The notes below the pieces were generated by a model. That model searched no databases. It worked only from the letters and a program-made list of their open reading frames with translations, and was not told where the DNA came from. A stretch of 64,000 nt of DNA, from contig NZ_CP100448.1 in assembly GCF_024227715.1 (NCBI RefSeq), forward strand, positions 806,001 to 870,000. The letters are read 5' to 3'. Of this stretch, positions 1-64,000 are shown piece by piece (within the stretch, counting starts at the first letter, position 1; every line of letters starts with the position of its first letter). The position numbers and the translations under genes are program-made. The stretch comes from Halomarina litorea (GTDB lineage: Archaea; Halobacteriota; Halobacteria; Halobacteriales; Haloarculaceae).

Positions 1-737
1 ACCACCTGACTCGGGAGCGTCGAGTCCGGCGCGCGCCACTCCACCGTGGGCTGGCACTCCCGGAGTCGCACCGGGTTCAGGACGGCGTCCTCCGCCACGA
101 AGTGCTCGCGGACCGTCTCGGACGGGACGCCCCGGTCGGCCGCGAGCGACTCGAAGCGCTCGAAGGCGTCCTCGACGCGGCGCTCCCACTCCGCGACGCT
201 CTCCGGGTACGACCAGAGGCCGCAGTACTCCTCGAAGTCGGCCCCACACTCGGTCCGGTAGGCGTGTGCGCGCGAGGAGTCCATCTCGCGTCGGCCGCAG
301 TAGTACGGCGAGGAGCTCAGCAGGGCGAGCGCCGGGTCGAGCGCTGTCAACAGGGTGAGCTGTCGCCGGACGTTCCCCCGCTCGAAGTGGACGTGCGTCC
401 CCGCGCAGTTCTTCGCGCTCTCGATGCCGTCGCCGTATATCTCCTCGAACAGCCTGCCGCGCTCGCCGGTCGCGGGCGGGTCCGCACGCGTGAGGGGCGT
501 CCCGAGAGGGACGAGGCGCTTGCCGACCCGGTCGGCCCGCCGGAGGGCCGCCCGTAGGGTCTCTTGCAGGTCTCGGCGGAGCGCGTACTCGGTCTCGCAG
601 GGCTCCGTCCGCACCTCCAGGAGCGGCCCGACGAACTCGGGGTCGATGCGCTCGTGTGCGTCGACGAGGTCCCGACCGTCGCACAGTCGGCCACGGTCGT
701 CGACGACCCAGAACTCCACTTCGATTCCTGTTCTCAT
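1..737 (-). CDS. Glutamate-cysteine ligase-family (GCS2) protein, 3' end cut by window edge
   Basis: The minus-strand frame is open from an ATG at 737 to the window edge, giving 245 visible residues and no stop. It begins MRTGIEVEFWVVDD, which matches the start of the GCS2/YbdK-type ATP-dependent carboxylate-amine ligases (COG2170). Further family-like stretches are CAGTHVHFERG (Mg/ATP-binding region of this fold), LDPALALLSSSPYYCGRR and VEWRAPDSTLPSQV. Halobacteria use gamma-glutamylcysteine as a thiol, and a longer paralogue is the usual GshA; this shorter form may act on a different amine. The start is supported by the immediate match to the family N-terminus. The substrate is not determinable from sequence. 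Confidence 0.75.
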   Translation of the reverse strand, partial: MRTGIEVEFWVVDDRGRLCDGRDLVDAHERIDPEFVGPLLEVRTEPCETEYALRRDLQETLRAALRRADRVGKRLVPLGTPLTRADPPATGERGRLFEEIYGDGIESAKNCAGTHVHFERGNVRRQLTLLTALDPALALLSSSPYYCGRREMDSSRAHAYRTECGADFEEYCGLWSYPESVAEWERRVEDAFERFESLAADRGVPSETVREHFVAEDAVLNPVRLRECQPTVEWRAPDSTLPSQV

Positions 738-835
738 GGTTCACGCCCGGCGGGGGGTGTCCTGTCGTCCCACGGGCGTCTCGGGTTTCGCCGGAGCCGA
801 CACTAAGTTCGCGGCTTGCGCACCCCTGATTCGAG

Positions 836-853
836 CCGCAGTCGTGCGGTTTT
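836..853 (+). repeat. Intergenic hairpin motif, copy 1
   Basis: A 5-bp stem (ccgca/tgcgg) with loop gtcg is followed by four T. It lies between the divergent GCS2-like and PhzF-like genes, so it terminates neither. The 12-mer GTCGTGCGGTTT (841-852) recurs at 14992-15003 and 25933-25944. Confidence 0.5.
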
Positions 854-942
854 CCGGGCGCTTGGTGGGCGGTCGGTCGCTCACACGGGTTCACAGGGTG
901 GCACCACGCCTATACCGGGGCCGCCCGTCGCCGGAGACACCC

Positions 943-1857
943 ATGGTCGACGACTCCGAGACGCGTGTCGCCCTCGTGGACGCGTTCACCGACGAACCGC
1001 TGGCAGGCAACGTCGCCGGACTCGTCCCCGACGCGGGGGGACTCGACGCCGGACAGATGCAGGCGGTCGCCCGCGAACTCAACGCCAGCGAGACGGCGTT
1101 CCTCACCGACAGCGAGGAGGCGGACCGTCGCATCCGCTACTTCACCCCCACCACGGAGGTGGACCTCTGCGGGCACGCCACGATAGCCGCCCACGCCTAC
1201 CTCCACCAGCGAGGTGACATCGAGGCGGGCACCCACTCGCTCGCGACGAACGTCGGTGTCCTCGACGTCGACGTGGCCGACGACGGGACGGTGTGGATGA
1301 CGCAGGCCCCGCCCGAACTCCACGAGGCCGACGTGACCCACGAGGACGTCGCCGCCGCACTGGGCATCGACCTCGACGCACTGGAGGACGTCGGCGAGGA
1401 CCTCCCCCTCGCGTGGTCCTCGACGGGCTTCCCCTTCCTCGTCGTCCCGGTCGGTTTCCTCGAACCGCTGGGAGCGGCCGACCCGGACATGGCCGCCGTC
1501 GAGTCGCTGTGCGAGGAGGTGGACGCGATGGGCGTCTACGCGTTCACCTTCGACGCCATCGACCCCGAGGCGACCCTCCACGGGCGGATGTTCGCCCCCG
1601 GCGCGGGCGTCCCCGAGGACCCCGTGACGGGCACCGCCAGCGGTGCCGTGGGCGCGTACCTCCGCGAATACGACGCCTTCGGAGACGACGGGGTCCCCGC
1701 GGAGATGACCTTCGAGCAGGGGCACTTCGTGGACCGGCCCGGGCGGGTGCGCGTGCGAGCAGGAGACGAAATCGAAGTCGGCGGGCGCGCCGTCGTCTCC
1801 CTCGACGGTCGACTCGCGATTCCCGCGAGCGACGACGACGAGATACTGGAGCCATGA
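943..1857 (+). CDS. PhzF family isomerase/epimerase
   Basis: The product is 304 residues, the usual length for the PhzF/YddE fold (diaminopimelate-epimerase-like, two alpha/beta barrels). It begins with the family pattern VALVDAFTDEPLAGNVAGLV. It has the catalytic-glutamate motif NASETAFL (Glu50) and the anion-binding motifs TEVDLCGHATIAAHAYL and PEDPVTGTASGAVGAYL. PhzF proteins isomerise trans-2,3-dihydro-3-hydroxyanthranilate in phenazine synthesis. Most homologues outside phenazine clusters have no known substrate, and no phenazine genes are nearby. The reading frame extends upstream, but ATG 943 is where family similarity starts. Confidence 0.85.
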   Translation: MVDDSETRVALVDAFTDEPLAGNVAGLVPDAGGLDAGQMQAVARELNASETAFLTDSEEADRRIRYFTPTTEVDLCGHATIAAHAYLHQRGDIEAGTHSLATNVGVLDVDVADDGTVWMTQAPPELHEADVTHEDVAAALGIDLDALEDVGEDLPLAWSSTGFPFLVVPVGFLEPLGAADPDMAAVESLCEEVDAMGVYAFTFDAIDPEATLHGRMFAPGAGVPEDPVTGTASGAVGAYLREYDAFGDDGVPAEMTFEQGHFVDRPGRVRVRAGDEIEVGGRAVVSLDGRLAIPASDDDEILEP

Positions 1858-1963
1858 GCCTGCAAGTCCCTCGCGCCTGACCGTCCGAGCGTCCGCTGCA
1901 CGGCCTCGTGAGTGGTTCTATGGCGTGGTCGCCTGTGGTGCAGGCGATGAACGGTTAGGAAAG

Positions 1964-1972
1964 TTCTTTAGC
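1964..1972 (+). promoter_or_regulatory. TATA-like box for PEP synthase
   Basis: The A/T-rich stretch ttctttagc is centred about 31 bases before ATG 1999, the spacing expected of a leaderless haloarchaeal transcript. Confidence 0.45.
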
Positions 1973-1998
1973 GAGGTCCGTATTCAGTTCCGGTACGA

Positions 1999-4281
1999 AT
2001 GGCTGTACTCTGGCTGGACGACGTCGGGTCCGATGACCTCGGCGCCGTCGGTGGGAAGGGCGCGTCGCTCGGTGAGCTGACGGGCGCGGGCCTGCCCGTG
2101 CCCCCAGGCTTCGTCGTATCGGCGGGAACGTACCGCTCGTTCATCGAGGAGACCGGAATCGACGAGGACCTCTTTACGGCCGTCGACGTCGACTCGGACG
2201 ACTCCAGCGCGCTGGCGGCGGCGTCCAGCCGCGCCGAGGAACTCATCCTCGGGACGGAGATGCCCCAGGAGATCCGCGAGGAGATCCTCGAGACGTACGC
2301 CGACCTCGGCGACGGCGAGGCGTTCGTCGCGGTCCGCTCCTCGGCGACCGCCGAGGACCTGCCCGACGCCAGCTTCGCCGGCCAGCAGGAGACGTTCCTC
2401 AACATCACCCGCGACGACCTCGTCGACCGCGTCAAGGAGTGCTGGGCGTCGCTGTTCACCCAGCGAGCCATCTACTACCGTGAACAGCAGGGATTCGACC
2501 ACGAGAAGGTCGACATCGCCGTCGTCGTCCAGCAGATGGTCGACGCCGAGAAGTCTGGCGTGATGTTCACCAGCCACCCCTCGACGGGCGACCCCGAGAT
2601 CATCATCGAGGCCGCGTGGGGTCTCGGTGAGGCCGTCGTCTCCGGCGCCGTCTCGCCGGACAACTACGTCGTCGACCGCGACACGGCCGAGATCGAGGAG
2701 GTGACCATCGCGGACAAGAAGGTCATGATGGAGAAGGACCCGGAGACGGGCCACACCGTCGAGATCGACGTCCCCGACGACAAGCGGACCGAACAGGTCC
2801 TCGACGAGGACGAGATATCGCGTCTCGTCGACCTCGGCTGTGAGGTCGAGGAACACTACGGCGTCCCGCAGGACGTGGAGTGGGCCATCTACGACGGGGA
2901 GGTGTACATGCTCCAGTCGCGGCCCATCACGACCATCAGCGAGGAGTCGAAGTCCGCACAGACCGCCAACGCCACCGACGGCAGCGGCGTCGCGCAGGCG
3001 GAGGACGACGAGGTGCTCCTGAAGGGACTCGGCGCGAGCCCCGGCATCGCGAGCGGCGAGGTCCGCATCGTCGACAACCTGGACCAGCTCGACAAGGTCG
3101 GCGAGGGCGACATCATCGTCACCTCGATGACGACGCCGGACATGGTGCCCGCGATGAAGCGCGCCGCCGGTATCATCACCGACGAGGGGGGGATGACCTC
3201 CCACGCGGCCATCGTCTCGCGCGAACTCGGCGTGCCCGCCGTCGTCGGCACCAGCCGCGCGACGCAGGAACTCGAGGACGGCCAGACCGTCACGCTCGAC
3301 GGCGACAAGGGCACCATCCGCCGCGGGAAGGTCGCCGCGACGGAGGAGGAGGCCGACCCGCTCGATGACGTGCGCCCGCAGAACCCCGTCAAGCCCATGA
3401 CGGCGACGGAGGTCAAGGTGAACGTCTCCATCCCGGAGGCCGCCCACCGCGCCGCCGTCACCGGGGCCGACGGGGTCGGTCTGCTCCGCGTCGAGCACAT
3501 GATCCTCTCGACGAGCAAGACGCCCGAGCGCTACATCCGCGACCACGGCGAGGACGCCTACGTCGAGGAGATCGTCCAGGGCATCCGCGGGGTCGCAGAC
3601 GAGTTCTACCCCCGACCGGTGCGCGTTCGCACCCTCGACGCGCCGACCGACGAGTTCCGCCAGCTACAGGGCGGTGAGGACGAACCCGTCGAGCACAACC
3701 CGATGCTCGGCCACCGGGGCATCCGGCGGTCGCTCGACACGCCCGAGGTGTTCAAACACGAACTGGAGGCGTTCCGCCGCCTGTTCGACATGGGCTACGA
3801 CAACGTCGAGATCATGTTCCCGCTCGTCAACGACGCGGAGGACGTCCTCCGGGCGCGGAATCTGATGGAGGAGGTCGGCATCGACTCCGAGAAGCGCTCG
3901 TGGGGGGTCATGGTCGAGACGCCCGCCAGCGCACTCGGCGTCGCGGAGATGGCGAGCGAGGGCATCGACTTCGCCTCCTTCGGGACGAACGACCTCACGC
4001 AGTACACCCTCGCGGTCGACCGCAACAACGAACACGTCGCCGACCGCTTCGACGAACTCCACCCCGCCGTGTTGAAACTCATCGGCGACACCATCGAGAC
4101 GTGCCGCGAACACGGCGTCGACACGAGCATCTGCGGGCAGGCCGGGTCGAAGCCCAAGATGATTCGCTACCTCGTCAACAAGGGCATCTCCTCGATTTCG
4201 GCGAACATCGACGCGGTGCGCGACGTGCAACACGAGGTCAAGCGCGTCGAGCAGAAACTCATCCTCGACTCGGTCCGGTAG
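1999..4281 (+). CDS. ppsA: Phosphoenolpyruvate synthase (pyruvate, water dikinase)
   Basis: This 760-residue protein converts pyruvate, ATP and water to PEP, AMP and phosphate at the entry to gluconeogenesis. It has the full three-domain order: an N-terminal PPDK-type ATP-binding domain starting GAVGGKGASLGEL, a phosphohistidine swivel domain with GGMTSHAAIV (His402 is the phosphoryl carrier), and a C-terminal PEP/pyruvate TIM barrel with SICGQAGS (Cys712, the catalytic acid/base). Motifs FVAVRSSATAEDLPDASFAGQQ and VMFTSHPSTGDP are typical of PpsA rather than PPDK. It is a monocistronic unit with its own TATA-like box. Confidence 0.97.
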   Translation: MAVLWLDDVGSDDLGAVGGKGASLGELTGAGLPVPPGFVVSAGTYRSFIEETGIDEDLFTAVDVDSDDSSALAAASSRAEELILGTEMPQEIREEILETYADLGDGEAFVAVRSSATAEDLPDASFAGQQETFLNITRDDLVDRVKECWASLFTQRAIYYREQQGFDHEKVDIAVVVQQMVDAEKSGVMFTSHPSTGDPEIIIEAAWGLGEAVVSGAVSPDNYVVDRDTAEIEEVTIADKKVMMEKDPETGHTVEIDVPDDKRTEQVLDEDEISRLVDLGCEVEEHYGVPQDVEWAIYDGEVYMLQSRPITTISEESKSAQTANATDGSGVAQAEDDEVLLKGLGASPGIASGEVRIVDNLDQLDKVGEGDIIVTSMTTPDMVPAMKRAAGIITDEGGMTSHAAIVSRELGVPAVVGTSRATQELEDGQTVTLDGDKGTIRRGKVAATEEEADPLDDVRPQNPVKPMTATEVKVNVSIPEAAHRAAVTGADGVGLLRVEHMILSTSKTPERYIRDHGEDAYVEEIVQGIRGVADEFYPRPVRVRTLDAPTDEFRQLQGGEDEPVEHNPMLGHRGIRRSLDTPEVFKHELEAFRRLFDMGYDNVEIMFPLVNDAEDVLRARNLMEEVGIDSEKRSWGVMVETPASALGVAEMASEGIDFASFGTNDLTQYTLAVDRNNEHVADRFDELHPAVLKLIGDTIETCREHGVDTSICGQAGSKPKMIRYLVNKGISSISANIDAVRDVQHEVKRVEQKLILDSVR

Positions 4282-4305
4282 GCCGCCGGCCGACGAAACA
4301 CCGCA

Positions 4306-4315
4306 CTTTTCTTTC
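4306..4315 (+). promoter_or_regulatory. T-rich stretch: TATA-like box for the lipoprotein gene and possible ppsA terminator
   Basis: The T-rich run acttttcttt lies 25 bases after the ppsA stop and is centred about 26 bases before ATG 4336. It could serve as the next promoter, as a U-rich termination signal, or both. Confidence 0.4.
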
Positions 4316-4335
4316 ACCCCGTCACACCCGGAGTC

Positions 4336-5187
4336 ATGCGTGCGCTCTCCGTCGTCGCCGTCGCCCTGCTGCTCGTCGTCGCCGGGTGTGGGTCGCCCGG
4401 CGGGTCCGGCACCCCGACCGGAACGGCCGACTCGCCGACGGCGTCCCCCGCGTCGACCACCGGGAACGACTCCGGTGCCGCCTCGCTCCCCGGCGTCACC
4501 GACGGCCAGTTGACCGACCCCGCCGCCCTCGCGGACGCCCACGAGGCGGCGCTCCTGAACGACAGTTTCGAGACGCGACTGGTGGTGAACGCCACCGAAC
4601 GTGTCCCCACGTCGAGCAACGGGAGTGCCGTCGTGAACACCTCTACCCTCCAGCAGGTGGTCGCCGAGGAGGGCGGGCGACCCTACCAGTACCGCCTCCA
4701 GAACCGGAAGCTGGGGTCGCAGTTCGACGTGTGGGCCAACGACTCCGTCGAGGTGACCCGCGCGATGCAGGGTGGGACGGTGTTCCAGTACAAGTTCGGC
4801 CAGCCACAGTCGACGGCCTCCGTGACCGGCGCGAACGTGGTCCGGTCGTACCTCTCGCTCGGGAACTACACCGTGACGAACACGACGACGCGCGACGGCG
4901 CCACGCTCGTCACCCTCTCGGCCGACGAACTGGCCGCCGACGAGCGCGACGGCCTGTTCGTCAGGCGCTCGGAGAACGTCTCGAACTACTCCTCGACCGT
5001 CGTGGTCGACGGCGAGGGACGGGTCCGCTCGCTCGACGTGCGCGCGGAGTACACCGTCGACGGGAAGGCCGGGGCCGTCGACGTCTCCTACCGACTCGTC
5101 CGGGTCGGTGGCGTCGAGACCCAGCGACCCGACTGGGTGGCGACTGCCTACGACCAGCGCGCCCGACAGGGCAACGCGAGCGGGTAG
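4336..5187 (+). CDS. Haloarchaeal lipoprotein (DUF7537-like)
   Basis: This 283-residue secreted protein starts with a Sec-type signal, a hydrophobic stretch (about residues 4-16) and lipobox VAGC with the lipidated cysteine at position 18. A Thr/Ser/Gly/Pro-rich linker follows (about 19-55), typical of haloarchaeal cell-surface lipoproteins. The mature part contains repeated N-x-S/T glycosylation sequons and a beta-rich pattern including VVVDGEGRVRSLDVRAEYTV near the C-terminus, resembling LolA/LppX-like folds in haloarchaeal DUF7537-type proteins. The DUF name is from memory and the ligand is unknown. Confidence 0.75.
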   Translation: MRALSVVAVALLLVVAGCGSPGGSGTPTGTADSPTASPASTTGNDSGAASLPGVTDGQLTDPAALADAHEAALLNDSFETRLVVNATERVPTSSNGSAVVNTSTLQQVVAEEGGRPYQYRLQNRKLGSQFDVWANDSVEVTRAMQGGTVFQYKFGQPQSTASVTGANVVRSYLSLGNYTVTNTTTRDGATLVTLSADELAADERDGLFVRRSENVSNYSSTVVVDGEGRVRSLDVRAEYTVDGKAGAVDVSYRLVRVGGVETQRPDWVATAYDQRARQGNASG

Positions 5188-5229
5188 GAGAACGCAACGG
5201 CTAAACGGACCTCCCCGGTAGGAGGGGCC

Positions 5230-6288
5230 ATGCAGCGGGCCGAACCGCAGGACTTCGCTCGCGTTCTCTCGTCGATGTGTACCGAACCGCACCCGGCGGC
5301 CCGCGCCGCGGCCGAGCGGTTCCTCGCGACGAATCCGGGCGACCCCGGCACCTACGAGTCGGTCGCCGCCCTCGAACGCGAGGCCGTCTCCCTGCTCGGG
5401 GAGGTGGTCCGCCTCGACGACCCCGCGGGGTACGTCACCTCCGGCGGCACGGAGGCGAACGTCCAGGCGGTCCGCATCGCCCGCAACCGCGCCCGGGGAC
5501 GGACCGACGACCCGAACGTCGTCGTCCCCGAGAGCGCCCACTTCTCGTTCACCAAGGCGGCGGACGTCCTCGATGTCGAACTCCGGCGCGCGCCCCTCAC
5601 CGACTACCGGGCGGACACCGACGCGGCGGCCGAACTGGTCGACTCAGATACGGTGTGCGTCGTCGGCGTCGCCGGGTCCACGGAGTACGGTCGCGTCGAC
5701 CCCGTCGCGACTCTCGCGGACCTCGCCCACGACGCCGGTGCCCTCTTCCACGTCGACGCGGCGTGGGGCGGGTTCGCGCTCCCCTTCACCGACCACGCGT
5801 GGGACTTCGCGGACGCCCCGGTGGACACGATGACCATCGACCCGCACAAACTCGGGCAGGCGGCGGTGCCCGCAGGGGGGTTGCTCGCGCGCTCGCCCGA
5901 CCTGCTGGAGGAACTCGCCATCGACACGCCCTACCTCGAGTCGACCTCGCAGGTGACGCTCACGGGCACGCGGTCGGGGGCGGGCGTCGCCAGCAGCGTC
6001 GCCGCGATGGAGGCGCTGTGGCCCGACGGCTACCGCGCGGAGTTCGACCGGGCGATGGCCCTCGCCGAGTGGTTCGCCGACGAACTCGACGCGCGGGGGT
6101 ACGCGGTGGTCGACCCCGTCCTCCCGCTGGTGGCCGCGGACCTGCCCGCCGACCTCGTGGCGGCGGTCCGGGACCTCGGGTGGCGCGTCTCGAAGACGGG
6201 GGCCGGCGAGGCGCGCTTCGTCGTCATGCCCCACGTCACGCGGGGGACGCTCCGGTCGTTCCTCGCGGACCTCGACGCGGCCGCGTGA
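5230..6288 (+). CDS. mfnA: MfnA-type PLP-dependent decarboxylase (tyrosine/L-aspartate)
   Basis: This 352-residue group II decarboxylase belongs to the archaeal MfnA family. Visible features are the substrate/PLP region [19 protein letters not shown], the PLP-stacking histidine in [29 protein letters not shown], and [16 protein letters not shown] with the Schiff-base lysine at position 207. In methanogens MfnA makes tyramine for methanofuran. Organisms without methanofuran, including Halobacteria, are thought to use it as L-aspartate decarboxylase to supply beta-alanine for coenzyme A. I favour that role here. It lies 42 bases after the lipoprotein gene. Confidence 0.9.
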
Positions 6289-6383
6289 GGCGGGGATACA
6301 CGTGTAGACCGCCCGGAAGCTGCTGGCTACACACGTTTTGCACAAGGTTTACTCGGGACGCGGGACACCTCTGAACGTAACTC

Positions 6384-6956
6384 GTGTCCGCACTCGTCGC
6401 CCTCGCAGAGGTCGCCCAGTTCCTCCAGGCCGGCCTCCTCGACGCGCTCCAGTTGGCCGTCGAGACGGCGACGGGGCCCGCCGGACTCGCGCTCATCGCG
6501 GCGTACTCCTTCCTCATCGCCATCGTCCTCCCCTTGCCGAGCGAGATCGTCCTCGCCGCGCCGCTGGACCTCGGCCTCTCCTACGAACTGAAGATGGGGC
6601 TCATCATCCTCGTGAGCGCCGTCGGGAAGGCCGCGGGGAGCGTCGTCGCGCTCAAACTCGGCAACGAGGCCAAGGAGTCCGGACCGGTCCTGGACCTGTT
6701 GCGCCGGTCGCGCTTCGACATCGTCGCCGCCTCGGAGCGAAAGACCGTCGCCATCGCCCAGCAGTACGGCTACATCGGACTCGCGCTCGCGCTCTGCGTG
6801 CCGGGCTTCCCCGACACGCTCTCCATCTACGCCTTCTCGGTGCTGGAGGAGGACTACGCGAAGTTCGCTGTCGCCACGTTCTTCGGGAGCGCCGGCCGAC
6901 TCGTCCTCTGGCTGACGGCGTGGAAGGGCCTCGTCGCCCTCCTCCCGATGGTCTGA
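6384..6956 (+). CDS. YqaA/VTT-domain (DedA-like) membrane protein
   Basis: This 190-residue protein has four to five hydrophobic segments and family motifs of the SNARE-associated/VTT (DedA) superfamily: YSFLIAIVLPLPSEIVL in the first re-entrant loop region and the second-half motif LCVPGFPDTLSIYAFSVLEED. A conserved GKAAGS loop lies between. DedA relatives act as lipid scramblases or in membrane homeostasis; the archaeal substrate is unknown. The start is a GTG, placed by the beginning of the conserved region. A TATA-like ggtttact lies about 30 bases upstream. Confidence 0.8.
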   Translation: MSALVALAEVAQFLQAGLLDALQLAVETATGPAGLALIAAYSFLIAIVLPLPSEIVLAAPLDLGLSYELKMGLIILVSAVGKAAGSVVALKLGNEAKESGPVLDLLRRSRFDIVAASERKTVAIAQQYGYIGLALALCVPGFPDTLSIYAFSVLEEDYAKFAVATFFGSAGRLVLWLTAWKGLVALLPMV

Positions 6957-7007
6957 CCTCGGCCGGACCGGCGCTGGACTTTTGCCGGGCGACGACGAAC
7001 GCCGTGT

Positions 7008-7067
7008 ATGTCCCGCGCGGCGTGGCTCCGTCGTTCGATGCGCGTCGAGCCACCGCTGCGCCGGTGA
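7008..7067 (+). CDS. Possible 19-residue arginine-rich leader ORF upstream of metG
   Basis: ATG 7008 opens a 19-residue frame with six arginines (MSRAAWLRRSMRVEPPLRR) closed by TGA at 7065. A T-rich TATA-like stretch (acttttg, 6978-6984) is centred 27 bases before this ATG, the correct spacing for a leaderless transcript. It sits in the 280-base gap before metG, which otherwise shows only the metG promoter. I do not recognise the peptide. It could be a regulatory upstream ORF, the 5' end of an RNA, or chance. Confidence 0.25.
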   Translation: MSRAAWLRRSMRVEPPLRR

Positions 7068-7205
7068 ATCGTCGTCGTGGGTGGCCCTCATACGGCCGGT
7101 CGGCGGCGTGAACCCGACGCACTCCTCTCGAACCGTCAGCCGACCGCACACACCACTCACGAATGCACACGCGAGAACACCCACACCGAACACCGAAATC
7201 GGCGG

Positions 7206-7213
7206 GCTTTAGG
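7206..7213 (+). promoter_or_regulatory. metG TATA-like box inside a GC hairpin
   Basis: The sequence ctttagg is centred about 27 bases before ATG 7237. It is the loop of a 6-bp inverted repeat (gcgggc 7202-7207 and gcccgc 7213-7218). Confidence 0.45.
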
Positions 7214-7236
7214 CCCGCAGGGGAGGCACCCACAGT

Positions 7237-9330
7237 ATGAGCCACGACGACTTCCCGACCGACGAGACGGCGGTGGTGACCTGCGGGTTGCCGTACGCGA
7301 ACGGCGACCTGCACATCGGCCACCTCCGGGGGAACATCGGTGCGGACGTCTACGCCCGCGCGCTCCGGCGCCTCGGCCAGCGGACCGCGTACGTCTGCGG
7401 GTCGGACATGCACGGCACGCCCATCGCGGTCAACGCCGACAAGGAGGGCGTCGACCCCGAGGAGTTCGCGCTCCGCTACCACGAACAGTACAAGGAGACC
7501 TTCGACGGCTTCGACGTGGACTTCCAGAACTACGGCCACACCCGCGAGCCCTCGAACGTCGAACTCACGCAGGACATCGTCCGCACCCTCGAGGACGGCG
7601 GCCACATCGTCGAGAAGGAGATTCAGGTCGCGTGGGACCCCATCGAGGACCAGCCGCTGCCCGACCGTTACGTCGAGGGGACCTGCCCCTACTGCGGCGA
7701 GAAGGCCCGCGGCGACGAGTGCGACGAGGGCTGTGGTCGCCACCTCGAACCCGGCGAGGTCGAAGACCCCACCAGCGTCATCACGGGCAACCCCGCCGAG
7801 TACCGCGAGCGGGCACACAAGTTCTTCCGCCTCTCGGACTTCCAGGAGTACCTGCAGGAGTTCATCGACCGCCTCGAAGGGACCGACAACGCGCGCAACC
7901 AGCCCCGCGAGTGGATCGAAGGGGAACTGAAAGACTGGTGTATCACTCGCGACCTCGACTGGGGCATCGACTACCCCGACGAGGAGGTCGACCTCGTCCT
8001 CTACGTCTGGGTGGACGCGCCCATCGAGTACATCGCCTCGACGAAGGACTACTCGGAGCGCGTCGGGCGCGAGGAGTACGACTGGGAGTCCGTCTGGAAG
8101 GACGAGGGCGGCGAGATCGTCCACGTCATCGGGCCGGACATCATCCAGCACCACACCGTCTTCTGGCCCGCGATGCTGAAGGGCGCGGGCTACAACGAAC
8201 CGCGCGCCGTCATGGCCAGCGGGTTCGTCACCCTTCGCGGCAAGGGCTTCTCCACCTCGCGGAACCGCGCGGTGTGGGCCGAGGAGTACTTGGACGAGGG
8301 ATTCGACCCGGACCTCCTGCGGTTCTACCTCGCGACGAACAGCGGGTTCCAGCAGGACCTCGACTTCTCGTGGGGGCGCTTCCAGGAGCGAGTCAACAGC
8401 GAACTCGTCGGGACGCTCGGCAACTTCGTCTACCGTTCGCTCCTCTTTGCCCACCGCGAGTACGAGGGAACCCCGGAGGTCGACGTGAGCGACGACGTGG
8501 CCCACCGGATCGAGTCGGCCATCGACGACTTCGCGGCGGGCATCAACGACTACTCGGTGCGGAAGGCGGGCAACGCGGCCATCGAACTCGCCCGTTTCGG
8601 CAACGAGTACATCCAGCGCAACGAACCGTGGAAGCTCACCGACGAGTCGCCCGAGGAGGCCGCGCAGGTCATCCGCGACTGCGTGCAGGTGGCGAAGGCC
8701 ATCGCCGTCCTCTTCCAGCCCATCGCGCCGGGGACCGCACAGCGCCTCTGGGAGCAACTCGGCGAGTCCGGCGACGTCGCCGAGACGACCCTCGATGCGG
8801 CCCTCGAATCGCCGCCCGCCTCGTTCGACGCGCCCGCCGAACTGTTCGAGAAGATCGAGGACGATCACGTCGCGGAACTGAACGAGCGCCTCGAAGTGCG
8901 GAGCGCCGAGGCCGAGGACGACGAGAGCGACGGGAGCGACGACGATGCGGACGACGGCGACGAGACCGAGGCGGGTGCCGACGACCACGAGGACCTCGAA
9001 CCCCTCGTCGACGAGCGCATCAGCTTCGACGAGTTTCAGGGCCTCGACCTGCGCGTCGGCGAAATCGTCTCCGCCGACCCCATCGAGGGGGCGGACAAAC
9101 TCCTCCGACTCGAGGTGGACATCGGCCACGAGGTCCGACAGATCGTCGCGGGCCTCGCCCAACTCCACGACGCGGACTCCCTGCCCGGCACCCGGGTGGT
9201 CGTCGTCGCGAACCTGGAGCGGGCGGAACTGTTCGGCGTCGAGTCCAACGGGATGGTGCTAGCGGCGGGCGACGACGCCGACCTGCTGACGACCCACGGC
9301 GACGCACCCGTGGGGACGAAAGTTCGGTAG
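7237..9330 (+). CDS. metG: Methionyl-tRNA synthetase
   Basis: This 697-residue class I synthetase charges tRNA-Met. It has the HIGH signature as HIGH at 26-29, a zinc knuckle CPYCGEKARGDECDEGC (four cysteines), the KMSKS-equivalent KGFSTS beginning at Lys336, and an alpha-helical anticodon domain. A very acidic linker (about 550-590) follows, then a C-terminal EMAPII/Arc1p-type tRNA-binding domain from about residue 592 (FQGLDLRVGEIVSADPIEGADKLLRLEVDIG). The fused C-terminal domain is common in archaeal and bacterial MetRS dimers. It is a single gene with its own promoter. Confidence 0.97.
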   Translation: MSHDDFPTDETAVVTCGLPYANGDLHIGHLRGNIGADVYARALRRLGQRTAYVCGSDMHGTPIAVNADKEGVDPEEFALRYHEQYKETFDGFDVDFQNYGHTREPSNVELTQDIVRTLEDGGHIVEKEIQVAWDPIEDQPLPDRYVEGTCPYCGEKARGDECDEGCGRHLEPGEVEDPTSVITGNPAEYRERAHKFFRLSDFQEYLQEFIDRLEGTDNARNQPREWIEGELKDWCITRDLDWGIDYPDEEVDLVLYVWVDAPIEYIASTKDYSERVGREEYDWESVWKDEGGEIVHVIGPDIIQHHTVFWPAMLKGAGYNEPRAVMASGFVTLRGKGFSTSRNRAVWAEEYLDEGFDPDLLRFYLATNSGFQQDLDFSWGRFQERVNSELVGTLGNFVYRSLLFAHREYEGTPEVDVSDDVAHRIESAIDDFAAGINDYSVRKAGNAAIELARFGNEYIQRNEPWKLTDESPEEAAQVIRDCVQVAKAIAVLFQPIAPGTAQRLWEQLGESGDVAETTLDAALESPPASFDAPAELFEKIEDDHVAELNERLEVRSAEAEDDESDGSDDDADDGDETEAGADDHEDLEPLVDERISFDEFQGLDLRVGEIVSADPIEGADKLLRLEVDIGHEVRQIVAGLAQLHDADSLPGTRVVVVANLERAELFGVESNGMVLAAGDDADLLTTHGDAPVGTKVR

Positions 9331-9386
9331 GGCGTCGGTCTCCGTCCACGACAACCCTTTTGCTCGCAGCGATAGTACGAGAGGCA

Positions 9387-9605
9387 ATGAGCGACGACGA
9401 CCAGTGGCGCTTCGGCGTGGACGACCTTGGCGAGGCGGGCGAGGGCGACGGGACCGACGACGGAGAGACGGGCGAGGGCGTCCTCGGGTCGACCGACTCG
9501 CGTCTGCCCGACCCGGAACCCGGCTCCCCCTCCCTCGAGAACACCGCGTTCGTCCTGCTCGGATCGCTGACGGTGGTCGCCATCATCGCGCTGCTCCTCT
9601 TCTGA
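9387..9605 (+). CDS. Small acidic single-pass membrane protein (DUF7312-like)
   Basis: This 72-residue protein has an acidic, Gly/Asp-rich soluble N-terminal half followed by one C-terminal transmembrane helix (about 52-72, FVLLGSLTVVAIIALLLF). This is a tail-anchored layout. It resembles a conserved haloarchaeal family that I recall as DUF7312; no function is established. It lies 56 bases after metG and 49 bases before the permease gene, so co-transcription with either is possible. Confidence 0.7.
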   Translation: MSDDDQWRFGVDDLGEAGEGDGTDDGETGEGVLGSTDSRLPDPEPGSPSLENTAFVLLGSLTVVAIIALLLF

Positions 9606-9654
9606 CCCGACGACAGACACGAGTGGTTTACGGCTGGCCGGCGTAGCCCCGTCG

Positions 9655-10917
9655 ATGCGAGTCGACATCCTGTCCGACGGCGAACGCGCGCGGGTCGCGT
9701 GGTGGCTGTTCGGCCTCGCCCTGTTTCTGGTCCTCTCGTTCGTCGTCGGGGCGTTCCTCGGGACGTTCGTCCTCGGTCTGTTCCTCTACTACGCGACGCG
9801 CCCCGTCTACGACCGCCTCGACGACCGGGTGCGGCCGCCGAGTCTCGCGGCGGCCGTCGCGTTGCTGGCGCTGGCGGTGCCCATCGTCGTCCTCGTCGCC
9901 TACACGTCGCTCGTCGCCTTCCGTGAGCTGAGTCTCTTCGTGGGCACCCAGCAGACCGGCATCGCCGCCGCCATCGAACCGTACCTCGTCTCGGAGGGGG
10001 CAGTCAGCGACCCCGCGGACATCCTCTCATCGCTGGTCGAGGACCCGGGTCAGTTGACATCTATCGGGGGGTCGGCGGCGCTCGGGACGGCGCTCACCTC
10101 TCTCGCGGGTGCGCTGTCGGTCGTCCTCGGCGGCGCGCTCCAGTTGTTCATCGCGCTCGCGTTCGCGTTCTACCTGCTCCGCGACGACCGACGGCTGGCG
10201 GCGTGGACCCGGGCACGGCTCACCGACGGGAGCGCGGAGAGTCCCATTCGACAGTACGCCCGTGCGGTGGACCGCGACCTGAAGACCATCTACTTCGGCA
10301 ACATCCTCAACGCGTTCGCCATCGCCGTCATCGCCGCCGTCTCGTACAACCTCATCAACGTCTTCGCGCCGCCCGAACTCCTCGTCCCCTCGCCGACCCT
10401 GCTCGGCGCGCTGACGGGCGTGGGCAGTCTCATCCCCGTCGTCGGCATGAAGATCGTCTACGTGCCGGTCACGGTCGTCCTCACGGTGCAGGCGTTCCTC
10501 ACCGACCCCGCCCTCCTGTGGGTGCCGCTCGTCTTCGCCGCCATCTCGCTGGTCATCGTCGACACCATCCCCGACTTCCTGCTCCGGCCGTACGTCTCCG
10601 GGCGCAACCTCCACACCGGGTCGGTCATGTTCGCGTACATCCTCGGACCCATCCTCTTCGGCTGGTACGGCCTCTTCCTCGGACCGCTCTTGCTGGTGCT
10701 CGTCTTCCACTTCGTTCGCCTCGCCCTCCCCGGCCTCGTCCGGGGCCACGACCTCACGACGAGGACGAGCGAGTCGGTCCGCGACACGACCCGACAGTCG
10801 AACTTCGACCGGTTCGCCGTTGGAGAGAGCCGTGACCGGTCGTCCTCGCGCGGGTCCGGCGAACCGAACGCGGGCGGGCCGGCCACGGGGCCTCGGGGAA
10901 CGGACGCCGAGGACTAA
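9655..10917 (+). CDS. AI-2E family transporter (PerM/YdiK-like permease)
   Basis: This 420-residue membrane protein shows the AI-2E/PerM pattern: paired N-terminal helices (WWLFGLALFLVLSFVVGAFLGTFVLGLFLYYATRPVYDRL), a long central extracytoplasmic region, then helices with the family motifs FYLLRDDRR, PLLGALTGVGSLIPVVG-type (here LLGALTGVGSLIPVVGMK) and GPILFGWYGLFLGPLLLVL. The polar tail (about 365-420) is acidic and probably cytoplasmic. Members export diverse solutes, and some act as Na+/H+ antiporters in halophiles, which would fit this host. Substrate is not inferable. Confidence 0.88.
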   Translation: MRVDILSDGERARVAWWLFGLALFLVLSFVVGAFLGTFVLGLFLYYATRPVYDRLDDRVRPPSLAAAVALLALAVPIVVLVAYTSLVAFRELSLFVGTQQTGIAAAIEPYLVSEGAVSDPADILSSLVEDPGQLTSIGGSAALGTALTSLAGALSVVLGGALQLFIALAFAFYLLRDDRRLAAWTRARLTDGSAESPIRQYARAVDRDLKTIYFGNILNAFAIAVIAAVSYNLINVFAPPELLVPSPTLLGALTGVGSLIPVVGMKIVYVPVTVVLTVQAFLTDPALLWVPLVFAAISLVIVDTIPDFLLRPYVSGRNLHTGSVMFAYILGPILFGWYGLFLGPLLLVLVFHFVRLALPGLVRGHDLTTRTSESVRDTTRQSNFDRFAVGESRDRSSSRGSGEPNAGGPATGPRGTDAED

Positions 10918-10963
10918 CCCGCGGCGGGCGAAGGGTTAACCGGGAAACCCGCGTACAGGGGCT

Positions 10964-11548
10964 ATGGTCGCCCTCCAACTCGGCGAGGTGCTCAACCTGT
11001 CCGTCCCGGTGCTCCTCTTACTGGCCGGTACGGGCCTCATCGTGGCGGAGGCGCTGGCTCCCGGGGCGCACTTCATCGTCGTCGGTATCGCGTTGCTCGT
11101 GGCGGGGCTGGTCGGCCTCGTGGTGGGGTCGACGCCGCTCGGGTTCCTCCTCATGACGCTGGCCGTCCTGCTGGCCGGCGCGGGGGCGTTCTACGCCTAC
11201 CGCGAGTTCGACCTCTACGGCGGGAAGGGGTTGAGCCAGACGAGCGACTCCCAGTCGCTCAAGGGCAAGACCGGGCGCGTCACCGAGACGGTCACGACGA
11301 CGGGCGGCGAGGTGAAACTCGACGCCGGCGGGTTCAACCCCTACTACGCCGCGCGGTCGATGGACGGCGAGATTCCCGAGGGGACCGAGGTGATGGTCAT
11401 CGACCCGGGCGGGGGGAACGTCATCACGGTCGAACCGCTCGAAGCGATCGAGGACCCCATCGACCGCGAACTGGCGCGGGGACGGGCGGCGCGCGACGCC
11501 GACCGGATCGCGGACGGTGAGTCGGAACGGGAGACGGAGACGACCTGA
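10964..11548 (+). CDS. NfeD family membrane protein
   Basis: This 194-residue protein has three to four transmembrane helices in the first 75 residues (LLLLAGTGLIVAEALAPGAHFIVVGIALLVAGLVGLV) and a C-terminal OB-fold domain (about 95-160; LKGKTGRVTETV, GEIPEGTEVMVIDPGGGNVITVEPL), the NfeD-C layout. NfeD proteins work with SPFH/stomatin proteins, and the pair is usually adjacent. Here the SPFH gene begins 1.2 kb downstream, with an oppositely oriented regulator between them. It lacks the ClpP-like protease domain of long NfeD proteins. Confidence 0.88.
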   Translation: MVALQLGEVLNLSVPVLLLLAGTGLIVAEALAPGAHFIVVGIALLVAGLVGLVVGSTPLGFLLMTLAVLLAGAGAFYAYREFDLYGGKGLSQTSDSQSLKGKTGRVTETVTTTGGEVKLDAGGFNPYYAARSMDGEIPEGTEVMVIDPGGGNVITVEPLEAIEDPIDRELARGRAARDADRIADGESERETETT

Positions 11549-11847
11549 GCGCGACCCCGGTGGTGGATGGAGTGTCTGCTCTCCCTGCCAGAACCGGGGG
11601 AAAAGCGACGTGACGGGTCGGTCGTGACTCCCGCGCCGTGGCGGCGTCGGTCCGGACCGCGTCGCCGGCCTCCGGAGTCGTCGAACGCGGATGCGACTCG
11701 ACCGACCGGTCGCGTCGAGGGGGCACCTGTGGTGCACGCCACTCGCGTGCAGGTGGGCGAAGGCCGCGTCGTCGGTAATAATTGCACTATCGACGGTGAA
11801 GCGATTTATTCTCGGTCCGCCGTCGACGGGAGGCGACGACCGCCGGT
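11549..11847. other. 299-base gap with no recognised gene
   Basis: This gap lies between the convergent NfeD and HTH-10 genes. It is GC-rich except for an A/T-rich patch at about 11776-11815 (contains taataattgcac and gcgatttattc). I see no plausible coding frame, hairpin terminator or RNA gene. Confidence 0.6.
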
Positions 11848-12486
11848 TCACTTGAGCGTCGAGGCGACGAGCGTGGCGAGGCCCCGACGGATGCGCTGTG
11901 AGGCGGCGGTGTCGGAGATGTCCAACTGGTTCGCGAGATCCATCAGCGTGGCCTCCCGCGGGATGGAGAAGTAGCCGTTCTCGAGGGCGACGAGGAGCGT
12001 GTGGCGTTGCTGGTCGGTGAGTCCGTACGGGGCCTCCTCGCCGGCGTCCGTCAGGTCGCGGACCTTCTGGACGTCGAGCGAGACGTCCGACTCCATACAG
12101 CGGTTGTAGAACGTCGAGAGGGACTCGAAGTCGGGAAACCGTATCTCGAAGGTCCACCTGCCCTCCCCACAGGCCGCCGAGAGGACGACGCTCTCGGTGG
12201 CCCCGAGTACGTCGACGAACCCGTCGTCCACCCGTGCCATCTCGACGGCGACGAGGGTCTCGTCACCCAGTGCTCCGATGGTCCGCCGGCGCTCGATCAG
12301 AGAGCTGTCGTCGAGTCGTTCCTCGACCAGACTCACGTGCTCGCTGTCGACCCAGACCTGCGCCGGGAGGGGCTGTCCGAGGGGCGTGGCGGCCTCGAGG
12401 CGCACGTCGACGGTCCCACCGGCGGTCAGCACCTCGCCGAGTTCGAAGTCCGTGGCCGGAACACCGAAGCGAGCGACGACGCTCAT
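11848..12486 (-). CDS. Bacterio-opsin activator-like HTH-10 transcription regulator
   Basis: This 212-residue protein has an N-terminal sensory-like region (about 1-150) and a C-terminal HTH-10 domain with the diagnostic sequence LTDQQRHTLLVALENGYFSIPREATLMDLANQLDISDTAASQRIRRGL. This is the DNA-binding module shared with Bat and many haloarchaeal regulators. The N-terminal part is the short type without obvious PAS or GAF domains. The frame extends 77 codons further upstream, but the ATG at 12486 gives MSVVARFGVP, a typical beginning, and the extension has no family features. The gene separates nfeD from the SPFH gene and may respond to membrane state; that is inference. Confidence 0.85.
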   Translation of the reverse strand: MSVVARFGVPATDFELGEVLTAGGTVDVRLEAATPLGQPLPAQVWVDSEHVSLVEERLDDSSLIERRRTIGALGDETLVAVEMARVDDGFVDVLGATESVVLSAACGEGRWTFEIRFPDFESLSTFYNRCMESDVSLDVQKVRDLTDAGEEAPYGLTDQQRHTLLVALENGYFSIPREATLMDLANQLDISDTAASQRIRRGLATLVASTLK

Positions 12487-12655
12487 CGCCGGAGGAGTGT
12501 CTGGTGGTCGGTGACCCGACCCAATACCTGACCGTCGAGGCTCGCCGTCATCGAGTGTGAACCGGGAGTGAACGCACGTTATACCGCAGGCATTGATGAT
12601 GAAGGTGTTTTTATCGGGGGGTGGGATTACGGCCGTTCCTCTCGTTGCGTCTCCG

Positions 12656-12677
12656 CCCGCTCTAGCGGGACGTCCCG
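12656..12677. repeat. Two overlapping perfect palindromes
   Basis: The first inverted repeat is cccgct/agcggg with a 2-base loop (12656-12669). The second is the perfect 12-base palindrome cgggacgtcccg (12666-12677). They share four bases, so only one hairpin can form at a time. They lie about 30 bases upstream of the SPFH gene's TATA-like box. Confidence 0.6.
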
Positions 12678-12705
12678 ATCGCCTCGCCCATCGCGACGAA
12701 GCGAA

Positions 12706-12715
12706 CCCTTTTGTC
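12706..12715 (+). promoter_or_regulatory. TATA-like box for the SPFH gene
   Basis: The stretch cccttttgtc, preceded by a purine-rich BRE-like gcgaa, is centred about 28 bases before ATG 12738. Confidence 0.5.
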
Positions 12716-12737
12716 AACGCTCACCAAATACACCCTC

Positions 12738-14003
12738 ATGTTCTCCGCGCCGTTGCAAGCCGGCTTCTTCCTCCCCATCGTCGGGTTGGTACTGTTGCTC
12801 ATCGCCATCGTGGCGGTGTGGCAGTCGGTCGAAATCGTCAACGCGTACGAGAAGCGCGCGCTGACGGTGTTCGGCGAGTACCGGAAGTTGCTCGAACCGG
12901 GTATCAACTTCGTCCCGCCGTTCGTCTCGCGGACGTACGCCTTCGACATGCGCACGCAGACCCTCGACGTGCCCCGGCAGGAGGCCATCACGCGGGACAA
13001 CTCGCCGGTCACCGCCGACGCCGTCGTCTACATCAAGGTGATGGACGCGAAGAAGGCGTTCCTCGAAGTCGACGACTACAAACGCGCCGTCTCCAACCTC
13101 GCCCAGACCACCCTCCGGGCCGTCCTGGGCGACATGGAACTCGACGACACGCTCAACAAACGACAGGAGATCAACGCCCGCATCCGCAAGGAACTCGACG
13201 AACCCACCGACGAGTGGGGGGTCAGAGTCGAGTCCGTCGAGGTCCGCGAGGTCAACCCCTCGCAGGACGTCCAGCAGGCGATGGAACAGCAGACGTCGGC
13301 CGAGCGCCGTCGCCGCGCCATGATTCTGGAGGCGCAGGGTGAACGTCGCAGCGCCGTCGAGAAGGCGGAAGGTGAGAAGCAGTCGAACATCATCCGCGCG
13401 CAGGGTGAGAAGCAGAGCCAGATCCTCGAAGCGCAGGGGGACGCCATCTCGACGGTCCTCCGGGCGAAGTCCGCGGAGTCGATGGGCGAACGCGCCATCA
13501 TCGAGAAGGGTATGGAGACGCTGGCGACCATCGGCCAGAGCGAGTCCACCACCTTCGTCCTCCCGCAGGAACTCACCTCGCTGGTGGGTCGCTACGGCAA
13601 GCACCTCTCGGGGAGCGACGTGGAGAGCGAGGGCATCTCGCTCGACAGCCTCGACTTCGACGCGGAGACCCGCGAGATGCTCGGCCTCGACGACATCGAG
13701 GAGATACTGGGACAGATCGACCAGGCCGCCGAGATGGACGTCGAGGCGATGGAACAGGAGGCACAGGCCATCAAGGCCGGCGCCGACCCGAACGACATCA
13801 AGGACCCCGACGAGGTCATCGAGGAGATGGACGCCGAGATGGGCGGCTCCGCGATGGACACGCCCGACACCGAGCAGGGGGCCAACGAGGCGACGAGCGC
13901 CAGCGGGAACGGTGCCGACCGCGACGGCGTGACCGAGGCCGACGACGAGGCGAAGGCCGACGACCGACAGGCAGAGCGCGAACCGGAACCCGAGTCCGAG
14001 TAA
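12738..14003 (+). CDS. SPFH/band 7 (stomatin/HflC-like) membrane protein
   Basis: This 421-residue protein has an N-terminal membrane helix (about 7-30, LPIVGLVLLLIAIVAVWQSV) followed by a band 7 domain (YEKRALTVFGEYRKLLEPGINFVPPFVSRTYAFDMRTQTLDVP...QEAITRDNSPVTADAVVYIKV). Next is the repeated coiled-coil flotillin-like segment (EAQGERRSAVEKAEGEKQSNIIRAQGEKQSQILEAQGDA), and then a long acidic tail (about 300-421) unusual for bacterial stomatins but common in haloarchaea. Such proteins oligomerise into membrane microdomain scaffolds with NfeD partners. The frame opens 27 bases upstream with TTG, but ATG 12738 fits the promoter spacing. Confidence 0.9.
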   Translation: MFSAPLQAGFFLPIVGLVLLLIAIVAVWQSVEIVNAYEKRALTVFGEYRKLLEPGINFVPPFVSRTYAFDMRTQTLDVPRQEAITRDNSPVTADAVVYIKVMDAKKAFLEVDDYKRAVSNLAQTTLRAVLGDMELDDTLNKRQEINARIRKELDEPTDEWGVRVESVEVREVNPSQDVQQAMEQQTSAERRRRAMILEAQGERRSAVEKAEGEKQSNIIRAQGEKQSQILEAQGDAISTVLRAKSAESMGERAIIEKGMETLATIGQSESTTFVLPQELTSLVGRYGKHLSGSDVESEGISLDSLDFDAETREMLGLDDIEEILGQIDQAAEMDVEAMEQEAQAIKAGADPNDIKDPDEVIEEMDAEMGGSAMDTPDTEQGANEATSASGNGADRDGVTEADDEAKADDRQAEREPEPESE

Positions 14004-14033
14004 TCCGGAACCGAGTCACGATTCGGGCGAAGT

Positions 14034-14042
14034 GGTTTTACT
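14034..14042 (+). promoter_or_regulatory. TATA-like box for the winged-helix regulator
   Basis: The stretch ggttttact is centred about 30 bases before ATG 14068. Confidence 0.45.
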
Positions 14043-14067
14043 GTCGACTACCTAAGGCCAGACAGAG

Positions 14068-14682
14068 ATGGGAGAGCCGAGCGACGGGGTCGACCCGGAG
14101 AAGCGTGCGACGCTCCGGCGGTTCGCCGCACTGGGTGCCGCCGGCCCGCTCGCACGCCTGGCAGAGGGCGACCGAAGCGGGGAAAGCGACGCCCGCGACG
14201 CCATCGTCGGCTACCTCTCGACCACGCCGGGCGCGCACTTCTCGAAGGTCCGCGACGACCTCTCGCTCGGGACCGGCGAGGCACAGCACCACCTCCGCAG
14301 GCTGGTCGAGGCCGGCGTGGTCGAGAGCTTTCGCGACGGCGAGTACCGCCGGTTCGTCCTCTCGGGGCGGTTCTCCCCGCAGGAGAAGCGCGCGCTCGGC
14401 TACCTCCGCCGGGAGACGCCTCGCGGGATGCTGGTCGCCCTCCTGCGGGACCCGGAGACGACGGCCAGCGACCTCGCCGACCGGGTGGGCGTCTCCCGGC
14501 CGACGGTGAGCAAGTACGCGAAGGAACTGGAGGATGCGGGCCTGCTCTCGCGGACGGAGGGCTACGCGCTCGTCGACCCCGAGCGACTGTTGACGCTCAT
14601 CGTGCGGTACGCGGACTCCTTCGACGGCGAGTCGATGGCGCTGGCCGACGACGCGGCCACCCTCGTCCGCTACGACCCCTGA
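14068..14682 (+). CDS. Double winged-helix transcription regulator
   Basis: This 204-residue protein contains two winged-helix modules. The first is at about 46-105 (DAIVGYLSTTPGAHFSKVRDDLSLGTGEAQHHLRRLVEAGVVESFRDGEYRRFVL) and the second at about 112-170 (ALGYLRRETPRGMLVALLRDPETTASDLADRVGVSRPTVSKYAKELEDAGLLSR). This layout belongs to a haloarchaeal regulator family with MarR/TrmB-like domains. The N-terminus (KRATLRRFAALGAAGPLARL) superficially resembles a Tat signal, but an export signal on a DNA-binding protein would be odd. It lies 64 bases after the SPFH gene with its own TATA-like box. Confidence 0.8.
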   Translation: MGEPSDGVDPEKRATLRRFAALGAAGPLARLAEGDRSGESDARDAIVGYLSTTPGAHFSKVRDDLSLGTGEAQHHLRRLVEAGVVESFRDGEYRRFVLSGRFSPQEKRALGYLRRETPRGMLVALLRDPETTASDLADRVGVSRPTVSKYAKELEDAGLLSRTEGYALVDPERLLTLIVRYADSFDGESMALADDAATLVRYDP

Positions 14683-14691
14683 ACGGACTCT

Positions 14692-14931
14692 CTAGCCGGT
14701 GACCTTCCACGTCGTCCCGGAGGAGTAGCCCCACTTCTCGATGGACAGCGACGTGGCCTCGCGGACCGCCCGCATGTTCGCACCGACCTCCTTCGCGCTC
14801 ATCCCGAGGGCGTCGCCGATGAGCCGCGACTTGAAGTAGGTCTTCGTCCCGGCGTTCTCGGTGAGGAAGGTCGCGATGCGCTGTTGTTTCTCGGTCAGGT
14901 CCGGTATCGCCGCGCCGGCAGTCGCACTCAT
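14692..14931 (-). CDS. Small haloarchaeal HTH-like protein (DUF7123-like)
   Basis: This 79-residue protein has the pattern LTEKQQRIATFLTENAGTKTYFKSRLIGDALGMSAKEVGANMRAVREATSLSIEKWGYSSGTTWKVTG. It looks like a compact winged helix: a helical core, a recognition-like helix around AKEVGANMRAV, and a beta wing ending in TWKV. Haloarchaeal genomes carry conserved copies that I recall as DUF7123. It is last in a run of minus-strand genes but 187 bases from the TRAM gene, so it probably has its own promoter. Confidence 0.7.
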   Translation of the reverse strand: MSATAGAAIPDLTEKQQRIATFLTENAGTKTYFKSRLIGDALGMSAKEVGANMRAVREATSLSIEKWGYSSGTTWKVTG

Positions 14932-14986
14932 GGTGTTCGGGAAGGTCCGTCACGGTATAGGGGGTTTGGTACAGTGGGTTAACAGG

Positions 14987-15003
14987 CCGCAGTCGTGCGG
15001 TTT
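14987..15003 (+). repeat. Intergenic hairpin motif, copy 2
   Basis: The ccgca-gtcg-tgcgg hairpin followed by TTT is identical to copy 1 over 17 bases of stem, loop and first T residues. It lies in the 187-base gap between two minus-strand genes, in the plus orientation. Confidence 0.5.
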
Positions 15004-15118
15004 CGAGCGAAATCGACGCGCACTGGCCGGACCACGGGGTGTCGAGGTGGGGGTCGGTGGTACACGAGGACAACCGCCTCGCGGGGACCCGAGCAGAGAG
15101 AAGGGCCGAGGGTGCGGG

Positions 15119-15511
15119 CTACTCGATGGTCTCGCCGACGGCGAAGTTGGACTTGACCTCGGTGATCTCGACCTTGACGCGTTCGCCGACCTCCGTGTCG
15201 GGGACGATGATGACGTAGCCCCGTTCGACGCGGGCGATGCCGTCGCCCTGCTTGCCGAGGTCCTCGATTTCGACGTACCGAATCTCGCCGATCTCGACGG
15301 GTGGCTGCGGTTCGTCGGGGGCGGTCGTCCGGGTGGTCTCCTCGGCGGACTCCGCCTCTCCCCCGGCGGCGATGAGGGCGACGCGGTAGGTCTGGCCGGC
15401 GTCGATGGCACCCGTCTCGATCTCTCGGCGCGGTACCTCGACGACGTAGCGGTCGCCCTCCTCCGACACCTCGGCGCTAAACAGACACAGCAGCTTTTCT
15501 GAGATTTCCAT
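15119..15511 (-). CDS. TRAM domain RNA-binding protein
   Basis: This 130-residue protein ends in a TRAM domain (about 68-130): EIGEIRYVEIEDLGKQGDGIARVERGYVIIVPDTEVGERVKVEITEVKSNFAVGETIE. This beta-barrel RNA-binding fold is found in archaeal single-domain TRAM proteins, which act as cold-shock-like RNA chaperones. The N-terminal part (about 1-60) is a haloarchaeal extension with an acidic linker. The start ATG at 15511 was chosen over an upstream in-frame ATG because MEISEKLLCLF is the conserved beginning. Confidence 0.85.
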   Translation of the reverse strand: MEISEKLLCLFSAEVSEEGDRYVVEVPRREIETGAIDAGQTYRVALIAAGGEAESAEETTRTTAPDEPQPPVEIGEIRYVEIEDLGKQGDGIARVERGYVIIVPDTEVGERVKVEITEVKSNFAVGETIE

Positions 15512-15565
15512 TGAGAGGCCTCCGAGCGGGGAATCTATGCCGAGGGCTAAAGGCCTTGCCACGCG

Positions 15566-16279
15566 CTATCGAGGCGTCCCGTCCGGCCGCTTCGCCCCCT
15601 CCGAGTCGTGGACGACGACGTCGCCCGGCGACCGGTCGACGGACTCGTAGTTGTCCCGCACCCCGATGGCCTCCTCCAGTTCCCTGACGGCGCGTTCTTT
15701 CAGCGCCCCCGCGAGTTCCTCGGCGTCCTCGCGCGAGATGTCCCGACCCAGTCCCTCGCACTCGTGGGCGCGGACGAGTCCCTCCTCGTCGTCGGTTTCG
15801 CCGGCTTCCCGTTGCGCTTCCAGCGCAACACTGTCGACCGCCTCCCCCATCGGTTGGCTCGTCCCCGCCAGCGCCACGCTGAACGGGTAGGTCCGGCAGA
15901 TGAGCGGGCGCGAGTCGTGGACCGTACAGGCCCCTCGTCCCGAGTCGTCCTCGGCGTAGAACGTGCAGTCGCCACACGAGTCGGTCTGAAGCGCCCACTC
16001 GAACGTCTCGCCCTCGGGGCCGTCCGCGCCCTCGGCGAGGCCGTAGGGCATGGGGCGGGCGACGTCGCGCCACTCCCCTCTGGTCTCCGCTTCCAGTTCG
16101 CGCACCTCGTCGGGGAACACCGTCGCGGTGTGCGGTTCCCGGTCGCCGTCGTCGCCCTCGTAGCCCTTACAGCAGGCCCCGCAGCGCGTACACTCGAAGC
16201 CGATCGACTCGATGGCGTCGGCCAGTTTTCCGACCGGGAGGGCGCGGGCGCGGTCGAGTTCGGCCTCCAGTGACTCCAT
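15566..16279 (-). CDS. YkgJ family cysteine-cluster protein
   Basis: This 237-residue protein carries the YkgJ/UPF0153 zinc or iron-sulfur-binding cysteine pattern: FECTRCGACCKGYEG (four cysteines within about 38-46), then DSCGDCTFYAEDD, ACTVHDSRPLICRTYPFSV and a later HEC. The spacing CxxCGxCC...C..HxxRPxxCRxYPF is diagnostic for the family. The acidic C-terminal half is haloarchaeal. Function is unproven; related proteins bind Fe-S or zinc. The start ATG at 16279 follows the MBL-fold gene by 44 bases, suggesting an operon with it. Confidence 0.82.
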   Translation of the reverse strand: MESLEAELDRARALPVGKLADAIESIGFECTRCGACCKGYEGDDGDREPHTATVFPDEVRELEAETRGEWRDVARPMPYGLAEGADGPEGETFEWALQTDSCGDCTFYAEDDSGRGACTVHDSRPLICRTYPFSVALAGTSQPMGEAVDSVALEAQREAGETDDEEGLVRAHECEGLGRDISREDAEELAGALKERAVRELEEAIGVRDNYESVDRSPGDVVVHDSEGAKRPDGTPR

Positions 16280-16323
16280 GGTCGGGGTGGGGGCAGGAGA
16301 CGCAAAAGGGGCGCGTTCGCGGG

Positions 16324-17148
16324 TCAGGCGGACTCGACGGTGCGAGCGTGCCCGCTGGCACGAGCGCACTCCCCGTCCCACCGGATTCGCCCCTCGACGG
16401 CGAGTTTCTCCAAGTGGGCGAGAACCGTCGCCTCGGCGAGTCGCCGGACGGCGGAGACGTCCTTCTCGTAGGCGGCGTCCGTGACCTCTGGGACCGTCTC
16501 CGCGCCCTCATCGACGGCCCACCGGACCTTCGCTTCCCGGCGGCGGCGGTGGTCGACGAGTCGCCGGGCGGTCGCTCGGGGGTCGTGGATGACCGGCCCG
16601 TGGCCGGGCAGGAGGCGGGCGGGGTTCCGCGCGTGGACCCGGCGGAGCGAGGAGACGTACGAGCGCACGTCGCCCTCGGGGGCACCGACGACGACGCTCC
16701 CCTCGGCGACGGCGAGGTCACCCGAGACGACGAGTTCGCCCGCGTCCGACTGGAAGGAGAACCCGACGTGTTCGGGGGCGTGCCCCGGCAGGTCGAGGAC
16801 CGTCACGGGACCGTCGCCGGTCTCGATGCGGGTCCCCTCCCGGAACGTGCGGTCGGGGGTGACGCCGGTTGCGCGTTCGAAGGCGGCCTCGCGGCCGGCG
16901 CGCGCCCACACCGTCGCGCCCGTCTCGCGGGCGACGTCCGCCACGGCCCCGACGTGGTCCGGATGGTGGTGCGTGACGGCGACGTGGCCCACGTCCGCGC
17001 CGTCGAGGAGCGTCGTCAGGTCGTCGCCGCGGGCCGCCGGGTCGACGACGAGTGCCCTGTCGTCGCCGAGGCGGTAGCAGTTCGTCGCCCCTTCGGGGGC
17101 GGCCGTCTCGACGGTCAGTGCAGCGTGGTTCCACGAGTCGATGGCCAT
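16324..17148 (-). CDS. MBL-fold metallo-hydrolase (LACTB2/RNase Z superfamily)
   Basis: This 274-residue protein has the metallo-beta-lactamase signature THHHPDHVG (HxHxDH), downstream metal ligands LPGHAPEHVGF and SGDLAV, and LLPGHGPVIHDP. A C-terminal winged-helix-like segment (about 195-265) matches the LACTB2-type arrangement. Glyoxalase II-like or nuclease activity are both possible; the LACTB2-like tail favours hydrolysis of a bulky substrate. It is separated by 39 bases from the upstream MarR-like gene and lies in the same minus-strand run as the YkgJ gene. Confidence 0.85.
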   Translation of the reverse strand: MAIDSWNHAALTVETAAPEGATNCYRLGDDRALVVDPAARGDDLTTLLDGADVGHVAVTHHHPDHVGAVADVARETGATVWARAGREAAFERATGVTPDRTFREGTRIETGDGPVTVLDLPGHAPEHVGFSFQSDAGELVVSGDLAVAEGSVVVGAPEGDVRSYVSSLRRVHARNPARLLPGHGPVIHDPRATARRLVDHRRRREAKVRWAVDEGAETVPEVTDAAYEKDVSAVRRLAEATVLAHLEKLAVEGRIRWDGECARASGHARTVESA

Positions 17149-17187
17149 GGCTGGGGGTCGTGGGGGGAGACGAAAAACGCTCGTCGA

Positions 17188-17463
17188 TTACTCGGAGAGG
17201 AAGTAGACCTGCTTGCGGGCGTCGCGGAAGCTGTAGCGGGACTCGACGAGGTCGGCTTCCTCGAGGCGGTTCAGCGCGTAGCGGACGGTGCGGTCGGGGA
17301 GGAGCGACTCCTCGGCGAGTTGGCCCTGCGAGAGGGGGGCGTCGTCCTCCAGCACCTTCGCGACCAACTTGGCGCTCGGGGGGAGTTCCCGAAGGCGTTC
17401 GCGGACTTCGGGGTTCTGTAGGGGAGTCTCGCTTGCGGCCTGCTTCTCTGCCTGCGTGCTCAT
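17188..17463 (-). CDS. MarR-like winged-helix regulator
   Basis: This 91-residue protein is essentially one winged-helix domain: LRELPPSAKLVAKVLEDDAPLSQGQLAEESLLPDRTVRYALNRLEEADLVESRYSFRDARKQVYFL. It is the compact MarR/HTH-20-like type common in haloarchaea. The frame extends much further upstream, but ATG 17463 gives MSTQAEKQ, and a TATA-like ggtttac lies about 27 bases before it on this strand. A short palindrome touches the start codon and may be its own operator. Confidence 0.82.
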   Translation of the reverse strand: MSTQAEKQAASETPLQNPEVRERLRELPPSAKLVAKVLEDDAPLSQGQLAEESLLPDRTVRYALNRLEEADLVESRYSFRDARKQVYFLSE

Positions 17464-17476
17464 ACCATGGCTGGTA
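17463..17476. promoter_or_regulatory. Candidate autoregulatory palindrome at the MarR-like gene start
   Basis: The inverted repeat tacca/tggta with a 4-base spacer overlaps the last base of the start codon region of the minus-strand regulator gene. Its position between the TATA-like element and the coding region would let a bound repressor block initiation. Confidence 0.3.
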
Positions 17477-17679
17477 CGAACTCCGGTGTAAACCTTGGCT
17501 ATAGGGGGAACATGACAATACCAACTTTCCAATGAATGGGTAGCACCCTTATACACAGCTGGCCGACAAAAGTTGCCGTAACCGATATCGCATTGTTGTG
17601 GCCCGCTATCGGGCGTCTCGGCCGTGACTGTCTGTGCTGTGGGCGAAACGGTCTTGCCGTTGGCAGGAGTTCCCCCCAC

Positions 17680-18078
17680 ATGGCAATCCCCGAGGAGTTC
17701 CACGACCTATTCGAGAAGCGTACGTTCGCCCACTTTGCCACCTTGATGCCCGAGGGCACACCGCAGGTGACGCCGGTCTGGGTCGGCTACGACGCGGACG
17801 CCGGCCAGTTGCTCGTCAACACCGCGCGGGGGCGGCGCAAGGAGAAGAACGTGACCCGCGACCCGAAGGTGGGCGTGAGCATCGTCGATCCCGACGATCC
17901 CTACCGGTGGGTCTCCGTCCGGGGTGAGGTCGTCGAGATGACCGAGGAGGGGGCCGTCGAGCACATCGATCAGCTCGCGCGGCGGTACCTGGACGTCGAG
18001 GAGTACCCGTACCACGACAGCGACGAGGGCGCGCGGGTCATCCTCCGCATCAGCACTGACGAGGTGGCGCACTCCTAA
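17680..18078 (+). CDS. PPOX-class (pyridoxamine 5'-phosphate oxidase-like) flavin/F420 protein
   Basis: This 132-residue split beta-barrel protein has EEFHDLFEKRTFAHFATLMPEGTPQVTPVWVGYDADAGQLLVNTARGRRKEKNVTRDPKVGVSIVDPDDPYRWVSVRGEVVEM, the pattern of the Rv1155/F420-dependent PPOX family. Such proteins bind FMN or F420 and reduce diverse compounds; halophiles possess F420. The reading frame opens 144 bases upstream, but ATG 17680 is where similarity begins. It is divergent from the MarR-like gene across a 216-base gap, a common layout for a regulator and its target. Confidence 0.85.
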   Translation: MAIPEEFHDLFEKRTFAHFATLMPEGTPQVTPVWVGYDADAGQLLVNTARGRRKEKNVTRDPKVGVSIVDPDDPYRWVSVRGEVVEMTEEGAVEHIDQLARRYLDVEEYPYHDSDEGARVILRISTDEVAHS

Positions 18079-18114
18079 CCCGGTCCCGCCGGCCGAACTC
18101 CCCAATCCAGTACC

Positions 18115-18122
18115 GTTTTATC
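18115..18122 (+). promoter_or_regulatory. TATA-like box for the methyltransferase gene
   Basis: The stretch gttttatc is centred about 30 bases before the GTG start at 18148. Confidence 0.5.
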
Positions 18123-18147
18123 GGATGCGCGGGTTGGTGCTGGTAGC

Positions 18148-18855
18148 GTGAAGGGACAGGAGTGGTACCAGGCCGACGACGTGGCCGAGGAGTACGACAC
18201 CAAGCGGTTCTCCCGCGGCGGCCGCCTCATCGACGACCGCGAGAAGCAGGCCGTCGTGGAGGCGGTGATGCCGGTCGAGGGCAAGCGCGTCCTCGAGATA
18301 GCCTGTGGCACGGGCCGCTTCACCGTGATGCTGGCCGAACGCGGGGCCGACATCGTCGGCCTCGACATCTCCGCGGCCATGCTCCAGAAGGGTCGCGAGA
18401 AGGCCCAGCGGGCCGGCGTCTCCGACCACCTCCAGTTCATGCGCGGCGACGCCGCCCGCCTCCCGTTCCCGGACGACTACTTCGATACGGTGTTCGCGAT
18501 GCGCTTCTTCCACCTCGCGGACACCCCCGCGTCGTTCCTCAGCGAGATGTGCCGGGTCTCGCGCGAGCAGGTGTTTTTCGACACGTTCAACCGGTTCTCG
18601 ACGCGGACGATGTACAACTGGCTCCTTCCGATGGGGTCGCGCCTCTACTCGGAGGGCGAGGTGTTGCGGATGCTCAACGGCGCGGGCCTCCGCCTCCACG
18701 ACGAGGCACACGACTTCGTCCTGCCCTACGGGTTCTACCGCTCGATTCCCAACACCGTCGCCGAGACGTTCCGCGAGGCGGACCGCTCGCTCGGGGAGAC
18801 GCCCCTCGGCGAGCGCCTCGCGTCGGTGTCCTACTGGGACGCCCGCGTGGAGTAA
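18148..18855 (+). CDS. Class I SAM-dependent methyltransferase
   Basis: This 235-residue protein has a Rossmann-type methyltransferase core: motif I VLEIACGTGRFTVMLAERGADIVGLDISAAML, motif II RGDAARLPFPDDYFDTVFAMRFFHL. The C-terminal portion resembles the UbiE/Methyltransf_11 group. The substrate cannot be told. The start is a GTG placed by the TATA spacing and by the N-terminal sequence VKGQEWYQADDVAEEYD, which leads straight into the conserved region. Confidence 0.87.
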   Translation: MKGQEWYQADDVAEEYDTKRFSRGGRLIDDREKQAVVEAVMPVEGKRVLEIACGTGRFTVMLAERGADIVGLDISAAMLQKGREKAQRAGVSDHLQFMRGDAARLPFPDDYFDTVFAMRFFHLADTPASFLSEMCRVSREQVFFDTFNRFSTRTMYNWLLPMGSRLYSEGEVLRMLNGAGLRLHDEAHDFVLPYGFYRSIPNTVAETFREADRSLGETPLGERLASVSYWDARVE

Positions 18856-18907
18856 GCCCGCCCCTCGCCGTCCCTGCTCCGTCGACCATCTGTCCGCAGG
18901 CCGAGGT

Positions 18908-18917
18908 CTTTTTATCC
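18908..18917 (+). promoter_or_regulatory. TATA-like box for the glycosyltransferase gene
   Basis: The stretch ctttttatcc is centred about 28 bases before ATG 18940. Confidence 0.5.
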
Positions 18918-18939
18918 CTCGGGAGCGGGAACAAGAGGT

Positions 18940-19920
18940 ATGCAGCTCTCGGTAGTCGTTCCGACGCTCAACGGCCGAGAGCGACTCGCCCGATGTCTCG
19001 ACGCGCTGGCCGATCGGGCCCCCGAGGCGGAGGTGGTCGTCGTCAACGGGCCGAGCGTCGACGGCACCACCGGAATGGTCCGCGACCGCGAGGACGTGGA
19101 CGTCCTCGTCGAGATAGACGAGCGGAACATCAACGTGGCGCGGAACGCGGGCTTCGAGCGCACCCATGGAGGCACGGTCGCCTTCCTGAACGACGACCTC
19201 TGCGTCGAGCGCTCGTGGTACGACGCGGTGACGAGTCGACTGGCGGGGGCGGCCACCGCCCACCGCGCGAGCGGGCACGGCCCGGACCTCCCGGCGGTGG
19301 TCACCGGCCCCGTCCACCAGTCCACCCGCGGCGGCGTGACGACCGAGACGGCCGAACGCCGGACCATCGCGGGGCGTCGGGTGTCGTACTTCGACGGCGG
19401 GAACGTGGCGTTCACGCGGGCCGCGGTCGACGCCCTCGACGGGTTCGACGAGTACCTCCTGACGGGCGGCGCACGCGACGCCGCCCACCGGCTTGCGGGC
19501 CGCGGGTACGACGTGGAGTGGGTGCCGGAGATGTGCACCCGCCGTGAGGAGGCGACAGTCGGCGGCGGGATGCGCCAGCCCTCGCTGGCCCCCGACGGCG
19601 GCGAGGTGTCCCGCGACTGGCACTGGCGCTACCGCTCGCTGGCCTACCGCCTCACGAAGAACTACGGCGTGCGCCCGACCACGCTGGGCCGAATCGCCCG
19701 TCACGCCGTGGTGGACGCGGGCGGTGCCCTCCGCGACGTCGCGGGCGGGTCCTCGGGCCTCTCCGGGTGGTTCGGCAACGGGCGGGACGTCACCCTCGGC
19801 ACCCTCTCCGGATGCAAGGACGGGTTCGCCGCCCGCCTGCGCGACCGGACCACCGAGCGCAACCCGCGCGGCCTCTCCGAACGGGGCGACCGGGCCGTCG
19901 CGGTGTACGACCGCCGGTAG
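18940..19920 (+). CDS. Family 2 glycosyltransferase
   Basis: This 326-residue protein has the GT-A start MQLSVVVPTLNGRERLARCLDAL, the nucleotide-sugar region VVVVNGPSVDGTTGMV, an acidic DxD-like site in VAFLNDDLCVERSWYD, and YFDGGNVAFTRAAVDALDGFDEYLLTGG, typical of GT2 enzymes. No transmembrane helix is evident, so it is probably cytoplasmic. Acceptor and sugar are unknown; it is not in a glycosylation cluster. Confidence 0.85.
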   Translation: MQLSVVVPTLNGRERLARCLDALADRAPEAEVVVVNGPSVDGTTGMVRDREDVDVLVEIDERNINVARNAGFERTHGGTVAFLNDDLCVERSWYDAVTSRLAGAATAHRASGHGPDLPAVVTGPVHQSTRGGVTTETAERRTIAGRRVSYFDGGNVAFTRAAVDALDGFDEYLLTGGARDAAHRLAGRGYDVEWVPEMCTRREEATVGGGMRQPSLAPDGGEVSRDWHWRYRSLAYRLTKNYGVRPTTLGRIARHAVVDAGGALRDVAGGSSGLSGWFGNGRDVTLGTLSGCKDGFAARLRDRTTERNPRGLSERGDRAVAVYDRR

Positions 19921-20001
19921 CTCTCCCGCAACCGACGACCTTCCTGCGGATGTGACTCCGTGTCGTGCGACGCCATTGCCCGGTTTCGCTGCCTCGGCTC
20001 G

Positions 20002-20014
20002 AAAGATTTATATA
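20002..20014 (+). promoter_or_regulatory. Strong BRE/TATA promoter for the thermosome gene
   Basis: A purine-rich BRE-like cgaaag precedes tttatata (20007-20014), centred about 30 bases before ATG 20041. This is the best TATA box in the window and fits a highly expressed, heat-inducible gene. Confidence 0.75.
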
Positions 20015-20040
20015 GAATCGCAAACCACATCCCGGTTGAC

Positions 20041-21612
20041 ATGGCTCAACAGATGCGCGGACAGCCGATGTTCATTCTCGCGGAGGACACCGAGCGAACC
20101 CGAGGGCGTGACGCCCAGTCGTCGAACATCGCCGCCGGCAAGGCGGTGAGCAACGCGGTACGGACGACACTCGGGCCGCGCGGGATGGACAAGATGCTCG
20201 TCTCGGACGCGGGGGACGTCGTCATCACGAACGACGGCGCGACCATCCTGGAGGAGATGGACATCGAACACCCCGCCGCGCAGATGATCGTCGAGGTCGC
20301 CACGATGCAGGAGGAGGAGGTCGGCGACGGCACGACCACCGCCTCCGTCCTCGCCGGCGAACTCCTCGCGAAGGCCGAGGACCTCCTCGAGGACGACGTC
20401 CACCCGACGGCCATCGTCGAGGGGTACAACGAGGCCGTCCGCCTCGCGCTGGAGGCCATCGACGAGCAGGTGCTCGACGAGGAACTCGACGACGAACTGC
20501 TCCAGAAGGTCGCCAAGACCTCCATGACGGGCAAGGGCACGGGCGACGTCGGTGCCGGCCCGCTGGCCGAGACGGTCGTCGCGGCCATCCGGCAGGTCCA
20601 GACCGACGAGAAGGTCGAGCGTGACAACATCCGCGTCCGCACGCAGGTCGGCTCGAGTTCCAGCGCCACCGAACTCGTCACGGGCGTCATCAGCGAGGAG
20701 GAACCCGTCCACGAGAACATGCCCCGACGTGTCGAGGACGCCAGCATCGCGGTGCTGGACCTCGACCTCGAGGTGCGCGAGGGCGGCATCGACGCCGAGT
20801 ACAACATCACCAGCATCGACCAGCTCAACGAGGCGCTGGAGGCCGAGGAGGGCGAACTCCGCGGCTACGCGGAGGCCCTCAAGGAGGCCGGCGTCGACGT
20901 CGCGTTCGTCACCGGCGACATCGACGACCGCGTCGCCTCCTTCCTCGCGAACAACGACATCCTCGCCTTCGAGAGCGTCGACGACGACGAGGCCCAGTCC
21001 ATCGCCCGCGCGACCGGCGCGAAGCAGGTCGGGACCGTCAAGGACCTCGACTCGGCCGACTTCGGCCACGCGGACACGGTCCGCGTCGAGAAGTTCGGCG
21101 ACGACGAACTCGCGTTCATCGAAGGCGGGGCCGAGGCGGAGGCCGTCACCGTCTTCGCCCGCGGCGGTACCGAGCACGTCGCCGACGAACTCGAACGCGC
21201 GCTCAACGACGCGCTGGACGTCGTGACGGCCGCTCTCGACAAGGGCGGCGTCGTCCCCGGCGCCGGCGCGACCGAAATCGCCATCGCGGACCACATCCGC
21301 GACCACGCCGCGTCCATCACGGGCCGCAAGCAGCTCGCCGTCGAGGCGTTCGCCGACGCCGTCGACATCCTGCCGCGCACGCTCGCCGCGAACGCCGGCA
21401 TGGACCCCATCGACGCGCTGGTCGAACTCCGCTCGACGTTCGAGGGCGAGGGCCGCGCCGGCGTCATCGCCGTCGGCCAGACCGGACAGGTCGCGGACCC
21501 CGTCGAACACGGCGTCATCGACCCCGCCGCGGTCAAGCGCGAGGCTATCCAGTCGGCCACCGAGGCCGCGACGATGATCGTCCGCATCGACGACGTCATC
21601 GCGTCGAACTAG
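20041..21612 (+). CDS. Thermosome subunit (group II chaperonin), tail-less type
   Basis: This 523-residue chaperonin begins MAQQMRGQPMFILAEDTERTRGRDAQSSNIAAGKAVSNAVRTTLGPRGMDKMLVSDAGDVVITNDGATIL, with nucleotide-binding GDGTTT at 95-100 and the equatorial motifs VVPGAGATE and TLAANAGMDPIDALVELR. It folds proteins in double-ring complexes. It stops at IDDVIASN and therefore lacks the acidic, Gly/Met-repeat tail found on most haloarchaeal thermosome subunits. Haloferax volcanii CCT3 is a known subunit of almost the same short length, so this may be that type. The upstream reading frame is excluded by the promoter position. Confidence 0.96.
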   Translation: MAQQMRGQPMFILAEDTERTRGRDAQSSNIAAGKAVSNAVRTTLGPRGMDKMLVSDAGDVVITNDGATILEEMDIEHPAAQMIVEVATMQEEEVGDGTTTASVLAGELLAKAEDLLEDDVHPTAIVEGYNEAVRLALEAIDEQVLDEELDDELLQKVAKTSMTGKGTGDVGAGPLAETVVAAIRQVQTDEKVERDNIRVRTQVGSSSSATELVTGVISEEEPVHENMPRRVEDASIAVLDLDLEVREGGIDAEYNITSIDQLNEALEAEEGELRGYAEALKEAGVDVAFVTGDIDDRVASFLANNDILAFESVDDDEAQSIARATGAKQVGTVKDLDSADFGHADTVRVEKFGDDELAFIEGGAEAEAVTVFARGGTEHVADELERALNDALDVVTAALDKGGVVPGAGATEIAIADHIRDHAASITGRKQLAVEAFADAVDILPRTLAANAGMDPIDALVELRSTFEGEGRAGVIAVGQTGQVADPVEHGVIDPAAVKREAIQSATEAATMIVRIDDVIASN

Positions 21613-21646
21613 CGCGGTTCGGCGGGCCGAAGGCCCGAGAACCGCG
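21613..21646 (+). terminator. Compound stem-loop after the thermosome gene
   Basis: Immediately after the stop, an 8-bp outer stem (cgcggttc 21613-21620 with gaaccgcg 21639-21646) encloses a 5-bp inner stem (gggcc/ggccc) with loop gaa. No T-tract follows. It lies between convergent genes, so it may terminate or protect the thermosome mRNA 3' end. Confidence 0.55.
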
Positions 21647-21739
21647 AAACGCCGAGCGGGTACGAGACCCGCACTCCACGACGGTCGAGGGACGGCCCGC
21701 GGGCGGAGACACCTTCTCGATTCTTCTCCCCGACGAGCC

Positions 21740-23056
21740 TCAGGCCTTGCTCTCGACGCGTTCGACGGTCTCTTTCAGGTCGTCGCGCTCGAAGTACAGC
21801 AGTTCGACCCCGACGACGGCGACGGAGATGAGCACGACGGCGAAGAACGTCCCGCGCTCGGCGGTGTAGAGGTGCCAGAGCAGGAGGGGGAAGAACAGCG
21901 CCGTCCCCGCGACGCCGACGGCGGGGATGGCCCCGCGAATCGCGTCCTCGTCGCGCTTGCGGAAGGCGATGTAGCTCATGACGCCGAAGACGACCATGAA
22001 CGCGAGCGATCCGAAGGAAGTGATACCCGAGAGACTGCCGTAGGCGGCGAACGCCGCCGAGAGGACCCCGAGGACGAGGACGGCGCGCGTGGGTGCGCCG
22101 TCGGCGTCGCTGTCCCCGAAGCGGTCGGGGAGCAGGCCGTCGGAGAGCATCCCCTTCGAGAAGTTGGCGGCGCTGAACAGCGTCCCGTTGATGGCCGACC
22201 CCGTCGAGAACAGCGCGGCGAGGGCGACGGCGACGAAGCCGACCTGCCCGAGGAAGGGTTCGACGGCCTTCGCCACGGCGATTTCGGGGTGTTGCTGGAT
22301 GACGCTCGTCTTCACGAGGCTGGTGACGAGGATGGCGACCATGCTGTCGATGACGATGGCCCCCGCGATGGAGATGTACACCGCCTTCGGGATGGTCGAC
22401 TGCGGGTCCTCGATGCTGTCGTGGTCGTACATCAGCAGTTGCCAGCCCTGGAAGGAGACGAAGGAGATGGCGATGGCGGTGACGAACCCGACGCTCGCGA
22501 ACTGCGAGGTGCCGAACTGCAACCGGTTCACGGTGAAGCCGTAGTAGAGGCCCCACGCGCTGATGCCGAAGAGGATGGCCACCTTGAGGGCCACCAGTAT
22601 CTTCTCGGAACTCCCGGTCGCCCGCGCGCCGAGGACGCTCAGCGCGACGAACAGGCCGACGGCGAGCACCGAGAAGAACGGGCGCATCGGGAGGCCGAAC
22701 AGGGAGTCGAGGGGGGCGAGGCGGACGGCGAAGCTCCCGAACGCGTAGCCGTACATCGCTATCGCGCCGACGTAGCCGAACAGGAGCGTCCACCCAACCA
22801 TCCCCGCGAGCGTTGAGTTGCCCACCGTCGCCTGTATCTGCGTGACCGACCCACCCTGGACGTCGTTGACCTCGTTGAGTTTGATGTAGGAGTACGCGGC
22901 GCACAGCGAGACGAGACTGGCGGCGGTGAACGCCGCCCACGCGGCGCTCCCGGCGATGGCGGCCACCACGCCGAGCACGGAGAACACGCCCCCGCCGATC
23001 ATCCCGCCCAGTCCGATGGCAGTCGCACCGCTCAACCCTAACGTGCTATCGCCCAT
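21740..23056 (-). CDS. APC superfamily amino acid permease
   Basis: This 438-residue protein has about 12 hydrophobic segments and the APC helix 1 signature GLSGATAIGLGGMIGGGVFSVLGVVAAIAGSAAW, followed by AYSYIKLNEVNDVQGGSVTQIQ and SFVSFQGWQLLMYDHDSIEDPQSTIPKAVYISIAGA, typical of the haloarchaeal amino acid permease group. It probably imports amino acids by cation symport. It is divergent from the alpha/beta hydrolase gene and convergent with the thermosome gene. Substrate is unknown. Confidence 0.88.
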   Translation of the reverse strand: MGDSTLGLSGATAIGLGGMIGGGVFSVLGVVAAIAGSAAWAAFTAASLVSLCAAYSYIKLNEVNDVQGGSVTQIQATVGNSTLAGMVGWTLLFGYVGAIAMYGYAFGSFAVRLAPLDSLFGLPMRPFFSVLAVGLFVALSVLGARATGSSEKILVALKVAILFGISAWGLYYGFTVNRLQFGTSQFASVGFVTAIAISFVSFQGWQLLMYDHDSIEDPQSTIPKAVYISIAGAIVIDSMVAILVTSLVKTSVIQQHPEIAVAKAVEPFLGQVGFVAVALAALFSTGSAINGTLFSAANFSKGMLSDGLLPDRFGDSDADGAPTRAVLVLGVLSAAFAAYGSLSGITSFGSLAFMVVFGVMSYIAFRKRDEDAIRGAIPAVGVAGTALFFPLLLWHLYTAERGTFFAVVLISVAVVGVELLYFERDDLKETVERVESKA

Positions 23057-23159
23057 GGCCGTCGATTCGACAGCAACCCGACAGAAGGTTCGGCTTTACT
23101 ATGCGAGTCCCTTTTTCGGTGGTCGGTCGATTGATGGCCCTGCTGTGCGTACCCACCCC

Positions 23160-24110
23160 GTGAATCGAGCGTGGGTCGGGCGCAACGGCGAGCGACTGGC
23201 CGTCTGGGCCGTCGCCGCCCTCGTCGTCGTCGCGGGCGTCGGCGCACTCCTCGTCCAGCCCTATCCCATCGACGAGGGGCGCGTCGAGTCCGTCGCCGCC
23301 GACGCCGCCCTCTCGGTCGAACGAACCGACTCGGGACTGGTCGTCCGGCCCGCGGACGGCGAGGTGCGCGAGGCGCTGGCGTTCCTCCCCGGTGCGCTCG
23401 TCCCACCCGAGGCGTACCTCCCGCTGGCCGGTCGTCTCGCGACCGAGACGGGACTCGCGGTGTACCTCCTCGACGTCCCGCTGAACCTCGCCGTCCTCGA
23501 CGTAACCGCGGCGGACGCCGTCGTCGGTGTCGATTCGAGTGTCGAGCGGTGGTACGTCGGCGGGCACTCGCTGGGTGGGGCGATGGCCTGCCGGTACGCC
23601 GACAGAGAGGCACTCCGTGCCTCAGGCAGCCGGACGCAGTCCGGCGACGACGGGAACGCCGACCGACTCGCGGGCGTCGTCCTCCTCGGGGCGTACTGCG
23701 ACGTGGACCTGCGCGACACCGACCTCGCGGTCCTGACCGTCGTCGGGACGCGCGACGGCGTCGTGAATCGCAAGCGACTGGCGGCCTCACGGGGCCTCGT
23801 GCCACCGGACGCGCGGTTCGTCGCCGTCGCGGGGACGAACCACACGCAGGTCGGCGTCTACCGGGGGCAGGCCGACACGCCCGCCACCGTGACCGGCGAA
23901 ACGGCGCGGGCGCGCGTCGTCGACGCAATCGCCGCGTGGCTGGCGGGTCAGTCGGTCGAGAGCGTCGGGAGGCCCCAGTCGCGGGCCACCGCGAGCACCC
24001 GCACGACGAACACGAGTACCGCGGTGCCGAGCAGTGCCCCACCGGAGGGGACGCCGAGTCGAGTCGCCGCCCAGAATCCCACCCCGCCGAGGACGGCCGG
24101 CGTGGCGTAG
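23160..24110 (+). CDS. Membrane-anchored alpha/beta hydrolase carrying a palindromic insert
   Basis: This product of about 316 residues has an N-terminal membrane helix (about 11-32), a hydrolase core with the nucleophile elbow GGHSLGGAMA, an Asp/His region near VVGTRDGVVN and GTNHTQVG. Right after the elbow helix lies a 16-residue in-frame repeat peptide (DREALRASGSRTQS), shared with the DUF302 protein at 33511. The start is a GTG chosen because it directly precedes the membrane helix; no good in-frame ATG lies closer. The natural domain seems to end near 23950, and the last 53 residues are low-complexity Thr/Pro-rich sequence that runs antisense across the neighbouring TRIC gene. A lost stop codon is possible. 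Confidence 0.72.
   Translation: MNRAWVGRNGERLAVWAVAALVVVAGVGALLVQPYPIDEGRVESVAADAALSVERTDSGLVVRPADGEVREALAFLPGALVPPEAYLPLAGRLATETGLAVYLLDVPLNLAVLDVTAADAVVGVDSSVERWYVGGHSLGGAMACRYADREALRASGSRTQSGDDGNADRLAGVVLLGAYCDVDLRDTDLAVLTVVGTRDGVVNRKRLAASRGLVPPDARFVAVAGTNHTQVGVYRGQADTPATVTGETARARVVDAIAAWLAGQSVESVGRPQSRATASTRTTNTSTAVPSSAPPEGTPSRVAAQNPTPPRTAGVA
23601..23648 (+). repeat. In-frame palindromic element, copy 1
   Basis: This 48-base, 16-codon element contains two perfect 7-bp hairpins: gaggcac/gtgcctc with loop tcc (23607-23623) and gccggac/gtccggc with loop gca (23629-23645). It is in frame with the hydrolase and encodes DREALRASGSRTQSGD. Copy 2 is at 33682. The copies differ by paired changes that keep both stems. 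Confidence 0.8.
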
Positions 24111-24562
24111 AAGTCCTCGCGCAGGACGACGGGCACGCGCGTCAGGAGGAGGTCCGCGAGGCTCCCGCCCCCGACGCCGGTGAGCGTCGCCAGCACGACG
24201 ACGCCGAACGGCGAGAGGCCCGCCTCGACGCCGACCTGCGCGCCCGTCGCGGCGAAGGCGGCGAGTCCCACTGCGTCCGACCCGACGAGCGCGGGGTGGT
24301 CGCGCACGTCGCCCCGACGCACCACGAACGCGACGGCGAGAGCGACGCCGAGAAACGCCACGCTCACGTCGGTGGTGGACTGGAGCGACCCCGGCACCCG
24401 CCCGACGAGGACGTCCCGGAGGGTGCCGCCCCCGAGGGCGGTGACGACGCCGAGGACGCCCACGCCGAACAGGTCGAGGTCGGCCTCCGCGCCCTTCAGC
24501 GCCCCCGCCGCGGCGAACGCGAGGAGGCCGAGGGCGTTCATCAGGTCGAAGGCGCTCACCAT
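23948..24562 (-). CDS. TRIC/UPF0126 (YadS/YicG) family membrane channel
   Basis: This 204-residue protein has seven hydrophobic helices in the UPF0126 inverted repeat: LGLLAFAAAGALKG...GVVTALGGGTLRDVLVGRVPG in the first half and GLAAFAATGAQVG...LTGVGGGSLADLLLTRVPVVL in the second. The two GGG-x-x-R/A-D loops are diagnostic. Relatives are trimeric cation channels (TRIC fold); transport of glycine has also been proposed in bacteria. It overlaps the tail of the convergent hydrolase frame by 163 bases and is followed by the SAM hydrolase gene on the same strand. Confidence 0.88.
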   Translation of the reverse strand: MVSAFDLMNALGLLAFAAAGALKGAEADLDLFGVGVLGVVTALGGGTLRDVLVGRVPGSLQSTTDVSVAFLGVALAVAFVVRRGDVRDHPALVGSDAVGLAAFAATGAQVGVEAGLSPFGVVVLATLTGVGGGSLADLLLTRVPVVLREDFYATPAVLGGVGFWAATRLGVPSGGALLGTAVLVFVVRVLAVARDWGLPTLSTD

Positions 24563-24568
24563 CCCGAC

Positions 24569-25318
24569 CTACCAGGACAGTTCGACGCGCTCCCCCACCC
24601 CGAGGCCGAACGCCTCGTCGCCCCGCCCCCGGTTGACGGCGAGTTCGACGTTGCCGTGGCTGGCGACGGTGACGAGTGCCTCGCCGGGGTCGCGGTGGGC
24701 GTAGGATGGGACGACGGGATACGATTCGTCGTTCACGACGACCCGGTCGCGGCCGTCGAGGACCGTCCCGGGGACGTTCGTGACCACGTTGCCGAAGTCG
24801 TCGACGACGAGGACCTCGCCGGTCGCGCCGTCCTCCCCCATTTCGGGTTCCGGGAGGTGCAGGTCCACGAAGTCGTCGGTCGGGCTGGCGCGGTCGAGGT
24901 CCTCGATTCGGTCGGCGTCGTGGACGGCCGCGGCGGCGGGAGCGAACACGTCCCGGCCGTGGAACGTCGAACTGGCGGGGTCGTCGGCGTGCCACTCGAA
25001 GACCGTACACTCGCCGCCGTCCGCGAGTTCGCGGGCGACCGGGAGGAGGAGGCCGTTGTCGGGGCCGACGAGGACGTGGTCGCCCGCCCGGACGACGAGG
25101 GCGGCGCGGTCGGTGCCGACGCCGGGGTCGACGACGGCGCAGTGGACCGCCGGCGGGAAGTACGGGAGGACCTCGCGAAGCCAGAAGGCTCCGGCACGGA
25201 CGTCCTGTCGGGGCAGGTCGTGGGCAACGTCCACGATGCGGGCGCCGGTCCGCGAGCAGACCACGCCGCGCATCGCGGCGGGGTACGGCGACCCGAAGTC
25301 GCTCGCGAGCGTGATCAT
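24569..25318 (-). CDS. SAM hydroxide adenosyltransferase (S-adenosylmethionine hydrolase, DUF62 family)
   Basis: This 249-residue protein begins MITLASDFGSPYPAAMRGV and carries VDPGVGTDRAALVV, LVGPDNGLL and VDDFGNVVTNV, the fingerprint of the DUF62 fold. Characterised archaeal members hydrolyse SAM to adenosine and methionine using an activated hydroxide. The start overlaps the stop of the NMN adenylyltransferase gene by four bases (ATGA), indicating translational coupling in a nadM-DUF62 operon. Confidence 0.9.
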   Translation of the reverse strand: MITLASDFGSPYPAAMRGVVCSRTGARIVDVAHDLPRQDVRAGAFWLREVLPYFPPAVHCAVVDPGVGTDRAALVVRAGDHVLVGPDNGLLLPVARELADGGECTVFEWHADDPASSTFHGRDVFAPAAAAVHDADRIEDLDRASPTDDFVDLHLPEPEMGEDGATGEVLVVDDFGNVVTNVPGTVLDGRDRVVVNDESYPVVPSYAHRDPGEALVTVASHGNVELAVNRGRGDEAFGLGVGERVELSW

Positions 25319-25854
25319 GCGGGGGTGTCGTTGTGTTCGTCAGTCGGCCCGTCGGTCTGGCCCACCTGTCGGAGGCGACCGATGCCGTCTATCTCGCGGA
25401 TGACGCCCGCGACGGCCTCGGGGACGAGGCTCTCCCAGTCGCCGTCGGTGCGGATGCGCTCTCTGACCTCTGTGCCCTCCAGTTCCTCCCGGCGGAACAT
25501 GGGCGAGGAGCGCACCTCGACGCCCGCCTCCTCGAACAGCCGTATCACGAGGGGGTTGTTCGAGTACGCCACCTCGAAGTTGGGGGACATGCTCTGGACG
25601 TGGCTCACCCAGACGGCGTTGCGGTCGAGGTCCTCGATGGGCACCGCGTAGGTGATGATGTCGAGGTCCTTGACGGCCTTCGTTATCATCATGATGCGCT
25701 CGCCGGCGGTGAACGGGTCGTGGACGGTGTGCGACTGGTCCGCGCTCCCGATGCCGAGGACGAGTTCGTCGACGTCGTCGGCGATTCGCTCGACCATCGC
25801 GTGGTGACCCGCGTGGTACGGCTGGAACCGCCCGATGTAGAACCCCCGCGTCAT
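25315..25854 (-). CDS. Nicotinamide-nucleotide adenylyltransferase (archaeal NadM type)
   Basis: This 179-residue enzyme makes NAD from NMN and ATP. It begins MTRGFYIGRFQPYHAGHHAMVERI, with the nucleotidyltransferase GRFQPxHxGH motif, and has the second motif MFRREELEGTEVRERI, matching the archaeal ISGTxIR position. Length and order fit archaeal NadM. The ATG at 25854 was chosen over one five codons upstream because the fold begins there and a TATA-like cttattaaac lies 25 bases before it. Confidence 0.93.
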   Translation of the reverse strand: MTRGFYIGRFQPYHAGHHAMVERIADDVDELVLGIGSADQSHTVHDPFTAGERIMMITKAVKDLDIITYAVPIEDLDRNAVWVSHVQSMSPNFEVAYSNNPLVIRLFEEAGVEVRSSPMFRREELEGTEVRERIRTDGDWESLVPEAVAGVIREIDGIGRLRQVGQTDGPTDEHNDTPA

Positions 25855-25874
25855 ACGCCAACCCTCCACGGGAC

Positions 25875-25884
25875 GTTTAATAAG
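25875..25884 (-). promoter_or_regulatory. TATA-like box for the NMN adenylyltransferase operon
   Basis: Read on the minus strand the sequence is cttattaaac, centred about 25 bases before the start at 25854. Confidence 0.6.
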
Positions 25885-25932
25885 CCCAACGGGTCGTCGT
25901 GGCGGAGCCAGTAACAGAACGGAAGCGGTGCT

Positions 25933-25944
25933 GTCGTGCGGTTT
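25933..25944 (+). repeat. Intergenic motif GTCGTGCGGTTT, copy 3
   Basis: This copy shares 14 bases with copy 2 but lacks the left half of the hairpin. It is 34 bases upstream of the lonB TATA-like box, in the divergent promoter region. Confidence 0.45.
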
Positions 25945-25978
25945 CGGTGGTGTGATACACCGGCGCGAGGGGAGAAAG

Positions 25979-25983
25979 TATAT
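25979..25983 (+). promoter_or_regulatory. TATA-like box for lonB
   Basis: The sequence gagaaagtatatc has a BRE-like purine run and a TATAT core about 43 bases before ATG 26024, implying a short leader of roughly 15 bases. Confidence 0.55.
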
Positions 25984-26023
25984 CAGTTGACGGGCCGTCC
26001 GTTAGAGTGACAGCAACGGTTCT

Positions 26024-28042
26024 ATGAGCAATAACAACGCAGACGAGGTTCCATCGGGAGACGGGGAAGTCGAACTCCCCGACGACCGGCGGGATCAGTC
26101 CGAGTCCGACCTCGGGCGGGACGTCGCCACCGACATGGAAGTCGACGAGGAGGCGACGGACGAGCTGCTCGGCGGACTTCAGATCGAGACGACCGCAGAC
26201 ATCGAGGTGCCAGAGCGCCTCGTGGACCAGGTCATCGGGCAGGACCACGCCCGCGACATCATCCTCAAGGCCGCGAAACAGCGCCGACACGTGATGATGA
26301 TCGGCTCCCCGGGGACCGGGAAGTCGATGCTCGCGAAGGCGATGAGCCAGCTCCTCCCGCGCGAGGAACTGCAGGACGTCCTCGTGTACCACAACCCGGA
26401 CGACGGGAACGAGCCCAAGGTCCGGACGGTGCCTGCGGGGAAGGGTGAACAGATCGTCGAGGCCCACAAGGAGGAGGCACGCAAGCGCAACCAGATGCGC
26501 TCGTTCCTCATGTGGATCATCATCGCCATCGTCATCGGCTACGCGCTCCTCATCGAGGGCGCGGTCCTCCTCGGTATCCTCGCGGCCGGTGTCATCTACC
26601 TCGCGTTCCGCTACTCCTCGCGTGGCTCCGACGCGATGATTCCCAACCTGCTGGTCAACAACGCGGACCACCAGACCGCCCCCTTCGAGGACGCGACGGG
26701 CGCCCACGCGGGTGCGCTGCTGGGCGACGTCCGCCACGACCCGTTCCAGTCGGGTGGGATGGAGACGCCGAGCCACGACCGCGTCGAGGCCGGCGGCATC
26801 CACAAGGCGAACAAGGGCGTGCTGTTCGTCGACGAGATCAACACGCTCGACATCCGCAGCCAGCAGAAGCTGATGACCGCCATCCAGGAGGGCGCGTTCG
26901 CCATCACCGGGCAGAGCGAACGCTCCTCGGGTGCCATGGTCCAGACCGAACCCGTGCCGTGTGACTTCGTCATGGTCGCCGCCGGGAACCTGGACGCCAT
27001 GGAGAACATGCACCCCGCGCTCCGTTCCCGCATCAAGGGGTACGGGTACGAGGTGTACATGGACGACACCATCGAGGACACCGCGGAGATGCGCCGCAAG
27101 TACGCGCGCTTCGTGGCGCAGGAAGTCGAGAAGGACGGCCGCCTGCCGCACTTCTCGAAGGCCGCCGTCGAGGAGGTCATCCTCGAGGCCCAGCGCCGGT
27201 CGGGCCGCAAGGGGCACCTCACGCTCGAACTGCGCAACCTCGGTGGCCTCGTCCGCGTCGCGGGCGACATCGCTCGCGCCGAGAACGCCGAGCAGACCAC
27301 TCGCGACCACGTGCTACAGGCCAAGCGCCGCAGCCGGTCCATCGAGCAGCAACTCGCCGACGACTACATCGAGCGCCGCAAGGACTACGACATGACCGTC
27401 GCCGAGGGCGACGTGGTCGGTCGGGTCAACGGCCTCGCGGTCATGGGCGAGGACTCCGGCATCGTGATGCCCGTCATGGCCGAGGTGGCCCCCTCGCAGG
27501 GCCCCGGTCAGGTCATCGCCACCGGGAAACTGCAGGACATCGCACAGGAGGCCGTCCAGAACGTCTCGGCCATCATCAAGAAGTTCTCGGACGAGGATAT
27601 CTCCGAGCAGGACATCCACATCCAGTACGTCCAGTCGTACGAGGGCGTACAGGGTGACTCCGCCAGCGTGACGATGGCCACGGCGGTCATCAGCGCACTG
27701 GAGAACATCCCCATCGACCAGAGCATCGCCATGACGGGCTCGCTCTCGGTCCGCGGGGACGTCCTGCCCGTCGGGGGCGTGACCCACAAGATCGAGGCCG
27801 CCGCGAAGGCCGGCCTCGATACGGTCATCATCCCCGCCGCGAACGAACAGGACGTGATGATCGAGGACGAGTACAAGGACCAGATCGAGATCATCCCGGT
27901 CCACCACATCAGCGAGGTCCTCGAGGTCGCCCTCGCGGGCGAACCCGAGAAGGACTCGCTGGTCGACCGCCTCAAGAACATCACCGGGCAGGCCCTCGAA
28001 CGCAGCGGGTCGAAGGGTCGTGGCAGTCCCAGCCCGCAGTAG
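26024..28042 (+). CDS. lonB: Membrane-bound ATP-dependent protease LonB
   Basis: This 672-residue archaeal Lon is an AAA+ protease. It has an acidic N-terminus (1-60), Walker A GSPGTGKS at 94-101, and two membrane helices inserted in the ATPase domain (about 160-200, [35 protein letters not shown]), which anchor it to the membrane. Walker B is VLFVDEIN (Asp270-Glu271), and the protease domain has catalytic Ser546 (GDSAS) and Lys589 (GGVTHK). Lon-B is essential in Haloferax volcanii and controls carotenoid synthesis by degrading phytoene synthase. A CPBP protease gene follows with no intervening base. Confidence 0.97.
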
Positions 28043-28849
28043 ATGCCCGCCTGGGCGGCGTTCGTCGGCCTGACGACCGTCGTCCTCGTCTTCTTACTGG
28101 CGCTCGCACGCGCCTCGCAGTCGCTCGTCACCGAGCGCGAGCCGTCCGACCAGACGGTACACGACGGCGGACACGCACCCGCCTGGGGACACGACCTCGC
28201 CGACGCGCTCCGGCGGGACGACGCTCCCGGTCCCCGAGACGCCGCCGACGAGTTCACGACCGGCCTCCTGCTCGCCAACGTCGCGCTCTCGCAGGGCTTT
28301 CTCGGGTTCGTCCTCGTCGCCGGCGCGTGGTACTTCCGGATTCCACTGGCAGCGCTCGGCGTCGACCTCGGGGACCCGCTCTCGACGGGTCTGCCGGCGC
28401 TCGGCGTCGGCGTCGCCCTCGGTCTCGTCCTCTACGTGGCGAACGCCGTGGGTGCGGCGAGTGCCTCGGCGTTCGGGTTCGAGGCCGACGAGTCGCTCAG
28501 GGAGATGCTCACACCGGACGACGCCCGCGGGTGGACGCTCCTGCTGGGTGGCGTCCTCCCGGTCATCGCCGGGTTCGAGGAACTGCTCTTCCGGGCGGCC
28601 GTCGTCGGTGCGACGGGCGCGGGCTTCGGCCTCCCCCTCTGGGGGCTGGCCCTCGTCTCCTCGCTCGCGTTCGCGGCCGGTCACGGCGCGCAGGGTCCGG
28701 CGGGAATCGTCGTGACGGGCCTGCTGGGGTTCGTCCTCGCGGCGGCGTTCGTCCTCACGAACAGCCTGCTGGCGGTCTTCGTCGCCCACTACCTCGTCAA
28801 CGCACTGGAGTTCGTCGTCAGCGGTCACTTCGGCCTCGAACTGGGCTGA
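28043..28849 (+). CDS. CPBP family intramembrane metalloprotease
   Basis: This 268-residue polytopic membrane protein has the CPBP (CAAX protease, Abi) motif 1 FEELLFRAAVVG (EExxxR), a second-motif region SSLAFAAGHGAQGP with a conserved His, and a third HYLVNALEF with His/Asn. The ATG directly follows the lonB stop codon, so translation is probably coupled. Substrates of archaeal CPBP proteases are unknown; pairing with a membrane Lon suggests a shared role in membrane protein turnover. Confidence 0.88.
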   Translation: MPAWAAFVGLTTVVLVFLLALARASQSLVTEREPSDQTVHDGGHAPAWGHDLADALRRDDAPGPRDAADEFTTGLLLANVALSQGFLGFVLVAGAWYFRIPLAALGVDLGDPLSTGLPALGVGVALGLVLYVANAVGAASASAFGFEADESLREMLTPDDARGWTLLLGGVLPVIAGFEELLFRAAVVGATGAGFGLPLWGLALVSSLAFAAGHGAQGPAGIVVTGLLGFVLAAAFVLTNSLLAVFVAHYLVNALEFVVSGHFGLELG

Positions 28850-28852
28850 GTC

Positions 28853-29380
28853 CTACCCGTCGAACTCCTCGTCGACGTAGTCGGCGTCGATGGACGCCGC
28901 GATCTCGGTGAGTCGCTGGGCGGAGTCGGTGTACTGGAGGATCTTCTGCATGTCCCCGTCGAGGTCGAACTTCGCGCTCATCAGACCGTCGATGATGCCC
29001 ACCTCGCGGTCGAGCAGGGCCTTCCACTGCTCCATCGTCGCCGAGAGGAGGAAGCCGTGGTCCACGGCGTCGGGGTCCTCGACGAGGCCCGCCCCCAGAC
29101 AGTCGCCGTCTTCCAGTCTGAGGAGCGCGTACCCGGTGGTGTCGCCGCCCGCGCCGCCGCGGACGTACTGGTCGAGTTGCTCGCGGAGCGACGCCGGGAG
29201 CGCGTCCATGTCGATGTCGTCGATGGGCATCTTGGTCATCTCGAAGACGATGTCGCCGTCGAAGTCGACGCCCCACCCCTCCGCCTGTCGTGCGTACTGC
29301 TCGTCGGCGCGGATGGCGCGCTCGTACTCGTCGAACCAGTCGCCGCTCGGGAAGTACAGCGGTTCGGTCTGTGTCTCCAT
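28853..29380 (-). CDS. SCP2 sterol-binding-like domain protein
   Basis: This 175-residue acidic protein matches the SCP2 lipid-binding fold (about 60-170): GYALLRLEDGDCLGAGLVED...GFLLSATMEQWKALLDREVGIIDGLMSAKFDLDGDMQKILQYTDSAQRLTEIAASI. The pattern sequence W..LL......II..L...K....GD..K.L......L is typical. It probably binds a lipid or acyl-type ligand. ATG 29380 was chosen over one five codons upstream by similarity. It is convergent with the CPBP gene three bases away. Confidence 0.75.
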   Translation of the reverse strand: METQTEPLYFPSGDWFDEYERAIRADEQYARQAEGWGVDFDGDIVFEMTKMPIDDIDMDALPASLREQLDQYVRGGAGGDTTGYALLRLEDGDCLGAGLVEDPDAVDHGFLLSATMEQWKALLDREVGIIDGLMSAKFDLDGDMQKILQYTDSAQRLTEIAASIDADYVDEEFDG

Positions 29381-29530
29381 GGTGTTCGTCCACACGGCTC
29401 TCGGACGACCGGACGGGTGTGCCTTCCCCCACTCATGAGGGGCCGTTTATGCGGGCGTCGGGTCCCGCCCGAGGACGACACCCGGGATCCCGCGTCGTCG
29501 TGCGTGCGTCTGCCATCCGTCTGACACAGA

Positions 29531-29538
29531 GTTTAGTA
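29531..29538 (+). promoter_or_regulatory. TATA-like box for the DUF7139-like gene
   Basis: The stretch gtttagta is centred about 26 bases before ATG 29561. Confidence 0.5.
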
Positions 29539-29560
29539 CGGTGAGTGGCAAGGCCCCTCC

Positions 29561-30394
29561 ATGACCAGCCTCACGGAGGTGTACGAGGGGGGAAGCGGTG
29601 GGGACGACCTCCGACGGCTGTACCTCGGCGTCGGCCTCTTTCTCGTCGGCGTCGTCTTCGCGCTGGCCGGTATCGTCTTCGCGACGACGGGTCTCGGGGC
29701 CGGGTTCGGCATGTCGTGGTGGCAACAGCGGGAGGTGGCCGGCGTCCTCGCGGGTATCGGCATCCCGGCCGTGTTCCTCGGCGTCCTCACCGTCCTCCCG
29801 GCGAGTCGGTTCGTCCGCGGCGCCGCCGTCGCGGGCGCGGCGGTGGCGACCCTCGGCGTCCTCCTCTTCTACCTCGTCTACCCGAACAGCTGGGTCGGCG
29901 ACCCGGCGAACTACTCCCTGCCGGTCCTCGGCGTCTACTTCCTCGGTGCCATCGCCACGTTCTGGTGTCTGTTCACCGGCGTCGCGAACTTCAAGACGCG
30001 CAACGACCCCGGCGGCACCGTCAAGCTCGAGATCACGCAGGGCGGCGAGACGCGCGTCGTCGAAGTCGAGGGCGACGGACTCTCCCGGCGACTCGGCGGC
30101 ATCGGCCTCCTCGGCGCGACGCCCGACGGCGAGATTCAGACGCAGACGGCCGGTTCGACCGCCCGGAGCGACGGCGGCACGACGGCGCAGTCCGCGAACG
30201 ACACCGCCCGCCCCGCCTCGGAGGGCGCGGAACTGCTCGGCGAGGAGGAGTCGAGCGACGCCACGGACGCCTACTGCGGCAACTGCGCGCACTTCAGCTA
30301 CGTCCGGACCGGCGACGGCCTCAAACCCTACTGCGGCTACCACGAGGGACTCATGGACGACATGGACCCGTGCCCGGAGTGGGAGAAGAACTGA
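29561..30394 (+). CDS. Haloarchaeal membrane protein with a C-terminal cysteine knuckle (DUF7139-like)
   Basis: This 277-residue protein has four membrane helices (about 18-42, 60-80, 86-106, 120-142), a cytoplasmic linker rich in Thr/Ser/Ala, and a C-terminal zinc-binding-like knuckle: YCGNCAHFSYVRTGDGLKPYCGYHEGLMDDMDPCPEW (pattern C-x2-C-x13-C-x2-H-C). I recall the family as DUF7139, conserved in Halobacteria with no known function. The combination suggests a membrane protein that senses or binds something through a metal centre; that is inference. Confidence 0.75.
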   Translation: MTSLTEVYEGGSGGDDLRRLYLGVGLFLVGVVFALAGIVFATTGLGAGFGMSWWQQREVAGVLAGIGIPAVFLGVLTVLPASRFVRGAAVAGAAVATLGVLLFYLVYPNSWVGDPANYSLPVLGVYFLGAIATFWCLFTGVANFKTRNDPGGTVKLEITQGGETRVVEVEGDGLSRRLGGIGLLGATPDGEIQTQTAGSTARSDGGTTAQSANDTARPASEGAELLGEEESSDATDAYCGNCAHFSYVRTGDGLKPYCGYHEGLMDDMDPCPEWEKN

Positions 30395-30403
30395 CCGACT
30401 GAC

Positions 30404-30862
30404 CTAGAGGCCCGCCAGCGTCTCCCCGACGCGCTCCCAGTGACTCCCCTTCCAGAAACACTGTCCGCAGTGGCGACACCGCCAGACCGTCGCTTCGTCC
30501 GTGTCGGGGGCGTACTCGGGTGTCGACTCGCCGTCCCCGAGACGAACCAGCGGGCCGTTGCAGGCCCCGCAGTAGGTCGGCGTGTCGTCCAGTTCGAGGG
30601 GGACGCCCGCCGCGTGGAGTTCGCGCAACTGCTCGTCCACGTCGCGCGATTCGAGCAGTATCGCGTCCTCGACTCGACCAGCCAGTTGGACGTCCCGCGT
30701 GACGAGCGTGCGACCCTCCGCGCGTGCGCGCCGCGCGAGGGCCGCGTCCTCCGTCGACGGGTCGCCCGGTGCCGCGTCGTCCAGCGCGTAGACGGTGTCG
30801 TGGCCGCACATCCGGAGGTAGCTCCGCAGGCCGCCACACATCACGTCGAGGAGGAGGCGCAC
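30404..30862 (-). CDS. Mut7-C family RNase domain protein
   Basis: This 152-residue protein has a PIN-like Mut7-C domain with RLLLDVMCGGLRSYLRMCGHDTVYALDD and LARRARAEGRTLVTRDVQLAGRV (acidic active-site residues), followed by a zinc ribbon with CGACNGPL and CRHCGQCFWKGSHW. The order and length match archaeal Mut7-C proteins, predicted ribonucleases. It starts four bases before the end of the polX gene region on the same strand, so it is probably the last gene of the DUF5788-polX-Mut7C operon. Confidence 0.9.
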   Translation of the reverse strand: MRLLLDVMCGGLRSYLRMCGHDTVYALDDAAPGDPSTEDAALARRARAEGRTLVTRDVQLAGRVEDAILLESRDVDEQLRELHAAGVPLELDDTPTYCGACNGPLVRLGDGESTPEYAPDTDEATVWRCRHCGQCFWKGSHWERVGETLAGL

Positions 30863-30866
30863 CGAC

Positions 30867-32615
30867 CTACAGCCCCAGGAACGACCGGACCTCGCCCGCG
30901 TCCCACGCGTTGAGCACGTCGTCTCGCTCTGCCCACCCGCGCCGGGCGGTGTGGACGCCGTAGCGCACGAGGTCGAAACTCGACGGGGTGTGGGCGTCGG
31001 TGTTCACGGCGATGGTCGCTCCTCGCTCGATGGCGGCCTGCACCGCGCCGCCGCGCAGGTCCAGTCGGTTCGGGTTGGCGTTCACTTCGAGGGCAGTGCC
31101 CGCGTCGGCGGCGTGGGCGGCGAGTCGGCCGAAATCGACGTCGAGGCCCGGGCGCTGGTTCAACTGGCGGCCCGTCGGATGGCCGAGGATATCGACCTGC
31201 GGGTGTTCGACGGCCCGAATCAGGCGGTCGGTGCCGTCGCCGTCGAGAGCGGCGTGCGGCGAGGCGACCACGCAGTCAAGCCGTTCGAGCAGGTCGTCAC
31301 TCACCGATATCTCTCCCTCGGCGGAGACGTTCGCCTCCACGCCCGCGAACACCGCGAGGTCGCTGTCGTCGCCGACCTCACGTATCTCGACCAGTTGCTC
31401 CTCCAGTTCCTCGTCCGAGAGGCCGACGCCGCCGACCATCCCCGGGCCGGTGGCGTGGTCCGTGACAGCGACGTAGTCGTAGCCGCGTTCCTCGGCCCCG
31501 GCGACCATCTCCGCGACGGTGTTCCGACCGTCCGACCACTCGGTGTGACAGTGCAGGTCGCCGCGGATGTCGCTCTCTTCGAGAAGGTCCGGGAGCTCCC
31601 CCCGGTCGGCGGCGTCCAGTTCCCCGCGGTCCTCGCGGAGTTCGGGGGGAATCCACGGCAGGTCGAGGGCGGCGTACATCTCCGCCTCCGTCTCGCCGGC
31701 CACCTTCTCGCCGACGCGCTGGTCCGAATCGGGGTCCTCGACGTCCGAGATGTCGAAGACGCCGTACTCGTTGACCTTCAGGTCGCGGGCGATGGCCCGG
31801 TCGCGAAAGCGGATGTTGTGCGCCTTGCTGCCCGTGAAGTACTGCAGGGCCGCGCCGAACTCCTCGGGACTCGTCACCCGCAGGTCGACGCGGATGCCCG
31901 CAGCGCGGACGCTGGCCTTGCTGGTGCCCGCTTCGATGACGGTGTCTGCCTCGGGCCAGTCGGTGAACGCCTCCACGACCGCCTCGGGGGAGTCGCTCGC
32001 GGCGAGGACGTCCACGTCGCCGATGGTGGCCCGCCAGCGCCGGAGCGACCCCGCCACCTCCCAGCGATTCGTCGCGTCCACGCCCTCGAAGTACGCGAGG
32101 ACGTCGTCGGCCAGCGGCCGGGCGTCGGCGAGCAACTGACGTTCCTGTGTCTGGCGGGCGAAGTCGAGGTTGTCGAGGATGTTCTGCTCGGTCTTCGCGC
32201 CGAACCCCTCCACCCCCTGAATCTCGCCGGCCCTCGCTGCGGTTTCGAGGTCGTCGAGGGTCCGCACGCCGAGCGCGCGGTACAGTTTCCCGACGGTCTT
32301 CGGCCCGACGCCCTCGACGCTCGTGAGAGCGGCCATCTCGACGGGCAACTCCTCACGGAGCTCTTCGAGTTCCTCGATTTCGCCCGTCTCGACGTACTCG
32401 ACCACCTTCGCGGCGATGGCCTCGCCCACGCGGTCGATTCCCTCGACGGCCTCCTGTCCGCCCTCGCGGGCGAGGTCCGCCACGGGTTCGGGGTACTCGC
32501 GGATGTTCTCGGCGGCCCGGCGGTACGCCCGGTGTTTGTACTCGACGCCCTGCGCTTCGAGTCGGTCGGCGAACTCCTCGAAGAGGGCGGCGAGTTCGTC
32601 GTTGCGGACGGGCAT
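30867..32615 (-). CDS. polX: Family X DNA polymerase with PHP 3'-5' exonuclease (PolX)
   Basis: This 582-residue enzyme joins a polymerase X domain (about 1-330), with helix-hairpin-helix motifs (VEGVGPKTVGKLYRALGV, VEGFGAKTEQNILDNL) and the catalytic pair in GDVDVL (Asp200, Asp202), to a C-terminal PHP phosphoesterase (about 350-575) with the metal site LHCHTEWSDGRNTV (His355, His357) and further His/Asp motifs including NTDAHTP. It fills gaps and processes 3' ends in base-excision repair. The start abuts the stop of the DUF5788 gene. Confidence 0.96.
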   Translation of the reverse strand: MPVRNDELAALFEEFADRLEAQGVEYKHRAYRRAAENIREYPEPVADLAREGGQEAVEGIDRVGEAIAAKVVEYVETGEIEELEELREELPVEMAALTSVEGVGPKTVGKLYRALGVRTLDDLETAARAGEIQGVEGFGAKTEQNILDNLDFARQTQERQLLADARPLADDVLAYFEGVDATNRWEVAGSLRRWRATIGDVDVLAASDSPEAVVEAFTDWPEADTVIEAGTSKASVRAAGIRVDLRVTSPEEFGAALQYFTGSKAHNIRFRDRAIARDLKVNEYGVFDISDVEDPDSDQRVGEKVAGETEAEMYAALDLPWIPPELREDRGELDAADRGELPDLLEESDIRGDLHCHTEWSDGRNTVAEMVAGAEERGYDYVAVTDHATGPGMVGGVGLSDEELEEQLVEIREVGDDSDLAVFAGVEANVSAEGEISVSDDLLERLDCVVASPHAALDGDGTDRLIRAVEHPQVDILGHPTGRQLNQRPGLDVDFGRLAAHAADAGTALEVNANPNRLDLRGGAVQAAIERGATIAVNTDAHTPSSFDLVRYGVHTARRGWAERDDVLNAWDAGEVRSFLGL

Positions 32616-33050
32616 CTAGCGGCGCCTCCCGCTCGTGGATTCCCGGCCGAGGACCTGCTTCAGGAACCCCATCCAGCGCTTCTGGTCGAGCGCCTCCTTG
32701 CGTTTCGCCTCGTCTTCGAGGTTCGCCGGGCCGAGGCTCTCCAGTGCGGAGAGCGCCCGGTCGATGCCGATGATGGACTCCGCGAGGTCCTCGCCCTCCT
32801 CGAAGGTGACCTCGTCGTCCTCGATGCGCTGGCGGCGCTGGAGTTTCTCCCGCCGGAGGTTCTTCTTCGCCTGATCGACCCGGTCGCGTTCGCCGGGCGG
32901 GACGGTGTCCCGGCGTTTGATCTCGAAGACGAACTCGCTGAGGTCCACCTGCTCGCCCTGTACCTCGATTCGCTCGGGGATGCGCGCACCGACCGTCGCG
33001 CCCTCGCGGTCGATGCGTTCGAGCAACACCTTCCGCTCGAACTCCTTCAT
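32616..33050 (-). CDS. DUF5788 family protein
   Basis: This 144-residue basic/acidic mixed protein has MKEFERKVLLERIDREGATVGARIPERIEVQGEQVDLSEFVFEIKRRDTVPPGERDRVDQAKKNLRREKLQRRQRIED and a C-terminal coiled region (about 75-135). It is a conserved haloarchaeal family (DUF5788) of unknown function. It directly precedes polX (adjacent stop and start), so a DNA repair link is plausible from context only. The long upstream extension of its frame has no features and is rejected. Confidence 0.8.
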   Translation of the reverse strand: MKEFERKVLLERIDREGATVGARIPERIEVQGEQVDLSEFVFEIKRRDTVPPGERDRVDQAKKNLRREKLQRRQRIEDDEVTFEEGEDLAESIIGIDRALSALESLGPANLEDEAKRKEALDQKRWMGFLKQVLGRESTSGRRR

Positions 33051-33122
33051 GCGTGGTCTTGGGGGGCCGAGCACAAAAGCCCAAACGAAAGGCGTAACCC
33101 ACACGCTGTCGCAGTAGCGCGT

Positions 33123-33425
33123 ATGGCCGAGGACGAACAAGAGGAGGAGGAATCCGGACCCGTCGTCGAACTCGGCGACCGGGAGCACGTCGACGGGGCA
33201 CCGCTCGCCCGACCGCTCGCCCGACTCCACTACGGCATCGAGAGGAGCGAGGTCGTCCGCCGCGTCGGCGACGTCGAGATTCGGACCCCCGACGGGCCGC
33301 GGACCATCGAGGACGCCCTCTCCGAGGTGGACCACACCTACTTCCCCACCAAGGAGGACCTCCACGGTGCACTCCGAGAGGTCGTCGGACACGGCCCGGT
33401 CCCGACGAGCGACGACGAGGAGTAA
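33123..33425 (+). CDS. DUF5789 family protein
   Basis: This 100-residue protein has an acidic N-terminus and then VVELGDREHVDGAPLARPLARLHYGIERSEVVRRVGDVEIRTPDGPRTIEDALSEVDHTYFPTKEDLHGALREVVG, matching the short haloarchaeal DUF5789 family. It looks like a small alpha/beta protein. Its role is unknown. It is divergent from the DUF5788 gene, with 72 bases between the starts. Confidence 0.8.
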   Translation: MAEDEQEEEESGPVVELGDREHVDGAPLARPLARLHYGIERSEVVRRVGDVEIRTPDGPRTIEDALSEVDHTYFPTKEDLHGALREVVGHGPVPTSDDEE

Positions 33426-33510
33426 CCCCCCTCCTTCGGGGCTTCGGTGGCCCGGACGACGCACGGGCGGCACACGCTTTTGTACCGTTCGCCCAATACA
33501 GTGCGATACG

Positions 33511-33999
33511 ATGCTACCGATAGACCCGTCCGAACTCGACGCGGAGGACATCGGCGAGAAGGAGGCGACGCTCCACATGGACCACGAGGAGGCGGTCGAA
33601 CACGTCCGCGAGGTGTTCACGGACGCGGGCTTCGGCGTTCCCGTCGAGTTCTCGCCCTCGGAGTTGCTCAACGAGAAGGTCGACAGAGAGGCGCTTCGCG
33701 CCTCAGGCAGTCGGACAGAGTCCGACGACGCGGATCGGGACCCCTACTACGTGCTGGGGGCGTGCAACCCGGCGATGGCCGACCGGGCGCTCGACATCTC
33801 GATGAAGATGGGCGGCCTGTTCCCCTGCAACGTCGTCGTCTGGGAGGAGGAACCGGGCGTCCAGCACGTCTACCACCTCTCCATCATGCGCGCCGGGCGA
33901 CTGCTCGGTATCGCGCCCGACGACGAGGAGATGGCGGACCTCATCGCGGACACGGGCGAACTCGTCGAGGAGGCCTTCGGGAACCTCGACAGCGAGTAG
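33511..33999 (+). CDS. DUF302 family protein carrying a palindromic insert
   Basis: This 162-residue protein shows the DUF302 fold (VREVFTDAGFGVPVEFSPSELLNEKV...DPYYVLGACNPAMADRALDISMKMGGLFPCNVVVWEE). DUF302 proteins bind small ligands, and some relate to oxidative or metal stress. Between KVD and DRDPYYV it carries the 16-residue peptide DREALRASGSRTESDD encoded by the palindromic repeat also found in the hydrolase gene at 23160. The normal domain would run straight across this point, so the insert probably forms a surface loop. ATG 33511 is placed by similarity. Confidence 0.87.
   Translation: MLPIDPSELDAEDIGEKEATLHMDHEEAVEHVREVFTDAGFGVPVEFSPSELLNEKVDREALRASGSRTESDDADRDPYYVLGACNPAMADRALDISMKMGGLFPCNVVVWEEEPGVQHVYHLSIMRAGRLLGIAPDDEEMADLIADTGELVEEAFGNLDSE
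33682..33729 (+). repeat. In-frame palindromic element, copy 2
   Basis: This 48-base element has hairpins gaggcgc/gcgcctc with loop ttc (33688-33704) and gtcggac/gtccgac with loop aga (33710-33726). It encodes DREALRASGSRTESDD. Relative to copy 1, an A-T pair becomes G-C in the first stem and a C-G pair becomes T-A in the second; the remaining differences are in loops. Confidence 0.8.
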
Positions 34000-34212
34000 T
34001 CAGCGGTCCTCGCGTTCCAGTTCTTCGACGCGCCGTTCGAGTTCCTGTACCCGTCCCGAGTCCTCAGAGCGTCCGCGCAGGAAGCCACGGAGGACCACCG
34101 CTCCGACGAGGAGGAGTACCAGTGGGATGCCAAAGAGGACGAAGACGATGAACAGTTCCGGACCGCCGGGGACGCCGGGAAACAGGGGGGCCGGTTCGAG
34201 TGGAGGGACCAT
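34000..34212 (-). CDS. TatA-like or other small membrane protein with coiled-coil tail
   Basis: This 70-residue protein has one membrane helix (about 19-42, ELFIVFVLFGIPLVLLLVGAVVL) preceded by PGVPGGPE, which resembles the N-terminus of haloarchaeal TatA-type proteins. A heptad-like charged coil follows (RVQELERRVEELERE). It lacks a clear amphipathic FG-x-K/P-x-L hinge of functional TatA, so translocase function is doubtful. It is the last gene of the minus-strand Nre operon and convergent with the DUF302 gene. Confidence 0.6.
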   Translation of the reverse strand: MVPPLEPAPLFPGVPGGPELFIVFVLFGIPLVLLLVGAVVLRGFLRGRSEDSGRVQELERRVEELEREDR

Positions 34213-34238
34213 GCGGCGCCGTTCCACGGTCGGCCGTA

Positions 34239-34364
34239 TCAATCCTCGGGTGACTCCCCCCGCAGTTTCAGCCACGCCAGCAGGAGGAGGCCGGGCAGGC
34301 CGAACGAGAGCAGGGCCAGCAACGAGACGACCATCAGGTCCATGCCGGTGACGAGGAGCGTCAC
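34239..34364 (-). CDS. 41-residue single-pass membrane micro-protein coupled to Nre
   Basis: A GTG start overlaps the Nre stop as GTGA, giving VTLLVTGMDLMVVSLLALLS... through a membrane helix (about 8-33) to a short charged tail, KLRGESPED, closed by TGA at 34239. The tight overlap, hydrophobic pattern and following small membrane gene support it as real. An internal ATG at codon 8 is an alternative start. I do not recognise the family. Confidence 0.55.
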   Translation of the reverse strand: MTLLVTGMDLMVVSLLALLSFGLPGLLLLAWLKLRGESPED

Positions 34365-41964: not shown

Positions 41965-43866
41965 ATGTTCGGAGCACTGGGTCGACTGCGCGGGTCGACC
42001 GCCGACTGCACCTGCGATGTCGCGTTCGACGGCAACCGACTCGTCGTCGACGCGGACGACTGCCCCGGCGAGGGTCGACTGGAGGCGGCCCCCGACTGCC
42101 GCGAGACGGTCGTCCGGGCGCTGACCGACCGCGACGCCGACCGGGTCTCGACCACCGCGAACGGCGTCGAGCGCGCCTACGAGGGGGACGCCGCCGCACT
42201 CCTCCTCGCCGCCGGGCGGTTCGCCGACCGGGCCGCGTTCCACGACGAGTCGCTCGCCGTCCGCGCGCAGTGCGACCCGCTACGCGCGGGCCGACAGGCC
42301 GCGGGGCGCTCCGGTCCCGTGGCCCGAATCGCCGCCGAGACGGGCCTCGCGGAGGGGGCGGCCCGCGCCGAGGGGTACGAGGACGGCCTCCGCCCGTTTG
42401 TCGGGCCGACCGTCGCCGACTCCCGGGTCGCCGTCCGTCCGCCCGCGGACGCCCGCCTCGCCGACCGGCGGGACCTGCCGAACGGGACCGTCGTCCGGGT
42501 GTACGAGCGCCCCGGCGACGAACTCCAGACGTACCACCTCGTCCCGCCGGAACACGGCCTCGACGCGGCCGCGCTGGCGACGCTCGACGCCGCCCACGAG
42601 CGACTGGCCCGCGGCGAGATGACCGGGGGCGAACGCGCCCCCGGACGAGCGGTCCGTGCCGTCGCCCCGTCCGACGCACCCGTCGGGACGCTCGCGGCGG
42701 TCCTCGAAAAGCACACCCGCGGGAACGGCGTCCTCGACGACTGCTTCGCGGACCCGGAGTGCTCGGACGTGTTCGTCACCGCGCCCGCCGCCGAGGGGAC
42801 CCTGCGGGTGTGCGTCGACGACGAGACGATGCGGACGAACGTGCGCCTGACCGACCGCGGGGCGGACACGCTCGCCTCGCGCTACCGCCGTGAGAGCGGG
42901 CGGTCGTTCTCGCGGGCGAGTCCGACGCTGGACGCGACGACGCACGCGGGCGACCGCAGAGTCAGGGTCGCCGGTGTCACCCGCCCCGTGAGCGACGGCG
43001 TCGCCTTCGCCTTCCGCGCCCGCGAGCGGGCGGCGTGGACGCTCCCCGCGCTCGTCGGCAACGGGACCGTCCCGCCGGACGCGGCGGCGCTCCTGTCGCT
43101 GGCCGTCGAACGTGGCGCGGCCTGCCTCGTCGCGGGCGGCCGGGGGGCAGGGAAGACCACCCTGCTCGGCGCGCTCTGCTTCGAACTCCCGGCCGCCGTC
43201 AGGACCGTCGCCATCGAGGACACGCCGGAACTCCCCGTCGGGGCGCTCTCTCGAACCGGGCGCGACGTCCAGCGCCTCCGGGCGACCACCGGGAGGGACG
43301 ACGCGGGCGGCCTCACCCCCACCGCCGCGCTCCGGACCGCCCTCAGACTCGGGGAGGGAGCGCTCGTCGTCGGCGAGGTGCGCGGCGAGGAGGCCCCCGC
43401 CCTGTTCGAGGCGATGCGCGTCGGCGCGAACGAGAGGGCGGTGCTCGGGACGGTCCACGGCGAGGGCGGGACCGGCGTCCGCGACCGGACCAGGGAACTC
43501 GGCGTCCCGGCGAGCGCCTTCGTCGCGACCGACCTCCTCGTGACCTGCGAGAGCACCGCCGACGGCCGGCGGGTCGCGGGCGTCGAGGAGGTGTTCGGGT
43601 CGGGGGGCGTCGGGGACGATGCGGACGGCATCCGGTTCGCCCCGCTGTTCGAGCGGGACGGCGACGGCCTCGCCGGCACGGGTCGCCTCGCCCGCGGCGA
43701 CAGTCGCCTCGCGGCCCGTCTCGCTCGGCCCGACGAGTCGTACGCCGACCTCCTCGCCACGCTCGACGCCCGCGAGTCGTGGCTCCGCGAGTGCGTGGAC
43801 GCGGGCGACACCGACGCGGCCGCCGTCGTCGACGCGCACGCCCGGCGACGGGCGGGAGACCGATGA
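41965..43866 (+). CDS. Type II/IV secretion (Tad/pilus) ATPase
   Basis: This 633-residue ATPase has an N-terminal domain (about 1-250), then the GspE/VirB11 core with the remnant N2 motif, Walker A GGRGAGKTTLLG (Lys397), the Asp box VAIEDTPELP, Walker B ALVVGEVRGEEA and the His box VLGTVHGEG. It would power assembly of a pilus or secretion of surface proteins across the cytoplasmic membrane. The N-terminal cysteines CTCDVAF and DDCPGEG are a possible metal site. The stop overlaps the TadC start by four bases (ATGA). The upstream part of the frame is rejected; ATG 41965 fits similarity. Confidence 0.9.
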   Translation: MFGALGRLRGSTADCTCDVAFDGNRLVVDADDCPGEGRLEAAPDCRETVVRALTDRDADRVSTTANGVERAYEGDAAALLLAAGRFADRAAFHDESLAVRAQCDPLRAGRQAAGRSGPVARIAAETGLAEGAARAEGYEDGLRPFVGPTVADSRVAVRPPADARLADRRDLPNGTVVRVYERPGDELQTYHLVPPEHGLDAAALATLDAAHERLARGEMTGGERAPGRAVRAVAPSDAPVGTLAAVLEKHTRGNGVLDDCFADPECSDVFVTAPAAEGTLRVCVDDETMRTNVRLTDRGADTLASRYRRESGRSFSRASPTLDATTHAGDRRVRVAGVTRPVSDGVAFAFRARERAAWTLPALVGNGTVPPDAAALLSLAVERGAACLVAGGRGAGKTTLLGALCFELPAAVRTVAIEDTPELPVGALSRTGRDVQRLRATTGRDDAGGLTPTAALRTALRLGEGALVVGEVRGEEAPALFEAMRVGANERAVLGTVHGEGGTGVRDRTRELGVPASAFVATDLLVTCESTADGRRVAGVEEVFGSGGVGDDADGIRFAPLFERDGDGLAGTGRLARGDSRLAARLARPDESYADLLATLDARESWLRECVDAGDTDAAAVVDAHARRRAGDR

Positions 43867-45572
43867 CCGGCACCGACGCGACCGGGGGCGCCACCGACGG
43901 GACGGGGCAGACGGACCTCGACCGCGCGCTCGCCGTCCTCGACACCGACGTCGAACCCGGACGGGTCGTCGCCGCCAGTCGGGTGACCGCGCTCGTCATC
44001 GGGGTCGCGACGCTCCTCGCCGCAGTAGAGAGGTCGCCGCTGGTCCTGGTCCCCGGGCTGAGCCTCGCCGTCGGTGGGGCACTCGTCGTCCGACGCCTCC
44101 CCCGCGTCCTCGCGGACGCCCGCCGGACGGCGTCGCTTGGCGCCGCCCCGGCACTCGTGGGGCGGGCCGTCCTCCACATGCGACTCGTGCCGACCGCCGA
44201 ACGGGCGGCGGCGTTCGCGGCGCGGCGCGCCGACGGGCCGCTAGCGGACTCGCTCGCCGACCACACCCGACGGGCGCGCGGGACGCCCGCCAGCGGGCTG
44301 GCCGCCTTCGGCGAGCGCTGGGGCCGGGAGTTCCCCGCGCTCCGCCGGGCGACGGCGCTCGTCGAGGCCGCCGGGAGCGCCCCGCCCGGCGAGCGGGAGC
44401 GCACCCTCGACCGGGCGAACGCGGCCGTCCTCGACGGGACGCGCGAGCGGATGGCCGACGCCGCCGCCTCGCTCCAGGGGCCGGTGACGGCGCTCTACGC
44501 GTTCGGCGTGCTCCTCCCGCTCGCGCTCGTCGCCGTCCTGCCTGCCGCGCGGGTGGCCGGCCTGCCGGTCACGCTCCCCGTCGTGGTCGCGCTCTACGAC
44601 GTGGCGCTCCCGCTCCTCATGGCCGGCGCGTCCGCGTGGGTGCTCGCCCGCCGCCCCGTCACGTTCCCGCCGACACCGGTTCCCCGCGACCACCCCGACG
44701 TGCCCTCGCGGCGCTGGCCGGCGCTCGCGCTCGGCGCCGCGGTCGCCGCCGGGGGCTGGGTCGCCGCCCCGCTCGTCCTCCCGCCGTGGTTCCGATCGCT
44801 CGTCGCCGTCGGCTTCGGGTCCGGGGTCGCCCTCCTCGCGACCTACCGGCCGGTCGTCGCGGTCCGCGAACGCGTCGCGGCGGTCGAGGACGGCCTCGCC
44901 GACGCGCTCTACCTCGTCGGTCGCCGGGTGGGCGAGGGTGTCGCCGTCGAGACGGCCGTCGAACGGGCCGCGCCCGAGGTTGCGGGGCCGATGGGCGAGG
45001 TGCTCGCGGCCGCCGCGCGACGGGGGCGACAGCTCAGGGTCGGCGTCGGCGAGGCGTTCGGCGGCGAGTACGGCGCGCTGGCGGCCGTCCCCAGCGCCCG
45101 CGTCGAGAGCGCGACCGACCTGCTGGCCGTGGCGGCCCGGGAGGGCCGCCCGGCGGGGGTGGCCATCGTCGCCATGGCCGACCACGTCGAGGAGGCGCGA
45201 CGCGTCGAGCGCTCGGCCCGCCGGGACCTCCGGCAGGTGACGACGACGCTCTCGAACACGGCGGCGGTGTTCGGGCCGCTGGTCGCCGGCGTCACCGTCG
45301 CGCTCGCGGGTGCGATGGGCGGGCGGAACCTCGGCGCGCTGGGGGCCGGGTCGGAACCGGCGGCCGCCGGAGCGACGGCGCTTCCGACCGCGGCGCTCGG
45401 GACGGCCGTCGGCGCGTACGCGCTCCTGCTGGCGGCGGCGCTGACGGCGCTGGCGACCGGGCTGGAGCGGGGGTTCGACCGCCCGCAGGTGGGATACCGG
45501 GTCGGTGGCGCGCTCTGTGCCGCGACGGCCCTGTTCGCACTCGCCTACCGGGTCGGCGGGGCGCTGGCGTGA
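43863..45572 (+). CDS. TadC/GspF-like inner membrane platform protein, tandem-domain form
   Basis: This 569-residue polytopic protein has two copies of the T2SSF fold. The first half has helices at about 36-75 and 210-265; the second half repeats the pattern with VGFGSGVALLATYRPVVAVRERVAAVEDGLADALYLVGRRVGEGVAVETAVERAAPEVAGPMGEVLAAAARRG and VFGPLVAGVTVALAGAMGG. This tandem TadC is the haloarchaeal norm (compare FlaJ/ArlJ and PilC). It anchors the ATPase encoded just upstream and forms the membrane base of the machine. Confidence 0.88.
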   Translation: MTGTDATGGATDGTGQTDLDRALAVLDTDVEPGRVVAASRVTALVIGVATLLAAVERSPLVLVPGLSLAVGGALVVRRLPRVLADARRTASLGAAPALVGRAVLHMRLVPTAERAAAFAARRADGPLADSLADHTRRARGTPASGLAAFGERWGREFPALRRATALVEAAGSAPPGERERTLDRANAAVLDGTRERMADAAASLQGPVTALYAFGVLLPLALVAVLPAARVAGLPVTLPVVVALYDVALPLLMAGASAWVLARRPVTFPPTPVPRDHPDVPSRRWPALALGAAVAAGGWVAAPLVLPPWFRSLVAVGFGSGVALLATYRPVVAVRERVAAVEDGLADALYLVGRRVGEGVAVETAVERAAPEVAGPMGEVLAAAARRGRQLRVGVGEAFGGEYGALAAVPSARVESATDLLAVAAREGRPAGVAIVAMADHVEEARRVERSARRDLRQVTTTLSNTAAVFGPLVAGVTVALAGAMGGRNLGALGAGSEPAAAGATALPTAALGTAVGAYALLLAAALTALATGLERGFDRPQVGYRVGGALCAATALFALAYRVGGALA

Positions 45573-45579
45573 GCCGTAC

Positions 45580-45587
45580 GTTCAAGT
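45580..45587 (+). promoter_or_regulatory. Internal TATA-like box GTTCAAGT
   Basis: GTTCAAGT lies eight bases after the TadC stop and is centred about 28 bases before ATG 45612. It is identical to the octamer at the head of the operon and at the same spacing, suggesting a second promoter for the accessory genes. Confidence 0.5.
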
Positions 45588-45611
45588 GCGAAGCCGGGAC
45601 CACCCCGATCC

Positions 45612-46082
45612 ATGTTCGACCTCCCGGCAGACACGCTCCCCGTCTGGGTCGGCCTCGCGTTCGCGAGCGCCGCCGTCCTCGGAATCGCCGTCGGCCTCCC
45701 CTCCACCGCCCCGCCCGACGCGTCGAGCGCGGCGGGGGCCGTCGACGCCGTCGCGGGGAGTCCCCACGCGGCGACCACCGACTACTCCCTCGGCGGTGCC
45801 GACCTGCGAGTGACGCCACACCGCCTCACCCTGGGACGGGGCGGGACGACCGCTCACGCCGCCTTCGCCTACGGTCCCGTGACGCCCGTCGCCCCGGGGT
45901 CCGACCTCGGGCGCGTCCTCGACGGGACGCCGCCAGAGGCCGTCTTCGACTCGCCCGGCGCGCTGGCGGCCGCCGCCCACGCCGCCCGCGAGGGGTCGCC
46001 GCTCGTCGTCGACCGGGCGACGCGACTGACCGTCCGCCACGTCACCTGGAGGGGACTCGATGTCACGCTCGTCGGCGCGTAG
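45612..46082 (+). CDS. Pilus operon membrane-anchored protein (DUF7283-like)
   Basis: This 156-residue protein has an N-terminal hydrophobic segment (about 10-30, LPVWVGLAFASAAVLGIAVGL), a Pro/Ala/Ser linker and a short beta-rich domain (TTDYSLGGADLRVTPHRLTLGRGGTTAHAAFAYGPVTPVAPGSDLGRVLDGTPPEAVF). I recall it as DUF7283 from similar operons. It lies 39 bases after tadC, with an internal promoter candidate, and overlaps the next gene by 23 bases. Confidence 0.7.
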   Translation: MFDLPADTLPVWVGLAFASAAVLGIAVGLPSTAPPDASSAAGAVDAVAGSPHAATTDYSLGGADLRVTPHRLTLGRGGTTAHAAFAYGPVTPVAPGSDLGRVLDGTPPEAVFDSPGALAAAAHAAREGSPLVVDRATRLTVRHVTWRGLDVTLVGA

Positions 46083-46470
46083 GGCGCAGGTGTCGCCCCT
46101 CGCGGCGCTCGTCGCCCTCCTCGCCGTCTGCGCCGGAGTGAGCCTCTACGCGGGCACCCTCGACACCTCGCTTCACTCGCTCACCGGGCCCGACCCGACG
46201 GTCCGGACCGTCGCCGACCGGACGCTCGACACGCTCGCGCCGACGGGTGTGACCACGCCCGCCCGCCTCGCGAACCGCTCCCTCACGGCCGGGGCCGGAG
46301 CCGTCCCCGAGGGCTACCGGGTGAACGTAACGCTCGTCGCGGGCGGGGAGCGCTGGCAGCGGGGGCCCGCGGCGCCGCCCGGCGCGGGCCGGACCGTCCG
46401 CGCCCTCGGCGTCCGCCTCGACCCCGGGCGGGTCGTCCCGGGGCGACTCAGGGTGGTGGTCTGGTCGTGA
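46060..46470 (+). CDS. Prepilin-like secreted protein (DUF7285-like)
   Basis: This 136-residue protein starts MSRSSARRAQVSPLAALVALLAVCAGVSLYAG: a short basic leader, then a cleavage-like RRAQVSP context and a 20-residue hydrophobic stretch, which resembles the haloarchaeal prepilin signal (R-G/A-x-SP). The remainder is a small extracytoplasmic domain with N-glycosylation sequons. It is therefore a candidate pilin or minor pilin of the ATPase/TadC machine. GTGA overlap with the next gene shows tight coupling. Confidence 0.72.
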   Translation: MSRSSARRAQVSPLAALVALLAVCAGVSLYAGTLDTSLHSLTGPDPTVRTVADRTLDTLAPTGVTTPARLANRSLTAGAGAVPEGYRVNVTLVAGGERWQRGPAAPPGAGRTVRALGVRLDPGRVVPGRLRVVVWS

Positions 46471-47300
46471 GGGCCGTCAGCACGCTCCCCGACGTCGTCC
46501 TCTTCCTCCTGCTCGTGAGCGGGGCGGTCGGGACGCTCGCCCTCGTCCCCACCCCTGCACCGACCGACGGGACCGCTGAGGGGACCGCCCGGACGCTCTC
46601 TGCGACCACCGTCGCGGTCGAGGACGACGCCGGCCGGACCGTCCACGGGACGCCGACGGGCCTGCTCGCCGCCGCCGCGGTCGACGGGGCACGGCTCGAC
46701 GGCTGGCGACTCCTCCACGACGACCCCGTCGCGAGCGGACACGCCGACGCGCTCCTCACCCCCGCAGTATCGGACGGCAGGGTCCGCGTCGAAGCCGTCT
46801 GGCGGCCGTACCCGAACGCCTCGCTCGTCGGCCGGGTCGCGGTCGGCCCGCGGCCCCCGCACGCGGCGACGGTGGACGCGGCAGTCGTCACGGTCCCCAC
46901 GGGGCTCCCCGGCGAGGCGGCGGCCCGCCGCGCGGCCCGTCGCTCGGGATTCGACGGCGTCGCCGGCCTCCTCGCCCGGTCGGTCGTCTCACGCGCCTTC
47001 CCGCCGGGGGGGACCCGGGCCGCGCTGTACGACTCCCGCCTGCGGGCGGATGCCGCCGTACGCTATCGACACACCGCACGCGCGGTCGGGTCCGACGCCG
47101 ACCTCTCCGTCCCGCTCGGAGCCGCGAACGCGACGGCCGCCAACCGGCTGGTGAGCGAGGCGCTGGCCGGCCGAATCGAGGCCGACCTCCGCGATCGGTT
47201 CGACACGCCCGAGGCGGCCGCGAGCGCCGTCGCGGCGGACCGGGTCCGCGTGACCGTGCGGACGTGGCACGGCGGGTCGAGAGCGGGGTGGTCCCGGTGA
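46467..47300 (+). CDS. Pilus operon secreted/anchored protein (DUF7284-like)
   Basis: This 277-residue protein begins with a GTG overlapping the previous stop. It has an N-terminal hydrophobic anchor (about 8-28, DVVLFLLLVSGAVGTLALVP), an outer domain rich in Ala/Asp/Arg with N-x-S/T sequons, and a C-terminal helical region. No enzymatic motif is visible. I recall it as DUF7284. Its stop overlaps the following GTG start. It is probably a structural component of the surface machine. Confidence 0.7.
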   Translation: MRAVSTLPDVVLFLLLVSGAVGTLALVPTPAPTDGTAEGTARTLSATTVAVEDDAGRTVHGTPTGLLAAAAVDGARLDGWRLLHDDPVASGHADALLTPAVSDGRVRVEAVWRPYPNASLVGRVAVGPRPPHAATVDAAVVTVPTGLPGEAAARRAARRSGFDGVAGLLARSVVSRAFPPGGTRAALYDSRLRADAAVRYRHTARAVGSDADLSVPLGAANATAANRLVSEALAGRIEADLRDRFDTPEAAASAVAADRVRVTVRTWHGGSRAGWSR

Positions 47301-50300
47301 GGTTCGCCGAGGACCGCCGCGGGCGCGTTCCGTTCGCCCTCGTGGGCGTCCTCCTGCTGGTCGGGAGCGCGACGGTGGCGACGACGGCGCTCGCTCCCCG
47401 ACACGACTCTCCGGCGGTCGACGACGCGGTGAGGGAGGCGGCGACGAGCACCAACCCCGCCCTTCGGCGGGCCGTCGCGGACGCCGCGCGTGCCGCCGCC
47501 AGCGACCCCGTCCTGCAGGCCGCCGCGACGCCGTGGGGGGACGCGCTGGCGAACGTCCCCGACTCGACGTTTCGGGCGGCGCTCCGCCTGCGAATCTACC
47601 TCCTCGCGCGCGAGCGACTCGCGGCCATCGAGGCTCGCGAGGGGGCCGTCGTCGCGTCGGCGCGCCTCCCGCCGGTCGCGGACCCGGGCGACGTGGTTGA
47701 GGCGGTCTCGCGGGTCCGCGTCGCCAGCGCTGGCCCGAAGGAGACGGCCCTCCGGGTCGCCGTCGAGGGCGTCCGCGTCGTCGCCACCCGCGAGGGCCGG
47801 ACCATCGGCACGCGGACCGTCTCGCCGACCGTGACCGTCCCCTCGCCGGTGCTCGCCCTGCACAATCGAAGCGAGGATTTCGAGGAACGACTGGACGCGG
47901 GCCCGCTCTCGCGCGGCCTCGGCCAGCGACTGACGGTCCGTCTCTACGCCGTCGCGTGGGCCCGTGGCCACGCCCAGTACCGCGGCGCGCCCGTCGACAA
48001 CGTCCTCGCCAACCGACACATCGAGGTGGCGGCCAACGGGGCCGCACTCGGCGTCCAGCGGGCGACGCTCGGCGCGAGTGACCCGGCGGGCCACGACGCA
48101 CACGGGTGGGCCGCCGCCCGGACGATGACGACCGACCTGCTGGTGGGTGTCGGCGGCGACCCGCGCTGGGCGGCGGCCGTGTACGACGCCGCCGACGCCG
48201 GGGCGTTCGACGACGCCGGGCCGTCCGCCGATGCCGAGACCGCTCCCGGGACCGACTCGCCTGCGCTCCCCGACCCGGCGAACGAGTCGGTTGCGGTCGC
48301 CGTGAACCGCTCCGCTGACCGTGCGCTGACGGCGCTCGCCGCGAACGGGACGGTCGACGCCGTCGCCGGTCGGAACTACGCGGTCGACGCTCGCGTTCTC
48401 GCCGCGACGCGGACGCTGGACCGGACCGTCGAGGCCGACGGCAGCCCCGGGGGTGACTGGCGCCTCGCCGGACGGACCGTGACCCACGAGCGGTCGATTC
48501 GCCGGAGCACCGACGCACCCCGGGTCACCGTCCCCGACGGGTGGTCCCCGTTCGCCCGGTACGGACGGGACGTCGTCGAGACCGAGCGTACCGTCCGGCG
48601 ATGGCGGCGGGGCAACCGGACCCGGACGACCACCCGGACCGTCACGCGCAGGGTGGCCGTCGGCCTCGCCGTCGTCGGACGACACGCCCCCGAGGCGAGG
48701 CTCGACCGCCGGGGGACGACGCCGCTGTACGAGCGCGGCGGCCCGCTCGACGGGCCGAACCTCGCGGACGCCCCACGGGAAGCCGTCGACCGGCTAGTCG
48801 ACCGGCGGGGCGGTCCCGACGCCCTCGCCCGGCGCGCCGCCTCGGGTCGACTGGACACGGGGACGGTCGGCATCGACGGGGAGCGTCCCGCCGACCTCGA
48901 CCGATGGCTCGCCCGGGACCTCGCCGCGCTCCACCGCGAGGTGCGGAACGTCTCCGTCTCGCTGCCCCGGCGCGACGTCGGGACGTACGCCGTCGACCCC
49001 GCCGCCCGTCTCGCGGCCGAACTCCGCGACCGCCGTGGTACCCTGCTCGACGCCCCGGCGCGGTACGACGGCGTCGCCGACCGGGCGTGCGTGGCGCTCA
49101 GGAGCGCCTACCTCGACCGGGTTCTGCGGAACCTCGAGTCGCGGTCGGACGACCGGGCCGACCGTCGGGCCGCCCTGAACGAGGCGCTCTCCGAGGAGGG
49201 CTACTCCCTCTCGGACCTACGCGACCGGATGGCCGTCGGGACGGAGGCGTCCCCGGACGCCGACGTCCCCGCGACCGCCGGCCTCGGCGGCCCGCTCCAC
49301 CTCTCGGTGGACACCGCCCCGTCGTACCTCACGCTCGCCCCCGTCTCCGGCGAGCGAATCGCCGCGCGGGGTTCAGAGGAGGTGACGCCCCTCGGCGCGC
49401 GCAACACGAACCTGTTCACCGTCCCGTACGGCGACGCGGCCGACGAGGTCACCCGACTGCTGTTCGGGGAGGACCGGGTGTCGCTCGCGCTCGCGGCGCG
49501 CACGCTCCGGGCGAGCGAGGGCGCGGCGCGGGACAACGCCAGCGTCCGGGAGCACCGCGCGGCCTTGCGAGCGGACGTCGTCGCGGCCACCGACCGCGTC
49601 CGCGAACGACTCCGCGAGACCCTGGAGCGGGCGGGCGTCGGCGACACCGCGAGCGACCGGCGGGGAATCGTCGCCGCCGGCCTCGCCGGGTGGGACACCC
49701 CGTCGGGAAGGGCGCTCGCGCTGGCGAACGGGTCCGCCGTCCCGGCCATCGTCCGCGCCGCGGGCGTCTCCGGCGTCGACCGCACTCGGTTGGGGGCGGA
49801 ACTGCGAACCGCCCTCGACGACGCCCTCGTCGACACCGGAACGGTCGGGGAGTCGGCCGTGGCGGGCACGTCCGGGGCCGCCCGCGACGTCGCGAGCGCG
49901 GTGACACGCGAGGCCCTCACCCGCGCCGGCGAGTGGGCCGTCGAACGCGGCACCGCGGAGGCGCTCAACCGGACCGTCGAGCGGGGGTTCGCCGGCCTCC
50001 CGGTCACGCCGGTCCCCGGCTACTGGTACGCGACGCTCAACGTCTGGACCGTCGAGGTGAGCGGCGGGTACGAACGCGTCACGCTCCGGTCGCGCCGCGG
50101 CGGGCGCGATACGGTCTACACCCGCGACGGCACGACGGTCACGCTCGACGTGGACGGCGACGGCCGGGCGGAGCGACTCGGTCGGTCGACCGAGGTGACC
50201 TTCCGGACGGAGACGGCCATCGTGGTCGTCGTCCCGCCCGGCGGGCTGGGGGTGGGCGACACCGACGGGAACGCCGACGAGCGCTCGTCGGGGTACGACT

Positions 50301-50302
50301 GA
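47297..50302 (+). CDS. Giant prepilin-like surface protein of the pilus operon (DUF7286-like)
   Basis: This 1001-residue protein is the largest in the window. It starts with GTG in a GTGA overlap. The leader VRFAEDRRGRVPFALVGVLLLVGSATVATT has a basic segment, an RGR-VP junction and one hydrophobic helix, resembling prepilin-type anchoring. The rest is extracytoplasmic, Arg/Asp-rich, with many helical stretches (ALNEALSEEGYSLSDLRDRM, VREHRAALRADVVAATDRVRERLRETLERAG) and a C-terminal beta domain near GYWYATLNVWTVEVSGGYERVTLRS. It ends with a short acidic tail. No catalytic motif is seen. I recall a haloarchaeal family DUF7286 of this size. Confidence 0.72.
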   Translation: MRFAEDRRGRVPFALVGVLLLVGSATVATTALAPRHDSPAVDDAVREAATSTNPALRRAVADAARAAASDPVLQAAATPWGDALANVPDSTFRAALRLRIYLLARERLAAIEAREGAVVASARLPPVADPGDVVEAVSRVRVASAGPKETALRVAVEGVRVVATREGRTIGTRTVSPTVTVPSPVLALHNRSEDFEERLDAGPLSRGLGQRLTVRLYAVAWARGHAQYRGAPVDNVLANRHIEVAANGAALGVQRATLGASDPAGHDAHGWAAARTMTTDLLVGVGGDPRWAAAVYDAADAGAFDDAGPSADAETAPGTDSPALPDPANESVAVAVNRSADRALTALAANGTVDAVAGRNYAVDARVLAATRTLDRTVEADGSPGGDWRLAGRTVTHERSIRRSTDAPRVTVPDGWSPFARYGRDVVETERTVRRWRRGNRTRTTTRTVTRRVAVGLAVVGRHAPEARLDRRGTTPLYERGGPLDGPNLADAPREAVDRLVDRRGGPDALARRAASGRLDTGTVGIDGERPADLDRWLARDLAALHREVRNVSVSLPRRDVGTYAVDPAARLAAELRDRRGTLLDAPARYDGVADRACVALRSAYLDRVLRNLESRSDDRADRRAALNEALSEEGYSLSDLRDRMAVGTEASPDADVPATAGLGGPLHLSVDTAPSYLTLAPVSGERIAARGSEEVTPLGARNTNLFTVPYGDAADEVTRLLFGEDRVSLALAARTLRASEGAARDNASVREHRAALRADVVAATDRVRERLRETLERAGVGDTASDRRGIVAAGLAGWDTPSGRALALANGSAVPAIVRAAGVSGVDRTRLGAELRTALDDALVDTGTVGESAVAGTSGAARDVASAVTREALTRAGEWAVERGTAEALNRTVERGFAGLPVTPVPGYWYATLNVWTVEVSGGYERVTLRSRRGGRDTVYTRDGTTVTLDVDGDGRAERLGRSTEVTFRTETAIVVVVPPGGLGVGDTDGNADERSSGYD

Positions 50303-50366
50303 GTCGGCGGGTCGGGGACGGGACGCGAACGCACACGCTCTTGTGGCGTCGCGGCCAACGGCCGGT

Positions 50367-50795
50367 ATGCTCCAGAACGCCGCGGACGACCCCGGCGAGC
50401 GCTCGCCCGAGGAACTCCGCGCCCGCTACGAGGACGCCCTGCGAGAGACCATCGACGCCGTCGGTCCGAGCGAGGTGGCCGACCGGTCGGGCGTCCCCAG
50501 AGAGACCATCGACGCACTCGCGGACGGCGAGTCGCCCGACGTCACCCTCGAGGAGGCGGCGGCCATCCTCGCGGCCCACCCGGACAACCCCGACGCCGAC
50601 GCCATCGCGGCCGAGGTGCGCGACGACCTCATGATGGGGCTGTCCATCGCCGTCCTCGACGTGGAGGCCGTCGAGAGCGGCATCAACGGGAAGCTGGAGG
50701 CCAAGGAGATACAGCAGAAGATCGAGGGCCGATTCCCGATGACGCTCGCGGAGTACGCCCTCGTCCACCAGTACGTCGAGGAACGCAAGCCGTGA
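50367..50795 (+). CDS. DUF5791 family protein
   Basis: This 142-residue acidic protein contains an HTH-like helix pair (GPSEVADRSGVPRETIDALADGESPDVTLEEAAAIL) that resembles a lambda-repressor-type fold, then a helical C-terminus (MGLSIAVLDVEAVESGINGKLEAKEIQQKIEGRFPMTLAEYALVHQYVEE). It is a conserved haloarchaeal family (DUF5791) of unknown role. It overlaps the epimerase gene by four bases (GTGA). Confidence 0.82.
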   Translation: MLQNAADDPGERSPEELRARYEDALRETIDAVGPSEVADRSGVPRETIDALADGESPDVTLEEAAAILAAHPDNPDADAIAAEVRDDLMMGLSIAVLDVEAVESGINGKLEAKEIQQKIEGRFPMTLAEYALVHQYVEERKP

Positions 50796-51712
50796 GCGCC
50801 ACGAGCGTCGTCGTCCTCGGCTGTGGGTACGTCGGCCTCGAACTCTGCCGCCAGTTGGGTGCGACCGGCGATTCGGGCGGCCGGGAGTACGACGTGACGG
50901 GCGTGCGCCGCTCCGAGGAGGGTCTGGCCGCCGTGGAGGCGACGGGCGCGCGGGCCGTCGAGGCGGACGTCACCGACCCCAACTCGCTCGCGGCGGTGCC
51001 CGACGCGGACGTGGTGGTGTTCGCCGCCTCCTCTGGCGGTCGGGGGGCCGATGCCGCCCGCCGGGTGTTCGTGGAGGGACTGGAGAACGCGGTCGACGAG
51101 TTCGCGGCCCGCGACGACCCGCCCGAGCGACTACTGTACACCTCCAGTACGGGCGTCTACGGCGACCACGGCGGCGACTGGGTGGACGAGGACACCCCGC
51201 TGGACCCGACGACTGAGAAGACACGTGTCCTCGCCGAGGCCGAACGCGCCGCCCGCGAGGGGGCCGCAGACCACGACATCGACGGCACCGTCGTCCGCTT
51301 CGCCGGCCTGTACGGCCCCGAGCGCTACCGCCTCGAACGCTACGTCGAGGGGCCGGTCACGCAGGGCTACCTGAACATGGTCCACCGCGACGACGCGGCC
51401 GGCGTCCTGCGGTTCGCCATCGAGGAGTCGCTCGAGTTCGACACCCTCCTCGCCGTGGACGACGAACCCGTCGAGAAGTGGGCGTTCGCCGACTGGCTGG
51501 CCGACGAGTGCGGCGTCGGTCGCCCCGAGAAACGGACGAAAGAGGAGCGGCTGGAGGCGGACGACCTCTCCGCGGCCGCCGAGCGGCGTATCCTGACGAG
51601 CAAGCGCTGTTCGAACGCCCGCCTGCGCGAACTCGGCTACGAGTTCGCCTTCCCGACGTTCCGGGAGGGGTACCGGGCGGCGGTCGACGCCTACCGCGCC
51701 GACCACGCCTGA
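50792..51712 (+). CDS. NAD(P)-binding SDR/epimerase (YeeZ-like)
   Basis: This 306-residue protein has an N-terminal Rossmann motif VVVLGCGYVGLELCRQLGA, the extended-SDR features VVVFAASSGGRG, LLYTSSTGVYGDHGGDWVDEDTPLDP (Ser-Tyr active-site region) and VVRFAGLYGPERY. It resembles the YeeZ group of NAD-dependent epimerase-like proteins, for which the substrate is unknown. The GTG start overlaps the DUF5791 stop. Confidence 0.85.
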   Translation: MSATSVVVLGCGYVGLELCRQLGATGDSGGREYDVTGVRRSEEGLAAVEATGARAVEADVTDPNSLAAVPDADVVVFAASSGGRGADAARRVFVEGLENAVDEFAARDDPPERLLYTSSTGVYGDHGGDWVDEDTPLDPTTEKTRVLAEAERAAREGAADHDIDGTVVRFAGLYGPERYRLERYVEGPVTQGYLNMVHRDDAAGVLRFAIEESLEFDTLLAVDDEPVEKWAFADWLADECGVGRPEKRTKEERLEADDLSAAAERRILTSKRCSNARLRELGYEFAFPTFREGYRAAVDAYRADHA

Positions 51713-51781
51713 CCCGCGAGGACGGCCACCCCAGCGCCCTGACCACGGGGAACCTAAACCGCTCGCCCGGGTAGGGTCGGT

Positions 51782-52891
51782 ATGGCAACCAAGGACGCGA
51801 CGTGGGCCTATCGGGACCGCTTCGACGGGCCGACCGGCGAGGGCGGGTTCGCCCGCACCTACTTCCGCCGGTTCGCCGACTGCATCGTCTCCAGCGTCGG
51901 CGTCGGGACGTACCTCGGGGACTCGACCGACGCGGTGGACGAGCGCTACCACGAGGCCATCGTGGGGGCGCTCGAAGGGGGTATCAACGTCCTCGACACG
52001 GCCATCAACTACCGCAACCAGCGCTCTGAACGTGTGGTAGGGCGGGCGCTGGCCGACGCCGACGTGGACCGCGAGGCGGTGCTGGTGGCGACGAAGGGCG
52101 GTTTCGTCCCGTTCGATGGGGAGCGCCCCGACGACCCGGGGAGGTATATCCGCGAGGAGTACCTCGACACCGGCATCGTTGACCCCGACGACATCGCCAA
52201 GGGGGTCCACTGCATCGCGCCCGACTACATCGACGATCAGGTCGACCGCTCGCTGTCGAACCTCGGAGTGGAGACGATAGACCTCTACTACGTTCACAAC
52301 CCCGAGACGCAACTGGAACACCGGTCGCGTGAGGCGGTGTACGACCGGCTGGAGGCGACGTTCACCCGGCTGGAAGAACGGGCCGCCGCGGGTGACCTCA
52401 GACACTACGGCGTCGCGACGTGGCAGTGCTTTCGCGTCCCGCCGGACCACGACCAGTACCTCTCGCTGCCCGAGGTCATCGAACGCGCCCGGGCCGCCTC
52501 GGACGCGGCGGGAACCACCTCGACGCACTTCCGGGCGATTCAGCTCCCGTTCAATATCCACATGGCCGACGCGTTCACCGTCGCGGCCCACGAGGGTCCC
52601 GAGGGGCCACAGAGCACCCTCCGGTTCGCCCACGAGGCGGGCCTGTCGGTGTTCACGAGCGCCAGCATCGGGCAGGGCCAACTGGCGAGCGAGGGGGCCA
52701 TCCCCGACGCCGTGGCCGCCAAACTGGCCGGAGAGACGCCGGCCCAGCGAGCGCTCAACTTCGCGCGGAGCGCCCCCGGCGTGACCTGTTCGCTCGTCGG
52801 GACGAGCAGTCCGGAGCATCTGGAGGAGAACCTCGCGGCGGGGACGTACACCCCGATGGGCGCGGACGCCTTCGACGCGACGTTCGAGTAG
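51782..52891 (+). CDS. Aldo/keto reductase
   Basis: This 369-residue TIM-barrel oxidoreductase carries the AKR tetrad regions: Asp and Tyr in NVLDTAINYRNQRSERVVGRAL, Lys in VLVATKGGF and His in DLYYVHNPETQLEH. The NADP-binding end is TCSLVGTSSPEHLEENLAAG. It is longer than usual because of an N-terminal segment and an expanded region around residues 160-220. Substrate unknown. Confidence 0.9.
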   Translation: MATKDATWAYRDRFDGPTGEGGFARTYFRRFADCIVSSVGVGTYLGDSTDAVDERYHEAIVGALEGGINVLDTAINYRNQRSERVVGRALADADVDREAVLVATKGGFVPFDGERPDDPGRYIREEYLDTGIVDPDDIAKGVHCIAPDYIDDQVDRSLSNLGVETIDLYYVHNPETQLEHRSREAVYDRLEATFTRLEERAAAGDLRHYGVATWQCFRVPPDHDQYLSLPEVIERARAASDAAGTTSTHFRAIQLPFNIHMADAFTVAAHEGPEGPQSTLRFAHEAGLSVFTSASIGQGQLASEGAIPDAVAAKLAGETPAQRALNFARSAPGVTCSLVGTSSPEHLEENLAAGTYTPMGADAFDATFE

Positions 52892-52897
52892 GCGGGG

Positions 52898-53554
52898 CTA
52901 CTCGCCGCGCTCTGCGGCCGCGAGGTACTCGGTCAGCAGGTCCGGGAAGTCCCGCCCGCGGAGGTGGCGCAGGCCGAGGAACTCGGCCCACCGGATGATG
53001 CCTTTGTCCTCCGTGACGACGCCCGCGCCGAGTTCTCGGGCGAGGATGAGCAGGTCGAAGTCCTCGCGGGAGTCGAGGACGCCCTGCCTGAGCGCGGTGC
53101 GGTACTTCCCGCGCAGGTCCGAGATGACGAGGTCCGCCCCGCTCATGTGCTCGTGGTCGGAGTCGAGGTCGCGGGACTCCTCGGCCTGCCGGACGGCGGC
53201 CTCCGCCACTCTCAGCCCCCGGTCGACCCGGTCGTTCATCTCGTCGACGAACTGGTAGACGATTTCGGCGGGCACGGACACCTCGTAGCGGGCGGGGTTC
53301 TTGCGGATGACCCACGTGTTCAGTTTCGCGAGCGTCGCCTCCGGCACCTCCCGGTCTTCGAGCATCCGCGTGAGTTCCGTGTGAATCGACGGCGGCATGT
53401 AACAGGAGATGTTGAGCGCGAGTTTCGCGGCCGCCACCGAGTCGAGGAGTCGGTCGAGCGTCTCCGCCAGCGACTCGCCGTCCCGGCGTATCTCGTCGGT
53501 GAGAAACGCCGAGGTGTCCAGCACGAATCGCTGTTTCAGCGGGTGCTCGGGCAT
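52898..53554 (-). CDS. HARP-type RNA-free RNase P homologue (RNA ligase partner protein)
   Basis: This 218-residue PIN-like metallonuclease begins [59 protein letters not shown] and ends with [43 protein letters not shown], the acidic residues forming the metal site. The family (UPF0278, also called RNA ligase partner) includes HARP enzymes that can perform RNase P cleavage in Aquifex relatives; archaeal HARPs coexist with RNA-based RNase P, and their deletion is reported to have little effect on tRNA. It is divergent from an RNA ligase gene 91 bases away. Confidence 0.9.
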
Positions 53555-53645
53555 GACACACCTACGTGGGCTGACGGGATATACCTAGCTCGGGGGCCTC
53601 GGCGTCCCGGAGTGGGCTTTTCGTCGTCCGCGCGCTACGTGTGGT

Positions 53646-54785
53646 ATGGCGTCGCACGAATCGCCGCCCGCCCACGACCTGCTCGGCGTCACCTCTGAGG
53701 CGTTCGAGGGCGTCCGCGAGCAGTTCCGGCGGCGGACCTACGCCGGACGGATCTACCGCTACCTGCCGGACGACCGGGGGGCACTCCCCCGGGGGACGGT
53801 CCTCGTCGGCGACACCGCCGTCCGCGGGTTCCCGAAGATTCCCCGCACGCTCGTCCTGCGGACCGGCGTCCCGCGGTTCTTCGAGGGGACGGACGCCGTC
53901 ACCGTCGAGGAGAAACTGAACGGCTACAACGTCCGGGTGGTGCGCGTCGGGGGCGACCTGCTCGCGTTCACGCGCGGGGGGCTGGTCTGCCCGTTCACGA
54001 CCTACGAGGTGCGCGAGTCGCTCGGCGACGAACTCGACGCCTGCTTCGACGCCCACCCCGAGGCGATGGTCTGCGTCGAGACCATCGGCCCGGAGAACCC
54101 CTACACGGCCCACGACTACCCGGGAGTGGACTCGCTGGCCCACCGCGTCTTCGACGTCCGTGAGCGAGAGTCGGGGACGCCGTGGCCCGTCGAGGACCGC
54201 CGGGCGGCCTGCGAGCGTTTCGACCTCCCGCCGGTCCCACATCTGGGAACGTTCGGCGTCGAGGAGGCCGTCGAGGTGCTCCCCGGCATCGTCGAGGAAC
54301 TGGACGCCGAGGGTCGCGAGGGCGTCGTGCTGAAGTCCCCCGACGCCACCCGCCTGCTGAAGTACACGACGGGGGCGGCCAACCGCGGCGACCTCGCGTA
54401 CGCCTTCTCGGTCCCGTTCGACTACGGCCGGGACTTCATGTTCCGGCGACTGCTCCGCGAGGCGTTCCAGTCCGTCGAGTGGGGGGAGTCCCCCGAGGCG
54501 CGGGAGGTGCGGGCGCACGCCGTCGGCGAGGCCATCCTCGCCGAGATGTGCGACACCGTCGAAGCGGTCGCGGGGGGTGCGGAGGCGGGCGAACGCCACA
54601 CGGTGCGCGCCCCGCCGGCCGTCGTGGAGGCGTTGCTCGACCACCTCACGAACGCGGGGGTGAAACTCGCCGTCGAACGCGACGAGCGGGCGGGGGACGA
54701 GCGCGTACTCACCTTCCGCAAGAACATGCAGTCGACGACGGACAAGGCGAGGCTGTACCTCGGCGGCCACGTCGTGCGGGAGTGA
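53646..54785 (+). CDS. ATP-dependent RNA ligase, Rnl3 type
   Basis: This 379-residue ligase belongs to the archaeal Rnl3 (Methanobacterium Pab1020-like) family. The adenylylation motif I is EEKLNGYNVRV (Lys90, KxxG), with downstream nucleotidyltransferase motifs MVCVETIGPENPY, VFDVRER, EGVVLKSPDATRLLKYT (motifs IV-V) and a C-terminal helical dimerisation domain. Such enzymes can circularise RNA and seal 5'-phosphate and 3'-OH ends. It is divergent from the HARP nuclease. Confidence 0.93.
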   Translation: MASHESPPAHDLLGVTSEAFEGVREQFRRRTYAGRIYRYLPDDRGALPRGTVLVGDTAVRGFPKIPRTLVLRTGVPRFFEGTDAVTVEEKLNGYNVRVVRVGGDLLAFTRGGLVCPFTTYEVRESLGDELDACFDAHPEAMVCVETIGPENPYTAHDYPGVDSLAHRVFDVRERESGTPWPVEDRRAACERFDLPPVPHLGTFGVEEAVEVLPGIVEELDAEGREGVVLKSPDATRLLKYTTGAANRGDLAYAFSVPFDYGRDFMFRRLLREAFQSVEWGESPEAREVRAHAVGEAILAEMCDTVEAVAGGAEAGERHTVRAPPAVVEALLDHLTNAGVKLAVERDERAGDERVLTFRKNMQSTTDKARLYLGGHVVRE

Positions 54786-54791
54786 ACGGGA

Positions 54792-54962
54792 CTACTTCAG
54801 CTGTTGCCACTCGCGGCCGCACTCCGAACAGCGCCGGACCTTGCCGATCTCGTCGGGGTCCGAGCGGGTGTCCAGTTGCTCGCCGCAGTCGGCACAGACC
54901 AGCCGTTCGTAGGTGTCCTTCTCGATGCTCCCGGCCCGCAGGCCCTTCCGAACGGATTCCAT
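54792..54962 (-). CDS. HVO_0758-like zinc finger micro-protein
   Basis: This 56-residue protein MESVRKGLRAGSIEKDTYERL... carries two CPxCG-like knuckles (CADCGEQL and CSECGREW) spaced by 20 residues, forming one zinc ribbon. It matches the haloarchaeal HVO_0758 micro-protein family; the Haloferax member has been linked to growth, swarming and biofilm phenotypes. The longer upstream frame is rejected because family similarity begins at ATG 54962. Confidence 0.85.
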   Translation of the reverse strand: MESVRKGLRAGSIEKDTYERLVCADCGEQLDTRSDPDEIGKVRRCSECGREWQQLK

Positions 54963-55089
54963 GCCTCCTCCTCTGCGAGGGGGTCCCAAAAGCCTGATGG
55001 GAACACTCGTACGGGTCACCGTCGCGCCAGCACGCGGCACACCACTCCCCTTTCGGAAGGTTTGAGCGCCCGCGACCGAACCACCAGTC

Positions 55090-56277
55090 GTGTCACGTCG
55101 TCAGCTGTTCGGCTCGCTGTGTTCGATGGTCTTCCTCGTCAACATGGCGCGGGTCGTCTTCGCCCCCCTCCTCGACCCGCTGAAGACCACGTTCGCGGTG
55201 AGCGACGCCACCATCGGCCTGCTGGCGACGCTCGCGTGGTTAGGGAGCGCGAGTCCCCGTCTCCCGGTCGGCTACCTCCTCACGCGCATCGCCCGGCGAC
55301 ACGTCGTCTTCGCGAGCGGCCTCGTCCTCACCGCGGCGGCGGCGTTCGCCTCCGTCGCCCCCTCCATCGAGGTGCTGATGGTCAGCGCGTTCTGCCTCGG
55401 TCTCTCCAGCGGGGCGTACTTCATCGCCGCCAACCCACTCGTGAGCGAACTGTTCCCCGATCGGGTGGGCGCGGCGCTCGGCGTCCACGGCGCGTCGAGT
55501 CAGGTCGCCGCCGTCGTCGCCGCCCCCTTCGTCGGCCTCGTTCTCGCCCTCGAGGACTGGCGACTGGCCTTTCAGGTGCTGGCTGGCGTCGCCGCCCTCG
55601 CCACCGTCGTCCTCCTCGTCGTCTCGCGCCGCACCGACCTGCCCGACGCCGGTATCGAGGACCGTGACCTCGTCGGGGCCGCCAAGCGCCAGTGGCGACT
55701 CATCCTCGCCGGCGTGGCGTTCATCGGCGCGACGGGCCTCGTCTGGAACGGCGTGTTCAACTTCTACGACATCTACCTCTCGTCGGCGCGGACGCTCCCC
55801 GACGGCGCCTCCCGCGACATGCTCACCGTCCTGTTCGCGGCGGGCCTCCCCGCCTTCCTCGTCAGCGGCCGCCTCGCCGACCGCCTGCCGAACGTCCCCT
55901 ACGTCCTCGGCATCTGCGGGGCGTTCGCGTTCTGCCTCTACCTCCTGACGCTCACGTCGGGCTACTGGGAGGTGCTCGCGGTGAGCGCCCTGATGGGCTA
56001 CGTCATCCACAGCCTCTTCCCCGCGATGGACACCTACATGCTCTCGTCGCTGCCCGACCAGCACCGCGCGAGCGCCTACGCCGTCTACAGCGGGAGCATG
56101 ATGTTCATCCAGGCGGCGGGGAGCACCGTCATCGGTGTCCTCCGGGACGCGGGGTTCGCCTTCGACACCGTCTTTCAGGGGGCGGCCGCCGCACTCGGCG
56201 TCGTCCTCGTCGTCCTGGTCGGCCTGTACCTCGACGGCCGCCTGCCGACGGGCGCGGCGATGGGCGACCGGGTCTGA
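55090..56277 (+). CDS. MFS transporter
   Basis: This 395-residue protein has about 12 membrane helices with MFS features: the helix 1-2 region FGSLCSMVFLVNMARVVFAPLLDPLKTTFAVSDATIGLLATLAWLGSASPRLPVGYLLTRIARRHVV, with an A-motif-like loop, and a second-half equivalent SGRLADRLPNVPYV. It looks like the CynX/NimT-type anion or drug group, though the substrate is not clear. It starts with GTG. TATA-like A/T content upstream is low. Confidence 0.85.
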   Translation: MSRRQLFGSLCSMVFLVNMARVVFAPLLDPLKTTFAVSDATIGLLATLAWLGSASPRLPVGYLLTRIARRHVVFASGLVLTAAAAFASVAPSIEVLMVSAFCLGLSSGAYFIAANPLVSELFPDRVGAALGVHGASSQVAAVVAAPFVGLVLALEDWRLAFQVLAGVAALATVVLLVVSRRTDLPDAGIEDRDLVGAAKRQWRLILAGVAFIGATGLVWNGVFNFYDIYLSSARTLPDGASRDMLTVLFAAGLPAFLVSGRLADRLPNVPYVLGICGAFAFCLYLLTLTSGYWEVLAVSALMGYVIHSLFPAMDTYMLSSLPDQHRASAYAVYSGSMMFIQAAGSTVIGVLRDAGFAFDTVFQGAAAALGVVLVVLVGLYLDGRLPTGAAMGDRV

Positions 56278-56353
56278 CTCGCCCTCCCGGACCGCCGCGA
56301 ACGCGGCGCGCTCATAGCCGCCCTTTTGCCCCCGCCACCCCTCCCCCCGAACG

Positions 56354-57511
56354 ATGGAGTACGTCCAGGAGCGGGTGACGACCCTCCACGACTTCGCCGA
56401 CCCCGTCCCCGACGCGCCCACGGACCGGGCCTGCGTCGTGGTGCCGATGACCGAACGCGACCACGCCACGCTGGCCGCCGAGCAGGTGTTGCGCACGCTC
56501 GAACGGGTGGACCCGGCGCGCGTCGTCGTCGCCCTCCGGGCCGACCCGGCCCACGCCGTCGAGATACGGGCGTGGCTCGACGCCTACGACTTCCCCTGTG
56601 AGGTGCTGTGGTGCAACGGGCCGCGCGTGGACGACCTGTTCGTCGAGGCGGGCTTCGACGGCCCGCGCGGAAAGGGACGGGACGTGTGGCTCGCACTCGG
56701 CGTCGCCACGGCGCTGGAGGACCTCGTCGTGGTCCACGACGCCGACGCGCGGAGCTACTCGGAGCGACACGTCCGCCGACTGCTGTTCCCGCTGGACCGC
56801 GGCTCCGACTTCGCGAAGGGCTACTACGCCCGCGTCGAGAACGGCCGCCTGTACGGGCGGCTGTTCCGCCTGTTCTACACGCCGCTGGTGCGGGCGCTCG
56901 CGGACCGCCACGACGCCCCCCTGCTCGACTACCTCGGGGCCTTCCGCTACGCGCTGGCGGGGGAGTTCGCCGCGACCAGCGACCTCGCGCGCTCGCTCCG
57001 CGTCCAGCGCGGGTGGGGTCTCGAAGTCGGGACGCTCGGCGACGCCTACGCCCACGCCGGGTTCGCCGGGAGCGCGCAGGTCGACCTCGGGACGCACGAA
57101 CACGACCACCGGGCCGTCTCCGGGCCGCAGGGTCTCGGCGACATGAGCGAGGAGGTGGGCGCGGCGCTGTTCCACGCGCTCGCGGACGCGGGCATCGAAC
57201 TCGACTTCGACACCCTGCCCGCCGCCTACCGGGAGCGCGCCCACGCTCTCGTCGAACAGTACGCGGCGGACGCGGCGTTCAACGGTCTCACGTACAGCCC
57301 GGTGGACGAACGCGAACAGGTCGCCGCTTACGCGGAGGCGGTCCGCGTGCCCGCCTCCGACGACCGCCTGCCCGCGTGGCGGTCGGCACCCCTCGACCCG
57401 CGCGACGTGCGGGACGCGGCCCGCGCGGACCTCGAAGAGGCCGCGAACGGTGGTATCGACGCCGACGAGGAGGACGCGACGGACGGTCCGACGGGGGGTG
57501 ACGGGGAGTGA
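56354..57511 (+). CDS. GT81-like glycosyltransferase (glucosyl-/mannosyl-3-phosphoglycerate synthase type)
   Basis: This 385-residue GT-A enzyme has the nucleotide-sugar site CVVVPMTERDHATLAAEQVLRTL, DVWLALGVATALEDLVVVHDADARSYSERHVRRLLFPL (DxD metal site), and YLGAFRYALAGEFAATSDLARSLRVQRGWGLEVGTLGDAY, which resembles the GpgS/MpgS acceptor region. Those enzymes make precursors of the compatible solutes glucosylglycerate or mannosylglycerate. No matching phosphatase gene is adjacent, so the product is not certain. GTGA overlap couples it to the next gene. Confidence 0.8.
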   Translation: MEYVQERVTTLHDFADPVPDAPTDRACVVVPMTERDHATLAAEQVLRTLERVDPARVVVALRADPAHAVEIRAWLDAYDFPCEVLWCNGPRVDDLFVEAGFDGPRGKGRDVWLALGVATALEDLVVVHDADARSYSERHVRRLLFPLDRGSDFAKGYYARVENGRLYGRLFRLFYTPLVRALADRHDAPLLDYLGAFRYALAGEFAATSDLARSLRVQRGWGLEVGTLGDAYAHAGFAGSAQVDLGTHEHDHRAVSGPQGLGDMSEEVGAALFHALADAGIELDFDTLPAAYRERAHALVEQYAADAAFNGLTYSPVDEREQVAAYAEAVRVPASDDRLPAWRSAPLDPRDVRDAARADLEEAANGGIDADEEDATDGPTGGDGE

Positions 57512-57987
57512 CCGACGACGCGCCCGGGACGTTCGCCGTCGACGCCGACGACCTCGCGGGCGTCGTGGACCTGTTCGGCGCGCTCACCCGCGCGGAACTC
57601 CTGCGGGCGCTGGAGGAACTGGCGTTCAAGGCGGGCGTCGACCCGCCCGACGAGTCCGTCGTGGACGACGCCCTCGCCTCGTACCACCTCGTCGAACACG
57701 ACGGGTCCCTCGTCCCGGGACCGGTCGCGTTCCCCGCGCTCCCCGAGGGGGCGGGCGACCTCCCGCACATCATGGACGTCGGGGAACGCTCGCCGGACCG
57801 CGAGGCGGTGGGCCGAACCGTCGAGGAACGCTTCCGGGGCGAGGCGGCCCGCGCACTCGGCGAGGGGGGGCCGGAGCGTATCGACCACCTGCTGGACGTG
57901 AGCTACGACCTCGAGACGTGGGGGCCGGTCGAGGTGGCGGACGTCCGCCGCCGACTGGACGCGGCCCGCGCGGACGAGGAGTCGTGA
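57508..57987 (+). CDS. Haloarchaeal DUF7109-like protein
   Basis: This 159-residue acidic protein starts with a GTG overlapping the previous stop. It has FAVDADDLAGVVDLFGALTRAELLRALEELAFKAGVDPPDESVVDDALASYHLVEHDGSLVPGPVAFPALPEGAGDLPHIMDVGERSPDREAVGRTVEERF, a helical pattern reminiscent of a DNA-binding or regulator helper domain. I recall the family as DUF7109. It is kept directly after the GT81-like gene, so a link with it is plausible but unproven. Confidence 0.72.
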   Translation: MTDDAPGTFAVDADDLAGVVDLFGALTRAELLRALEELAFKAGVDPPDESVVDDALASYHLVEHDGSLVPGPVAFPALPEGAGDLPHIMDVGERSPDREAVGRTVEERFRGEAARALGEGGPERIDHLLDVSYDLETWGPVEVADVRRRLDAARADEES

Positions 57988-58073
57988 GGACGGCGAGTCG
58001 TGACCGTGTCGCGTGTGCGCTTCCCGCGCGCCCCCGGCGGAGGAAGTAAGCCCCTCCCCTTCGTGTGACGGGT

Positions 58074-58679
58074 ATGGATGTGGACCTCTCGCGGGTCGCC
58101 GCCCACACCCCGGTCGAGGTGACCGGCGAGCCGCGGGAGGCGGCCGTCCTCGTCCCCGTCATCGAACGCGACGCGGACCCGCACGTCCTCTTCGTGAAGC
58201 GCTCGGACCACCTCGGCGAGCACCCCGGCCAGATGGCGTTCCCCGGCGGGGGTCACGAGCCGAGCGACGCCGACCTGCAGGCGACAGCCATCCGGGAGGC
58301 GGGCGAGGAAATCGGCCTCCGGGCCGAGGAAGCGTCCGTCGTCGGGCGACTCGACGACATCCGGACCATCACCGAGTACTCGGTGCGGCCCTACGTCGCG
58401 CGCGTCGCCGACCGCGAGTACGAACCGGATATGCGCGAAATCGCCGAAATCGCGGTGCTCTCGGTGGCGGACCTCACCGACCGCGCGAACTACGAGTCCG
58501 AACGGCGCGACCACCCCCACTACGGCGACATCCGCCTGCACTTCTTCCACGTCGGCGGCTACACCGTCTGGGGAGCGACGGGGCGGATGCTCGTCCAGTT
58601 CCTCGAACTCGCCACCGACTGGCGGATGCCCCCGGAGGTCGACCGGGTGGTCGACCCCGACGCCGACTACCCCGTCTGA
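58074..58679 (+). CDS. NUDIX hydrolase (coenzyme A pyrophosphatase-like)
   Basis: This 201-residue protein has a complete Nudix box GGGHEPSDADLQATAIREAGEEIGL (G-x5-E-x7-REUxEExGU) preceded by HPGQMAFPGGG, as in NUDT7/CoA diphosphatase enzymes. The N-terminal VLVPVIERDADPHVLFVKRSDHL supports that group. It would hydrolyse CoA or related diphosphates. ATG 58074 is preferred to an in-frame GTG three codons upstream. Confidence 0.88.
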   Translation: MDVDLSRVAAHTPVEVTGEPREAAVLVPVIERDADPHVLFVKRSDHLGEHPGQMAFPGGGHEPSDADLQATAIREAGEEIGLRAEEASVVGRLDDIRTITEYSVRPYVARVADREYEPDMREIAEIAVLSVADLTDRANYESERRDHPHYGDIRLHFFHVGGYTVWGATGRMLVQFLELATDWRMPPEVDRVVDPDADYPV

Positions 58680-58719
58680 GGTCGGCAGGTACTTGTCCAC
58701 GCTCCGGAACGTCTCGTGT

Positions 58720-58974
58720 ATGCGCTCCGGATTCGACCCCTTCGACCCCGAGTGGCTGGCAGCGGAGGCGATTCGCATCGGTCTCATCGTCCTCGCAGGG
58801 TTCCTCCTCGCCGTCCTCGTCGGCGGCTTCTTCGGTCTCCTCGGGAACCTTCTCGGCGGCCTCTCGTCGACCGTCGGGCAGTGGTTCTTCGGCGTCGGCG
58901 CATTCCTCTCGACGGTCCTCCGCTACACGACGCTGGTGACCGCCGTCCTCTACGCGGTCGACCGGGGGACGTGA
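58720..58974 (+). CDS. Small membrane protein
   Basis: This 84-residue protein has two hydrophobic helices (about 20-45 and 50-80, IRIGLIVLAGFLLAVLVGGFFGLLGNLLGG and WFFGVGAFLSTVLRYTTLVTAVLYAV) and a short soluble N-terminus. A TATA-like gtacttg lies about 30 bases upstream, supporting a real gene. The family is not recognised. Confidence 0.65.
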   Translation: MRSGFDPFDPEWLAAEAIRIGLIVLAGFLLAVLVGGFFGLLGNLLGGLSSTVGQWFFGVGAFLSTVLRYTTLVTAVLYAVDRGT

Positions 58975-59113
58975 ATCGCTCGACCGTCAGACTCGCCGCG
59001 AGCGACACGCCTAACCGTCACAGCCACCCACCCCCGCCATGGTCGCACACGCGGCGGGTCGCGTTCCGCACCGCAACTGATCGCTTTTCCACCCACATGT
59101 ACGAGGTAGCCCG

Positions 59114-59914
59114 ATGCTGACCGGCGAGCGACTGGCGACGACCGGTCTCGACGCCGTGGCACTGAAACCGAAAGAACACGACCTCCCGCAGGCCCGCTCG
59201 CTCGACGTGGACTCCCTCGTCGTCGACTACGAGGGCCGCGAACACCTGCCGGACTGGGGGACGCTGTCCTCGCTGGCCGAGGGCGCGACGGTGTACCTCA
59301 CCGCCCCCGTCCGCGCCGACGGGTTCGACCCGCAGGGCGACGACTCGCTCCTCCGGGCGGCACTCGCCTCCCTCCCCGAGTCGGTGGGCCTCACCTTCGT
59401 CGCGGGCAACCCCGCGTACCTCACGGAGGGGGAGCGAACGCGGGCAATCGCCCCCCGCCTCCGGGCCGCCCTCGACGCCTACCACGGGGACCGACCGGCC
59501 CCGTGGGTCGGGACCGAGGGGGTCGAACGCCTCGCCCTCGCGGCGGGCGGCGTGCAGTTCGACCTCCTCTCCCGGTCGACGCTCCGGGAACTCCGCGCGC
59601 TCAGGACGGTGGGGATGGACGAGGACGTGGCGGTGTACGCCCCGACGGTCCTCTCAGCCGACGAGGACGAGATACTGGACGCCGTGGGAGGGTACGTCTC
59701 CCGGCGGCGGGCGGTGAGCGCCGCCCTCCCGGAGGGGGCCGCCACCGACAGTCGGGCGACGGGTCGCGCCCGGGACGTGCTTCTCGCCGCGGCGGGCGAC
59801 TTCGCCCTCGTCGGGACGGCGAGCGAGGTGCGCGACCAGGTCGCGGCACTCCACGAGGCGGGCGCGACGACGGTGGTCGGCTACCCCGCCCGCGGTATCG
59901 AGTCGCTTCGCTGA
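59114..59914 (+). CDS. Luciferase-like conserved haloarchaeal protein (DUF7388-like)
   Basis: This 266-residue protein ends with VGTASEVRDQVAALHEAGATTVVGYPARG, very like the C-terminal motif of F420-dependent luciferase-family oxidoreductases (GTPDEV...). The preceding sequence has barrel-like alternation (LDAVALKPKEHDLPQARSLDVDSLVVDYEGREHLPDW, SVGLTFVAGNPAYLTEGERT). It may be a divergent TIM-barrel oxidoreductase that has lost part of the family. A TATA-like cgctttt lies about 28 bases upstream. Confidence 0.62.
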   Translation: MLTGERLATTGLDAVALKPKEHDLPQARSLDVDSLVVDYEGREHLPDWGTLSSLAEGATVYLTAPVRADGFDPQGDDSLLRAALASLPESVGLTFVAGNPAYLTEGERTRAIAPRLRAALDAYHGDRPAPWVGTEGVERLALAAGGVQFDLLSRSTLRELRALRTVGMDEDVAVYAPTVLSADEDEILDAVGGYVSRRRAVSAALPEGAATDSRATGRARDVLLAAAGDFALVGTASEVRDQVAALHEAGATTVVGYPARGIESLR

Positions 59915-59953
59915 ACGCTCGACGTCGAGAGAACGGGGTGCGGCCGCGCCGCC

Positions 59954-60520
59954 TCAGTCGTACCGGTCCGCGTCGTCGGTGTCGTCGTCGATATCGTCGG
60001 TATCGTCCTCGCCCGCGTCGTGGGCGACGTCCACCGACTCGCTCCTCTCGCCGGTGTCGCTGGTCGGGATGTCTGTCTCGTCGAGTCCCGTCTCGCCAGT
60101 CGTCTCGCCCTCCTCGCGGGTGTCGACGGTGACGGGGCCCTCGTCGTCCTCGACCTTCGGGATGCGGACGCGGAGCGTGCCCGTCTTGGTCAGCGTGGCG
60201 TCGGCCCCGCGGGCGTCCACGACCGCCTCCTCGGGGAGTTCGACGGAACCGTGCAGCGAGAGGCCGCGACCGGGGACGCGCATGTCGAAGTCCTCGTAGA
60301 AGTCGCGGAAGCGGTCGATGCGCACCTTGACCGTGTTGGCGTCGAAGCGCACCTCCACGTCCTCGCTGGTCGCGCCGGGCGCGTCGAACACCACGAGGTA
60401 GTGGTCCTCGGACTCCAGCAGGTCGGCGTGCAGCGGCTTCTTCTCCTGGACGCGGCTCGACGTCTTCCCGATGCCGTCGAGGACGGCGCTTTCGACCCGC
60501 TCGCCGAGTTCCTTGAACAT
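59954..60520 (-). CDS. Small heat shock protein Hsp20/alpha-crystallin
   Basis: This 188-residue chaperone has an alpha-crystallin domain (about 28-122): PLHADLLESEDHYLVVFDAPGATSEDVEVRFDANTVKVRIDRFRDFYEDFDMRVPGRGLSLHGSVELPEEAVVDARGADATLTKTGTLRVRIPKV, including the terminal GTL-R-I pattern (IPKV as the tail anchor). A long acidic Asp/Thr-rich tail follows (about 125-188), longer than in most family members and typical of haloarchaeal adaptation. It prevents protein aggregation under stress. Confidence 0.9.
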   Translation of the reverse strand: MFKELGERVESAVLDGIGKTSSRVQEKKPLHADLLESEDHYLVVFDAPGATSEDVEVRFDANTVKVRIDRFRDFYEDFDMRVPGRGLSLHGSVELPEEAVVDARGADATLTKTGTLRVRIPKVEDDEGPVTVDTREEGETTGETGLDETDIPTSDTGERSESVDVAHDAGEDDTDDIDDDTDDADRYD

Positions 60521-60578
60521 GGACCAACGTTCGCGTGTCGTGGGCTTATGGGTTGTGCAGTCCTCGGACGGCGCCGAC

Positions 60579-60737
60579 TCAGAGGACGATCTCCTCGAGG
60601 CCGTCCGCCGACCCGCAGTAGGGGCAGGTGAAGTCCTCGACGCCCGTCTCGTCGGGCATGTCGTAGGTGTAGTGGAGTTCGAACATGTCGAGTTCGCAGT
60701 CCGATTCGGTACACTTGACCTCCATCGTCTTTGGCAT
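60579..60737 (-). CDS. CPxCG zinc-finger micro-protein (DUF7559-like)
   Basis: This 52-residue protein MPKTMEVKCTESDCELDMFELHYTY... has a first cysteine pair (CTESDC) and a CPYCG knuckle, giving a zinc ribbon. Start ATG 60737 is the beginning of the conserved sequence; the longer upstream frame is in the degraded DUF429 region. I recall the family as DUF7559. Many haloarchaeal two-CPxCG micro-proteins are regulators, but this one's role is unknown. Confidence 0.78.
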   Translation of the reverse strand: MPKTMEVKCTESDCELDMFELHYTYDMPDETGVEDFTCPYCGSADGLEEIVL

Positions 60738-60762
60738 ACCCGGAGGTATGCCCGGACCGTTA

Positions 60763-61062
60763 ATCAATTCGACGGGCCGTCCGCCCCCCTCTGCGAGATA
60801 TACCCCGCCGCGACCCTGCGCCGACTCGGTCTCCCGGACACCCGGTACAAGGACGACGCGACCCACGAGGGGGCCCCGGACTGCCGCGAACGCATTCTCG
60901 ACGGCCTCGCTCGCGCCGGCGGTCCGCGACCGGGCGCTCGTGGACTCGGGCGGTGACGCCCTCGACGCCTGCCTCGCGGCGCTGGCGGCGTTCCGCGCGT
61001 GGCGCGACGGGTTCGCCACGACGGGGGAGTGGCACCCGGTAGAAGGGCACATCTACGCCTGA
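60763..61062 (+). pseudogene. 5'-truncated, frameshifted DUF429-family gene remnant
   Basis: Two frames carry consecutive pieces of one protein. Frame 1 (from about 60789) reads LCEIYPAATLRRLGLPDTRYKDDATHEG...RERILDGLARAG. Frame 3 relative to it, one base later, continues PAVRDRALVDSGGDALDACLAALAAFRAWRDG...PVEGHIYA to a stop at 61062. Together they match the C-terminal third of DUF429 (predicted nuclease-like) proteins. No start codon or N-terminal two thirds is present; upstream is the divergent DUF7559-like gene. A single base insertion near 60905-60925 explains the frame change. Confidence 0.7.
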
Positions 61063-61175
61063 CGGTCGGCACGCGGCGCGGAGAACTAAGTCACTCGCCG
61101 CGTATCCCGAACCATGCGTGTCGACGAGTGCGGGGCGTCGTCTCCGAGGTGTCGTGTCGCGCGGGAGGGGCCGCG

Positions 61176-62285
61176 ATGAGGGTGGGCGTGGTCGGCGGGG
61201 GCGCGTTCGGCGTCACCCTCGCCCGTGACCTCGCGGCCCGCGACTGCGAGGTGGTCCTCTTCGAACGCGGCGACCTCGCGGCGGGCAGCAGCGGTCGGGC
61301 CGCAGGCGTCTGCTACGACGCCTTCGCCGACCGGCCCGACGCCGAGGTGGGCAGACGCGCCCTCGACCGCTTCCGCGAGTTCTCCGGCACGGGCGGGTTC
61401 GAGTTCACCGACTGCCCGTACGTCTTCCTCGCGCGAGAGGGCGACGACCGGCGCGCGCGGGCCATCGAGGAGGGAGCGAGGCGGATGGCGGACCACGCTC
61501 TCGACGTGCGCCTCGTCTCCCCCGCCGACCTCGGCGAGCGCTTTCCCGACCTGCGGACCGACGACGTGGCCGTCGCGGCAGTCGCCGAGGGGGCGGGCTA
61601 CACCGACCCCGCCGCCTACACCCGGATGATGGGCGCCGAGGCACGGCGCACCGGTGCCGACCTGCGGACGCACACCCCCGTCGAACTCGCAGGCGACACC
61701 ACCGTCGAGACGGACGCGGGGCGGGAGTCCTTCGACAGGGTAGTCGTCGCCGCGGGCGCGCACACCCGGCGGGTGCTCGCCGCCGTGGACGTCCCGGTGC
61801 CGGTCAAACCCTACCGCGTGCAGGCGCTGACGACCGGACCGGTCGCCGAGAGCGACCCCCTCCCGATGCTGTACGACGCCACCGGGGGGTACTACCTGCG
61901 ACCCCGCGAGGGCGGCCTGCTGGTCGGCGACGGGACGGAACCGATAGAGCGGAACCCGGACGACTGGGACCGGGCGGCCGACGATTGGTTCGTCGCGGAC
62001 TGTGCGGGCTATCTGGAGACGGCACTCGGGCGGTCGGTCCCCGTCGAGCGGGCGTGGGCCGGCCTCTGTACCGCGACGCCCGACGGCCACCCCCTGTTGG
62101 GGGAGTGCGCGCCCGGCCTGTACGTCGCGGCGGGGTGGCAGGGCCACGGGTTCATGCGCGCGCCGGCCCTCGCGGAGCGACTGGCCGAACTGATCCTCGG
62201 GGGCGCAGGAATCGACCACTTCGCGCCCGACCGGTTCGCGGGCGACGAGGCGTTCGACATCGTCGAGGGGATGGCCATCGAGTGA
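61176..62285 (+). CDS. FAD-dependent (DAO-type) oxidoreductase
   Basis: This 369-residue flavoprotein has the dinucleotide motif GVVGGGAFGVTLARDLAARDCEVVLFERGDLAAGSSGRAAG, DAO-family features VVVAAGAHTRRVL and YYLRPREGGLLVGDGTE, and the C-terminal FAD loop ATPDGHPLLGECAPGLYVAAGWQGHGFMRAPAL. It resembles sarcosine/D-amino acid oxidase-like enzymes; the substrate is not inferable. ATG 61176 lies where the Rossmann fold begins; the longer frame is rejected. Confidence 0.88.
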   Translation: MRVGVVGGGAFGVTLARDLAARDCEVVLFERGDLAAGSSGRAAGVCYDAFADRPDAEVGRRALDRFREFSGTGGFEFTDCPYVFLAREGDDRRARAIEEGARRMADHALDVRLVSPADLGERFPDLRTDDVAVAAVAEGAGYTDPAAYTRMMGAEARRTGADLRTHTPVELAGDTTVETDAGRESFDRVVVAAGAHTRRVLAAVDVPVPVKPYRVQALTTGPVAESDPLPMLYDATGGYYLRPREGGLLVGDGTEPIERNPDDWDRAADDWFVADCAGYLETALGRSVPVERAWAGLCTATPDGHPLLGECAPGLYVAAGWQGHGFMRAPALAERLAELILGGAGIDHFAPDRFAGDEAFDIVEGMAIE

Positions 62286-62336
62286 GTCCGGCCCACCGCC
62301 GGGGGACGCTCGTGGGGACGGCCCGTCGAACGGGCT

Positions 62337-62768
62337 TCACTCCGTAGGTGGCTGTTCGCTCCCGGTGCGCACCTCCTGTCCGATGGCGATGGTCCCCTCC
62401 CGGGAGATGCTGACCTGCGCCTCGCCGCGCGACTCCTTGACCTGCCAGAGGGCGGTGGCCTCCTCGCCCGCGGCCGTCTCCACCCGAATCCGGTACTCGC
62501 CGACGTGCGAGACGCCCTCGGTCCGGTCGGAGGCGGCGGGCGCGAGGTCGAAGGTGGTCTCGAACACCTGGTCGTCACCCTCGCGCCCGCGGAGGACGGT
62601 GACGGTCACCTCGTGGGCCTCGTCGTCGTCGTTGTAGACGGTGATGTGTCGCGGCTCCGAGACGGTCGGCTCGGGCGCGCGCGACCCGAAGGGGAGCGAA
62701 CACCCTGCCGTGGCGACGCCGAGAAACGTGGGGAGCGTCCGAAGGAGGGTGCGGCGGTCGAGGTCCAT
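62337..62768 (-). CDS. Tat-exported lipoprotein
   Basis: This 143-residue protein has a twin-arginine signal with RRTLLRTLPTFLGVATAGC: RR, hydrophobic stretch and lipobox with the lipidated Cys at 23, as in haloarchaeal Tat lipoproteins. The mature domain is a small beta-rich module (PRHITVYNDDDEAHEVTVTVLRGREGDDQVFETTFDLAP... GEYRIRVETAAGEEATALWQVKES) resembling an Ig-like fold. It probably sits on the outer face of the membrane. Function unknown. Confidence 0.8.
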   Translation of the reverse strand: MDLDRRTLLRTLPTFLGVATAGCSLPFGSRAPEPTVSEPRHITVYNDDDEAHEVTVTVLRGREGDDQVFETTFDLAPAASDRTEGVSHVGEYRIRVETAAGEEATALWQVKESRGEAQVSISREGTIAIGQEVRTGSEQPPTE

Positions 62769-62890
62769 GTTCGTCCAGCGGGGAGTCCGTCGGATAGCGC
62801 TTTCGCCGGACGGCAGGCGGATGATAGCGATCCGCACGCGGCGCTCACCGGGTAGTCACCGTTTTACGCGTCGGACCGATACGAACGGCC

Positions 62891-64000
62891 ATGATTGACC
62901 CGGCGACGCTCGACGTGACGCTCGTGGACGGCTACGTCGACGAGCCGGCGCACTTCGGCGTCCCGCCCTACGTCTCGACGTACCCGCGCTACACGGCGGG
63001 CGCACTCGTCGACGCCGGCGTCCCCGAGGAGCGAATCACCTACCACACCATCGACGCCCTGCGAGAGACGCCGGCGAAGTGGCAGGATGTCGAGGAAGCC
63101 GACCTCATGGTGTACATCGGCGGGATGACCGTCCCCGGAAAGTACGTCGGGGGGACGCCCGCCGAACCCGACGAAGTACGGAGAATGGCGTGGACCGCGA
63201 CGGGGACGACGCTGATGGGCGGGCCCGTCCGCTTCGGCGTCGGCGACCAGAACGAGGGCGGCAGCGACATGGAGCGAAAGGACCTCGACTACGACTTCGT
63301 CGCGAAGGGCGACGTCGAGGCCGCCGCGTTCGACCTCGTCGCGAGCGGGCTGGAGGGATTCGGCAACCGGATGCGCGACGTCGAGGAGGTGACCCGCTGG
63401 GCGCGCAAGGGCGCGTTCGTCGTCGAGAACCACCCCAATCATCCGGACTACCTCATCGCCGAACTGGAGACGGGGCGGGGCTGTCCCTACCGGTGTTCGT
63501 TCTGTACGGAACCGCTCTACGGCAACCCAACGTTCCGGCCACCGGAGACGGTGGTCTCGGAGGTGGAGGCGCTGTACGAACGCGGTGTGCGACACTTCCG
63601 ACTGGGCCGGCAGGCCGACATCCTCGCGTACGGCGGCGACGGCGAGGCCCCGAACCCCGACGCCCTCCGCGACCTCTACGGCGGCATCCGCGAGGTGGCC
63701 CCGGACCTCGGGACGCTCCACCTCGACAACATGAACCCCATCACGGTGGTGGAGTACCCCGAGAAGTCCCGGGAGGGAATCGAGGTCATCGCGGCACACA
63801 ACACGCCCGGCGACACGGCGGCGTTCGGCCTCGAATCGGCCGACCCCGTCGTGCAGGAGGAGAACAACCTCAACGTCACCGCCGACGAGTGTTTCGAGGC
63901 GGTGCGGGTCGTCAACGAGGCGGCCGGATGGCGGCCCGGTGAAGACCCATCACGAGCGCCGACCCACGGCGAGGAGACCAAACGCCTCCCGAAACTCCTG
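62891..64000 (+). CDS. Radical SAM protein, 3' end cut by window edge
   Basis: The frame is open from ATG 62891 to the window edge (370 codons). It has an N-terminal region (about 1-190) with B12-binding-like alternation and IGGMTVPGKYVGG, then CPYRCSFC at 198-205, the CxxxCxxC [4Fe-4S] site. Downstream are the SAM-binding stretches FRLGRQADILAYGG and GLESADP. The order N-terminal domain then radical SAM resembles archaeal UPF0313/B12-type radical SAM methylthiolase-like enzymes, but the substrate is not known. Confidence 0.9.
   Translation, partial: MIDPATLDVTLVDGYVDEPAHFGVPPYVSTYPRYTAGALVDAGVPEERITYHTIDALRETPAKWQDVEEADLMVYIGGMTVPGKYVGGTPAEPDEVRRMAWTATGTTLMGGPVRFGVGDQNEGGSDMERKDLDYDFVAKGDVEAAAFDLVASGLEGFGNRMRDVEEVTRWARKGAFVVENHPNHPDYLIAELETGRGCPYRCSFCTEPLYGNPTFRPPETVVSEVEALYERGVRHFRLGRQADILAYGGDGEAPNPDALRDLYGGIREVAPDLGTLHLDNMNPITVVEYPEKSREGIEVIAAHNTPGDTAAFGLESADPVVQEENNLNVTADECFEAVRVVNEAAGWRPGEDPSRAPTHGEETKRLPKLL

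Follow-up and report, generated by a model that had tools for sequence, protein, structure and literature searches.

Two genes in the window analysed here, a 64,000-nucleotide stretch of contig NZ_CP100448.1 of Halomarina litorea, contain similar palindromic DNA of about the same length in the same reading frame, and the question raised is whether this DNA descended with the proteins, arose within them or was copied into them. An earlier note on the window had proposed copying, describing in each gene two perfect hairpins with 7-bp stems and 3-base loops. Direct reading of the two copies, here called A and B, confirms this description and yields the following features:

23151..24050, + strand: part of the host open reading frame, alpha/beta hydrolase (Abhydrolase_5), which served as query
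23601..23603, + strand: 5' GAC triplet of copy A
23604..23648, + strand: copy A, 45-nt element AGA-hairpin 1-AGGCA-hairpin 2-GAC
23607..23623, + strand: hairpin 1 of copy A, 7 bp, loop TCC, GAGGCAC-TCC-GTGCCTC
23629..23645, + strand: hairpin 2 of copy A, 7 bp, loop GCA, GCCGGAC-GCA-GTCCGGC
23646..23651, + strand: GACGAC after hairpin 2 of copy A
33511..33999, + strand: host gene, DUF302 protein
33682..33684, + strand: 5' GAC triplet of copy B
33685..33729, + strand: copy B, 45-nt element AGA-hairpin 1-AGGCA-hairpin 2-GAC, a clean 15-codon insertion
33688..33704, + strand: hairpin 1 of copy B, 7 bp, loop TTC, GAGGCGC-TTC-GCGCCTC
33710..33726, + strand: hairpin 2 of copy B, 7 bp, loop AGA, GTCGGAC-AGA-GTCCGAC
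33727..33729, + strand: GAC after hairpin 2 of copy B

Both copies share the spacer AGGCA and are translated in one frame as DREALRASGSRTQSGDD and DREALRASGSRTESDDA, and the reported exchanges of both pairing partners, A-T to G-C in stem 1 and C-G to T-A in stem 2, are present. The hosts are unrelated by Pfam, being Abhydrolase_5 (E 4.8e-35) and DUF302 (E 5e-15), the latter with a profile match that begins at residue 74, directly past the insert. A 23-base degenerate pattern derived from both first hairpins, with at most three mismatches allowed, matches only copies A and B (0.00 matches expected; none in 100 shuffles). Folded alone, each 45-mer forms exactly two hairpins (z of -4.6 and -4.7 as DNA, -3.9 and -4.4 as RNA), and none of 200 shuffles was as good in either case. 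AlphaFold models tell little about the inserts: the DUF302 insert (residues 58-73) has a pLDDT of 58-69, and residues 91-100 outside it are equally low, at 50. For the hydrolase, residues 141-150, which form the second half of the insert, average 60, while the first half is an extended helix within a block of 90.

The genome-wide and cross-genome search that the earlier note had called for returned many further copies. A model search at E ≤ 1e-4 found 18 places in the window's own genome, 16 of them in frame inside genes, with hosts that include LeuC, TrpA, ArgH, MutS, LeuRS, topoisomerase VI B and Hef. The family is present in 32 of 40 genomes searched, own genome counted, and in 24 of 196 genomes drawn across the phylum; all 24 belong to the window's order, and the 163 genomes of that draw from other orders gave no match. 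Six plasmid records match, five at an annotated gene (ppsA, aconitate hydratase, alkaline phosphatase family, hemolysin family, CobN) and one where there is no annotation; in the two records examined closely, the match lies within a coding sequence on the gene's strand. Rfam covariance models gave no match at E ≤ 0.1 in 12 loci, including both window copies. Among viral contigs, a single exact pattern match (L360) lacks the first hairpin and was judged to be due to chance. Like hairpin pairs also occur in intergenic repeats.

The 108 copies analysed comprise the 18 own-genome places and 90 kept from 140 model matches in 87 loci (27 returned, plus 60 fetched from listed places of the 40-genome search), after setting aside 44 matches to the opposite strand of places already counted and six weaker additional places. 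From 138 copies read, 99 distinct ones of exactly 51 nt were taken for geometry, and 89 distinct 51-nt copies were left once 25 locus identifiers judged non-coding by eye had been removed.

The usual unit of 45 bases, in most cases located after a GAC triplet, consists of AGN, hairpin 1, a 5-base spacer (often NGGCA), hairpin 2 and GAC, with a fixed 7-3-7-5-7-3-7 geometry and spacer and flank letters held in common across copies; a minority have stems longer than 7 bp. In the 99-copy set, 1368 of 1386 stem cells are paired despite 40 different first-stem arms, although this 98.7% arises partly by construction because the search model favours paired copies. A separate covariation test gave 98.0% pairing with 34 cells changed on both sides, against 80.5% and 10.5 in shuffles, none of 500 being as high, so that the claimed stem covariation holds across the family with changing arms; quasi-palindrome correction may add to it. 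Among copies with exact geometry, the first pair is G-C in 96 of 99 for stem 1 and 83 of 99 for stem 2. GTC or GTT precedes hairpin 1 in 17 of the 89 coding copies; GAC follows hairpin 2 directly in 58, and a G stands three bases on in 78%, which places CGTC before hairpin 2 on the other strand.

The frame common to both window copies extends to the family. The frame test took in 106 of the 108 copies (L179 and L227 contain N), and 56 of the 61 with a clear codon signal on both sides use one strand and frame; the exceptions are L203, L205, L218 and two (L142, L143) in which the model start is shifted and which are in frame according to their open reading frames. GAC triplets in the window's open reading frames lie in the element's frame in 38% of cases (1427/3762); the corresponding figure for the in-frame opposite strand is 32%. 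The used frame encodes a polar, acidic peptide (net charge -1.9, hydropathy -1.30), and its absence of stops follows from how that copy set was chosen; the in-frame opposite strand is hydrophobic (+0.33) and has stops in 11 of 90. A literature search with the peptide strings found no paper.

Alignment with orthologues reveals clean insertions relative to empty homologues in ten host genes, typically of 45 bases and often after GAC. Five of 78 DUF302 relatives are filled, and none of 15 hydrolase homologues, four of them from the same genus. Same-genus homologues are likewise empty at the site for LeuC (7/7), CrtB (7/7), TrpA (5/7), S9 peptidase (5/5), MerA (4/4), DUF309 (6/7), Hef (7/7) and the copper ATPase (6/6, two from one genome); the net gain in these eight genes is 45 nt in six, 51 in Hef and 39 in CrtB, where the host sequence differs too. 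Copy A adds 16 codons in the protein alignment, with one further GAC at 23649-23651. In another genome, a copy in the same frame sits at a second position of MerA (L308), the one found when 51 homologue loci were searched for copies elsewhere; L304 and L264 gave weak matches. Convergence of acidic loops was considered and rejected on account of the clean empty sites and the paired stem changes.

The mapping of flanking target duplications gave a divided answer: GAC stands on both sides in 47 of the 89 coding copies, but a fixed duplication does not emerge. The DUF309 copies have a 5' triplet that comes from the host and a 3' GAC or GGC that is part of the insert, so that insertion after GAC without duplication fits equally well. 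At the 5' triplet of copy B, 52 of 73 empty DUF302 orthologues have GAC; empty hydrolase homologues have GAC (L245), GAT (L247), GAG (L246) or GCG (L249) at that of copy A. A target duplication longer than GAC was rejected as a rule, since a repeat scoring at least 9 between left side and right flank occurs in just seven of 108 copies, namely L143 and L216 (BirA), L193, L238, L165, L207 (TrpA) and L242, where shuffled pairings would give about 2.6. The host itself supplies one arm of hairpin 1 in TrpA and BirA, and the sequence of that arm recurs downstream.

Further copies, stem covariation, empty sites and a common frame thus support the earlier claim that DNA was copied into unrelated genes, and we consider it probable, from sequence comparison, that these are very small non-autonomous mobile DNA elements of haloarchaea whose coding copies have been filtered by selection. 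The element would move as folded single-stranded DNA, with an IS200/IS605-like or other enzyme acting in trans that recognises a short target as well as the hairpins. Selection would remove copies that land in another frame or orientation or where the host tolerates no insert, and coding copies would persist by being translated as a harmless polar, acidic loop; each would then be selfish DNA that escapes elimination through harmless translation. Among the sequences compared, no transposition event or within-species polymorphism was seen.

As the gene trees read, the insert reached the identical nucleotide repeatedly in both DUF302 and DUF309. The DUF302 tree requires six changes and rejects a single clade of filled genes (p-AU 5.9e-86); the DUF309 tree requires eight for the hairpin copies and rejects one clade of all 11 inserts (p-AU 8.4e-50). 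Eight of these 11 have recognisable hairpins, and L404 and L406 are empty at the site; the share of filled genes is not a frequency, because the 50 genes, from 224 genomes with the gene, are the 30 best-scoring, seven whose matches were suspiciously long among those listed and 13 neighbours. In five named species the DUF302 inserts agree at 41-45 of 45 bases (91-100%) in genes 73-88% identical; the window's insert agrees with the other five at just 38-40 of 45 (genes 73-81%), so its arrival need not be as recent.

A TnpB match lies in the locus of six of the 108 copies, a count from a single TnpB query on loci cut at 1-1.5 kb that may have missed some. In five (L170, L208, L217, L223, L172) the hairpin pair lies on the opposite strand, 102-149 nt past the 3' end of the match; in the sixth (L232) it lies 234 nt from its 5' side. 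The TnpB of L170 consists of OrfB_IS605 plus Cas12f1-like_TNB. This association is absent from the earlier note. The five downstream pairs make kinship of the hairpin element with IS605/PATE ends likely, and TnpB-linked and coding copies agree in spacer and flank letters, AACAGAGAGG..CCTCAAGCAGTCGG..CGACGACGG. It is possible, if somewhat doubtful, that the coding copies are direct derivatives of IS605/IS1341-type TnpB transposons, that is, PATEs or terminal-only remnants mobilised by TnpA, a reading to which the 52-bp, maybe mobile terminal-only PATEs in the available excerpts of PMC3119063 lend a precedent. However, the coding copies lack about 20 further bases (TGACATCCTCCGCGCCGTG) of the TnpB-linked version, and the seven TnpB loci of the own genome showed no full pair (best E 0.0023, one hairpin). 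A search for Y1 transposase in that genome found none, ten Y1 loci had no strong hairpin pair nearby (best E 0.026), and over 40 genomes copy number, counted with some places twice, once per strand, did not depend on whether Y1 was present (mean 4.7 for the 19 genomes with it and 6.2 for the 21 without; Mann-Whitney p 0.88). A past or foreign Y1 enzyme may have been the mover.

Possible, but less probable than renewed transposition into every genome, is the spread of insert alleles between species by very short homologous recombination (gene conversion) after rare original insertions. It would account for the likeness, across families, of same-site copies, which would not be expected if random donors gave rise to them by plain transposition: over the core 39 nt, 34.1 are identical within a site and 26.3 between sites, and the best match is at the same site for 18 of 31 copies, ties counted. 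All six DUF302 inserts start GACAGAGAG, a start found in none of 25 other loci read in genomes G059-G063 (30 loci read of 65 listed rows), the nearest being DGEARSASGSRTQSGDD of L318 in G061. TTG occupies codon -6 in 3/6 filled and 6/73 empty DUF302 genes (p 0.018, not corrected for the roughly 30 codons tested), which points the same way, as does L036: two codons past the border it has GAC, as in the majority of filled rows, whereas GGC or GGT stands there in the six sisters shown. Yet codons right at the border are not enriched in filled genes (lowest p 0.13 for DUF302 codons -5 to +1 and 0.053 for DUF309 codons -10 to +9). By comparison with relatives, some border codons track the host lineage: filled L376 has AAC as in its empty relative L411 (another, L412, has GAC), filled L401 has AAT next to AAC in its sister L413, and L036 shares GCG with its sisters. 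Flank similarity of filled rows, a test of low power, did not exceed chance (permutations as high: 0.14 and 0.12 for DUF302, 0.83 and 0.41 for DUF309).

A homing-like, hairpin-guided element, each variant of which would insert anew, in different haloarchaea, at one codon specific to it in a given gene, with target choice encoded in the 45 bases, is an unlikely reading. One variant would enter DUF302 after NEKV-D and another DUF309 after FE-D, bringing hardly any flanking DNA or none; pairing of the element with a single-stranded target, for example, could then guide insertion, and a diffusible enzyme or an ssDNA or RNA intermediate would cross species borders.

Hairpins promote deletion between flanking repeats, and the GAC triplets on both sides would permit clean removal of old, vertically inherited insertions by slippage across the hairpins; such precise loss is nevertheless improbable, since it would have had to happen many times in DUF302 and DUF309 and leaves near-identical DUF302 inserts in five species with far more divergent genes. 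Polar acidic loops are common in halophile proteins, and quasi-palindrome correction could keep arms complementary, but that no mobile element exists, only acidic low-complexity loops made palindromic by codon bias or quasi-palindrome repair, is barely credible: the geometry is fixed, copies have spacer and flank letters in common, the 45-nt insertions are clean, unrelated genes and genomes carry near-identical copies, and the 163 genomes outside the order gave no match.

The mobile element favoured here is widespread in haloarchaea, a model group, and sits in core genes, where it accounts for some of the loops that do not align in haloarchaeal proteins. The same gene occurs in a natural series with and without the insert, so that what 15 added residues do, which enzyme mobilises the element and why the insertion points are identical become directly testable questions. 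The literature searched contained no report of in-frame elements in archaea, and this would be, as far as our searches show, the first described protein-coding palindromic element of archaea.

Several known systems resemble it in part. The PATEs of Haloquadratum (Dyall-Smith et al. 2011, PMC3119063) are haloarchaeal, transposase-free and bear palindromes like IS605-type ends; in the portions of that paper available they include 52-bp terminal-only forms and show no target duplication, but in-frame coding insertions are not described there, and the boundaries of our coding copies differ from those of the TnpB-linked pairs. IS200/IS605-type TnpB elements (IS1341-type) have the same kind of hairpin pair downstream of TnpB in five loci, whereas the coding copies are without a gene and without the terminal bases of the IS, and the Y1 searches do not fit a Y1-mobilised IS200/IS605 element. 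The CGTC- and GTAG-tagged REPs (Di Nocera et al. 2013, PMC3733652), as far as the excerpts of that source go, are short, mostly intergenic stem-loops that bear an unpaired tetranucleotide tag and often form dimers, and some lie in frame within genes, DNA repair genes among them; Archaea figure there in reference titles alone. The CGTC type, for which no transposase is known and to which RPE-4 and RPE-6 belong, has loops of 4-5 bases on stems of 8-9 bp that begin with A-T pairs. Our hairpin 2 mostly has GACG after it, which puts CGTC, a possible counterpart of the tag, before it on the other strand; the stems are mostly 7 bp and G-C rich with 3-base loops, and the scored copies are mostly coding. 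The Rickettsia palindromic element, RPE (Ogata et al. 2000, 2002, as cited in the part of PMC10969869 available), had been named as the closest analogy, and this stands for in-frame insertion and the common frame but not for length: both are palindromic mobile DNA in frame in unrelated genes with a conserved encoded peptide (here ten hosts; 56/61), yet RPE is about 150 bp long, and the haloarchaeal element has 45 nt, two consecutive hairpins, a freely changing stem 1 and repeated insertion at identical nucleotides. Compared by description, the haloarchaeal element works, to judge from its copies, like RPE and the intragenic REPs, but is shorter and archaeal.

The window holds two copies of the element, both read directly:

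23601-23648, copy A, in an alpha/beta hydrolase (Abhydrolase_5)
33682-33729, copy B, in a DUF302 protein

Both 48-base stretches begin and end with GAC. Between these triplets lie three bases and then two perfect 7-bp hairpins with 3-base loops, separated by the spacer AGGCA, and each 45-mer folds into exactly these two hairpins. The consecutive hairpins described in the earlier note, and their shared reading frame in two unrelated hosts, are thus borne out, and the paired stem changes between the copies are real. Even with three mismatches allowed, the hairpin 1 pattern matches only these two copies in 64 kb, and nothing in shuffles.

These copies belong to a family. In the same genome (G000), a DNA search found five places below E 1e-5, the window copies among them, and a covariance model found 18 distinct places at E≤1e-4, 16 of them in frame in genes; further in-frame hosts include argininosuccinate lyase, topoisomerase VI B, a PALP enzyme (which we take, by reading, to be threonine synthase), MutS, LeuRS and BirA. 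A second model gave matches at E≤1e-4 in 32 of 40 genomes, this one included, so the search for further copies proposed earlier was productive. In an even draw of the phylum under stricter filters, 24 of 196 genomes had matches at E≤1e-6, all 24 in the order of the window; there was no match in nine more genomes of that order, nor in the other 163 (11 listed as the same phylum, 152 placed outside the order by table sorting and not individually listed).

Several loci show other arrangements or settings. The LeuRS gene (L142, L146; G000:C1:300053-300142) carries at least three consecutive hairpins in a single insert (GREARSASERASSAERGSADSRAASPRDDG), and histidine-kinase-like genes, so named by reading (L193, L322, L339), contain tandem in-frame copies (NSVEHGSTSSRTESGDSVEHG...); the host motif there resembles the element start. 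On plasmid CP007061.1 of Halobacterium sp. DL1 (L368), a copy lies in an annotated aconitate hydratase; some 430 bases downstream of it an IS605 transposase gene is annotated. Two intergenic arrays of the own genome (L148 and L149; G000:C1:921100-921156 and 46419-46475) hold two double-hairpin units in tandem, with spacers TGCTA then GATGCY, a similar architecture and longer stems; they are possibly donors or cousins of the element. Multi-copy intergenic repeats (L327, L330, L335, L341-L345) also occur in G061 and G063, the genomes of the Halorubrum loci L036 and L081. Their hairpins carry GACAG and TGCAA-like spacers, and GAGGCTGGGGAGGCGTGAGG or a close variant comes after them; of these eight loci, four (L327, L330, L335 and L341) were compared with Rfam and gave no match.

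Covariation of the stems, expected from the first comparison, was found across copies. Of the stem cells in 14 aligned copies, 98.0% were paired against 80.5% in shuffles, with 34 cells changed on both sides against 10.5, and in 99 distinct copies of exact geometry 1368 of 1386 stem cells pair, figures that are somewhat inflated because most copies were selected by models rewarding pairing. The same 99 copies use 40 different left arms for hairpin 1 and 19 for hairpin 2; structure is kept as sequence turns over.

The reading frame, which the earlier note had proposed to check, is biased: where the codon-position signal is clear on both sides, 56 of 61 copies share one strand and frame, L142 and L143 join them once the model offset is corrected, and L203, L205 and L218 are exceptions. 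In 16 of 108 copies the length is not divisible by three: three of them (L130, L142, L143) keep the frame once the displaced model ends are allowed for, one (L134) is ambiguous, ten lack a coding signal that is clear on both flanks, and two are not scorable. GAC triplets by themselves do not account for this bias: in a rough collection of 53 ORFs from the window, 38% of them fall in the element's frame and 32% are in frame on the opposite strand. The used frame encodes an acidic polar peptide, and in-frame reading of the opposite strand yields a hydrophobic one, in some cases with stops; the simplest reason for the bias is selection on the encoded peptide.

The window copies are insertions, since alignment of both host families, as the earlier note had suggested, revealed clean empty sites. 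Among 78 DUF302 relatives (haloarchaeal, with a few Thermoplasmatota records), five are longer by about 15 codons at this position and the rest are not, and the hydrolase insert is missing from each of the 15 homologues found, of which four belong to the same genus. Same-genus homologues provide a clean empty site for eight more hosts, named from family searches: LeuC, CrtB (squalene/phytoene synthase by Pfam), TrpA, an S9 peptidase, MerA, a DUF309 protein, a copper ATPase (copper by the better of several ATPase models) and the Hef nuclease. Six of them are longer by 45 bases net, Hef by 51, where the hairpin 2 stem is longer, and CrtB by 39, where host sequence differs too. TrpA is filled in two of seven same-genus genomes and DUF309 in one of seven.

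Some hosts offer more than one position. MerA of G003 carries a copy (DGEGRSPSGSRAAPADS; L308:628-678, minus strand) in the same frame at another position than in the own genome, and the S9 peptidase of G007 (L304:484-525, minus strand) has a lone hairpin (GCGGAACGGAGTTCCGC) plus DSAERSSATESSGE at a second gene position, a weak model match (E 5e-4). A PolX-like gene, named by reading (window 30867-32615, minus strand), reads NEYGVFDISDVEDP with no insert; its homologues in same-genus G002 (L173) and in G062 (L319) bear different element variants at NEYGVF(D), which makes this another target in common.

Identical sites have been reached repeatedly. With insert columns removed, the DUF302 gene tree requires six changes for six filled rows and rejects a single clade (p-AU 5.9e-86). 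On the DUF309 tree the eight copies that are recognisable require as many changes, of which well-supported branches force seven, and one clade of all 11 inserts at the site is rejected (p-AU 8.4e-50). At that site L400 and L401 have a variant with a longer inter-hairpin spacer, and therefore at least two element types use it; the inserts of L402, L403 and L405 at the same position show no recognisable hairpins and are either decayed copies or other insertions.

Copies at one site are more alike than copies at other sites. DUF302 inserts of five named species have 41-45 of 45 bases in common in genes 73-88% identical; the window insert diverges more (38-40 of 45 bases against the others; genes 73-81%). 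This likeness could mean that variants prefer particular targets, that each site keeps only a subset of the variants, or that short recombination tracts carried some of the inserts. Two hints favour such tracts, namely TTG at codon -6 of DUF302 in three of six filled against six of 73 empty genes, and a third codon in L036 that is GAC, against GGC or GGT in its sisters. The codons directly bordering the DUF302 and DUF309 inserts show no enrichment among filled genes, and flank similarity of filled rows does not exceed chance. Several border codons follow the host's own lineage: AAC in filled L376 is that of its empty relative L411, and GCG in L036 is that of its sisters. The two hints slightly lower the odds both of a family of small non-autonomous mobile elements, our main reading, and of the bolder one of a homing-like, hairpin-guided element with target choice written in its 45 bases, for example by base pairing.

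The borders bear on what such a mobile element would carry. Of 89 coding copies, 61 have GAC as their 5' triplet, 58 as their 3' triplet and 47 as both. Because in DUF309 the triplet on the 5' side belongs to the host (GAC, AAC or AAT by lineage) and the one on the 3' side varies (GAC, GGC or AAC), the inserted unit is AGN-hairpins-GRC, 45 bases; a 3-base duplication is possible but need not be invoked. In TrpA and BirA, one hairpin 1 arm is native host sequence, repeated after the insert.

As to a mobiliser, five of 108 copies are hairpin pairs that sit 102-149 bases beyond a TnpB match, past its 3' end and on the strand opposite to it; a sixth (L232) lies near the 5' side of one. Since these pairs have the spacer and flank letters of coding copies, the element is probably related to the ends of IS605-type elements; coding copies lack about 20 bases found in the TnpB-linked ends. 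Passages of PMC3119063 describe Haloquadratum IS605-type ends that also occur as 52-bp remnants, possibly mobile. The seven TnpB loci of the own genome have no such hairpin pair, no Y1 transposase was found in that genome, and copy number bears no relation to Y1 presence across the 40 genomes. IS608 is reported to find its target through base pairing and to be re-programmable (PMC5934647), which serves as the model for hairpin-guided targeting, not as evidence for it.

The same kind of phenomenon occurs in bacteria as Rickettsia palindromic elements (RPEs; sections of PMC10969869) and intragenic REPs (sections of PMC3733652); in the latter survey, 'archaea' appears in reference titles only. 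The element works like an RPE but differs in length (45 bases), and is therefore not classed as one. Because a literature search, with most subscription papers outside its scope, returned no account of archaeal palindromic elements that are inserted in frame, we regard it as an RPE-like phenomenon that is, as far as this search goes, new in archaea.
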